A stretch of DNA of 34,955 bases, taken from a virus. Shown here one piece after another: positions 1 through 34,955 of this stretch. The notes below the pieces were generated by a model, which searched no databases, was not told where the DNA came from, and worked only from the letters and a program-made list of their open reading frames with translations. A program made the position numbers and the translations under genes. The stretch lies in IMG/VR virus record IMGVR_UViG_3300025168_000290, positions 1 through 34,955 of that record. One strand, 5' to 3'. Each line of letters starts with the position of its first letter. Position 1 is the stretch's first letter.

Positions 1-1
1 A

Positions 2-100
2 GAACAATACAGACAAGATTTATTAACACTACCACAGGACTACACAACACCGGAATTAGCATATGCTAACATACCGACAAAACCAACATGGATGAATTAA
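2..100 (+). CDS. C-terminal fragment of a tail protein (partial, 5' end outside window)
   Basis: An open frame enters from the left edge and stops at TAA 98-100, one base before the next start codon. The fragment carries the pattern YRQDLLTLP followed by IPTKPTW. This resembles the C-terminal YRQxLRDLP...WPTKP signature of phage tail-fibre or tail-assembly-chaperone proteins (the PF16778-type tail). Only 32 residues are visible, so the identity rests on this short signature. With the next gene it is the only plus-strand coding sequence, marking the end of a structural module. Confidence 0.6.
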   Translation, partial: EQYRQDLLTLPQDYTTPELAYANIPTKPTWMN

Positions 101-101
101 G

Positions 102-431
102 ATGGCACTAAAAATTGAATACGAAACGAACTTTGGAATAACTTGCGAATACGCTATATGTGTAATAGTCGACACTAGATGTAATAAATATGTGTCAAAA
201 GAAGAGGATGAAAATGGGGATGAAGTGATTACTAAAACATTCCCCGTTCAATACAATGGTAAAATATACGCATCGGATGATGCCTATGCTGATGGTGCAT
301 CACCTGTTGGTGGTTTCAATGGTAATTTTGTGATGAGTGAATCTGCTGCTAAAACTCAATACAACATAATCAAACAATGCTACATTGACTTAAAGACAAA
401 AGATGGTTTTACAGAAGGCGAAGATTGTTAG
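102..431 (+). CDS. small hypothetical protein at the end of the structural module
   Basis: A 109-residue acidic protein that I do not recognise. It starts at ATG 102, one base after the stop of the tail-protein fragment, so it is probably co-transcribed with it and may be a small tail or virion-associated protein; that is inferred from position only. There is no signal peptide or membrane segment. It ends TAG at 429-431 and faces the minus-strand replication half of the genome. Confidence 0.6.
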   Translation: MALKIEYETNFGITCEYAICVIVDTRCNKYVSKEEDENGDEVITKTFPVQYNGKIYASDDAYADGASPVGGFNGNFVMSESAAKTQYNIIKQCYIDLKTKDGFTEGEDC

Positions 432-448
432 ATTAACACACCTAACTT

Positions 449-508
449 TCAATATATTTCATCATCTGATTCATACATAGATAGTAGCATCGCTATTAGT
501 TTTCTCAT
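449..508 (-). CDS. possible 19-aa microprotein at the end of the minus-strand operon
   Basis: A very short frame starting with ATG at 508, one base after the TAA stop of the preceding 28-codon frame. It has an AGGAAGGTG ribosome-site-like sequence upstream and ends with an acidic tail. Support is only the stop/start spacing and ribosome site, both typical for this window. Being so short, it may equally be untranslated 3' sequence. Confidence 0.2.
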   Translation of the reverse strand: MRKLIAMLLSMYESDDEIY

Positions 509-509
509 G

Positions 510-596
510 TTAATTCACCTTCCTCATTGCTCGTTTTGTAAGCCAAGTCCAAAACCTATTAGATAGTCTCCAAAAGTATTTTTCTATACGACTCAT
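510..596 (-). CDS. possible 28-aa basic microprotein
   Basis: Frame of 28 codons from ATG 596 to TAA 510-512, rich in Trp, Phe, Arg and Lys (for example RFWTWLTKR). It would be a basic amphipathic peptide. It lies downstream of the 54-aa zinc protein gene with a 43-base gap and without the tight overlap seen elsewhere. No homology is recognised, so this is a low-confidence call in the convergent intergenic zone. Confidence 0.25.
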   Translation of the reverse strand: MSRIEKYFWRLSNRFWTWLTKRAMRKVN

Positions 597-639
597 CAAT
601 AACAAGTGTAGAAACTACACCGCTTCTATATTGATGTTC

Positions 640-804
640 CTACTTAAAAACAGAATCTTGCCAAAAATGACCACATTCTTTACACTTCCACAGTTGGATT
701 CTTTTAGCCTCTTCGTTATGAAAACGAGCAGATAAGCGGTGAGGGATATGCTTGTGTTTACAGTTACGACACTCTACAATTAGCCTATCCATCAATCGTC
801 CCAT
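640..804 (-). CDS. small zinc-ribbon protein (54 aa)
   Basis: Begins at ATG 804-802, which shares its A with the TAA stop of the chaperonin gene (TAATG), a coupling type repeated in this window. The protein has CRNC at residues 12-15 and CKECGH at 41-46, a two-knuckle zinc ribbon, with a helical spacer between. It probably binds one zinc and may act as a nucleic-acid or protein adaptor; no specific function can be assigned. It is the last well-supported gene of the helicase-exonuclease-chaperonin transcription unit. Confidence 0.7.
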   Translation of the reverse strand: MGRLMDRLIVECRNCKHKHIPHRLSARFHNEEAKRIQLWKCKECGHFWQDSVFK

Positions 805-2309
805 TAAACACCCTTCTTTGCTATCATATCGTCAATCTTTAGGATTGCAGTGGTAACTTCGGTTGCGCTCAATACTGCTTGTCTGACTAAACTCATAGGT
901 TCAAACACCCCTAATTCAAACATAGAGGTAATTCCACCATTTTCTAAATCAGGACCATAGTCTAGCAAATGTTCTTGGTTTTTGTGTCGCAACGCAAGTA
1001 TACAATCGAGAGGGTCGTGCCCTCCATTTTCTGCAATAGTGGCTGGTATTATCTCTAAAGAGTCTGCAAACGCTTCGATTGCCATTTGACTTCTACCCTG
1101 AGCAGACGCTGCTTCTGAACGTAAATATGATGCCATGCTAGCGAAAGCGCTACCGCCACCATACACTATATTATCTCCATTTAAGACAAGAGAGACAACG
1201 CCTAGCGCATCGTCAAATCCTCTTTCTATCTCATCTAAAGTAGTTGTAGTAGCGCCTCTAAGAACTAGCGTAGATTGGTCTGAATTAATCATCCCCTCTA
1301 CGAACAAATAGTTCACATCGTAATGTCTTTGCCTACTCACTTTACCCATAGCACCACACTCAATATCAGAAGGTGATTGGGCTATCGGTATGCCTAGTGT
1401 TGATGAGAGCGCTCTCATAGTGCTCTCAGGTAATCTTCTGACTACGGTAACGTTATGTTTGTGTAGATAAGTACACACGTGGTCGAGAGCGCCATCTCTG
1501 ACAAAAACCATTCCACCTTCTTCGGGCATTTGCTCTAAAATTAATTTTGCTTGCTCAAGTAAATCATCGTTTGCTGACGATTTGAACTGCGTGTATCCCT
1601 GCATGTCTAACTGCACTTGTATATTCTCATCTGTTTTCTGTGGCTCTAAGCCGCTATTCAACAGAATTATATTATGTTCACCATCTATCTCTTTTTCAAT
1701 AGTCAAGTCTTTATTCACTATTGCGCCATTGAATAAATATGAATCTCTTAGCCCACCGCCGGGTAAACTCAACACACGCACTTTTTCTGCATTACCTGCT
1801 TTCTTCACTGCTTGTACACAAAGTGACGCTACATCATCAATCGCAGCATCTAGTGTTTTACCAGTCATAGCGGTTTTTGCGACTTGGATAAGGAACTCAT
1901 CTTCCGTAGAAGAATGCCTAGTAATCTTTAGCGTACTTAAGCGGTCTATCGCCATATTCGCTGCCTCAGTATAACCTTTACAGACTATATTAGGGTGCAG
2001 TCCTTTATTCATCAAACCTTCACTGTTAGACAATAGTTCACCAGCAAGTACGACAGCAGTTGTTGTCCCGTCGTAACATAGACTCTCTTGTGTTTGAGCA
2101 CACTCGATTACCATTTTACCAGCAGGGTGAGCAACGTCTAGTTCTCTCAGTATAGTAGCCCCATCATTGGTTACTATGGTGTTTCCGCCACCATCAACCA
2201 TTAACTTATCACGGCCTAGTGGACCTAGTGTGGTCTTCACTGTTCTTACTATCGTCTTTACTGCGTCTATGTTATTCCTCAATGTCGTCTCGCTATCTCT
2301 TTCACTCAT
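804..2309 (-). CDS. group II chaperonin (thermosome/CCT-like) subunit
   Basis: ATP-dependent double-ring protein-folding chaperone subunit of the archaeal thermosome family, acting in the cytoplasm. Hallmarks: TLGPLGRDKLMVD from residue 27, TNDGATIL at 47-54, DGTTTAVV near 80 (ATP phosphate binding), GGGS at 384-387 and ENGGHDPLD from about 424. At 501 residues it is shorter than the usual 540-550 and lacks the Gly/Met-rich C-terminal tail, ending in IAKKGV. The canonical Gly before DGTTT is Tyr here. The start overlaps the TGA of the upstream zinc gene (ATGA). A virus-encoded thermosome fits magrovirus-like viruses and may fold virion or replication proteins. The family assignment is firm; ring partner (self or host subunits) is unknown. 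Confidence 0.95.
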   Translation of the reverse strand: MSERDSETTLRNNIDAVKTIVRTVKTTLGPLGRDKLMVDGGGNTIVTNDGATILRELDVAHPAGKMVIECAQTQESLCYDGTTTAVVLAGELLSNSEGLMNKGLHPNIVCKGYTEAANMAIDRLSTLKITRHSSTEDEFLIQVAKTAMTGKTLDAAIDDVASLCVQAVKKAGNAEKVRVLSLPGGGLRDSYLFNGAIVNKDLTIEKEIDGEHNIILLNSGLEPQKTDENIQVQLDMQGYTQFKSSANDDLLEQAKLILEQMPEEGGMVFVRDGALDHVCTYLHKHNVTVVRRLPESTMRALSSTLGIPIAQSPSDIECGAMGKVSRQRHYDVNYLFVEGMINSDQSTLVLRGATTTTLDEIERGFDDALGVVSLVLNGDNIVYGGGSAFASMASYLRSEAASAQGRSQMAIEAFADSLEIIPATIAENGGHDPLDCILALRHKNQEHLLDYGPDLENGGITSMFELGVFEPMSLVRQAVLSATEVTTAILKIDDMIAKKGV

Positions 2310-2470
2310 TCTGCTCTCTCCTTAATCTCATTAAAGGTAAGTTCCTCGTTATCCCAATCTGCTTTTTTAACCATTATAACTCCGTCTCCCTCTTTACAAA
2401 CATCACAATGTAATCCGTGTTCGTCACTGGCCTCATTTTCACAAAATATGCATACAGGTATAGTCATCAT
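2306..2470 (-). CDS. small zinc-ribbon protein (54 aa)
   Basis: Recovered between the chaperonin and the 68-aa gene. ATG 2470 overlaps the upstream TGA (ATGA), and its own TGA 2306-2308 overlaps the chaperonin ATG in the same way. Cysteine pairs CIFC (residues 7-10) and CDVC (22-25) form a compact zinc knuckle, followed by an acidic helical tail. A second in-frame ATG at 2467 is also possible. The double coupling on both sides strongly supports translation; function is unknown. Confidence 0.75.
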   Translation of the reverse strand: MMTIPVCIFCENEASDEHGLHCDVCKEGDGVIMVKKADWDNEELTFNEIKERAE

Positions 2471-2673
2471 TCTTCTTCCTCCATTACGTTAAATGTGAAA
2501 GGATATTCTACCTGTTTTGATAATCGATTTGCCGTTCTCTGTATGTCTGCTAAATTGTTGCCTCTTTGTAACATACTAAAGAGTATATCCAATGCTTTTT
2601 TCAATTTCCATATCTCTTCTTCCGTCGTATCATTCACTTTCAGTTCACCTTCTCTTGGGTCATATTCTACCAT
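2467..2673 (-). CDS. hypothetical helical acidic protein (68 aa)
   Basis: Not recognised. The sequence reads as a helix-rich small protein with a basic-hydrophobic middle and a C-terminal run of four Glu. Those Glu codons supply the GGAGGAAGAA ribosome-binding sequence for the overlapping downstream zinc gene. Its start overlaps the end of the exonuclease gene by 7 bases. It belongs to the operon running from the helicase-like gene to the chaperonin. Confidence 0.65.
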   Translation of the reverse strand: MVEYDPREGELKVNDTTEEEIWKLKKALDILFSMLQRGNNLADIQRTANRLSKQVEYPFTFNVMEEEE

Positions 2674-3275
2674 TCTACTTCTACCTCCATTATGTCACCA
2701 GTCTCAAAAGACCTCGACTTTAACATACCATTCTTTTTACCGTATTGGTATATGTCATACGTTAACTGCGCATCTTTTACGCAATAGTCACACACTTCTG
2801 TGTATTTACCTGCTCTCCATCCTTTGGGCGCATCTTCGCTTTTCATACTCTTACTCTTACCTAGCGTATGAGAAACTAAAGACTGTAAGTTTGATTCTAA
2901 TTTACCATAAGGTAATGATGCTTTCTGAAAAAGAAGTTTGGTATCAATTATATTATCGGCCTTTTTCATTACATCTCCAATTGCATAACAATCCAAAGAT
3001 TGCTTTAGTACAGGAAAATCAAAACCTATTATGTTGTGACCGAGTATCTTACCACCTTTCTGTACATGTGCTGTGATATGGTCTCCAAGTTCACGTGGGT
3101 GTAACTTGTGCGTGGTCGCCCCATCTAACAACACATCTTCTTTAGTGAATATATGTGCATCCTTGCCGTCCCATGTAGCGACTACCGATACATCGAACAA
3201 TGCCTTATTATCCCAACCGCCTATTTCCCATGAGTAATTACTCGTTTCTATGTCTAATGCCATTATGTCGCTCAT
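2667..3275 (-). CDS. DEDD-family 3'-5' exonuclease (RNase H fold)
   Basis: Likely a 3'-5' DNA or RNA exonuclease. Counting from ATG 3275 (202 aa), motif Exo I is LDIET with D8 and E10, Exo II is GHNIIGFDFP with D86, and Exo III is YCVKD with Y164 and D168, giving a complete DEDD(y) set. There is no polymerase domain, so it is a stand-alone nuclease like those used in replication proofreading or end processing. I prefer ATG 3275 because it overlaps the TGA of the upstream 40-aa zinc gene (ATGA); an in-frame GTG at 3287 would add four residues. It sits between the helicase-like gene and the chaperonin in one unit. Confidence 0.85.
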   Translation of the reverse strand: MSDIMALDIETSNYSWEIGGWDNKALFDVSVVATWDGKDAHIFTKEDVLLDGATTHKLHPRELGDHITAHVQKGGKILGHNIIGFDFPVLKQSLDCYAIGDVMKKADNIIDTKLLFQKASLPYGKLESNLQSLVSHTLGKSKSMKSEDAPKGWRAGKYTEVCDYCVKDAQLTYDIYQYGKKNGMLKSRSFETGDIMEVEVEW

Positions 3276-3394
3276 TTCACACCACACGTCCCGAAATCAC
3301 CACATGAACATTTCCATGTGCCTCTATTTAGATTGGCTGATGCATAGCCCTTACATGAAGGGCATGGTATCTTTACATTCGATTTCAACATCAT
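3272..3394 (-). CDS. tiny zinc-knuckle protein (40 aa)
   Basis: ATG 3394 overlaps the upstream TGA (ATGA) and its TGA 3272-3274 overlaps the exonuclease start. Cysteines occur as CPSC (residues 11-14) and CSCGDFGTC (29-37). The short Cys-rich architecture indicates a zinc-binding module that may partner the adjacent exonuclease or helicase; that is inference. Double coupling and conserved architecture support it as a real gene. Confidence 0.7.
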   Translation of the reverse strand: MMLKSNVKIPCPSCKGYASANLNRGTWKCSCGDFGTCGVK

Positions 3395-3738
3395 TCATCA
3401 CCTTCCACGCCTACCGTACCGGCTTCTACATCACAGTCTATGTGCCCGTCATCTATCGCTTCCCATTCCAATTCTTTTTCGTGGAACTTCATCAGTACAT
3501 CCCATGCCTTGTCGGTCTTATCATGTTCCCAATTGATTCGTTCTAGTTTCCAGTATGGCACACGCTTTTCATCCATACACCCATCTACATACGTTGCACC
3601 TTCAAGCGTCATTCTCAGATGGGTGATTAGTTCCATCAATTGTAATTCACTCAAACCTGAGTGTTTCAATGGTATACCTGATGACCCGCTTCCTTCTCTT
3701 TCACATTTCCAACTTACATCTATTCTTCTATCTGACAT
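3391..3738 (-). CDS. hypothetical protein (115 aa)
   Basis: Not recognised. Starts Met-Ser-Asp at ATG 3738, inside the end of the DnaJ-type zinc gene (stop at 3720-3722), and ends with an acidic stretch at a TGA overlapping the next ATG. Contains a Ser/Gly-rich loop (GSGSSG) near residue 17 followed by LSELQLMELITHLR, which looks like a helix. No signal peptide, membrane segment or catalytic motif is seen. Confidence 0.65.
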   Translation of the reverse strand: MSDRRIDVSWKCEREGSGSSGIPLKHSGLSELQLMELITHLRMTLEGATYVDGCMDEKRVPYWKLERINWEHDKTDKAWDVLMKFHEKELEWEAIDDGHIDCDVEAGTVGVEGDE

Positions 3739-3884
3739 TCTTCTTCATCTCCTTCATAGTATAATTCAGCGCACCCTATACACGCTTCGCAATCGTATTC
3801 CCCTTCTGCATTCTGAAAAAACACATATCCTACGCCTCTACAATCCTTACATATCGATATTTCATTTTTTCTTTCCATCGACAT
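3720..3884 (-). CDS. DnaJ-type zinc-finger microprotein (54 aa)
   Basis: Recovered between the helicase-like gene and the 115-aa gene. Starting at ATG 3884 it is 54 aa; ATG 3878 would give 52. It contains CKDCRGVGY (residues 12-20), which matches the CxxCxGxG knuckle of DnaJ-family zinc domains, then CEACIGC (32-38). It therefore looks like about half of a DnaJ Cys-rich domain without a J domain. Its start overlaps the helicase-like gene end by about 20 bases. Lying in the same unit as a chaperonin it could be a chaperone adaptor, but DnaJ-like knuckles are also common in nucleic-acid proteins. Confidence 0.65.
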   Translation of the reverse strand: MSMERKNEISICKDCRGVGYVFFQNAEGEYDCEACIGCAELYYEGDEEECQIEE

Positions 3885-5280
3885 TTTCGACACCCTCCTT
3901 GAGTCTTAAGTAAGCAATAGTACCATCTTTTGTGTTCTCATACATCTTAGCCGCCCATTTACCATAATGAGCATAAGCAGTACCTCTAGTTACACCTGTC
4001 TGATTCATGTAGACTTTCACCAATTCTTGTTTCTTAATCCACTTGTCACCCTTGTTACCCAATTCAAATGTCTCGCAAGCCTGAGTAGAAACAATCCATC
4101 TGTTTCTTTGCGTCACCCTTTCAGCAATCTTAGGTCCAATCTCAACCTCTCCTTCTAACCATGAGATTAAGTTACGGAATAAATCGAATAATATCTCTGT
4201 TGCCATAGATACGTGCTCTCCTGTAATAACCCACTTTTCATCAAGCATAGCAAGATGCGCTGAGAATATCAGAGTGTAATTCTCCATAGCAGGTATGAAC
4301 GAAGCCACTACGTCACTGATACCCGGTCCTAGTCCATTCATAAGTTCGTAATACTCGTCAATAGATTGAGCAAAGGCAGAATAGAATGTATTATCGTCTG
4401 CTGTAAATATAGATGTCATGCTATCCTGTAATAGTGTTTCTTGCTCTTCTCTATCCATAGCATCCCATTCTACGAAAGATGTCTCAGTAACTTCCAATAC
4501 CTTATTTCTCATTCTCTTTTCCAAGTCCTTGAAATAATTGACTATATCCTCGTATGTAATTTTCATTTTAGGTTTCACTTTCAATGCTGATTGTGAACGC
4601 ACTAAACTCACGTTTTTCCTTCTATTCATGTCCCAGTGTGACCAATATAGAAGCACTCTTTGAAAGATACCTTTTGTCAATACATACTCTTTTACACCAG
4701 CAGGTGGATAAGTTGTAATCCATAGAGAAACAAGTGATTCAATTTCTGCTCTTCCACCTCTCTGTTGTAGAACTAATTTGTTGTTATTGCTTCCCACTGG
4801 ATTGCACGCCGATTGTAGATACAATACGGTTTGCTGACTGTGGGTACTTGGATTCAGTATGATAGAGCCTTCGTCAAAATTAAGCGCCTTACGTCCTGAT
4901 AGTAGCCCTTCCTTGTGTATGTAGTTCTCTTGTCCGTTATCGTCCTTCTCTACGTGAAAAGAGCCTAGTAGACCAGCATCTGTGCCTGAGGTGTACATAT
5001 CAGATGGAACTCCTATGTCCTCCAGTATATCTCCTACAAACTCCCATGCTATGCTCTTCCCTGTTCTACTCGACTGTATCCAAAAAGAATGCACTCTAGG
5101 GTCTAGGTGACTTGCACCCCACGGTAATCTCACATAAGGAACTGCTAACTGACCCTGTATGAAGAAAAACGATAACATCGCTGGGATGTCGTTATCTATC
5201 GATACGTTTCCAAAATGTTTAATGTATCCATCAAATATCTTGTATTTCTTTACTGCTTCATATTCTATTGCTTGTTTCAT
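3862..5280 (-). CDS. putative replicative helicase-like P-loop ATPase
   Basis: A 472-aa ATPase. Visible motifs: a Walker A-like QSSRTGKS around residues 69-76, a Walker B-like ALNFDEGS in the middle, a sensor-like WITTYPP, and GIFQRVLLY that fits the G-x-x-x-R arginine-finger region of DUF3987/phage helicases. The C-terminal 80 residues look like a winged helix. It most likely serves as the replicative helicase, since no other candidate is visible among otherwise complete replication genes; MCM or SF3-like affinity is possible but not proven. First gene after a promoter at 5388-5411, with an unusually long (about 100 nt) leader. Confidence 0.6.
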   Translation of the reverse strand: MKQAIEYEAVKKYKIFDGYIKHFGNVSIDNDIPAMLSFFFIQGQLAVPYVRLPWGASHLDPRVHSFWIQSSRTGKSIAWEFVGDILEDIGVPSDMYTSGTDAGLLGSFHVEKDDNGQENYIHKEGLLSGRKALNFDEGSIILNPSTHSQQTVLYLQSACNPVGSNNNKLVLQQRGGRAEIESLVSLWITTYPPAGVKEYVLTKGIFQRVLLYWSHWDMNRRKNVSLVRSQSALKVKPKMKITYEDIVNYFKDLEKRMRNKVLEVTETSFVEWDAMDREEQETLLQDSMTSIFTADDNTFYSAFAQSIDEYYELMNGLGPGISDVVASFIPAMENYTLIFSAHLAMLDEKWVITGEHVSMATEILFDLFRNLISWLEGEVEIGPKIAERVTQRNRWIVSTQACETFELGNKGDKWIKKQELVKVYMNQTGVTRGTAYAHYGKWAAKMYENTKDGTIAYLRLKEGVENVDGKKK

Positions 5281-5387
5281 AATCTTCTTCTCTCCTTTTC
5301 ATACCCTTCCGAATATTCCTATTGTCCGTCTATACTAGAGTACATAATTGTAACTATGTATAGATAATACATCGGAATATCTGACTA
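5281..5387 (-). promoter_or_regulatory. long structured 5' leader of the helicase-like gene
   Basis: All other copies of the shared promoter lie 11-25 bases from a start codon; this one leaves 107 bases. The leader holds three inverted repeats: 5313-5319 with 5374-5380 (7 bp), 5329-5335 with 5358-5364 (7 bp), and 5341-5346 with 5355-5360 (6 bp, 8-nt loop). The last two share bases 5358-5360, so they are mutually exclusive. A GAAAAGGAGAG ribosome site precedes ATG 5280. It could be an RNA control element or, alternatively, an AT-rich origin-like dyad. Confidence 0.45.
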
Positions 5388-5411
5388 TTCAATCTCGGTT
5401 TATATAGTCAA
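5388..5411 (-). promoter_or_regulatory. conserved 24-bp TATA promoter, copy 1 (helicase-chaperonin unit)
   Basis: One of six identical 24-bp elements, all on the minus strand. The core reads GACTATATAAACCGAG with an archaeal-type TATA box (TATATAA). It directly abuts the stop codon of the ERCC4 nuclease gene and drives the unit from the helicase-like gene to the chaperonin. Confidence 0.8.
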
Positions 5412-6089
5412 TCAGCGAAACACCGTCCTTTCCACATGAACAGGTTGTTCGCTAGTGAGTACTTCTGCAATCTTTCTTGCAGTTTTTGTACCCAAACCTT
5501 TCACTTTCTTTAGGGAATCTTCATACATCATCTCTTCTATACAGCCGCAAGTTTTCAATAACCTATCAGCCATTATACTACCCACACCGGGTATTGTAAG
5601 TAGCACGTCTTTACGCACATCATTAGTGCTTACTCTACGAATTGCTTGAGCGCCATGTGCTGACGCTGGTTTGTGTAGTTTATTATGTAGTTTAACGACA
5701 AATAGAGCCGCTTCACTTACGTTAGGGGTGAATATCACCTGACAGTCGAAATCGGCCATTATACGGGCTAATAGACCTAAGAACTTATTCTGTGTTTTGC
5801 TGTACGATGTCTTTGTCATTTTCACGTACTGTGATATACTCCCGTGTACTAGTAAAAAGAATCGTTCATAATTAGCATCCATATTGTCTAATTGCTTCCA
5901 AAGATGGCCGCTATCACACGATTGTAAGAAGTCGCTGACAGACTTGGCTTCTACACACGCTGCACCTAGTAAATAATCACCGACTATTAACGGCTTTCTT
6001 TCAATTCTCAAGCCTACTTTTTCAGCCTTACGAATAATAGATTCGCAGAGTTTTCCTCTTTCATTACTATCTATAATTAAATCAACCAT
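5412..6089 (-). CDS. ERCC4/XPF-type structure-specific nuclease with tandem HhH
   Basis: Cuts branched DNA such as forks or flaps. At 225 aa it contains only the ERCC4 nuclease domain (IIDSNERGK at 5-13, GDY at 37-39, VEAKSVSDF at 46-54, matching the GDY...V/IERKxxxD core with D53) and a C-terminal tandem helix-hairpin-helix (LLTIPGVGS from 163, VKGLGTKTA from about 196). It lacks the Hef/XPF helicase half. The usual ERK triad reads EAK, so Arg is replaced by Ala while the acidic and Lys residues remain. It is the last gene of the long replication operon, overlapping the preceding zinc gene by 8 bases, consistent with resolving replication or recombination intermediates. Confidence 0.9.
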   Translation of the reverse strand: MVDLIIDSNERGKLCESIIRKAEKVGLRIERKPLIVGDYLLGAACVEAKSVSDFLQSCDSGHLWKQLDNMDANYERFFLLVHGSISQYVKMTKTSYSKTQNKFLGLLARIMADFDCQVIFTPNVSEAALFVVKLHNKLHKPASAHGAQAIRRVSTNDVRKDVLLTIPGVGSIMADRLLKTCGCIEEMMYEDSLKKVKGLGTKTARKIAEVLTSEQPVHVERTVFR

Positions 6090-6309
6090 CTATTATATCC
6101 TCCTTTTTATGAACTTTACAATAATCACTACCGTTCAATTTTCTAGCCCTACACCTTTCTTTCTTTACCGTTGTACCATTACATCTGTGTTTATCGCTAG
6201 GTTTACTAAAACAACGTTGACAAAAATGTGTTATGCTTTTTCCTCTTGAGGTGTAGTTTCTAGTACCTAACTTAGCACCGCATTGTAAGCAATTGAATAT
6301 ATGTTTCAT
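6082..6309 (-). CDS. two-module zinc-finger protein (75 aa)
   Basis: Two Cys-rich modules: C7-x2-C10 with C30-x2-C33 (zinc ribbon), then RCNGTTVKKERCRA with C43, C53, C64 and H67. The second module resembles the phage DUF5763-type finger (RC...T..G..C......yC..H). It starts at ATG 6309, overlapping the TGA of the primase gene (ATGA), and ends inside the ERCC4 nuclease gene. Placement between primase and nuclease suggests a DNA-binding accessory role; function unproven. Confidence 0.75.
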   Translation of the reverse strand: MKHIFNCLQCGAKLGTRNYTSRGKSITHFCQRCFSKPSDKHRCNGTTVKKERCRARKLNGSDYCKVHKKEDIIDG

Positions 6310-7403
6310 GCCAATCCTTCTCCCGTTCCATCGTAGAATCTACACTTACCTGTGCAGAAGCCCTCTTCCATCAAAGTGCTACATTTGGCGTGGGGGTATC
6401 CTTTGTAAACTATACTCTCTGTTTGCATTCTCGTAGTATCTTCGTTATAATCAGCCCAGCCTTGCTCAGAACAAATCTCAATTATCTGCTCCACATGGCT
6501 ATCTAGTTCTTTTTCCTCCACTCTATCGATTGGAAAGAACCACCTTAGTCTATGTGCTAGATATGAGGCTAGATGATATCTAGCCCTATGAATAGGGTTA
6601 CCTTCACCTAAAGCCGCTTGTGCTAGACAGGGTAGTACCTGTATCTTACCTAGTGAGATAGTGGGTAAGTCGCCCACTTTCTTTTTATTTACGGCGAATA
6701 CGCCTGTTTTTTTCTCAGGTAGTGTAAGTTTAATCGGCTTTTGGCCCAACTGTATATATCCACCTCTAGGTTCTTGTGCTAAATCTAACAAATCCTCATG
6801 TTCAAGGGTCAATACTTCTTCTGAGGTAAGAGGTGTAGACCAACATCCTCGTTTCATATTGTATGAGTTTGGTATCCTTATCATACCCGCTAAATCAAAC
6901 GCTACTGTCGGGTCATTACAAGAGAGGTCTAACGTATCGTGCCAATTCATTATAAGCATCTTACCCGCACTTTTCAATCTAGTAACTTCTAATCCATCAG
7001 TAGGGAGGAATGCCTCTTCAAAAGGAATCCAAATATGGAATCCTCCACCTGAGAAATAAATAAAATGATGATAGTCGTTATCTAGTAGATGCTGATGTAG
7101 TCTCTTTACCTGCTCATGCATGAAAGAAAACTCTACATTCTTACCTTTTTGTTTGAAGTCTTTACAGTCAAAATCCATGACAAAGTGTCTAACTATGGCT
7201 GTATTGTATTCGGCTCTGTGATGTCTAGGCGCTTGGGTACGTCTATATCCGTAAGCGGTAAAGTAAGCGTTTCCGCTTCCGTTTTTACCTTTCCAATATC
7301 TTTCTAGTTCTTTCCAATCCCTTACAAGGTAACGTCCACCATGACCACCATGGGCGCTTAATTCCAAGACTTCCCTCGGAAAGTCGAGTGGTATGAATGG
7401 CAC
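6306..7403 (-). CDS. archaeo-eukaryotic (PriS-like) DNA primase
   Basis: Synthesises primers for PolB. The AEP catalytic motifs are clear: DFDCKD with D77 and D79 (motif I), SGGGFHIW at 118-125 (motif II), and FDLAGMIRIPNS from 169 (motif III). The C-terminal quarter is helical and ends with C341, C350 and C354 in a CxxLMxxGxCxGxC arrangement like the metal-binding tails of archaeal and haloviral primases. It is 365 aa, so it may combine small-subunit catalysis with a reduced large-subunit-like tail. The start is GTG 7403; no ATG lies nearby. Between a 122-aa unknown and a zinc gene in the replication operon. Confidence 0.9.
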   Translation of the reverse strand: MPFIPLDFPREVLELSAHGGHGGRYLVRDWKELERYWKGKNGSGNAYFTAYGYRRTQAPRHHRAEYNTAIVRHFVMDFDCKDFKQKGKNVEFSFMHEQVKRLHQHLLDNDYHHFIYFSGGGFHIWIPFEEAFLPTDGLEVTRLKSAGKMLIMNWHDTLDLSCNDPTVAFDLAGMIRIPNSYNMKRGCWSTPLTSEEVLTLEHEDLLDLAQEPRGGYIQLGQKPIKLTLPEKKTGVFAVNKKKVGDLPTISLGKIQVLPCLAQAALGEGNPIHRARYHLASYLAHRLRWFFPIDRVEEKELDSHVEQIIEICSEQGWADYNEDTTRMQTESIVYKGYPHAKCSTLMEEGFCTGKCRFYDGTGEGLA

Positions 7404-7407
7404 ACAA

Positions 7408-7776
7408 TCACCAGTATTTGTCTAGACCTTGACTCTCAATTTTTTTGCGTATCGTTCCGAATATATGTTTAGCATGTTCTTCGATATATGTTTCGTAAAC
7501 AAAATTATGATTTAGATAATGACTATAAAATCGCTTATCTAACGTCACTATTATTACGGGAAAAGAGGTTACCCCATCTTCTTCTGTAAATGCTCGTAAC
7601 GTCATCTGTTCACCTAAATCAACTCTATATAAATCAGAAAAGCCTCCACCTGAATCTTTTATCATACCGTCTACCACGGTTAATTCCGTTTCAGGTCTAT
7701 CAATCAATTTGGTTAATTCTGTTTTGATTGCTCTTCTTATCGCTGTTATTTCATCTGTCTCTCTATATACTTTCAT
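7408..7776 (-). CDS. hypothetical replication-operon protein (122 aa)
   Basis: Not recognised. The start at ATG 7776 overlaps the TGA of the Cas4-like gene (ATGA). An upstream in-frame start would extend it into that gene and is less likely. N-terminal half is helical, followed by a beta-rich stretch and a Tyr/His-rich segment (YSHYLNHNFVYETYIEEH). Position between nuclease and primase suggests a replication or repair accessory. Confidence 0.6.
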   Translation of the reverse strand: MKVYRETDEITAIRRAIKTELTKLIDRPETELTVVDGMIKDSGGGFSDLYRVDLGEQMTLRAFTEEDGVTSFPVIIVTLDKRFYSHYLNHNFVYETYIEEHAKHIFGTIRKKIESQGLDKYW

Positions 7777-8786
7777 TCTATGTCCTCCATGTCTATTTCT
7801 GTTTGACTGTCTAAGTTGTTGCCCCACGCAGGGCATAATTCCATGAAACTACAAAATTGGCAACTAGAAACTACGTTTCCTTTCCAATCTGTATAGTTAA
7901 ATGGTTCAGGCTCAAATGAGTCTGTTATGTGCGCTTTTACTAATTTCTTTAGTTTGTTTTGTACTGTTCTAGGTGCATACCTAGTTATTTTTGAGCCAAC
8001 CTCTTCTATTTCCCAGTTGGCTTTATCTCCACCGTTAGCCCATCCTCTAGGGAACTCCCAAGCCCAATGCGTTACTGGCAACCAATCTGAGAACTCTCCT
8101 TCATCCAGCATCAGCCTGTAAAATTGCATTTCTTCTCGCATCTTCTTTGCGGTCTTTTTCTGCTTCCATTTACCAGTTTTTAATTCCATTAATACGAAGC
8201 CACCTTCACCGTCAGAGAAGATGGTATCAATGAATCCGCGTAGATGTACTGGGTATTCTTCACCGTCTACTTCTACATGGATTAGAGCATGTGCTGACAC
8301 CTCGTTGCCTTTGGCTGCCCAGTTAACGCCTCTAGTTACAAGAAACCTATCCCACTGCCAATCAAACCACTGCTGTATAATTTCTTCTTCTCCTAACAAA
8401 TACGGTTTAGGAGGTTTAGGAATTACACTATACATCAAGTCTTTGGCTAACAATTCTTTACTGTCGTCGATAAGGCTCAAGGTTTCATCTATCTTGTCAG
8501 GCGCATAGTCCCAAAAGTATTCTACAATATTGTGTACGTTAGTACCCCTTACCATGTCATCTGTTTCTGCCTCAGACAAACGATAGATGTATTTCATTTT
8601 GTAAGAATAGCCACACCAACCGTGTGCATTAAGAGATGATTTACTGACTCTCAAATGTTTATCCATGTCCGGTTGCCACGCATACAGACTATTGTTGTAA
8701 GACTCTAACAACTGAGGCGTATGAGCCTCAGCCCCTCTATCGCCTAAACTCTCCTTGTTAGGATTGAACTTCATAAACTCACTCAT
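7773..8786 (-). CDS. Cas4/RecB-like PD-(D/E)XK nuclease with predicted 4Fe-4S cluster
   Basis: Probable single-strand DNA exonuclease or end-processing enzyme. Nuclease motifs: RGTNVHNIVE with H85, GFIDTIF with D187, MELKTGK with E201 and K203, and QFY at 221-223. Iron-sulfur cysteines are C58 plus C309, C312 and C318, the one-plus-three Cas4/AddB arrangement. At 337 aa it is larger than Cas4 (about 200) because of an inserted middle region. No cas1, cas2 or CRISPR is nearby, and neighbours are primase and polymerase, so a replication or recombination role is likely. Start ATG 8786 overlaps the TGA of a 45-aa zinc gene. Confidence 0.85.
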   Translation of the reverse strand: MSEFMKFNPNKESLGDRGAEAHTPQLLESYNNSLYAWQPDMDKHLRVSKSSLNAHGWCGYSYKMKYIYRLSEAETDDMVRGTNVHNIVEYFWDYAPDKIDETLSLIDDSKELLAKDLMYSVIPKPPKPYLLGEEEIIQQWFDWQWDRFLVTRGVNWAAKGNEVSAHALIHVEVDGEEYPVHLRGFIDTIFSDGEGGFVLMELKTGKWKQKKTAKKMREEMQFYRLMLDEGEFSDWLPVTHWAWEFPRGWANGGDKANWEIEEVGSKITRYAPRTVQNKLKKLVKAHITDSFEPEPFNYTDWKGNVVSSCQFCSFMELCPAWGNNLDSQTEIDMEDIE

Positions 8787-8920
8787 TCAGAACACCCCTC
8801 ACATTTTAACGCTGAAAGCGCTCTTCGGCAGTTAGGACAAGTAGGTACACCTTTTACCATATAGATACCCTTCTCGCCTTGCCACCCGCAAAAACATTTT
8901 ACTATCTGAAACCTAGTCAT
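8783..8920 (-). CDS. small zinc protein (45 aa)
   Basis: ATG 8920 follows the TAG of the preceding gene directly, and its TGA overlaps the Cas4-like start. Cysteines C9, C11, C28, C31, C40 and C43 form CFC, CPNC and CEGC groups, so it probably binds one or two zinc ions. It is short and basic; function unknown. Coupling on both sides supports expression with the replication genes. Confidence 0.7.
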   Translation of the reverse strand: MTRFQIVKCFCGWQGEKGIYMVKGVPTCPNCRRALSALKCEGCSE

Positions 8921-9154
8921 CTATTCTTTCTCCATTTTTATATCATCGAGTAGATTATCAATTTCAATATCTTGTTCGCTTGTTGCTCCGCAATCATCAC
9001 ATCGCATTTCTAAAATTATCCAACCTTTATCAACAGCCTTGTCGGGGTATCTCCAACCTTCGCAATAACTATTTTCATGTTCGCAATCATCAGGCACACC
9101 ATCTAGATGCGCATGGTCTGCTGCTGTCATTCCATCAGGGTAGTTGCTACTCAT
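8921..9154 (-). CDS. small zinc-binding acidic protein (77 aa)
   Basis: Start chosen at ATG 9154 (Met-Ser-Ser), two bases after the TAA of the MazG-like gene; a farther in-frame start would overlap that gene by 80 bases. Cysteines 24, 31, 52 and 55 (the last pair as CDDC) could bind zinc. It ends in an acidic tail whose TAG touches the next ATG. Otherwise not recognised. Confidence 0.65.
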   Translation of the reverse strand: MSSNYPDGMTAADHAHLDGVPDDCEHENSYCEGWRYPDKAVDKGWIILEMRCDDCGATSEQDIEIDNLLDDIKMEKE

Positions 9155-9156
9155 TC

Positions 9157-9348
9157 TTACTCTTCCTCCAACATTATCAATTTTTGCAAATATATTGCTA
9201 GGTCTAAAGCCTCTTCCTGTGCATGGATTAACCATGCTTTTCTTGTCAAGTCAACTCTTTCCATTGTTGTGTTATACTTGCGTTCACCAATTTCTGCTCT
9301 TGCAGTTATTTTTTCTATCACTCTATCTTCTATCTTACTCATTTTCAT
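9157..9348 (-). CDS. MazG-like nucleotide pyrophosphohydrolase-type protein (63 aa)
   Basis: Pattern GERKYNTTMERVDLT then W-x-x-HAQEEALDLAIYL matches the small phage MazG-like family, with metal-binding E45, E46 and D49 in EExxD. Family members hydrolyse dNTPs to dNMP and PPi, or are reduced relatives of unknown activity; at 63 aa this is a minimal form that would need to oligomerise. ATG 9348 shares a base with the PolB TGA (TGATG). Location right after PolB suits a dNTP-pool role. Confidence 0.6.
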   Translation of the reverse strand: MKMSKIEDRVIEKITARAEIGERKYNTTMERVDLTRKAWLIHAQEEALDLAIYLQKLIMLEEE

Positions 9349-11732
9349 CACCAATGTTTCTTCGGCCTTTTAGCCCCAACAGCCGCATCTAAATCCCAAT
9401 CTAGTACGCTGTAAATATTCTTAATTTTCCTTGTGATAAACTTTTCAACACAGGTATTGTAGTCGATAACGAAATCATCAATCTCATCTACTGTCCTAAA
9501 ACCTACTACGTTAGTATGTACCATACCATCAGGAGACGCTTTTGTGTAAACCCATTGTAGGCTATCTCCCACTTTGAAAGGCTCTCTAGGGTTGATATGT
9601 TCATTATAGTAGTAAGCGCCTCTTACTGGCATAGGAGGCACACGTGCATATTTTTCTTTACCTATGCGACCATATGGTGCAAGTTCTTCCGCACCTTTTT
9701 CGCCCTTAATTACAGATAGTGCAATTGGTCTGATGAAACTTGTAACCTCATCTTCCTCAGCCCCAGTGCCTATCATATTGAAGATTCGCCCTTGTACCTG
9801 TTTGGTGATAGGAGATACGCTGGATGCCTTATATGAGAAGCCAGTAACTTTCAGTTGCCCCTTCTTCTCAGGAGGCCACACAAAGATACCGAAGTTTTGA
9901 TTCTTCACATCGGCAGTCAACCAGTAATCAAAATACGCCTCTAGTTCAATTTCCATAGAAGGTAAATCAAATCTTTCTCGTATTATCTTATTCAAATCAC
10001 TTACATGAGTGTCTATTTCATCGAATGGTATCTGTATGTAACCGGAGTCTGTGTGCCCAGCAAGCGCTCTGTATCCCGCTTTCTCACTTTCTAAGAGTAA
10101 AGTATTGATACATTGCCTACCGTAATATGTAATCGTAGCGCCGATGTCAGGGTCTATCCACCCACCGCCAACGGCCTTCTGAGATACATACCCATACACT
10201 GCATTTGTAGCCACTTTAACAGCCGTCTGCATCATGTTGTATTGTAGCCGCTCTTCGTCAGTTTTTGCCGCTTTCAACAGAGCCTTATATTCTGCACGCA
10301 GTTCTAACATGCTAGAGATAATAGTAGGTATCACTCCCTTCTCATTAGACCAGTAAGTACCATTAGGAACACTACGTATACCGTCTCCACCGTGTCTCAT
10401 CTTAGTAGTAACACAAAGATTTGCGTCTACTATCAGTATAGGATACATAGCCTTGAAATCAATACAAGCGACACCTCTATGTCTACCTCCAACAGTGTCA
10501 GGTACGTTAGCGGCAGCATACTCTTCTCTTTGCCTATTGTATGTTGTTACAGCCTTCAAATCAGTTTCACGTGAAATTAATCCTCTGATATAATTGGATA
10601 CATTGCACGTACTTCTGAAAGATACACCGCAGTGTTTTTGCATAGCAAGATGATACGGTATAGCCTTCACCTTCTCAGTACATTTTCTAAGAAGTGTAGT
10701 ATCACGCACACAGTAATCGACAAACTCATCAAAGTTATCTATCCACCATGTGAATACATCTGCATCCATCTTAGCGCCCTCTTCACCAAACTCTTTGTCT
10801 AATTCTAAATCTTCTGCAATAGTAGCCAACTTCTTATTTCTAAATTGACCGTTGCCACTCTTCTGCCACATAGCCTCAAGACCACTACCTTTCTCCCAAG
10901 ACAGCGCAGTATCGTAACATAGTCTACCAAGTATAGGTTGACTGTTCTCTCTGTATCCATTTTTCTTGTGAGGTCTTATCACTTGTCTAACAGGACTAAG
11001 CCTCTCAGATTCATTACCCAACCTTCTAATTAATTGTGGAAGGTCAGCCCATAAAATACTGTGTGCCACAAGCATATCGGGGTCGCACTCTTCTAAGTGT
11101 TCTAAGAACGCCTCATGCATAGCGCCTTCATCTTTACACATATACAGCATATAGCCGCTTTCCCTATCAATAAAATCAATGGTAGGTGTGTCAATCCCAT
11201 CACTCTTCCAAGCGAATACTACCGGATATTCTGCGTGCGTATCATCAATAGCAATCATTGTAGTAGCGCCCTCATTAGGGCATCCTTCCGGTTGCCATTC
11301 CATATCGAAATACCATATTCTAGGTTGAAAGTCAGGTATGTCTTTTGCCTTAGGATACATATGTTTGATTAACATATCATTGTAATTGATATCGGCTTCA
11401 TAAGTTCGTATTTCATTCCTAATATCATATAGATGCGCTGGATTAGGAACATCGAATCTCATTAGAGGAACACCGTCTAAACCAGTAGCAGTAATATCGT
11501 ACCTAACTCTAGTGCCCGGATACCTAGCCACTACTCTACTTATTCTCCTAGCGTGTGTATTAGCAGCAATCCAACAGTGACACGGCACATATGTGCTGAA
11601 ATCAATATCAGCATCATTAGGGTCTATGGTTAATTCAACTAAAGAACCGTTAGTTCCTCTATGCCTCATATAGACATGGGGATAGCCTACTCCCTCCCAC
11701 TCATCTTCGGGATAGTAATAATCAATTATCAT
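9348..11732 (-). CDS. family B DNA polymerase with 3'-5' exonuclease
   Basis: Replicative polymerase, 794 aa. Exonuclease motifs: YFDMEW with D143 and E145, HSILWADLP with D230, and YCVRD with Y340 and D344. Polymerase motifs: A is DFKAMYP (D425), B is KVATNAVYGY (from K506), and C is AGHTDSG (559-564) where YGDTDS is usual. The first motif C Asp is His560, while the metal-binding second Asp (D562) is kept. A later GFSYKASSV corresponds to the KxY region. Start ATG 11732 overlaps the TGA of a zinc gene. Encoded in the same operon as RFC, PCNA-like clamp and primase. Confidence 0.95.
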   Translation of the reverse strand: MIIDYYYPEDEWEGVGYPHVYMRHRGTNGSLVELTIDPNDADIDFSTYVPCHCWIAANTHARRISRVVARYPGTRVRYDITATGLDGVPLMRFDVPNPAHLYDIRNEIRTYEADINYNDMLIKHMYPKAKDIPDFQPRIWYFDMEWQPEGCPNEGATTMIAIDDTHAEYPVVFAWKSDGIDTPTIDFIDRESGYMLYMCKDEGAMHEAFLEHLEECDPDMLVAHSILWADLPQLIRRLGNESERLSPVRQVIRPHKKNGYRENSQPILGRLCYDTALSWEKGSGLEAMWQKSGNGQFRNKKLATIAEDLELDKEFGEEGAKMDADVFTWWIDNFDEFVDYCVRDTTLLRKCTEKVKAIPYHLAMQKHCGVSFRSTCNVSNYIRGLISRETDLKAVTTYNRQREEYAAANVPDTVGGRHRGVACIDFKAMYPILIVDANLCVTTKMRHGGDGIRSVPNGTYWSNEKGVIPTIISSMLELRAEYKALLKAAKTDEERLQYNMMQTAVKVATNAVYGYVSQKAVGGGWIDPDIGATITYYGRQCINTLLLESEKAGYRALAGHTDSGYIQIPFDEIDTHVSDLNKIIRERFDLPSMEIELEAYFDYWLTADVKNQNFGIFVWPPEKKGQLKVTGFSYKASSVSPITKQVQGRIFNMIGTGAEEDEVTSFIRPIALSVIKGEKGAEELAPYGRIGKEKYARVPPMPVRGAYYYNEHINPREPFKVGDSLQWVYTKASPDGMVHTNVVGFRTVDEIDDFVIDYNTCVEKFITRKIKNIYSVLDWDLDAAVGAKRPKKHW

Positions 11733-11914
11733 TCAACCACCAACCAATCATTTTTCTCAACCATAACTCCACACCCACCAAGACTATGATTACTCGGACC
11801 GCAAGTTGAAGCACCCCAAGAAAAATGATAGACTCTTTTTACATGATTACAGTAAGGGCATTGAATGTCTTTACCGTTTTTACCTGCTCTAGTATATCTA
11901 TTGACTGTGTTCAT
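11729..11914 (-). CDS. small zinc-finger protein (61 aa)
   Basis: Cysteines C19, C22, C38 and C48 with nearby His (CPYCNHVKR... STC... GGCG) suggest one zinc site. ATG 11914 overlaps the TGA of a 56-aa gene and its TGA overlaps the PolB start, so it is translationally coupled to the polymerase. Function unknown; possibly a polymerase- or DNA-binding adaptor. Confidence 0.7.
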   Translation of the reverse strand: MNTVNRYTRAGKNGKDIQCPYCNHVKRVYHFSWGASTCGPSNHSLGGCGVMVEKNDWLVVE

Positions 11915-12081
11915 TTCTCTGCCTCCAATAACTGGTTGATTATCCCTCGGTAGTATGTGGCTTCTACCCGCAACCGCTTGATTTCTGTGAGCAGGTCAGG
12001 AACATACTCTGCCAAATGTTGTTGATTATCTTTGTCGCCCATGAACCAATCTGCTTCTTGTTCTATCTTCTTTATGTTCAT
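11911..12081 (-). CDS. small helical phage-type protein (56 aa)
   Basis: Recovered between PolB's zinc gene and the PCNA-like gene. It starts at ATG 12081 and its TGA overlaps the next ATG. Contains VPDLLTEIKRLRVE, the D-L-L-x-E-I-x-R-L-R-x-E coiled element common in small phage ORFs (Ead/Ea22-like C-termini), and shared with two genes near the right edge. Probably forms a short coiled coil; role unknown. Confidence 0.65.
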   Translation of the reverse strand: MNIKKIEQEADWFMGDKDNQQHLAEYVPDLLTEIKRLRVEATYYRGIINQLLEAEK

Positions 12082-12089
12082 TCTTCATC

Positions 12090-12857
12090 TCATTCCTGTT
12101 GGTCTATAATTATCAATAAGCGCTTTACCATATTATCAGATTGTCTTACCACTAAACCCACAGAATCACCAAAGTGTATCCTTGACACCATCTTAGGATT
12201 AACTAAACCTAAACATGGAAGAAGCCAAGGACCGAAACTAGAGGACACTGAATGCTTTGGTCCTTCTGCCTCTCTCAGTTCACTTGTAGCAAATAATTTG
12301 ACATCGTGGGCTTTACCCACAGATATTGTAAGTTCAGACGAATCCGCATCAGCAGTCAATTTGTAGTCAGAATCCTTGTTAACTATCGATTTCAATGTCG
12401 CTAACTTGAGTATGTCTGTCATCTGAGTTTTACCTTTCAAAGTGTAAGTGTCTTGACCGAAGGATGCCCATTCAGCCTTCTCCGCCTTCGCTACTAATTT
12501 CTCAAACGTAGGTACTAACTGACTACTCTTCATATCGGTTACAGGTATATTCATTTTCATCTTACCGCTTGTAATATAGACAGTCTTTCCACCTTTAATT
12601 TGTTTAATCGTAACAGGTCCAGCACACTTGCTAATAAAAGCGCAGGTTTTACCCAAGTCTGATATATTCAGCGTGCCTTCTTTAGCAAGCGCATCGGGGT
12701 AGTGGTAGTACACTTTCAAGAAATGTGTTTGGTAAGCAGCGCTGTATCCTAAACAAGTAGGATTGACCATGACGTTTACATTCAAATCATTCATGTTGCT
12801 ATCAAATTGACCTAAATGGCTTAACCATTCTTTCTTGTCTAGTGTCATCTGAGCCAT
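12090..12857 (-). CDS. probable PCNA-like sliding clamp
   Basis: A 255-aa protein of the length typical of archaeal PCNA (about 245-250) with alternating beta-strand patterns throughout. The C-terminal segment (SSSFGPWLLPCLGLV... VSRIHFGDSVGLVVRQ) fits the PCNA layout of helix, strand carrying low-charge residues, then final strands. No diagnostic short motif is visible, so the call rests on size, strand pattern and context among RFC, PolB and primase. If correct it tethers PolB and is loaded by the RFC encoded at 16168-17172. Confidence 0.6.
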   Translation of the reverse strand: MAQMTLDKKEWLSHLGQFDSNMNDLNVNVMVNPTCLGYSAAYQTHFLKVYYHYPDALAKEGTLNISDLGKTCAFISKCAGPVTIKQIKGGKTVYITSGKMKMNIPVTDMKSSQLVPTFEKLVAKAEKAEWASFGQDTYTLKGKTQMTDILKLATLKSIVNKDSDYKLTADADSSELTISVGKAHDVKLFATSELREAEGPKHSVSSSFGPWLLPCLGLVNPKMVSRIHFGDSVGLVVRQSDNMVKRLLIIIDQQE

Positions 12858-13010
12858 TCACTCACTTCCTTCTATTGGCTCTAAATCTTCCAACTCTATT
12901 AGGGAAGCAATAAATGAATGGTCGTAATCCATTTTAGTGGTGTATAATTTACCGTTGCCTTCTTCATCTTCAACCCAAAATGTAATATCGTATAGGCTAA
13001 TGTCAGTCAT
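12858..13010 (-). CDS. acidic hypothetical protein (50 aa)
   Basis: ATG 13010 directly follows the TGA-side end of the preceding zinc gene and its TGA 12858-12860 is immediately followed by the PCNA-like ATG. The protein is strongly acidic with aromatic residues (YDITFWVEDEEG) and no cysteines. Not recognised; tight coupling supports it as a gene. Confidence 0.6.
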   Translation of the reverse strand: MTDISLYDITFWVEDEEGNGKLYTTKMDYDHSFIASLIELEDLEPIEGSE

Positions 13011-13259
13011 TCACTCACTTTCCTTCAACTTTAGTAGCAATATACGGGTTTCTTTCATGTATATTCTCGCTCTCTCGGTTATGGCTCGGCGAGTGATGTT
13101 ATTCCACAAAGCACCACATTCAATACAACTAATAACTGTTGATTTGTGTTCTTCTGTATCTGAATCTTCAACAAGATGTTCTTCAACCATTTCCGAAGCA
13201 CAATTGAAACAATTATCCATGCCCTCATCAATGTTATTCTCAACATACAGATATTTCAT
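13011..13259 (-). CDS. zinc-ribbon protein (82 aa)
   Basis: Cysteine pairs C17-x2-C20 and C45-x2-C48 (CFNC and CIECGALW) form a zinc ribbon with an acidic insert, followed by a basic helix (RRAITERARIYMKETR). It starts 4 bases after the split-ATPase second gene and may bind nucleic acid. No specific family recognised. Confidence 0.7.
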   Translation of the reverse strand: MKYLYVENNIDEGMDNCFNCASEMVEEHLVEDSDTEEHKSTVISCIECGALWNNITRRAITERARIYMKETRILLLKLKESE

Positions 13260-13263
13260 TGAT

Positions 13264-13989
13264 TCACAACCTTTGTAGTTCAGGTAAACCTAACCATGAG
13301 GGTTGTTTGCCCTGCTCAGTTATCAGTATAGTGCTACGTTGTCCTTGTAGTGTCGCATCGGTCTTAGATTTCTCAAAGGTAGCAGTAAACTCAGAACGTG
13401 TGACCTCACCATCGTCATCGTAAGAATCTCTACGTCTGCAATGTATAATTTGATACATGTAACCTGCTGTTGTTTTCTCCCATGCAGGTTGTCCTTCTTT
13501 AGCAGTAATCTCGCCTTGCTTGTTGTAGACATCTTTCAAGTGTGTTTCCCAAAAGACATTCACCCCTCTCTTTACAAGTGCACGTGATAAAGCAGTAAGT
13601 TGATGGAATCTTGTAGTACGAATACTCCAGTCCCATTGTGACTGCACTCTCTTGTTCTCTCCTTGACCTCTGTTATCAGCCGCTTCGATACCGTCTTTAG
13701 ATAATCCCAAATCCTGTATTCTCATACAGTTGGTCGCTACCGAATCCCACAAATCTATACCAGTGACTAAGACACCCCACAAATCCTCATGTGAATCTAA
13801 TGCGAACTGCATTATCTTTACTGTCCTATCGTGTGTCGCTGGATAGTCATAGGCTGTCCTATCGTTCTTGTTCATCACCCACGGCTCCCAACACTTGATG
13901 TTGTCATTGTCGGCATAGAACGCAGACTTAGTAGCAGAGCCACCGTTGTCAAAGTCAATTACCCAAAATTGCTTAGGTTTATCGCTCAT
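13264..13989 (-). CDS. RecA-fold ATPase, C-terminal part with Walker B (split gene, second half)
   Basis: Begins FWVIDFDNGG (residues 8-17), which matches the strand after the P-loop helix in RecA/AAA_24-like phage ATPases, and has a Walker B strand WGVLVTGID with D79. Later TRFHQLTALSRALV and ITEQGKQPSW complete a RecA-like core. It lacks any Walker A; the gene two upstream supplies exactly that part and ends just before this strand. Together they would form one recombinase-like ATPase of about 325 aa. Starts Met-Ser-Asp at ATG 13989 overlapping the TGA of the DUF3846 gene. Confidence 0.65.
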   Translation of the reverse strand: MSDKPKQFWVIDFDNGGSATKSAFYADNDNIKCWEPWVMNKNDRTAYDYPATHDRTVKIMQFALDSHEDLWGVLVTGIDLWDSVATNCMRIQDLGLSKDGIEAADNRGQGENKRVQSQWDWSIRTTRFHQLTALSRALVKRGVNVFWETHLKDVYNKQGEITAKEGQPAWEKTTAGYMYQIIHCRRRDSYDDDGEVTRSEFTATFEKSKTDATLQGQRSTILITEQGKQPSWLGLPELQRL

Positions 13990-14309
13990 TCTTCTGCCTC
14001 CTTTAGCCAGTAGTCTTTAGTAACAAACTCTTCATCAACTTGTATAATTACATTACCAACAACCGGATTACTGAACAAGTTTAGTTGCTGAGTTGCTAAT
14101 TGGTTGTGGGCTAATTTCTTCCAAATACCTTCTTCATTCACAATCATATTTTTTATACCACTGAGCGAATATGAATTAGGCATGTATTGAATGTTACCTC
14201 CTACTGTTGCTTGCATATCTTCTAATGTAGGCGATTCGGTCCAAGTTTTACCCTTGAGTTGCCACATGCAACTATCTTCCGTTAGTATTTCAACCCAAAT
14301 ATCGCTCAT
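13986..14309 (-). CDS. DUF3846-like protein inserted between two ATPase halves
   Basis: A 107-aa protein showing the DUF3846 pattern: TLEDMQATVGGNIQ, then IVNEEGIWKKLAHNQLATQ and NPVVGNVIIQ. DUF3846 proteins are common in phages and haloarchaea and have no established function. Both ends are ATGA overlaps with the flanking ATPase-half genes, so it looks cleanly embedded. It may bind or regulate the ATPase, or mark where an ancestral gene was interrupted. Confidence 0.7.
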   Translation of the reverse strand: MSDIWVEILTEDSCMWQLKGKTWTESPTLEDMQATVGGNIQYMPNSYSLSGIKNMIVNEEGIWKKLAHNQLATQQLNLFSNPVVGNVIIQVDEEFVTKDYWLKEAEE

Positions 14310-14560
14310 TTATTCACCTCTGTAAACTCTACTAAGTTAGTCTGTCTGCCTGTATCAAACGAATCACAATACCTCTGAAAGAAGTCAAATATTATAGCAC
14401 TTTTACCTGTATTTTCTTGACCAACTAAAGCCATGAAAATGTGTGTCTTAGGTCTGTTAGCATTCACATCTGCTAATTCCGTTCTCAAGTCTGCAAAAGG
14501 GTCAGCAGGTTCTTCGCTTGCCTTTTGTTGCACTTTCTTACTCTCTCCAAAACCTGCCAT
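14306..14560 (-). CDS. RecA-fold ATPase, N-terminal part with Walker A (split gene, first half)
   Basis: An 84-aa protein with a disordered N-terminus and HIFMALVGQENTGKSA: strand plus P-loop (GQENTGKS at 47-54) and the following helix, then a stop. A free-standing P-loop strand-helix cannot be a complete ATPase. The missing strand 2 and Walker B are at the start of the gene at 13264-13989. ATG 14560 follows the TAA of the coiled-coil gene by one base. Confidence 0.65.
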   Translation of the reverse strand: MAGFGESKKVQQKASEEPADPFADLRTELADVNANRPKTHIFMALVGQENTGKSAIIFDFFQRYCDSFDTGRQTNLVEFTEVNK

Positions 14561-14561
14561 C

Positions 14562-14834
14562 TTAATTCTGCTCCTCTTCTGCTGCCTGTGTTTCTGCTTG
14601 GTTAGTTCTGTTTACTTCTGCTACGTCATTGCGTAGTTTATTGATTGCCGCATTTACTTCATTAGCAAACGCTTCTAGCAACCTAATACTAACCAGTCTG
14701 TCACCTGCAACTTTCTGTATCTGCATAGCCTCTGTGTAAAGCGTGTTATATTGCTCTACTAGGCTTGCATTGTTTGATACGGCTGTCTCCAATTCTTCTT
14801 CCAATTCTTTCTTCGTTCTTTTCTTATCTGTCAT
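14562..14834 (-). CDS. coiled-coil protein (90 aa)
   Basis: Lys/Glu-rich N-terminus (KKRTKKELEEELE) leading into a predicted long coiled coil, then a Gln/Ala/Glu-rich tail. No motif recognised. Placed between the RPA-like gene and the first ATPase half, so a structural or oligomerisation partner in replication is plausible but unproven. Confidence 0.6.
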   Translation of the reverse strand: MTDKKRTKKELEEELETAVSNNASLVEQYNTLYTEAMQIQKVAGDRLVSIRLLEAFANEVNAAINKLRNDVAEVNRTNQAETQAAEEEQN

Positions 14835-14843
14835 TTTTTCACC

Positions 14844-16175
14844 TCACTCAAATTGTGAAGAATCGGTGTCCCCACCACCGACTCTTCTAATTGCTCTTGA
14901 TGGATTCGTATATATGCCAAACACTGCTAGTTGTGGCATACTTTGTCCGTCTTGTACTTTCATCTTTAGTCTACCATAGACTAGTACAGAACTCTTCTCT
15001 CCAAAGCCCCATAGTTCATCGTCTATGTCTCTAAAGTGGAATGGGCTTGCAATATCGTTACATGAACCGCTAACCCAGCAAGGGATTTCGCTCATTCTAC
15101 CTTTACCGTGTTGATTTTGTAGATTCAAGGAAGATATAGATAGGCTAAAGTTACGCCCTGTCTCATCCCAATCACTAGGTTTACCTTCGGTAGACATTCT
15201 CATTACACTACCCCTTACGATTATATCAGGTCCAACCGTACCATCGTTGCCATCTCTACCAGTAAAGTGTCTTTTACCAGCGTTGTATGCATCTTCTAGT
15301 TCTGTTAAGTTTACGTATGCATCTCCCATGTAGTCATCGTTAGTCCACATTTTGAAAGGTTGTAGATGATGTCTGATATGCTCAGGACACCATTCATCAC
15401 CGTATTGCATAGTTTCGCTAAAGTTGTAATTGGTGCTTAGAACGTCTTGGAATGCTTCACTTTTAGTATTAGGTAGTCTAACTTGGATAGATACAGGAGA
15501 GCCTACGTCTATCTTCATGTTTCTGTTTTCGTTAGTCAAGTCTACTCTCCAAAATTGTAAGTCACCATCTAAGAACTTCTTAGGTTCGTTACCAAAGAAT
15601 CTGTAATACCTACCCATTCTTTCGTATGGATATGGTCTACCTGCTTTGCTAAGTAAGCAAATCCAATCATCACCTTGTTTGAATCCCATGGAAGGGTCTG
15701 CGTTTGCTGAGTCTGTGGTCACTAGAGCGCCGTTAACGGTGTTAATAGCCCATACACCATCTTCTGCATAGTAGTGTCCTACAACACCGTCTGACATAGC
15801 CGCATTAGGGTCTTCTTGCCATTTCTGTCTAGCATTTCTTACAGACCAACCGTTTCTATCTGCTGATTTATCTTCTACACCCATCCAGTGTCCTACGAAA
15901 GTAACTGTGTCTCCACCGCCACCGCTTATGTTGCTACTTCTATCTTCGATGTACATTCCTTCTGCCCAATCTACCAATAAGTCTGCATCTTCGGCAGTCC
16001 AATCGGTGCAGTTCCATGTGTCAGCGATATGTTTGATGTATGCTTCGATAACTTTCTCCACACTTTCACCAGTTCTTTCCGCTTGCATCTTGAAACGCAG
16101 CATCACCTCTTCAGGCCATTCGTCTTTCTTTTCTTCCCGTTGTTTGAACGGGTTATTCTCACTTGCATTATTCAT
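14844..16175 (-). CDS. putative RPA-like single-stranded DNA-binding protein
   Basis: A 443-aa protein with a helical N-terminus and then beta-rich segments compatible with OB folds (for example DTVTFVGHWMGVEDK near 90 and PDIIVRGSVMRMS in the C-terminal third). It ends GGGDTDSSQFE, an acidic-aromatic tail reminiscent of SSB C-termini that recruit partners. Most likely the replication SSB/RPA of this virus given its place next to RFC and the recombinase-like ATPase. No zinc ribbon of classical RPA is seen, so the assignment is provisional. It overlaps the end of the RFC gene by 8 bases. Confidence 0.5.
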   Translation of the reverse strand: MNNASENNPFKQREEKKDEWPEEVMLRFKMQAERTGESVEKVIEAYIKHIADTWNCTDWTAEDADLLVDWAEGMYIEDRSSNISGGGGDTVTFVGHWMGVEDKSADRNGWSVRNARQKWQEDPNAAMSDGVVGHYYAEDGVWAINTVNGALVTTDSANADPSMGFKQGDDWICLLSKAGRPYPYERMGRYYRFFGNEPKKFLDGDLQFWRVDLTNENRNMKIDVGSPVSIQVRLPNTKSEAFQDVLSTNYNFSETMQYGDEWCPEHIRHHLQPFKMWTNDDYMGDAYVNLTELEDAYNAGKRHFTGRDGNDGTVGPDIIVRGSVMRMSTEGKPSDWDETGRNFSLSISSLNLQNQHGKGRMSEIPCWVSGSCNDIASPFHFRDIDDELWGFGEKSSVLVYGRLKMKVQDGQSMPQLAVFGIYTNPSRAIRRVGGGDTDSSQFE

Positions 16176-17172
16176 TTTTGTTACCTCTATTTACTTGTTT
16201 TCTCATTTTTGATACCATCCAGTCAAGGAAGGAATAGTCGTCGCCCGGCCATGTGTATCTATATGTCATAGTATCACCGTATACCGCCATTATGTCCCAC
16301 ATCATATCCAATGTATCCTCATCTTCAAAGTGGGAATATATGTTTCCGTAGAAACCATTGAGTACGGCTGGGAGAGTTCTGCCGGATTTGATTTGTGCAT
16401 GAAGGTTTCGCCTTAAATTATACCATTCATTGTTGATTGCGTATGCTATCGAATCTTCTGCGCTGGATAATACAAGTAGGTCTACCTTTTCCTCTAGATA
16501 ATCTAAACTATCTAAGTTTTTCATAAACATGATAGTCGCTCTCATATCACCGTTCATGTGTTTTACAAGGTTGTCTAAGATAGGAAGTAATACTAAATGT
16601 GAATCTGACGGTAAACCGGAATGAGATGAATCATAATTGAATAATCGACCATATATCCAAGATGCGCCTACTCTTTCATCTACTGGTGAGAAAGCGTATG
16701 CATTACACCTTGAACGTATAGCAGGTCGTATCTTCTCAATCTCATTACACGTGAGTATAACCATTGCATTGTGAGCATACTTCTCTATCAACTGGCGCAT
16801 AGCATCTTGTGCTGCTGGGGTAAGCCCGTCTGCTTCATCTAGTAGGATTATCTTTCTTTCTACACCTATACCTTTTGTTCTCATAGCAGTTTTGAATGAG
16901 CCTCTAATGAAATCAATACCTCTATCATCACTTGCATTAGATTCAATGTAGTTCATGCTGTTGAAGGCGTCACCTAGAAAACTTTTTGCTATACAGTGAG
17001 CGGCACTAGTCTTACCTGTGCCCGGAGGACCGTGGAACAACAATGCCTGTGGTAATGCCGATTGACTAGTTACATACCTATGCTTGTGCCAAGATTGTAC
17101 ATCTTGCTTGAGAGCATCTAAACCTGCCATTTCACTCAATACTGAGTAATCGAAAATACTTGGAGTTTTCAT
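16168..17172 (-). CDS. rfcS: replication factor C small subunit (clamp loader)
   Basis: AAA+ ATPase that loads PCNA. From ATG 17172 it is 334 aa with Walker A HGPPGTGKT (47-55), the NASDDRG box at 79-85, Walker B LLDEAD (110-115), sensor 1 TCN at 141-143 and SRC (154-156, arginine finger); all conserved. An in-frame GTG three bases earlier is possible. With the shared promoter ending 11 bases upstream, the expected start of transcription falls at or next to the ATG, so the mRNA may be leaderless. First gene of the replication operon. No large RFC subunit is visible in the window. Confidence 0.95.
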   Translation of the reverse strand: MKTPSIFDYSVLSEMAGLDALKQDVQSWHKHRYVTSQSALPQALLFHGPPGTGKTSAAHCIAKSFLGDAFNSMNYIESNASDDRGIDFIRGSFKTAMRTKGIGVERKIILLDEADGLTPAAQDAMRQLIEKYAHNAMVILTCNEIEKIRPAIRSRCNAYAFSPVDERVGASWIYGRLFNYDSSHSGLPSDSHLVLLPILDNLVKHMNGDMRATIMFMKNLDSLDYLEEKVDLLVLSSAEDSIAYAINNEWYNLRRNLHAQIKSGRTLPAVLNGFYGNIYSHFEDEDTLDMMWDIMAVYGDTMTYRYTWPGDDYSFLDWMVSKMRKQVNRGNKNE

Positions 17173-17183
17173 CACCCTGTTTA

Positions 17184-17207
17184 TTCAATCTCGGTTTATA
17201 TAGTCAA
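17184..17207 (-). promoter_or_regulatory. conserved 24-bp TATA promoter, copy 2 (replication operon)
   Basis: Identical to the other five copies. The TGA stop of the upstream 145-aa gene (17204-17206) lies inside it. The RFC ATG is 11 bases past its end, giving a predicted leaderless or near-leaderless transcript for the roughly 12-kb replication operon. Confidence 0.8.
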
Positions 17208-17641
17208 CCAATTTCATCGTATGAGAGCATATCTAATTCTGTATCGTGTGCTTCTACCCAAACAAGAAAATCATCCCATGTCTTTGGAACAGGGTTATCA
17301 ACAACCCAAGATAACATGTGCCAGCCAGCGCTATCGGATAAAGCAGAGCGTATCCCATACATATTCTCTAACTTATCTAATAAGACCAACCACTTGAAAA
17401 TATCACTCTTGCTATGGTATTTTTCTTTTAACTCCATACCGAAGGGACTCAGGAACTTGCTTACACAAGTCTGCTGAATGTAAGTGCCGCTAGTAAACAG
17501 AGAGCGCCAACTTATTTGTTTCTTTACTCTCATACCTAATTTGGAATCGCTTCTATTCTCTACCCATGTCTTCATACGTAGTTCAGTTAATATGATACCT
17601 AAACCCATCCACTCTTCTCTTCTATCCACTTCACTATTCAT
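17204..17641 (-). CDS. hypothetical protein downstream of ligase-like gene (145 aa)
   Basis: Start chosen at ATG 17641 (Met-Asn-Ser), overlapping the end of the ligase-like gene by 8 bases. Trp-rich helical protein (WMGLGIILTELRMKTWVENR) with no recognised family. Its stop is embedded in promoter copy 2. Confidence 0.6.
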   Translation of the reverse strand: MNSEVDRREEWMGLGIILTELRMKTWVENRSDSKLGMRVKKQISWRSLFTSGTYIQQTCVSKFLSPFGMELKEKYHSKSDIFKWLVLLDKLENMYGIRSALSDSAGWHMLSWVVDNPVPKTWDDFLVWVEAHDTELDMLSYDEIG

Positions 17642-18902
17642 TTCCCACACCTACTAAATCGACGTACTGAGCCACATCAGATATTCCCATTTCATTATCT
17701 ATTTCTACAAACGAAGGCTTACTCAAAGCACCCGACCTTCTATCAACAAACGGGGATGATACACGTATTACTATACAAACATCATCGGGTATTACCTTCC
17801 ACCTGTTTACTTCTTCCGTATTAGCACCAAGTATTCTTTCAATATCGAATGCGATAGAACTTTTTTCTGACTCTATATAAACTCCGCAAAATCCTACATC
17901 CAAAAACTCGTCTATCCCATCGATTGCCTGTAATTTTATTTCCATCACATCACCGTGTTTGTATGCTGCTAATCTTAAATTATGAATGTGGGATTGCTTC
18001 ACTAAGACATAGCCTCCATATTCAGTAGGAGAGAATCCCCCAGTGTTAGGAAACCGTACCGTGTTCTCATGTTTAATTATTGAATCCCAAGAAGGTGTAG
18101 GTAGAGGCCAAGCAATTTCCTCATCATGCGATTCAGAATATTTAAGCAACCTTTCTTTTAATGATAATTTAGGATGCTTAGGGTATGCTACATCTGTGAT
18201 TACATCGCCCGCTTTCTCTATGATAACATCTTCTCCCTCGTTGTATTCAACGCTTACTATACCATTGTTAGGTATAGATTGGTATACCTCTATATCCACA
18301 GATTTGTACTTGCTCCATGGAATCCATCTACGCTTTCTTAGCGCAGCAGTGGGTTTCTGATACCATAACTTAGGGTCGTATAATAAATTAACATCATTGT
18401 ACACCGCATGAATTATTTCTTTATCGGTAAGAAAACCCCTACTAGATGATATGATGTCAGGAGATATACTAGTATTCAATCTTCTTAAAAATCTGAGGGC
18501 GGAAATAGGTTGTTGCTCGCCTATTACAGATGACCAAAATAATCTAGCGTCTATCTCATTCATCTGTTTACTTAATTCTAAAAACGAATACTCGCCTTCA
18601 ATAACAGCATTTCTTATTTTCAGCATATCTTCTATGCCCCAATCACAAGGATTCGATGCACTGCTCTCTGATGCGAGTAAGGTCGATACTCTTTTGTCAA
18701 GTAATTCTAAAACAATTTCATATGGTACTTCTAATTCATTAGCCACTTTAGAAAGGACTTTTCTTTCAGTCAAGGTTTCATTAGAAAACAGAATCTCGTA
18801 AGCATAGAGCGCGGTCGATTCTTCATTGAAATCTAAAGAAGATAGACTCCTATCTCCTAAGCGACTTCTTTCCCAAGCATTCGCCAAATCTGTAAATAAC
18901 AT
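17634..18902 (-). CDS. divergent ATP-dependent DNA-ligase-like protein
   Basis: From ATG 18902, which shares a base with the upstream TAA (TAATG), it is 422 aa and begins MLFTDLANAWERSR, like the N-terminus of archaeal/eukaryotic DNA ligases (MxFxxLAxxxExxExTxSR). Helical blocks EIDARLFWSSVIGEQQPISALRFLRRL fit the ligase DNA-binding domain. Near the C-terminus SGALSKPSFVEIDNE resembles motif VI (GxLRxPxFxRxRxDK). The catalytic KxDG of motif I is not evident, so it may be inactive, use an unusual motif, or be only distantly related. A start at 18935 would add 11 residues overlapping the previous gene. Confidence 0.4.
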   Translation of the reverse strand: MLFTDLANAWERSRLGDRSLSSLDFNEESTALYAYEILFSNETLTERKVLSKVANELEVPYEIVLELLDKRVSTLLASESSASNPCDWGIEDMLKIRNAVIEGEYSFLELSKQMNEIDARLFWSSVIGEQQPISALRFLRRLNTSISPDIISSSRGFLTDKEIIHAVYNDVNLLYDPKLWYQKPTAALRKRRWIPWSKYKSVDIEVYQSIPNNGIVSVEYNEGEDVIIEKAGDVITDVAYPKHPKLSLKERLLKYSESHDEEIAWPLPTPSWDSIIKHENTVRFPNTGGFSPTEYGGYVLVKQSHIHNLRLAAYKHGDVMEIKLQAIDGIDEFLDVGFCGVYIESEKSSIAFDIERILGANTEEVNRWKVIPDDVCIVIRVSSPFVDRRSGALSKPSFVEIDNEMGISDVAQYVDLVGVGNE

Positions 18903-19186
18903 TAAACCAGTAGATGCTTGTGAGTAGCGAGCCACTTATTTGGCTTTGGTTTCGTACCCGTTCCTAACATATCCAATGTTATACTTTCCACTTTCTTTAC
19001 AGTGATACCACTTTTGTATTCCTTAGCATACAAGTAAAGGCAGTCGATTATTAGATTCTTATTACTTCTTTGATTAGACCAATTTGAATCTAATCTTATT
19101 TGCGTATACGATAGAATCGCTTTGTTAATCTGTAACGGTTTCATACCGAATGCTATACCTAAAGCATAGATGTCTTTTTCTCTCAT
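18902..19186 (-). CDS. hypothetical basic protein (94 aa)
   Basis: Not recognised. Helical N-terminus (MREKDIYALGIAFGMKPLQINKAIL) could be a helix-turn-helix-like region, followed by a Lys-rich tail. Starts at ATG 19186, two bases after the end of the previous gene, and its TAA overlaps the ligase-like start. Part of the small unit driven by promoter copy 3. Confidence 0.6.
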   Translation of the reverse strand: MREKDIYALGIAFGMKPLQINKAILSYTQIRLDSNWSNQRSNKNLIIDCLYLYAKEYKSGITVKKVESITLDMLGTGTKPKPNKWLATHKHLLV

Positions 19187-19188
19187 GC

Positions 19189-19503
19189 TTATCTCTCATC
19201 GTGATAGAAGAAGTAAATCTCACTCCATATATTAGAGTAAGCAGTACCAAGTTTATCGTCTTTTACAGATGCCTTGAAATTAGGATAATTAATTTTCATC
19301 AATCTTTCAGATACTACGTTAGCCACATGTTCTCTATCTATGTAAGCCCGATAAGGATAGTCTGCTGTCTCATCCTTAAACAGTTCACACTTAGGAAATA
19401 TGTTTAGTAAGTGCTGCTTTGACCTAGCCCTTACTAACAGCGTTTCCTCATCATTTCTATTCTCTACTATGCTCAACCATGCGTCGTTAAATGCTATCCA
19501 CAT
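19189..19503 (-). CDS. conserved phage-type hypothetical protein (104 aa)
   Basis: From ATG 19503 it reads MWIAFNDAWLSIVE, LLVRARSK, DYPYRAYIDREHVA and YPNFKASV...W. This matches a widespread phage and actinobacterial family with the LxVRAR, DYxYR and YxNFK signatures, whose function is not known to me. A longer frame would begin inside the promoter repeat at 19533 and is rejected because transcription should start near 19519. A GGGATTGAAG stretch precedes the ATG. Confidence 0.65.
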   Translation of the reverse strand: MWIAFNDAWLSIVENRNDEETLLVRARSKQHLLNIFPKCELFKDETADYPYRAYIDREHVANVVSERLMKINYPNFKASVKDDKLGTAYSNIWSEIYFFYHDER

Positions 19504-19528
19504 CTTCAATCCCTTTCCATTCTCTACA

Positions 19529-19552
19529 TTCAATCTCGGTTTATATAGTCAA
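19529..19552 (-). promoter_or_regulatory. conserved 24-bp TATA promoter, copy 3 (ligase-like unit)
   Basis: Identical to the other copies, lying between the stop of the kinase-like gene at 19559 and ATG 19503. The ATG is 25 bases past the end of the element. Confidence 0.8.
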
Positions 19553-19558
19553 AGTTAC

Positions 19559-20227
19559 TTACGCAACTTGTCTTGCTATATCGCCTATTCTTTGTTGTAG
19601 TACGTTTCTTGTCTGACTATCTCTAAGCGACGATAGAGCAGCCTCCATCGCATCACTACCGCCGTATTTATCGTAAGACTGCCCCATTTCTTTAGGAGTC
19701 ATCTGCCCATACACTTCTTCTGTATGTGGTGGCTTATATTGCATTGATTGTAATTCAGATACCCTAGAACCCCAAGCATTTCCTTTAGGCGCACCTTGCG
19801 CTCTATACGGTCCAGCCCCTCCTACGTCTACGTAGGTAAGGTTACCATCGGGCCTCATCAGAACATTATCCATATCCATACCTAGAACATCCCAATTGGC
19901 TATGAGCGCTTGTGGAACGAAGTCTTGTCTTAATTTTCGCTTGTCTCCATAATTCACAGGTCTAGCCCCTTCTTCATAATCAGTAAGCATAGTAGGTCTA
20001 CTTCTTTCTTCTACCATTCGAGCATTAGGAACGCCAACACCTAATTCATTCAGATAACGATTCATGTCATACTCGTTGTTAATGTGAGCCTGAGGGTTAC
20101 CTCCAGCGTGACCGCCTCTTTTTACTACCACTTTTTTACCACTAGGTAAAATGCGCAATGCAGCCCCAGTAGAGCCTCTCAATCTGACTTCCTCCTTGAG
20201 GAGCGCCCATGCGTCATGTATCGTCAT
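19559..20227 (-). CDS. HipA/PI3-4-kinase-fold protein, putative kinase
   Basis: A 222-aa protein with kinase-like features: GSGKK-type basic strand VVVKRGG with K36, a helix Glu near E52 (INNEYDMNRYL), a catalytic-loop-like NWDVLGMDMDNVLM with D113, D120 and N121, and VDVGGAGPYRAQG with D134 as the DFG equivalent. The NWD...N...D.GG..YRAQG pattern is seen in phage kinase-like domains often linked to head-morphogenesis or ADP-ribosyltransferase proteins. The substrate could be host protein, lipid or virion protein. It is the last gene of the promoter 4 unit. Confidence 0.6.
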   Translation of the reverse strand: MTIHDAWALLKEEVRLRGSTGAALRILPSGKKVVVKRGGHAGGNPQAHINNEYDMNRYLNELGVGVPNARMVEERSRPTMLTDYEEGARPVNYGDKRKLRQDFVPQALIANWDVLGMDMDNVLMRPDGNLTYVDVGGAGPYRAQGAPKGNAWGSRVSELQSMQYKPPHTEEVYGQMTPKEMGQSYDKYGGSDAMEAALSSLRDSQTRNVLQQRIGDIARQVA

Positions 20228-20814
20228 ATCCCATCCCTCTTTTCAACTTCATCCCTCTTTTTACCTGTGATTGTGTGTGTTTTTGTAAGCCTACCGCCTT
20301 TACGATTCTTACGTAAACTTAGTTTAGTGGCGAAATAATGTAAATGTTCCGCCATCTTTGTATCTAAATCTGTAAAACTTTTATCTAATCTTTTCATTCG
20401 AGTATTCAATATGGCTAATTGATTCTGAAACTTTGCATTTTGTTTTTTGAACTCATCCGCTACTACACTCTCGACTAGAAGTCTATGTTCATTGAAATCT
20501 TCCTCTAGGTTTTTAGAGGCTATTTTCATAGTCTCTACTATTGCTATCCCCACCTCTTTCGCTATCTGTTCTTTTGTGCTGTCGCTAATAGTCTCGAAAA
20601 CAGATTTTAATTCTTTTATCTCTTCTTCTAATAAACGTATTCTGTATTCCTCTCTAGTCTCTTTTTCAATGGAAGATTTACTTCTAGTATAGATATTTCT
20701 TTTGTTTAAGATTTTAGAAAAAGGACTACACTTATCACAATAACTGCGTACTTCTACATTACTTCTTTTTCTAAAGTTTTTACCGCATGTTTTACAGACT
20801 GCTATATTACTCAT
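20224..20814 (-). CDS. zinc-finger coiled-coil protein (196 aa)
   Basis: N-terminal zinc ribbon (C7, C10, C26, C29) followed by a basic linker, a long coiled coil from about residue 45 to 165 and a basic Lys/Arg-rich tail (LRKNRKGGRLTKTHT). Likely an oligomeric nucleic-acid-binding protein. Its TGA overlaps the kinase-like gene start (ATGA). No named family recognised. Confidence 0.65.
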   Translation of the reverse strand: MSNIAVCKTCGKNFRKRSNVEVRSYCDKCSPFSKILNKRNIYTRSKSSIEKETREEYRIRLLEEEIKELKSVFETISDSTKEQIAKEVGIAIVETMKIASKNLEEDFNEHRLLVESVVADEFKKQNAKFQNQLAILNTRMKRLDKSFTDLDTKMAEHLHYFATKLSLRKNRKGGRLTKTHTITGKKRDEVEKRDGI

Positions 20815-20818
20815 GCTT

Positions 20819-21523
20819 TCACTTCCTCATAGATTCCCATAGTTTAATGGCTTCTTGTTGTTCTTCATTCAGTGCATCGAATAGTTCTTCTGCCGCACTT
20901 TTCTTCTCTACCTTAACAGGTACGGTTTTACAATCAGGACAAGTTTTTCTTAACTTACCTCTACCTGTTTGCTCAAAGTTCTTGTTACAACCATTACAAA
21001 CATAAGTTCTTACTACTATCTTGTAGTTTTTCTTAGCAGAATCTCTAGCAATCTTAGCGTGATTCTTTTTCTGACATTCAGAACAACGTAGTTTCATCTT
21101 ACCTCTACCAGTCATAGTTTCTAATTGGCAATTACAATCTATACATACCCCTACTCTCTGTAAAGGTACGAAAGTTTTAGTCCTATACTTTGCATTTTGT
21201 TTTGCTCTTAGTTCGGTCTTACAACTCTCGCAGTGAGTAATGGTTCTACCCTTACCTGTTTGAACAATAACATTTGCACAATCTTCCGCCACACATACAT
21301 TCTTACGAATGACTTTAGGTTTAGGCTTTCTTATGTTACGTCTATGTGTCTTTCTACATTCTTCTGATTGGCAGAGAGTTGGCGCTTTACCTTTCTTTAC
21401 TTTGTAAGTAAACTCTTCCTCGCATATTCTACAAGTAGACTTTTTATGCGTAACCTTTTCTTTCTTTACTTCAATCTTCAATCCTAGCATTTTTGCTAAT
21501 TCTATCGCTACATCATCACTCAT
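20819..21523 (-). CDS. protein with four tandem zinc-ribbon modules
   Basis: A 234-aa basic protein with four similar Cys4 modules separated by short linkers: CRIC...CQSEEC, CVAEDC...CESC, CIDCNC...CSEC and CNGC...CPDC. Modules 2-4 carry a TG(K/R)G(R/K) loop before the second cysteine pair. It looks like a duplicated nucleic-acid-binding array, with an acidic helical C-terminus. ATG 21523 overlaps the TAA of the membrane microprotein (TAATG). Function unknown; DNA or RNA binding is inferred from charge and fold. Confidence 0.75.
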   Translation of the reverse strand: MSDDVAIELAKMLGLKIEVKKEKVTHKKSTCRICEEEFTYKVKKGKAPTLCQSEECRKTHRRNIRKPKPKVIRKNVCVAEDCANVIVQTGKGRTITHCESCKTELRAKQNAKYRTKTFVPLQRVGVCIDCNCQLETMTGRGKMKLRCSECQKKNHAKIARDSAKKNYKIVVRTYVCNGCNKNFEQTGRGKLRKTCPDCKTVPVKVEKKSAAEELFDALNEEQQEAIKLWESMRK

Positions 21524-21630
21524 TATATCACCAAATATTTTCTAATTTCAAATAGTATTGCTAAACCTGAGAAAAACAGAAACGCTGACACTACGCCACA
21601 CCCACCACACAATAAATCATACCAATCCAT
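21523..21630 (-). CDS. single-pass membrane microprotein (35 aa)
   Basis: Recovered between two larger genes: ATG 21630 to TAA 21523-21525. A hydrophobic stretch VVSAFLFFSGLAILF spans residues 13-27 and is flanked by Cys/Gly (LCGGCG) and a basic tail (EIRKYL). This is a classic one-helix membrane protein. Its stop overlaps the next start. In a virus such a peptide could be involved in lysis or membrane association, but that is inference. Confidence 0.65.
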   Translation of the reverse strand: MDWYDLLCGGCGVVSAFLFFSGLAILFEIRKYLVI

Positions 21631-21631
21631 A

Positions 21632-22186
21632 TTACACTGTCACCTCTACGCTTTGCCACCAATCAGGTGCAGATACATGTCTGTAATGTACGCCACCTGC
21701 ACTACTTGCTTTGCTCTTGTAGTAGGCTCTGTATGCTTTAACCGCATCTTCATCTTTGTATTCGTCAGGCATGGCTTGAGCAAACGGAGTTTTGCTATCA
21801 TAATCCCAGTTAGGTGTAAATTGTTTACCATAATGTTTGCCTTCAATAACATCTTTCATGTGTCTAATTGGACCTTCACAAGCATGTGTTTTGTTGAATC
21901 TCATACTGTATTCATAACATAATGCGATAGCATGTTCTGCTAACCACATGAAATCTTCAAGTGAATTACCGCATTGAATAGTGCATGGGTGATGATGATA
22001 GCCCCCCTTGTATGGAGTACCTTTTTGTGTCAATGGCAAAATATCATCAGTAGCCCCGTACCTGCGTAATGCAGATGCCATCATTTGTGCGCTCTCCACT
22101 ACCATTTTTGGCACTCTAACGCAGTCCATGTACTGTGCCGCTTTTACTGGGTCATTGTCTAATACAAATATATTCATTGTAATCAC
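21632..22186 (-). CDS. conserved phage protein of the MNIFVLDNDP family
   Basis: A 184-aa protein whose landmarks NIFVLDNDPVKAAQYM, VPKMVVESAQM, HHHPCTIQCGNSLEDFMWL, EYSMRFNKTHA, FAQAMPDEYK and YRAYYKSKA are those of a family widespread in marine and other phages. No biochemical function is known to me. Its start ATG 22186 overlaps the TGA of the zinc gene before it; a second in-frame ATG at 22177 gives MNIFV, the family's usual N-terminus. Confidence 0.75.
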   Translation of the reverse strand: MITMNIFVLDNDPVKAAQYMDCVRVPKMVVESAQMMASALRRYGATDDILPLTQKGTPYKGGYHHHPCTIQCGNSLEDFMWLAEHAIALCYEYSMRFNKTHACEGPIRHMKDVIEGKHYGKQFTPNWDYDSKTPFAQAMPDEYKDEDAVKAYRAYYKSKASSAGGVHYRHVSAPDWWQSVEVTV

Positions 22187-22476
22187 TCTAACATTGTTTT
22201 CAATACTTCTATTTCATGTGAATCCCAAGTAATTTGACTATTAGGGTCTACTTGAACATTTACCGTACCGTTACATCTAGTGCAAACAAGACCGATATTC
22301 CAAACGTTCCATAGGTCAGAACCTACGGTAGTTAAAGTCCATACGTGTCCATCTTTCTCACACGATTTCAATGTCTTTTCCATATCCTTCATCTTTACTA
22401 ATTCATTCATTCTTGCTGCTAAGGCTGCCCTTTGTGCAGTTATCTCTTCTATCTCAGTCTCATATTTTGTTGTCAT
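22183..22476 (-). CDS. coiled-coil zinc protein (97 aa)
   Basis: From ATG 22476 the protein has an N-terminal coiled coil (residues 5-38) then C39, H44, C65 and C68 (CEKDGHVW ... CTRCNG), a zinc site shape common in phage proteins. A longer frame starting in the promoter is rejected because transcription should begin near 22483. First gene after promoter copy 4, with a GAAGGAG ribosome-like site. Confidence 0.65.
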   Translation of the reverse strand: MTTKYETEIEEITAQRAALAARMNELVKMKDMEKTLKSCEKDGHVWTLTTVGSDLWNVWNIGLVCTRCNGTVNVQVDPNSQITWDSHEIEVLKTMLE

Positions 22477-22492
22477 CTTTCTCACTCCTTCT

Positions 22493-22516
22493 TTCAATCT
22501 CGGTTTATATAGTCAA
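22493..22516 (-). promoter_or_regulatory. conserved 24-bp TATA promoter, copy 4
   Basis: Identical to the other five. The TAA stop of the upstream gene (22505-22507) is formed by the TATA box itself (TATATAA), so coding sequence runs into the promoter. The ATG of the next gene is 16 bases past its end. Confidence 0.8.
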
Positions 22517-22744
22517 GTAATCTTTCAAGTAGACTTGCATTACTTGTGTTTCCTCTCTCCTTATTGGCGTTTTATCATTCGCCTTTAATTGGTTTATAAT
22601 CTCCATACAATCGTTACAACGGGGTATCTTCCTCGCCACAAACTCATCCATGTAATGCTCAGGCCATGTGTGGTTCTTAGCGCCACAAACAGTTCCATCA
22701 GCGCCAAAACTAAAGTGCATAACTTCGGGATGCCATTTACTCAT
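22505..22744 (-). CDS. small zinc-binding phage-type protein (79 aa)
   Basis: From ATG 22744 (Met-Ser-Lys, overlapping the upstream TGA). VMHFSFGADGTVCGAK and then CNDCMEII with C20, C43 and C46 follow the pattern of small phage proteins that carry one zinc site (H...CG...C..C). It ends LTI then the stop inside the TATA box of promoter copy 4. Confidence 0.6.
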   Translation of the reverse strand: MSKWHPEVMHFSFGADGTVCGAKNHTWPEHYMDEFVARKIPRCNDCMEIINQLKANDKTPIRREETQVMQVYLKDYLTI

Positions 22745-22959
22745 TCTTTCACCCATAGTTTATCATACTCGTATTCTTTTCTAACACCGCATTTTGTACA
22801 TAAATAATAAAACTCTTCATTATAATTTAACTGGTAATCGTGTATGTTGCCGTTTTCAATACAAGCGTCGCATATTATTTCATAATATCCTGTCCCATCT
22901 TCATTAGTACTAGCAAAGATACAATCGGGACAATGATGTGTTACACACGATTCACTCAT
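22741..22959 (-). CDS. multi-cysteine zinc protein (72 aa)
   Basis: Seven cysteines (5, 10, 13, 30, 33, 54, 57) arranged as C...CPDC, CDAC and CTKCGV suggest one or two zinc sites in an acidic small protein. ATG 22959 overlaps the upstream TGA. Function unknown. Confidence 0.65.
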   Translation of the reverse strand: MSESCVTHHCPDCIFASTNEDGTGYYEIICDACIENGNIHDYQLNYNEEFYYLCTKCGVRKEYEYDKLWVKE

Positions 22960-23183
22960 TTCTTCACCTCGTAATCTACATGGTCTTTAGGTAACTTATG
23001 CTTCCTTCTATCCATCATGTTCTGTACTAATCCAGCCACATTATTAGCCCCTGAATCGAATCTCTTCTTAGTAACGTCATCGTTAATCATTCTTTCTTTC
23101 AAGGCTGATAGTTCTATCTCTTCCAGTAGATGTTGTAATACTTCGTACTCTACATGAACTACACTAACTGCTCTTCCTTTCAT
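22956..23183 (-). CDS. hypothetical protein (75 aa)
   Basis: Not recognised. Helical protein (VLQHLLEEIELSALKERM) with a basic C-terminus. It overlaps the end of the PC4-like gene by 20 bases and its TGA overlaps the next ATG. A GGGAAGAAG ribosome-like site precedes the ATG within the upstream gene. Confidence 0.6.
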   Translation of the reverse strand: MKGRAVSVVHVEYEVLQHLLEEIELSALKERMINDDVTKKRFDSGANNVAGLVQNMMDRRKHKLPKDHVDYEVKK

Positions 23184-23430
23184 CTTCTTCCCTCTTGTTC
23201 TTCATATCCACTAACATGTCCCTTAGTATAGGTAACAACTCTTCCAACTGCTGCTCGTTTAATCTGACCCCATGTCTAGTAAAATTAGGCGGGGTGTTAC
23301 TCATGTTCATTATGCGTATATCTACCCAGTCTTTACCATAATATTCTATCATCCTTAGATGTAGTATACCTTTGTTATCTTTCCACTTACCTTCCATGCT
23401 AGGTGATTGCCACTTGATTTCATCACTCAT
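23164..23430 (-). CDS. PC4-like single-strand DNA-binding/transcription cofactor domain
   Basis: An 88-aa protein: WVDIRIMNM, PPNFTRHGVRLNEQQLEELLPIL. This parallels the PC4/YdbC layout (vDIR...P...KG I.L....L..L), a small beta-helix ssDNA-binding fold found in viruses and archaea. If so it may act in late transcription or ssDNA handling. The lengths fit; the alignment is by eye, so moderate confidence. It starts Met-Ser-Asp at ATG 23430. Confidence 0.45.
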   Translation of the reverse strand: MSDEIKWQSPSMEGKWKDNKGILHLRMIEYYGKDWVDIRIMNMSNTPPNFTRHGVRLNEQQLEELLPILRDMLVDMKNKREEDERKSS

Positions 23431-23635
23431 TATCTTCCACCTCCCACTTCAATACTAAAGCCCTTACTAACTTTGTTTTACTGATTCCGACTCTATTTTG
23501 CCATCCAGTTCCATAAGGTATATCCAAAATAGTGCAAAGTTGCTTTATTGTAAACATATCGTATAGTTCGTCTTCAATACTTCTCTTCCTGTTGATAATT
23601 GATTTTGCTTGTTTTATTTTATCATCAACATTCAT
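23423..23635 (-). CDS. small SAP-like helical protein (70 aa)
   Basis: From ATG 23635 (overlapping the upstream TGA). Segment FTIKQLCTILDIPYGTGWQ...KTKLVRALV resembles the helix-extended loop-helix of SAP DNA-binding domains (t...L...l.i...G.K..LV.rl). Basic N-terminus. Likely DNA binding, inferred from this weak similarity. Confidence 0.4.
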   Translation of the reverse strand: MNVDDKIKQAKSIINRKRSIEDELYDMFTIKQLCTILDIPYGTGWQNRVGISKTKLVRALVLKWEVEDNE

Positions 23636-23949
23636 TCTTCTTCCTCCCTGAACCAACCATCTACTTCTATTTCTTCTTCATCGTTTAAGTAATAATCTTC
23701 CATTCTTTGAAAGGTTATTTCTACTAGAGTTTTATCATACGGTATTGTACTTCTGCTAACATAACCATAACGACCTTCTGACATATTCCATAGACGATGG
23801 CCTTCTATTTCAGCAATACGTTTTACTTCACTTTCAGTTAATTGTTTACCACATGACTGTACTTCCCATTGTTGTACTCTTACATCTTTACTTGTAATTG
23901 TGTAAGTGAAAGTTTCGTTACTTTCCCAATTGTCTGTTTCATCGCTCAT
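23632..23949 (-). CDS. hypothetical acidic protein (105 aa)
   Basis: Not recognised. Starts Met-Ser-Asp and ends with a Glu run whose codons form the next gene's ribosome site. Beta-rich middle (TFTYTITSKDVRVQQWEV, TLVEITFQ). Part of the promoter 5 unit. Confidence 0.6.
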   Translation of the reverse strand: MSDETDNWESNETFTYTITSKDVRVQQWEVQSCGKQLTESEVKRIAEIEGHRLWNMSEGRYGYVSRSTIPYDKTLVEITFQRMEDYYLNDEEEIEVDGWFREEEE

Positions 23950-24263
23950 TCTTTCCTCTCCTTTCTTAGTCTTGCTTTTAGTTTCTCTACGCCACCTTCG
24001 TCTAACAAATGTCTCTTCGTGGCTTTGAGCACTGCTGTTATCATCATGTCGTGGATTTCCATTATTGTTTTATCATCCCATACCCAATCGTAATCATCCA
24101 TTTCATGCCACTGAAACCATTCTTGTTCAGTGAGTTGTGATAACTCAGGATAGTATTCCTCTTCTTCAGCCAGCACTTGCCATGCTTCGTACACCATACC
24201 AAACCCAGTAGGTGATGCTTTCACTTTCTCTCCATCCCAAGAAGGATAGTGTTGCTCGCTCAT
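23946..24263 (-). CDS. hypothetical Trp-rich acidic protein (105 aa)
   Basis: From ATG 24263, overlapping the TGA of the 31-aa zinc gene; a longer frame upstream would cover that gene. Rich in Trp, Tyr and Glu (EWFQWHEMDDYDWVWDD) with a basic helical C-terminus. No family recognised. Confidence 0.6.
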   Translation of the reverse strand: MSEQHYPSWDGEKVKASPTGFGMVYEAWQVLAEEEEYYPELSQLTEQEWFQWHEMDDYDWVWDDKTIMEIHDMMITAVLKATKRHLLDEGGVEKLKARLRKERKE

Positions 24264-24355
24264 TCTTCTTCCTCCTTTCTTGTACCATGATATCCATGTC
24301 CACAAACTCTACAAGCATCTTCTCCTGAAACTCTCGGACATATTTTACACTTCAT
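24260..24355 (-). CDS. minimal zinc-knuckle protein (31 aa)
   Basis: ATG 24355 overlaps the upstream TGA and its TGA overlaps the next ATG. CKIC at 3-6 and CRVCGH at 15-20 make a compact zinc knuckle with a four-Glu tail. One of the smallest plausible genes here, and supported by coupling at both ends. Confidence 0.6.
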   Translation of the reverse strand: MKCKICPRVSGEDACRVCGHGYHGTRKEEEE

Positions 24356-25116
24356 TCTTCTTCATCCATAAACGGCTGTAACAAATTATCGTAGTGTTGG
24401 TGAAAGTGCCTAGTCTTCTCTATTTCAATCCTAGTCTTCTCTATTTCAATAAGTGCATTTAGTGTAGCCCTCATCTTCAACGCTTCCTTCGATACTTTTC
24501 TATACGTATCGTAAATATCTATTATTTCGTCATCCTCATCTAATCCATCTAAGATATTAGGTAAAACAGGTATCGCTGTTGGGGTATAGGCTGGTTCTAA
24601 ACCTTTCAAAGTAAATCTAGCCTGTTCGCTATCCCAAAGTCTCTCATAGTCATACATTTTTAATTCAGAATATTCACCTCTTTTATCGAAAACACGTATG
24701 CTAGCCATTGTACCATCTTCGAGTACAAATTTATCGACTTCCGTAATCTTTGAATAATCAAAATCTTGTTGAGTCATTGCTACACCTCCACAATTTTCTG
24801 CAAGCATGGATAACATTAGAGTATATTTTAAGCAATCTTCTTGGCTAGTAAAGAATGGTAGATTAATTTTTGAATCTAACTGTACTTCATTTCCTGTTGG
24901 GGAAACATCAAACAACGGCAATCCGCGATTCATTTTCCCTCCAATTGCAAGAGGGTTATTGTAGTATCCGTGGGTCTTACCCTTCTCGTTAAGAGTAGGC
25001 CATAGAGTCCAAAGAGGAAGAGTAGAACGGATGCCGCCATCCTTATAGATAATCTTTGGGCTTTGCCCTATAACATCTATTAAACGCCACTCTTTATTAG
25101 TCAACATTTCAATCAT
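24352..25116 (-). CDS. hypothetical protein (254 aa) with in-frame 7-residue duplication
   Basis: Not recognised. Middle region beta-rich (LDSKINLPFF, DGTMASIRVFDKRGEYSELKMYDYERLW). Near the C-terminus IEIEKTR occurs twice in tandem, from a perfect 21-bp duplication. It ends in Glu residues coupling to the tiny zinc gene. Neighbouring 247-aa gene has a similar Glu-tail, but no sequence relation is evident. Confidence 0.65.
   Translation of the reverse strand: MIEMLTNKEWRLIDVIGQSPKIIYKDGGIRSTLPLWTLWPTLNEKGKTHGYYNNPLAIGGKMNRGLPLFDVSPTGNEVQLDSKINLPFFTSQEDCLKYTLMLSMLAENCGGVAMTQQDFDYSKITEVDKFVLEDGTMASIRVFDKRGEYSELKMYDYERLWDSEQARFTLKGLEPAYTPTAIPVLPNILDGLDEDDEIIDIYDTYRKVSKEALKMRATLNALIEIEKTRIEIEKTRHFHQHYDNLLQPFMDEEE
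24409..24450 (-). repeat. perfect 21-bp tandem duplication
   Basis: Units at 24409-24429 and 24430-24450 are identical on inspection. The duplication keeps frame and adds seven residues to the 254-aa protein, extending a helix of alternating charged residues. Confidence 0.9.
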
Positions 25117-25856
25117 TCCTCTTCTTCATTCCAACTTAACTGTTGACAATATGTGCCCCACATCCATGGTGGTATTTTGACAACTTTTTCACTATGAGTT
25201 TGGTTTCCCCCAATGTGTATACTACCCACCCCAACATTACTTGTGTGCCCTTTATGCATATCTATATCCTCAATCATTTCTTCACGGCTTAATGCGGAAT
25301 ATTCATACTCAGATGTTCTAAACCGCATGAAATATTTGTCACCCATAAGTAAGTGGTAATCGTCAGGGTCTAACTGTATCTCTTCTCCAGTGTTAGGATT
25401 AGTTACTAGATATGCCCACACTTGTATGGTAGTCGTGTCACCGTTGTCAAGTAGTATCTCTCTATCCTCTATGTAACTAGGCCATACATTTTCTAGCCCC
25501 ATATCTTTGAGCAATGTACCGTCACTACCAGCCCAGTTCTGTGCTATATCTCGCTTCATGTGTATCTCTAACATCCTTGCTTCTTCTGCACTACTAGGTT
25601 CAGGCATTACTTCTGTATCGCCCTCTAAGAGAGTGTACCCTACGTCAAACATCAAGACTTTCATACGTTGAAGATTCTCTTCTGCTTCAATAGATTCTAC
25701 TATCGATTTCAGACTCCAAGTGTTCTCGTCTAATTTTACAAACGTTAGGCCGCTTCCATCAGGCATCCATACGCCACCAACTTGCATCTCTGCAAAGTGT
25801 TTCAGCGCCCATTCTTTCAATTTTCTATCAGGTTTCCAATTATTTTCTTTATCCAT
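25113..25856 (-). CDS. hypothetical protein (247 aa)
   Basis: Not recognised. Starts at ATG 25856 immediately after the TAA of the zinc gene and ends with a Glu run. It contains MKVLMFDVGYTLLEG near residue 65, which superficially resembles a HAD motif I, but no other HAD motif follows and the position is internal, so I do not call it HAD. Rest is mixed alpha/beta with acidic loops. Confidence 0.65.
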   Translation of the reverse strand: MDKENNWKPDRKLKEWALKHFAEMQVGGVWMPDGSGLTFVKLDENTWSLKSIVESIEAEENLQRMKVLMFDVGYTLLEGDTEVMPEPSSAEEARMLEIHMKRDIAQNWAGSDGTLLKDMGLENVWPSYIEDREILLDNGDTTTIQVWAYLVTNPNTGEEIQLDPDDYHLLMGDKYFMRFRTSEYEYSALSREEMIEDIDMHKGHTSNVGVGSIHIGGNQTHSEKVVKIPPWMWGTYCQQLSWNEEEE

Positions 25857-26108
25857 TTATTCTTCCTCCATTTTATCGCTATACATAATGTACTTTTCAC
25901 AGCGAATGCAAGCGTAAACGTCACCTATATCTGTCTTTAATACAAGACAACTACTACACTCTTTCTCACATAAGGGACATGGTATTGTCGTACCCTTAGC
26001 CCACATTAGAACTGTGGCATCGCCCCATGCAAATGTAAACTTTCTACCACCTATTTGTGCTGTATCCATATCTGCTATATCCGACAACAACTTAGGGCTT
26101 AACGCCAC
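25857..26108 (-). CDS. zinc-ribbon protein
   Basis: CPLC, CSSC and CIRC groups form a zinc ribbon with an odd extra pair. Start uncertain: GTG 26108 lies one base after the TGA of the 550-aa gene; TTG 26132 would overlap that gene, and ATG 26066 would shorten the protein. I use GTG 26108 because it fits the local stop/start spacing. Ends in Glu-rich tail and TAA directly before the next ATG. Confidence 0.55.
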   Translation of the reverse strand: MALSPKLLSDIADMDTAQIGGRKFTFAWGDATVLMWAKGTTIPCPLCEKECSSCLVLKTDIGDVYACIRCEKYIMYSDKMEEE

Positions 26109-26109
26109 T

Positions 26110-27762
26110 TCATTCGGTAGCAACTTCCACAATCTCCTCTTGCTTATTTACAATCTTTGGTCTAGCGTATAGGTTTTGTGAATCTTCGTTTAGATAAGAA
26201 ATGTGTTTATCAAACTCTTGAGGTGACCCCCAAAAGAGTGCATTAACTATCTCAGTAGGTGAGGGTGTAACCTCAGGCTCGACAGTTGAATCCATTTCTA
26301 ATCTATGTATCTTAGACATTATCTTTAGTTTCTCGACATTGGGTGTAGAGTGTGATGTAGTTTGCGCATCCCATTTCCTACCGCTTGAATCTACTGCGCC
26401 AAGTTTCTGTGCTAACTGGGCAGACATATTAACGAAAGTCTTAGCATCTTGAATACTAGCGAATCTAAACGGTAGTATACCTTTACCACTGTTGTAATAA
26501 CTACCACCAGTAGCATTCATGTACACTGTAAAGGTTTTAACGGATTCTTCATCTTTTACAGCAGGTACACTATTGCCCTCTTCCGCTTTCTTTCCGGGTA
26601 TCCACTTGAACTTAGCAAGTTCATGGCCGTAAGACATCCTAGAATCGTATTTCTTATACAGCCAACCGTTAACCAAATCATGTTCCTTTCTGTTTTTCTT
26701 ACTCGTTTGTTTAACTAAGTCTCTCAGACTATATAACCAATTCCAGTTCTTCCATGTATAAGTGGCAGTGTTTCTCAAACCTTCTTTGCGTACAACGTTG
26801 AAGTTTCTTGCAGTCATACGTCTTAGTGCTTTGTTAATCTCTTTGATAACTTCCTTTTCTGCTATGATATTGCCCAGTGTCCTAGATTTTTTAGACCATA
26901 GAATGATGTCTGATGGGGCTAGACTCTTGTAATGGTTATACCCAAACGTACTTTCAATTTGGTCGTGATTCCAACCACTAGATACCACTGCTTCACCTCT
27001 TTCTCTACTCCATATTTCATGTAGACCGCCTTCGTCATCTCTTACCATAACCCAATCTGTAATGTAATCACCATCGTGATGACCGCATTTCTCATTTGGG
27101 TCATCTTTCCATTTACACTCACCTTTTGTGGGAGTAGCATATACATTACTATCGCCATCTCCAATTAACCAAGTGGTAGTACCTAACTTTTCCTCAATGG
27201 CTAATCTAAGCGGTGTGTATTTCTTACTCAACAATAAACGGACATATCCTACTTGAGTAGTAAGAGCATTCATGCCTTTAGCATTAGTTCGTAATTTTGC
27301 ATAAGGTAAAAGATGGTCTAATTCATTATTTTTCAACCAACTTGCTAGACTTACTTTACCTGCGGAATTAGAAGGAGAGTGTTTACCAACAATAAAATTG
27401 CTTTGCAAATACGGGTATGGAAATGAAATATTAAATCCGTTGATTTCGTCGTGACCACATGATTTAGTTTCAGGGTTAGGTACTCTACCATATCCAACTG
27501 TTTGAGTCATCATAGCAGTAGCCATTCTAGTGTATTGATTTACTAATTGTTTAGATGTTAGTTTAGCCTCAGGTCCAGCAGATGCTAATGAATATGCTAC
27601 TGCCGCATCTATTGGATAACACTCGCCTATCGTTTCTTTAGTTTTACCAATAGCGTGGTCTATTATTATCTTCTCATCTGTAAATGTGATTTCATCACTA
27701 ACTACACCTGCTTTTTTGTATCGTTCCCATGTTTGCCAACCTTGTCTCTCTGCTTTTGCCAT
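26110..27762 (-). CDS. large hypothetical protein (550 aa)
   Basis: Not recognised despite its size. Basic helical middle (RRMTARNFNVVRKEGLRN) and several Cys/His clusters, for example CGHDE, CKWKDD and EKCGHHDGD between about residues 100 and 230, which could bind metal. No transmembrane segment or known catalytic motif seen. Begins immediately after the TAA of the preceding gene; second gene of the promoter 5 unit. The Cys/His arrangement leaves a nuclease- or zinc-enzyme-like role open. Confidence 0.7.
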   Translation of the reverse strand: MAKAERQGWQTWERYKKAGVVSDEITFTDEKIIIDHAIGKTKETIGECYPIDAAVAYSLASAGPEAKLTSKQLVNQYTRMATAMMTQTVGYGRVPNPETKSCGHDEINGFNISFPYPYLQSNFIVGKHSPSNSAGKVSLASWLKNNELDHLLPYAKLRTNAKGMNALTTQVGYVRLLLSKKYTPLRLAIEEKLGTTTWLIGDGDSNVYATPTKGECKWKDDPNEKCGHHDGDYITDWVMVRDDEGGLHEIWSRERGEAVVSSGWNHDQIESTFGYNHYKSLAPSDIILWSKKSRTLGNIIAEKEVIKEINKALRRMTARNFNVVRKEGLRNTATYTWKNWNWLYSLRDLVKQTSKKNRKEHDLVNGWLYKKYDSRMSYGHELAKFKWIPGKKAEEGNSVPAVKDEESVKTFTVYMNATGGSYYNSGKGILPFRFASIQDAKTFVNMSAQLAQKLGAVDSSGRKWDAQTTSHSTPNVEKLKIMSKIHRLEMDSTVEPEVTPSPTEIVNALFWGSPQEFDKHISYLNEDSQNLYARPKIVNKQEEIVEVATE

Positions 27763-28359
27763 TTATATTTCCTCCACTACTAATTCTTTTAATTTCATTA
27801 TCGATGGTTTGCCTGATATTATCGATTTATCTAACGAATCTATAAGCACATGAACCTCACTTATCTTTGCCATGTCATTGCGTTCCAATGGACCTTTACC
27901 CACAAAATTCGCTGTTGTACTACCTATCTTACCACTATAATACATCCATTCGCTATTATGATTTTTTACCTCTAATATCACCAATGAATAGTCTTTAGGG
28001 TCTTTTCTATAAACTCCTTTTAGACACTTAAACGCATCGTCCATACTATATGCTCTGAGTACTACGCTTGTACTCTTTTTCCTAGTTGATGTGTTCACAT
28101 GTTGAACTTGTGATTCTAATTCATAAGTGTGATTATAACCATCATATCCATACAAATCTAAGAGGAATATCTCTCCTGATTCTCTGTCTTTCAAGGCTAA
28201 AAAGCCATATTTATTAGAGCGGTTGATGCTAGTGCCATTACTGAGTAGTATTGTATCGTGTCTACCTGAACTACCTAAAAAGTAACCACTCGTCATACTT
28301 ATTGGACCTCTTGTATAAGAATCCACTTCTTTTTCTTTTCCAAATACTTTCATCTTCAT
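27763..28359 (-). CDS. hypothetical protein (198 aa)
   Basis: Not recognised. First gene after promoter copy 5 with a short leader. Beta-rich first half with repeated Gly/Ser (TSGYFLGSSGR, NGTSINRSNKYG), then helical. Possibly an early function given its promoter-proximal place, but no motif supports one. Confidence 0.65.
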   Translation of the reverse strand: MKMKVFGKEKEVDSYTRGPISMTSGYFLGSSGRHDTILLSNGTSINRSNKYGFLALKDRESGEIFLLDLYGYDGYNHTYELESQVQHVNTSTRKKSTSVVLRAYSMDDAFKCLKGVYRKDPKDYSLVILEVKNHNSEWMYYSGKIGSTTANFVGKGPLERNDMAKISEVHVLIDSLDKSIISGKPSIMKLKELVVEEI

Positions 28360-28376
28360 TTTATCTCACTTCCTTT

Positions 28377-28400
28377 TTCAATCTCGGTTTATATAGTCAA
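28377..28400 (-). promoter_or_regulatory. conserved 24-bp TATA promoter, copy 5
   Basis: Identical element between the stop of the 192-aa gene at 28408 and ATG 28359, which is 17 bases past its end. Drives the thirteen-gene unit to 22505. Confidence 0.8.
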
Positions 28401-28407
28401 TGTTCTT

Positions 28408-28986
28408 CTAAGCGAACTCGACCTCTACTCCCACTCTTTCTGCTGCTTCTAGCGCCCTGTCATCATTATGATACACTGTCTTAGGTAAGTACATTATACT
28501 CTCTACATCCCAGTAATCGCCTGATAATGCACCATCCCATGCTAAACGCATAAGTGCGGGTGTAGAATGTGTTGCTTTTTCTAAATCAATGGTAGGTATA
28601 CCATTCGCATCAATTAAAAATGGACTTAAACCCACTATTCTCACATCCATGAAGGCAGGGTCATCTCTAATTGAATATTCTAATGCTGAGAAAAATCCAG
28701 CAGGTATCCCATATATTTCTGCCAATTCATTCCAAAGAGACACCATACATATAGAATCTACAACATTAGTTTGTAACCCCCAACCTACATGGTGAGCGAG
28801 ACTATCATCATTTTGTATGCGTAAAGTTGCCTGTATTTCTCTTCTATCTGTAATCATCTTAGCAGTACGCTCAGGTATAGCAAACGTAACATTAGGGTGT
28901 TCCATGTTCAATTCTTGGGCTACTAATCTAAGAGAAGCCCAAATATCATTCAGTACGTGACCTTTAGGGAATGGTGCTTTACTCAT
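28408..28986 (-). CDS. hypothetical protein (192 aa)
   Basis: Not recognised. Starts Met-Ser-Lys overlapping the TGA of the upstream gene. Alpha/beta pattern with LSPFLIDANGIPTIDLE and HHVGWGLQTNVVD. Last gene of the dikinase/phosphatase unit, so it could be a component of that pathway. Confidence 0.65.
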   Translation of the reverse strand: MSKAPFPKGHVLNDIWASLRLVAQELNMEHPNVTFAIPERTAKMITDRREIQATLRIQNDDSLAHHVGWGLQTNVVDSICMVSLWNELAEIYGIPAGFFSALEYSIRDDPAFMDVRIVGLSPFLIDANGIPTIDLEKATHSTPALMRLAWDGALSGDYWDVESIMYLPKTVYHNDDRALEAAERVGVEVEFA

Positions 28987-29261
28987 AATTCCACCATCTT
29001 TCCGTCATGAATACGCCCCGGTGAACCCTTCCAATTCTCTTGGTTGAACATTGCCCACATATTTACCATGGCACTGAAGTTCGCCTCACTGTAATCTACG
29101 ACAACGAATATTGTGCCGCTCTTCATATGTATATCAACGTTGAAGTTATTATACGCAGTTCTTTTCATTGACTTGTTGGAAGGGCGGCGAACCATTGCCA
29201 CTACCTCGGTCATTACTATGTATGCTTCTCCTGTCTGTGTACTACATCGCATGTATGTCAT
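28983..29261 (-). CDS. hypothetical protein (92 aa)
   Basis: Start chosen at ATG 29261 because it overlaps the TGA of the 52-aa gene (ATGA). Beta-rich small protein (IFVVVDYSEANFSAMV) reminiscent of small phage regulators, not recognised. Its TGA overlaps the 192-aa gene's ATG. Confidence 0.6.
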   Translation of the reverse strand: MTYMRCSTQTGEAYIVMTEVVAMVRRPSNKSMKRTAYNNFNVDIHMKSGTIFVVVDYSEANFSAMVNMWAMFNQENWKGSPGRIHDGKMVEL

Positions 29262-29416
29262 CCAACCACTTCCCATTCAACATCTATACTTACATAATTT
29301 TCGGGATTATCTTTGACATAATCCATGTAATCATCGATGCTTTGGTTCAATAAATCATCCGCTTCAATCTCTATTATTTCATTAGTTTTTATCTCTACTC
29401 TTACCTTTATACTCAT
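29258..29416 (-). CDS. small acidic beta protein (52 aa)
   Basis: Recovered between two called genes, with ATGA overlaps at both ends (ATG 29416, TGA 29258-29260). Begins SIKVRVEIKTNEIIEIEA, an alternating strand pattern, then an acidic helix. No family recognised. Confidence 0.65.
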   Translation of the reverse strand: MSIKVRVEIKTNEIIEIEADDLLNQSIDDYMDYVKDNPENYVSIDVEWEVVG

Positions 29417-29808
29417 TCTTTCACCTCGTCTGTTGTGAATGGTAACTCATCTGAATCTACAATAAAACCTGCTTTTTCTGCAAAAGAAAGCAGTTGTTTA
29501 ACACCGTTAGAAAGTGGGTGTAAGTTCAATACAGCACCGTTTGGATGATTAGCGGGCGTGCCGGGTATGAATAACTGCGGTACTTTGTTACTGTATCTGA
29601 TGATTTGAAACGGTGTGTAAGCGAGAGTGTTAGAAGCGGCTGACTTAAGCACTGGTGGTTGTTCTTTTAACCACATACTAACCTCAGTTGTAGTGCGCAT
29701 CTTGGTCGCAAAACCGTACTCTCTTCCTTGATTCACCGTTTTCGACACACCTTGTACGTGTATCAAACCGTTATCATAATTGCATTTTACCTGTAATCTT
29801 TCTTCCAT
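29413..29808 (-). CDS. hypothetical protein (131 aa)
   Basis: Not recognised. Starts two bases after the phosphatase gene. Mixed beta/loop protein with FIPGTPANHPNGAVLNLHP in the middle. Sits in the phosphatase-dikinase transcription unit. Confidence 0.6.
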   Translation of the reverse strand: MEERLQVKCNYDNGLIHVQGVSKTVNQGREYGFATKMRTTTEVSMWLKEQPPVLKSAASNTLAYTPFQIIRYSNKVPQLFIPGTPANHPNGAVLNLHPLSNGVKQLLSFAEKAGFIVDSDELPFTTDEVKE

Positions 29809-29810
29809 TT

Positions 29811-31049
29811 TTATTCCTCCAGTATTTCTCTTTCTTGCCTTCCTATAAACTTCATACCTTGTATGAGGCTACGGGATTCGACTATGTTTTGTGTGGTCTT
29901 TTTCATAGAAACGATGTCATCTTCATCTCTTTTTAGTAAGTGTATAGGTATGTATTTGTTACCTATTTTGATAGTAGTGACACCCTTCTGATTTCTTCTA
30001 ATACTCATACCTCTCCTTACTGCCTCACCTACATAAGAGACTGACTTATCATACATCTCTATGTTATGGTACATCTCATCAGTGGCTAAACAAAGTCTAG
30101 TCTTATTACCACTAAGGAACTCTCTATCAACTTGTACAAAACCACCATCAAAACCACATGAACTACAAGGTGTAGTGAACGTGTTCCTATCTGCTTTACG
30201 CCATTCGTTATGGTGGCAATCACAACACTCAACGATAGTCCAACCCTTTTCAATAGGGGAACTTACTTTGTTATCACTACCAAAGGGTATACGCTCAACA
30301 TCGTCAGCAAAGAAATCATCAAGGGTATGTTTCTTAGGATTATTGCCCTTACCTTTCTTAGCAGCAGCCTTTGCTTTCTTAGCAGCAGCCTTTGCTTTCT
30401 TTTCTTCTCTCTCAATCTTTACTTGCTCTGCTCTCAACTCATCTTCTGTTAGAAGATTATCAGCAGTGTAATCGAAGTTACTCCATTGTGGCTGCGTGAC
30501 TACAATTGCAGAGTCACCCTCAGGTATACCACACACATCTGAGATGTATGTTTGCTGTGATTTTGCTTCTACTGCATGTTCACAAAAGTTACCACGAACC
30601 CACTTTATAAGGTCGTATGCGTTCTTCCATTCATGCTTTGCTTTTGGTATCATCAAGTGGGCAAGAATAGCCAACTGCACGCCAGTTCTACCATGACCGC
30701 CCATACACTGAGTAGATATTGATTTGATATTTTTAGTCTCAATATCCTCAACCAATGCTTTCCACCATGATGGGCCTAAGTTACTAGGAATGCTGTAATC
30801 AGGCCAATCAATCTCCATAACAATAGGTGTATCACCACCCACTAATGTAGACGATGACTTCCAACCTTCCGGTAATACGTCAATAGTTCTTGCACTGTGT
30901 ATCACACCGATTGGCCCTAGAGCCAAGTCAGGTACAGGTGACATCTTGTGCCAACCACCATTCCTATTCGTTCCGCCAGCATATACTTTGACACCCTTTG
31001 CCTCAAAGACAAGGGGATTGCCTGTATGACATCCGTCTTTACTACCCAT
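29811..31049 (-). CDS. protein-tyrosine/dual-specificity-phosphatase-like protein with C-terminal zinc ribbon
   Basis: 412 aa. The catalytic signature QCMGGHGRTG (C115, R121) is the PTP CX5R(T/S) loop, with a WPD-like general-acid loop DWPDYSIP at 81-88 before it and SQQTYIS later. A Lys/Ala-rich linker (residues 217-235, built from a 21-bp duplication) then leads to a zinc ribbon C275/C276-x-C278 and C295-x2-C298 and a further basic domain. It should remove phosphate from protein, RNA or nucleotide. It directly follows the dikinase-like gene with no gap, suggesting a phosphoryl-transfer pair. Confidence 0.75.
   Translation of the reverse strand: MGSKDGCHTGNPLVFEAKGVKVYAGGTNRNGGWHKMSPVPDLALGPIGVIHSARTIDVLPEGWKSSSTLVGGDTPIVMEIDWPDYSIPSNLGPSWWKALVEDIETKNIKSISTQCMGGHGRTGVQLAILAHLMIPKAKHEWKNAYDLIKWVRGNFCEHAVEAKSQQTYISDVCGIPEGDSAIVVTQPQWSNFDYTADNLLTEDELRAEQVKIEREEKKAKAAAKKAKAAAKKGKGNNPKKHTLDDFFADDVERIPFGSDNKVSSPIEKGWTIVECCDCHHNEWRKADRNTFTTPCSSCGFDGGFVQVDREFLSGNKTRLCLATDEMYHNIEMYDKSVSYVGEAVRRGMSIRRNQKGVTTIKIGNKYIPIHLLKRDEDDIVSMKKTTQNIVESRSLIQGMKFIGRQEREILEE
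30354..30395 (-). repeat. 21-bp tandem duplication in the phosphatase linker
   Basis: Two adjacent identical 21-bp units (30354-30374, 30375-30395) encode the repeated Lys/Ala linker of the phosphatase-like protein, preserving frame. Confidence 0.85.
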
Positions 31050-33491
31050 TCATTTTTCCTCCTTCAATAATTTTAATACTTCCTCAGTCCACTGGTTGTT
31101 GTCAGCCATTTGGTTACTCAGGAACTTGCTCATCAGGTCAGACAATAGGCCATAAGCGGCATCTAATTTATTCAAACCATTCCACCCATCTATCCACATC
31201 TTCGGTGTGACATCGGCATACTTCTTCTCTCTAAGTAAAGATGCAACTGCATAACTATCGACAGACGATACTTCTTTACCACCGGCCATGAACACCTCAG
31301 GGTAAGTGGTAGACAATAACTGAGAGCCTACATTACCATACTTTAGATTGACAACTAAGACATCATTCTTGATACATAATTCACATGTACTAATACCACA
31401 TGGAACATAACTTTCCTCAGTTGAGTATTTGTTATTGTAGTGTAGTAGTTTAGGTCCACATGCTATTGATGCATTCCTAATTGACTCAGGCACATCTAAA
31501 TCACTAGCGATGAAATGTTGACGGAAGTAGGATGCACCTTTACCGTTTAGGAAACCAAATATTTCTACCCAATCATTAGTGGGTGCTTTGTTACCTTTGT
31601 TTGCATCACCATCAAGGAACTCTCTTGCTAACTCATAGGTTCTAAACATATATGATAAAGACTCAGGTGAATGGGAGAATAGTCCCTTCTGATTACCTGC
31701 ACTATCTACATGCATTGTACTGTAATCAAAGGCTTTTCTGCTTAGGAACTTGTTATACAAGAAGCCACCATTGTGTTCTAGGTTCTTTGCTAGATTCACT
31801 TCACCTATCAAATCGTTTAGTGTTTCTTGATTTGGCTCTGCTAAGAATACATTCACACTCTTACAAACATCAGCCCCTCTTGATGCACATGCACCCCAGT
31901 TAGCACCACCAAAACTTGTGTGTGTGCCCCAACCAGTAGAGAACTGTTTCTTACACCATCTCAAAGCCATTTCCATTTCAACTGTATCTAAGTTTAGTTG
32001 CTCAAGTAAAGCATAGTAATGTTGTCTTGTATTACCAGCGTGCTTTTCTCCTGACAACTCTTCCCATTCAGTTTCACCCATAATTGCTGTTAAGGTAGGC
32101 CAAAGGTCTACACAAATATTCTTTTTGTTACCTTGAGAATATCTCATCTCACCTAGTGAGAGAGCAAGGATAGCCTTAACCATCCAACCAACGAAGCCAC
32201 CTGCTAAGTAAGCAGTCTCTATACCATTGTAGTTTAGCCCAACCCATTGGTGGAAGAAGTGAGCAAACCATCCCTGTTGTCTTTGCCAGTGTGTCTGTGA
32301 ACGTAGTAGTCCAGCCTTGAATGCCTCGATGTATTCAGGTACACATGGGTTGTAAGGTTGAGGTACGATATCCCAATTAGGGTCAAGTGCAAGCCATGTT
32401 TGTGAACCTTCTGTAAACCTATCACCCACGTTTACTTCACCTACTATGTATGGTATACTATGCTGTCTTGCATGAGCGCAAATGTGTGACATAAGAGAGC
32501 CAGTTGGATGAGATATAACAAATCCATCAGGGCATAAGTCTCTTGTGATGTTGGCTTCTAACCACGCCACTTCTTCCAAACCTGATGCAGTCCACACTTC
32601 TTTGGCTTCACATCTCCCAGTTGAGCCAGCACTACCATCTATGTTAGCAACACGCTCAACACCGTTTTCATCTATGTAGGTAAAAGGTAATTCTCTAGGT
32701 GGATTAGGGGGTGAGCCACGTATCTGTGTAATGAAAGGTTCAGAGCCACCGCCCATTTTTCTCTTGAAGTCCTCATCTCTTTGATAGACAAACTCTAACT
32801 CATAGTTAGTTGTCTTGGTGGATGTATCAAACTCACAATTAGGATTAACCATGTGTATGTCGTTTGATAGATATGTTTGTTCAGGATTCAGTGCGAAGTA
32901 TAACATTCTTCCAGTCTCTTCATTGATACCTGCTGTGATACCATCGTGACCCTCAGCAACAGCCGCAAACTGTTGAGGCGCAAGCACACAACTAGATGTG
33001 GCGTTGATGAATGGTTGTAGAATTAGGCTACCCTTAGGGTCATGCTCTTCCATACTTTTAACTAACTTTTTCCAAGAATCTTCTAGTGTCTCTTGTGTAA
33101 CACTCAAGGAATCTAAGACACCATGTCTAGCCGTTAGAGGACATGTACGGAGGAAAGCAGTCTTACCATCCTCACACTTAGGTAGTAGTCTATCGAAAGC
33201 GGATTGAACTACCTCGTATGTATCTGTGAGTAATATTAATTCTGTCTTAGGTGGCTTCCATCTAACCTCACCTGAATTGTAGTGCATCTGATACTTTATC
33301 GCATCACTTGCCTTCTGAGAAGTACATAGTATTCTTCGCTCTTGGCTAATTGTACTGAACTGTATACTGCTCTTCTTCACTTGCTTTGCATTTGTTTCTT
33401 TGGCCGTGTTGAAGAAGTCTGCGAACAGTTCTTCTACACTCATACCTTTGGTGTCATCATCTTTTGTCTCATCGTCTTTTGTCATCGTCAT
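31050..33491 (-). CDS. PEP-utiliser/dikinase-like protein with phosphohistidine swivel domain
   Basis: 813 aa. Residues 330-352 read TGSLMSHICAHARQHSIPYIVGE, as TG..xSH..A.AR...IP.IVG, the PEP-utiliser/PPDK swivelling domain with phospho-accepting H336. The N-terminal half has FLRTCPLTARHG around 113-124 and GSLILQPFINATSSCV at 154-169, similar to the ATP-grasp of PEP synthase and rifampicin phosphotransferase. The C-terminal 430 residues are not recognised and contain CGISTCELC. It may transfer phosphate from ATP via His336 to an unknown acceptor. Acidic N-terminus (TKDDETKDDDTK). First gene of promoter 6. Confidence 0.6.
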   Translation of the reverse strand: MTMTKDDETKDDDTKGMSVEELFADFFNTAKETNAKQVKKSSIQFSTISQERRILCTSQKASDAIKYQMHYNSGEVRWKPPKTELILLTDTYEVVQSAFDRLLPKCEDGKTAFLRTCPLTARHGVLDSLSVTQETLEDSWKKLVKSMEEHDPKGSLILQPFINATSSCVLAPQQFAAVAEGHDGITAGINEETGRMLYFALNPEQTYLSNDIHMVNPNCEFDTSTKTTNYELEFVYQRDEDFKRKMGGGSEPFITQIRGSPPNPPRELPFTYIDENGVERVANIDGSAGSTGRCEAKEVWTASGLEEVAWLEANITRDLCPDGFVISHPTGSLMSHICAHARQHSIPYIVGEVNVGDRFTEGSQTWLALDPNWDIVPQPYNPCVPEYIEAFKAGLLRSQTHWQRQQGWFAHFFHQWVGLNYNGIETAYLAGGFVGWMVKAILALSLGEMRYSQGNKKNICVDLWPTLTAIMGETEWEELSGEKHAGNTRQHYYALLEQLNLDTVEMEMALRWCKKQFSTGWGTHTSFGGANWGACASRGADVCKSVNVFLAEPNQETLNDLIGEVNLAKNLEHNGGFLYNKFLSRKAFDYSTMHVDSAGNQKGLFSHSPESLSYMFRTYELAREFLDGDANKGNKAPTNDWVEIFGFLNGKGASYFRQHFIASDLDVPESIRNASIACGPKLLHYNNKYSTEESYVPCGISTCELCIKNDVLVVNLKYGNVGSQLLSTTYPEVFMAGGKEVSSVDSYAVASLLREKKYADVTPKMWIDGWNGLNKLDAAYGLLSDLMSKFLSNQMADNNQWTEEVLKLLKEEK

Positions 33492-33509
33492 TTTCAGTTC
33501 CCTCCTTTA

Positions 33510-33533
33510 TTCAATCTCGGTTTATATAGTCAA
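33510..33533 (-). promoter_or_regulatory. conserved 24-bp TATA promoter, copy 6 (dikinase/phosphatase unit)
   Basis: Identical element 18 bases upstream of ATG 33491; a GGAGGGAAC ribosome site lies between. It heads the dikinase-like/phosphatase unit. Confidence 0.8.
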
Positions 33534-33588
33534 CAGTTCTATTGCAGGGATAGTATATACTTCCCTGATTGTAATACATCTCAGGCAT
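33511..33588 (-). CDS. possible 25-aa peptide running through promoter 6
   Basis: ATG 33588 lies two bases after the TGA of the upstream gene with a GGAGAGAGATTG ribosome-like site; the frame passes through the promoter and stops at TGA 33511-33513. Similar read-through occurs at promoter 4. Tyr/Asn-rich, unknown; may be a by-product of the promoter. Confidence 0.25.
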   Translation of the reverse strand: MPEMYYNQGSIYYPCNRTVDYINRD

Positions 33589-33590
33589 CT

Positions 33591-33830
33591 TCAATCTCTC
33601 TCCACCTCTACATAATCAAGAGACATAACGTGGAGAAGATACTCGCCAAACTCATAGCCATCATGGTAGTGTTTCGAAAGATACTCACTTCCATCACCTG
33701 CTATTTTAACAAACTGTGCATATTCTTCTGCATGAACCATCCCTTGTTCTACAAGAGCATCCTCTACACCGCGTCTGAATGCTCTTAGCAGGTGGCTTTG
33801 TTGGTGAATGAGTATGTCTGTATTAATCAT
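33591..33830 (-). CDS. hypothetical protein (79 aa), MI(N/D)TD N-terminus
   Basis: Begins MINTDI, similar to the MIDTDK start of two genes to the right. Helical, with His and Tyr (HAEEYAQF, YHDGYEFGEYLLH). ATG 33830 overlaps the TGA of the previous gene. No family recognised. Confidence 0.6.
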   Translation of the reverse strand: MINTDILIHQQSHLLRAFRRGVEDALVEQGMVHAEEYAQFVKIAGDGSEYLSKHYHDGYEFGEYLLHVMSLDYVEVERD

Positions 33831-34078
33831 TCTACATCACCCCTACTGTATTCCAATAGTGTATCACCATCATCACCAGCATACTCCATGAGTATTTTGT
33901 ATGCACAATCTAATTTGTGATACGCTTCTAACGCCTCATCTTTATTGTCGTACTTCACACACTCACTCGCCATAACATCATTAAGCGTTAACGAAGCATA
34001 TGCCTCAGATTCATCATCCCAATGATGCCAAATGCGTATTTCATACACAGGTTTTGTTTCACTTAAGTCTATCTTCAT
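33827..34078 (-). CDS. hypothetical protein (83 aa)
   Basis: From ATG 34078, preceded by a GGGGTGATAG ribosome-like sequence that lies at the end of the upstream gene. Begins MKIDLSETKPVYEIRIWHHWDD; mixed alpha/beta, acidic. Not recognised. Confidence 0.6.
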   Translation of the reverse strand: MKIDLSETKPVYEIRIWHHWDDESEAYASLTLNDVMASECVKYDNKDEALEAYHKLDCAYKILMEYAGDDGDTLLEYSRGDVE

Positions 34079-34082
34079 TCTA

Positions 34083-34346
34083 TCACCCCAAGTTATCCCT
34101 TTCATCATCCAAACCTTTACTCACTACATCAGCGAAGTAGTTTCGTATTAGTGTGGGTTCTATGATGTAGCGTTCAGCGAGGTCAAGCCTTTCACGCAAC
34201 CGCTTGACTTCTATGAGAAAGGACATAGCAATATGCCATAATTCACCTTGAACCTTACCATAAGACGTATCTGCTACATATATCCGCTTCTTTGTAGAAG
34301 GTGTGTGTTTAGCAAGAAACTCAACGTGTTTGTCTGTATCAATCAT
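34083..34346 (-). CDS. coiled-coil phage-type protein (87 aa), MIDTDK/KRLRERL
   Basis: Begins MIDTDKH and carries EVKRLRERLDLAER, a phage small-ORF coiled element also found in two other genes of the window. ATG 34346 overlaps the upstream TGA. Function unknown. Confidence 0.6.
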   Translation of the reverse strand: MIDTDKHVEFLAKHTPSTKKRIYVADTSYGKVQGELWHIAMSFLIEVKRLRERLDLAERYIIEPTLIRNYFADVVSKGLDDERDNLG

Positions 34347-34573
34347 TCTTCTTCCACCTCCATTCTTTTAACAATGTCAATTACTTCTTGAAGTTCTGCA
34401 AGGGCTTGCTTGTCCTTTAATTCAACTTCATTCAGGTTGTAAGTTTCATCTCTGTTTCCATATCCTAGATGTGACCAAATGTGCCACGGATAATCATGGT
34501 CACTTTCCACATTAGCATATTCACCATTCAGACAGTAACTTATCAATTTCAATTGTCGTTTTGTCAATTTCAT
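34343..34573 (-). CDS. hypothetical protein (76 aa)
   Basis: Starts MKLTKRQLKLISYCL, basic helical, then an acidic helix and Glu tail. ATG 34573 overlaps the upstream TGA. Not recognised. Confidence 0.6.
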   Translation of the reverse strand: MKLTKRQLKLISYCLNGEYANVESDHDYPWHIWSHLGYGNRDETYNLNEVELKDKQALAELQEVIDIVKRMEVEEE

Positions 34574-34944
34574 TCTTCAACACCTTCCAATATCCTATTT
34601 ACCTCATACCAAACTTCTGCGTGTTTATCCTTTAGCAAACTGCGAAGGGCGTTTTTCAATATCGAAGTTTCTTCGCGTAACCGCTTGACTTCTGACTTCT
34701 CCCATAATTTTAGATTCTTTTCAGTCTTTACTCTTTCACGCAACCTCTTGTAATCCGCTAGGATAAGTGGTGCGTCTGCAATCAATTGTGTGTCTGCCAA
34801 ACATCCATTCACCATTCTCGCTACGCACACATCGCCCTCTTCACCGTAGGCATCAATGTTCGCAATCAAACCAGCATCAGGTTCAGCACAATCAGCATTC
34901 CACGGTGCAGGTGTATGTCCTGTGTATTTGTCTGTGTCAATCAT
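34570..34944 (-). CDS. Ead/Ea22-like phage protein (124 aa)
   Basis: Begins MIDTDKYTGHTPAPW and has ADTQLIADAPLILADYKRLRERV. The TPAPW start and the N/D-x-x-LIAxAPxLL segment are typical of small phage Ead/Ea22-like proteins. It continues as a coiled coil. A GAGGTG ribosome site lies at 34950-34955 at the window edge. Role unknown. Confidence 0.65.
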   Translation of the reverse strand: MIDTDKYTGHTPAPWNADCAEPDAGLIANIDAYGEEGDVCVARMVNGCLADTQLIADAPLILADYKRLRERVKTEKNLKLWEKSEVKRLREETSILKNALRSLLKDKHAEVWYEVNRILEGVEE

Positions 34945-34955
34945 TCAATCACCTC

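Follow-up and report, generated by a model that had tools for sequence, protein, structure and literature searches.

A dikinase-like protein, a predicted PTP-type phosphatase and an uncharacterised domain form one candidate phosphotransfer module in magrovirus-like viruses and tailed phages

Here we describe a viral module that combines a divergent dikinase (DK), a predicted phosphatase of the PTP type (PTP) and a component with no assigned function (X, phrog_20946), and that occurs in two architectures, split into separate genes in phages and with DK and X fused in magroviruses. It was analysed in a 34,955-nucleotide stretch of viral DNA (IMG/VR record IMGVR_UViG_3300025168_000290), hereafter the window. 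In a structure model, residues 46-371 of DK fold as an ATP-grasp domain followed by a phosphohistidine swivel with the predicted carrier H336, and by profile comparison its C-terminal region ~439-583 is homologous to X. The explanation that we prefer, and consider somewhat more probable than all others together, is that the virus encodes an acceptor-specific phosphotransferase along with a phosphatase that serves it. No description of a PPDK-PTP-X module was found in the openly licensed literature searched. The original prediction noted no described archaeal virus system of this form, but the novelty is not confined to archaeal viruses: many tailed phages of bacteria, and a podovirus, have the same DK/PTP pair together with X.

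Placed by its gene content and strand layout, the window represents a magrovirus-like virus (ocean, archaeal host). It encodes PolB, a clamp loader, a chaperonin and, by a weak match, an archaeo-eukaryotic primase, and its replication and structural genes lie on opposite strands, in agreement with the Magrovirales genome features used for comparison (PMC10768690). Magroviruses are uncultured. An ORF check returned the 813-aa and 412-aa frames exactly as claimed before, with 0 bases between the DK stop and the PTP start (Table 1). The element previously called promoter 6 at the head of this block is real, being one of six perfect copies of a 24-bp repeat, TTGACTATATAAACCGAGATTGAA, all on the minus strand, with 0 expected in shuffles. 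The other identical copies lie at 28377, 22493, 19529, 17184, and 5388, and the next copy downstream of the block is that at 28377-28400. Bacterial sigma-70 promoters are rarer in the window than in shuffles, as would be expected if the repeat is a promoter of the archaeal TATA type. Among 20 magrovirus-type contigs picked by DNA polymerase, 15 carry both DK and PTP, 5 carry neither and 0 carry one, so that 20/20 contigs have the two genes together or lack them together, in line with the anticipated co-occurrence. In all five of the five large relatives, the pair lies on the PolB strand, opposite TerL. Co-occurrence of the genes further downstream, also proposed at the outset, was found for the 131-aa protein throughout the magrovirus-like loci and only in close relatives or a part of the relatives for the 97-aa and 192-aa proteins, respectively. 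No match to the 131-aa protein turned up in the module as it occurs in phages, and none of the downstream magrovirus genes could be linked to the conserved siphophage neighbours.

Table 1. Features of the DK-PTP block in the window
Feature	Position	Strand	Evidence
DK, dikinase-like phosphotransferase fused to domain X, 813 aa	31050..33491	-	ORF, relatives, structure model
Predicted ATP-grasp (nucleotide-binding) domain of DK, residues ~46-263	32703..33356	-	fold match
Predicted phosphohistidine swivel domain of DK, residues ~316-371	32379..32546	-	Pfam sub-threshold, conservation, fold match
Predicted carrier His336 of DK swivel	32484-32486	-	motif, conservation
Domain X (phrog_20946-like) of DK, residues ~406-590; statistically aligned core ~439-583	31722..32276	-	profile comparison
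C-terminal tail of DK, residues 591-813	31053..31721	-	invariant H684, C698, C703, C706
PTP, predicted PTP/DSP-type phosphatase with C-terminal zinc ribbon, 412 aa	29811..31049	-	profile matches, alignment
PTP catalytic loop CMGGHGRTG, residues 115-123	30681..30707	-	alignment
WPD loop of PTP, residues 82-84, general acid D84	30798..30806	-	alignment
CxxC...CxxC zinc ribbon of PTP, residues 275-298	30156..30227	-	alignment
131-aa protein of uncharacterised kind, immediately downstream of PTP	29413..29808	-	12/12 magrovirus-like loci
97-aa uncharacterised protein, DK-PTP transcription unit	28983..29276	-	kept in close relatives only
192-aa uncharacterised protein, DK-PTP transcription unit	28408..28986	-	kept in part of relatives
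24-bp TATA-type promoter repeat at head of DK-PTP block	33510..33533	-	repeat search, shuffles

The swivel motif of DK, TGSLMSHICAHARQHSIPYIVG, contains the S335-H336 pair noted in the original prediction, and this pair is invariant among the relatives. The proposed profile check gave a match of DK to Pfam PEP-utilizers that lies under the cut-off (E=0.1, 12.6 bits; 0.0085-0.011 for relatives), and in a profile-profile comparison of the DK N-terminal domain with phage PPDKs the swivel alone was matched, weakly (E 0.02-0.04). At the sequence level, the DK alignment retrieved nothing relevant from among solved structures, and PADLOC and NCBIfam searches gave no meaningful match for DK, PTP, or X. 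Because the profile-profile link was weak, we turned to fold comparison, using an AlphaFold2 model of DK of moderate confidence (pLDDT 71.6, pTM 0.70). Its top structural match is rifampin phosphotransferase (RPH; PDB 5hv3), with Z 12.5 over 268 residues of model region 46-371 at 3.5 A; PEP synthase (2ols, Z 9.3), PPDK (1kbl, Z 9.1, model 46-376), and HpeI (Z 8.3) are matched as well. Model residues 46-263 correspond to the ATP-binding domains of RPH, PEP synthase, and PPDK, and thus the ATP-grasp-like segments read earlier are borne out by the fold, although neither Pfam nor profile-profile searches detected this domain by sequence profile alone. Residues K60, R115, E231, E233, Q256, and R258, conserved in all full-length relatives, are the proposed catalytic residues of DK according to hand-aligned motifs, and PPDK residues K22, R92, E323, Q335, R337, and H455 have proposed equivalents in DK. 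Invariant H684, C698, C703, and C706 in the tail form a possible zinc site. The module explanation leaves the last 220 residues of DK unaccounted for.

PPDK and PEP synthase have ATP-grasp and swivel in the same order as DK; unlike them, DK has a much shorter ATP-grasp domain in magroviruses and no PEP/pyruvate-binding TIM barrel, the region ~439-583 being X instead. RPH (PDB 5hv3; PMC4844700) and DK share the ATP-grasp and His swivel fold, a substrate domain unrelated to pyruvate, which is predicted in DK, and the conversion of ATP to AMP and Pi, which is expected for DK. The domain order is ATP-grasp, His, X in DK and ATP-grasp, RIF-binding domain, His in RPH; no rifampin-binding domain separates ATP-grasp from His in DK, where the His domain follows directly (H336 of 813), and X could not be linked to the RIF-binding domain by any search made. 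We know of no obligate PTP partner of RPH. The two-component hydroxyphenylethanone kinase HpeHI (PDB 9goj; PMC12167813) is another dikinase-family enzyme with a non-pyruvate acceptor, as is proposed for DK; unlike the module, it is catabolic and cellular and has neither a phosphatase nor X.

The earlier reading of a two-gene system was correct as to DK and PTP but had overlooked domain X. In hhalign, alignment A4 and the 54-sequence X alignment gave Prob 97.4 and E 1.1e-11, and the C-terminal part alone matched X with E 2.4e-12, against 0.02-0.03 for one-side-reversed controls. The X HMM recovers the DK of locus L022 (E 4e-9, 13 sequences searched), and a fusion protein of a Manatee Spring podovirus, for which no relatives were found in IMG/VR, matches DK across most of its length (E 1.6e-16). 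The core E-x-R-[HY] ... GGxxW ... HNxGxxxxK ... D is shared by X and DK, and their models have corresponding helices. X itself gives a confident, helical model, for which Foldseek found no match in the PDB at E<=0.001 (best VIA Z 3.5), a result that does not by itself prove a new fold; by sequence, the X alignment likewise found nothing relevant among solved structures. X has many invariant polar residues: R111, E112, R114, H115, D208, H215, N216, N222, K223, D240, and Q242.

Phages of Vibrio, Stenotrophomonas, Rhizobium, and Rhodobacter encode X as a gene of its own, next to a 'PPDK' that lacks the TIM barrel and to one or two PTPs. These siphophage neighbourhoods hold the same three components as the window and differ in that X is separate and PTP usually doubled (PPDK-like, PTP1, X, PTP2). 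Among IMG/VR loci, PTP adjoins X in 80/80 and PPDK lies upstream of X in all 60 of the 60 with room, with the three genes on the same strand, and the linkage of X recurs in 7/7 loci within cellular genome contigs. All 39 annotated phage records with PTP belong to genera that also have PPDK and X. Of the phage PTP ORFs, 73/76 for PTP1 and 77/78 for PTP2 have an intact loop, the remainder being short or split. As an exception to the linkage, one huge phage with X yielded no PPDK or PTP. It is the homology of X together with its linkage to PPDK and PTP in phages that unites the split and fused architectures in one module.

The phage protein has been published as an auxiliary metabolic gene in vibriophage vB_VneS_J26, in an account that includes a structural comparison with PPDK (PMC12038007), and a genuine pyruvate phosphate dikinase making or using PEP would agree with that comparison and with the strong PPDK_N and PEP-utilizers matches of the phage proteins. 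We nevertheless regard this as highly improbable, and PPDK as a pyruvate enzyme was rejected on domain content. The match of phage PPDK to TIGR01828 covers positions 2-512 of 865 (480 bits, cut-off 843), PF02896, the pyruvate-binding part, is unmatched in phage and window proteins, and the tail after the carrier His comprises 147-293 residues instead of about 420. A label of PEP synthesis is therefore unfit, since the pyruvate-binding half is missing and X stands in its place. The near-obligate pairing with X and PTP also argues against it. Of the PPDK loci with 3.2 kb of downstream sequence, 54 have X, and all of these encode a short tail, whereas X occurs in 0/9 loci whose carrier His is followed by about 420 residues. 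Counting against such a domain replacement, X is missing from the PPDK-like loci L189 and L192, whose tails fall short of full length. In the portions of the accounts of DLP3 (PMC7326821) and vB_VneS_J26 (PMC12038007) that deal with PPDK, it is read as a metabolic gene or merely listed, unconnected to PTP or X.

The PTP gene carries every element first read in it. C115 and R121 of the Cx5R loop CMGGHGRTG and the acid D84 are invariant in 11 aligned relatives, W82-P83-D84 is invariant within the magrovirus set, and the zinc-ribbon cysteines 275/278/295/298 are invariant in 7/7 magrovirus sequences. PTP matches phrog_17568 (E=1.9e-13) and the structure of PTP CRYP-2 (E=1.4e-6). The thymidylate synthase label of phrog_17568 was rejected, as the sequence is that of a PTP. 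With its Cx5R loop and WPD acid intact, PTP is a predicted phosphatase, and the pairing of predicted phosphoryl transfer and removal in one operon is supported.

PTP/DSP enzymes often act on phosphoproteins, and the extra zinc ribbon of the magrovirus PTP could bind a macromolecule; still, we consider it unlikely that DK and PTP are the opposing kinase and phosphatase of a switch acting on a protein of the host or the virus. We know of no dikinase-family enzyme that phosphorylates a client protein except via a phosphohistidine relay (PTS EI), the substrates of DSP-type PTPs also include glucans, lipids, and RNA ends, and the present data point to no target. Glucan water dikinase phosphorylates a hydroxyl and a SEX4/laforin-type glucan phosphatase of the DSP/PTP fold removes the phosphate, the same add/remove logic as proposed for DK and PTP. 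Unlike that system, the module is viral and operonic and has X as a third component, and no carbohydrate-binding domain was found in it. The strict DK-PTP adjacency would also suit a single self-limited enzyme, with PTP resetting a phosphohistidine or regulatory phosphate on DK rather than opposing it, and plant PPDK, regulated through phosphorylation next to its carrier His, offers a precedent. This seems very unlikely, given that the window DK has Met334 (GSLMSH) where PPDK has the regulatory Thr and that phosphohistidine is not a typical substrate of Cx5R PTPs.

An acceptor-specific phosphorylation, probably reversible, is what we propose for the module. Judging from the fold, the conserved motifs, and how PPDK, PEP synthase, and rifampin phosphotransferase are known to work, the ATP-grasp domain of DK would convert ATP to AMP and Pi and leave the beta-phosphate on His336. 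The swivel would then move the phosphate to domain X, which occupies the place of the pyruvate-binding TIM barrel of PPDK; X, a predicted acceptor domain in view of this domain replacement and of co-occurrence, would hold a non-pyruvate acceptor and receive or activate the phosphate. PTP, as its co-occurrence and intact catalytic residues suggest, would take the phosphate off the DK/X product or by-products. The many invariant polar residues of X look catalytic rather than just binding, and phage PPDK also matches models of the prodigiosin ligase PigC/RedH over its ATP-grasp and swivel parts. These observations would fit a ligase-like activation, in which phosphorylation by DK would prime an X-bound substrate for condensation by X or another protein and PTP would clear dead-end phosphates. 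We hold it to be quite unlikely, as the archaeal and bacterial versions share a phosphatase as their constant third partner but no constant second-substrate gene.

Returning to the preferred acceptor-specific phosphotransferase, we conjecture a universal acceptor, for instance a nucleotide, nucleic acid, or common metabolite, because the module sits with replication genes and occurs in hosts of two domains of life. In its fullest and more tentative form, the proposal is of an undescribed viral system of reversible phosphorylation that the magroviruses of archaea have in common with the tailed phages of bacteria. Its phosphohistidine carrier, derived from PPDK, may feed a virus-specific, all-helical acceptor enzyme X, possibly of a new fold, that would modify a universal target (an essential cofactor, a nucleotide, or nucleic acid), and a PTP dedicated to the system would complete the cycle. 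The module joins three separately annotated phage families, the 'kinase' PPDK, a 'thymidylate synthase' so labelled in error that is a PTP, and the uncharacterised protein X, and the link between them is provided by the archaeal fusion. Published phage 'PPDK auxiliary metabolic genes' are thus probably not PEP makers, and since the module is present in cultivated phages, its acceptor is open to direct search.

Judged on profile searches alone, the dikinase identity of DK, the 813-aa protein, would be doubtful: matches to the Pfam PEP-utilizers family, which the original prediction had proposed from a motif, were present in DK (12.6 bits) and in its relatives (E 0.0085-0.011), but all of them fell under the curated cut-off. 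The fold is settled by an AlphaFold2 model built from 12 related sequences (pLDDT 71.6, pTM 0.70), whose residues 46-371, spanning the predicted ATP-grasp and His domains, align with the rifampin phosphotransferase (RPH) structure 5hv3 (Z 12.5, 268 residues, 3.5 A), as well as with PEP synthase and pyruvate phosphate dikinase (PPDK), in agreement with the dikinase-like assignment. Foldseek by itself ranked generic ATP-grasp ligases at the top. For RPH, the functions of K22, of R117 and of the carrier His have been described (PMC4844700), and the putative DK counterparts of the PPDK/RPH functional residues, mapped by hand alignment, are kept in all full-length relatives.

The 412-aa product of the adjacent gene is a genuine PTP, as had been proposed: C115-x5-R121 and D84 do not vary across its magrovirus and phage relatives, and it matches phrog_17568 (E 1.9e-13) and solved PTP structures (best E 1.4e-6). 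The PHROG label of this PTP family nevertheless reads 'thymidylate synthase', and is repeated in phage records, e.g., NC_042082 and OX411389. The predicted boundaries of both genes stand, with zero gap between them, the PTP start codon immediately following the DK stop codon. The promoter said to head the block, TTGACTATATAAACCGAGATTGAA, is found six times without a mismatch, always on the minus strand (0 expected by chance), and the block begins 18 bases past one of these copies. Since the next downstream copy is found only at 28377-28400, DK, PTP and the three following genes probably form a single transcript; the six copies would similarly split the window into co-transcribed blocks. The closest relatives have this same TATA element ahead of DK, and among the fetched loci the 12-bp core is confined to them.

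Features of the window, DK residues mapped by hand alignment, and selected other loci
Feature	Position	Strand	Remark
DK, 813 aa	31050-33491	minus	
PTP, 412 aa	29811-31049	minus	
131-aa unknown protein	29413-29808		2 bases downstream of PTP
24-bp TATA-type promoter repeat	5388, 17184, 19529, 22493, 28377, 33510	minus	TTGACTATATAAACCGAGATTGAA
Archaeal-type chaperonin (Cpn60/TCP1) and family B DNA polymerase	804-2309 and 9348-11732		
DK lysine	K60		putative counterpart of K22
DK arginine	R115		within FLRTCPLTARHGVLDS, cf. SVRSGAPVSMPGMMDT
DK glutamates	E231, E233		proposed functional counterparts
DK Gln and Arg	Q256, R258		cf. LQTR
DK histidine	H336		putative counterpart of carrier His
L028 (LR756511.1, 595-kb phage)	7587-12598		two tandem X-like-domain proteins
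L189			PPDK-like, 785 aa; one PTP; no X downstream
L192			PPDK-like, 757 aa; no PTP; no X downstream

In 12 IMG/VR loci retrieved by means of DK, this gene is immediately followed, on its own strand, by PTP and then the 131-aa gene. Among 20 large contigs picked by DNA polymerase homology to avoid selection on DK, 15 carry both DK and PTP and five carry neither, in line with the predicted co-occurrence; these counts are not independent draws, given the adjacency of the genes and the incompleteness of the records. Five large relatives place the pair with the replication genes, on the PolB strand and opposite the terminase. No relative of the 131-aa protein was detected in phage modules, and it may be an archaeal-virus-specific partner. 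The chaperonin and polymerase of the window are consistent with a magrovirus-like virus, an assignment based on gene content and contig organisation.

A tblastn search of annotated phages identified a divergent DK-PTP pair in Manatee Spring podovirus genomes, and, in siphophages of Vibrio, Stenotrophomonas, Rhizobium and Rhodobacter, PTPs whose neighbourhood includes genes labelled pyruvate phosphate dikinase. In the siphophages, phrog_20946 (X, annotated as function unknown) sits between two PTP genes, PTP1 and PTP2. By hhalign, DK matches X through its C-terminal part (E 6.6e-10 with four X sequences, 1.1e-11 with 54); that part alone gives 2.4e-12, against 0.02-0.03 in one-side-reversed controls, and an X HMM matches the DK of locus L022 (E 4e-9, 13 sequences searched). 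Both share the motifs E-x-R-[HY], GGxxW and HNxGxxxxK. These comparisons show that the C-terminal part is homologous to X, so the magrovirus DK is a fusion of what are two genes in siphophages. X has more than 20 invariant residues, many charged or polar; its model is all-helical and confident (pLDDT 93.9), with no match in the PDB (best Z 3.5).

With X alone as the starting point, PTP adjoins X in 80/80 IMG/VR loci, two PTPs being present in 73; a PPDK-like gene lies upstream in all 60 loci with enough sequence (75/80 overall). The genes share one strand, usually in the order PPDK, PTP1, X, PTP2, then DNA polymerase I, and the PPDK-PTP-X arrangement recurs in 7/7 loci on cellular genome contigs. 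A small protein family ~1.2 kb upstream of X, between PPDK and PTP1, occurs in 51 of the 80 loci (L029-L108); one representative member gave a weak hit of CsrA type (E 0.002). In the reverse test, X was found in 54 of 65 PPDK-started loci that had 3.2 kb or more of downstream sequence. Nine loci without X or PTP encode proteins with ~420 residues after the carrier His (full-PPDK length), compared with 147-293 in X loci; the two others without X, L189 and L192, are possibly intermediates or different systems. Annotated phage records contain this PTP in 39 cases, X in 41 and a PPDK match in 56, the surplus coming mainly from unannotated Listeria, Enterococcus and gut contigs, plus Bacillus phage G. 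The X-like proteins of L028 (E 1e-17 and 1e-13) occur in a record where PPDK and PTP matches, sought throughout, were not found, so X may work independently of both.

One published report takes the phage PPDK gene for an auxiliary metabolic gene that forms PEP (PMC12038007); another lists the gene and does not comment on it (PMC7326821). Against the PPDK equivalog model, the phage product aligns over positions 2-512 and no further, scoring 480 bits where the cut-off is 843, and the PEP/pyruvate-binding half is absent from it and from the magrovirus DK. A better reading is that the carrier half was retained, the pyruvate half swapped for X, and PTP added. Within the dikinase fold family, the acceptor (rifampin, phenols, glucan or pyruvate) is set by the remaining domain; by analogy, X most likely holds the acceptor or acts on it. 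The carrier half would pass phosphate toward this acceptor, and PTP would strip phosphate from the product, paralleling SEX4, which removes phosphate after glucan water dikinase has acted.
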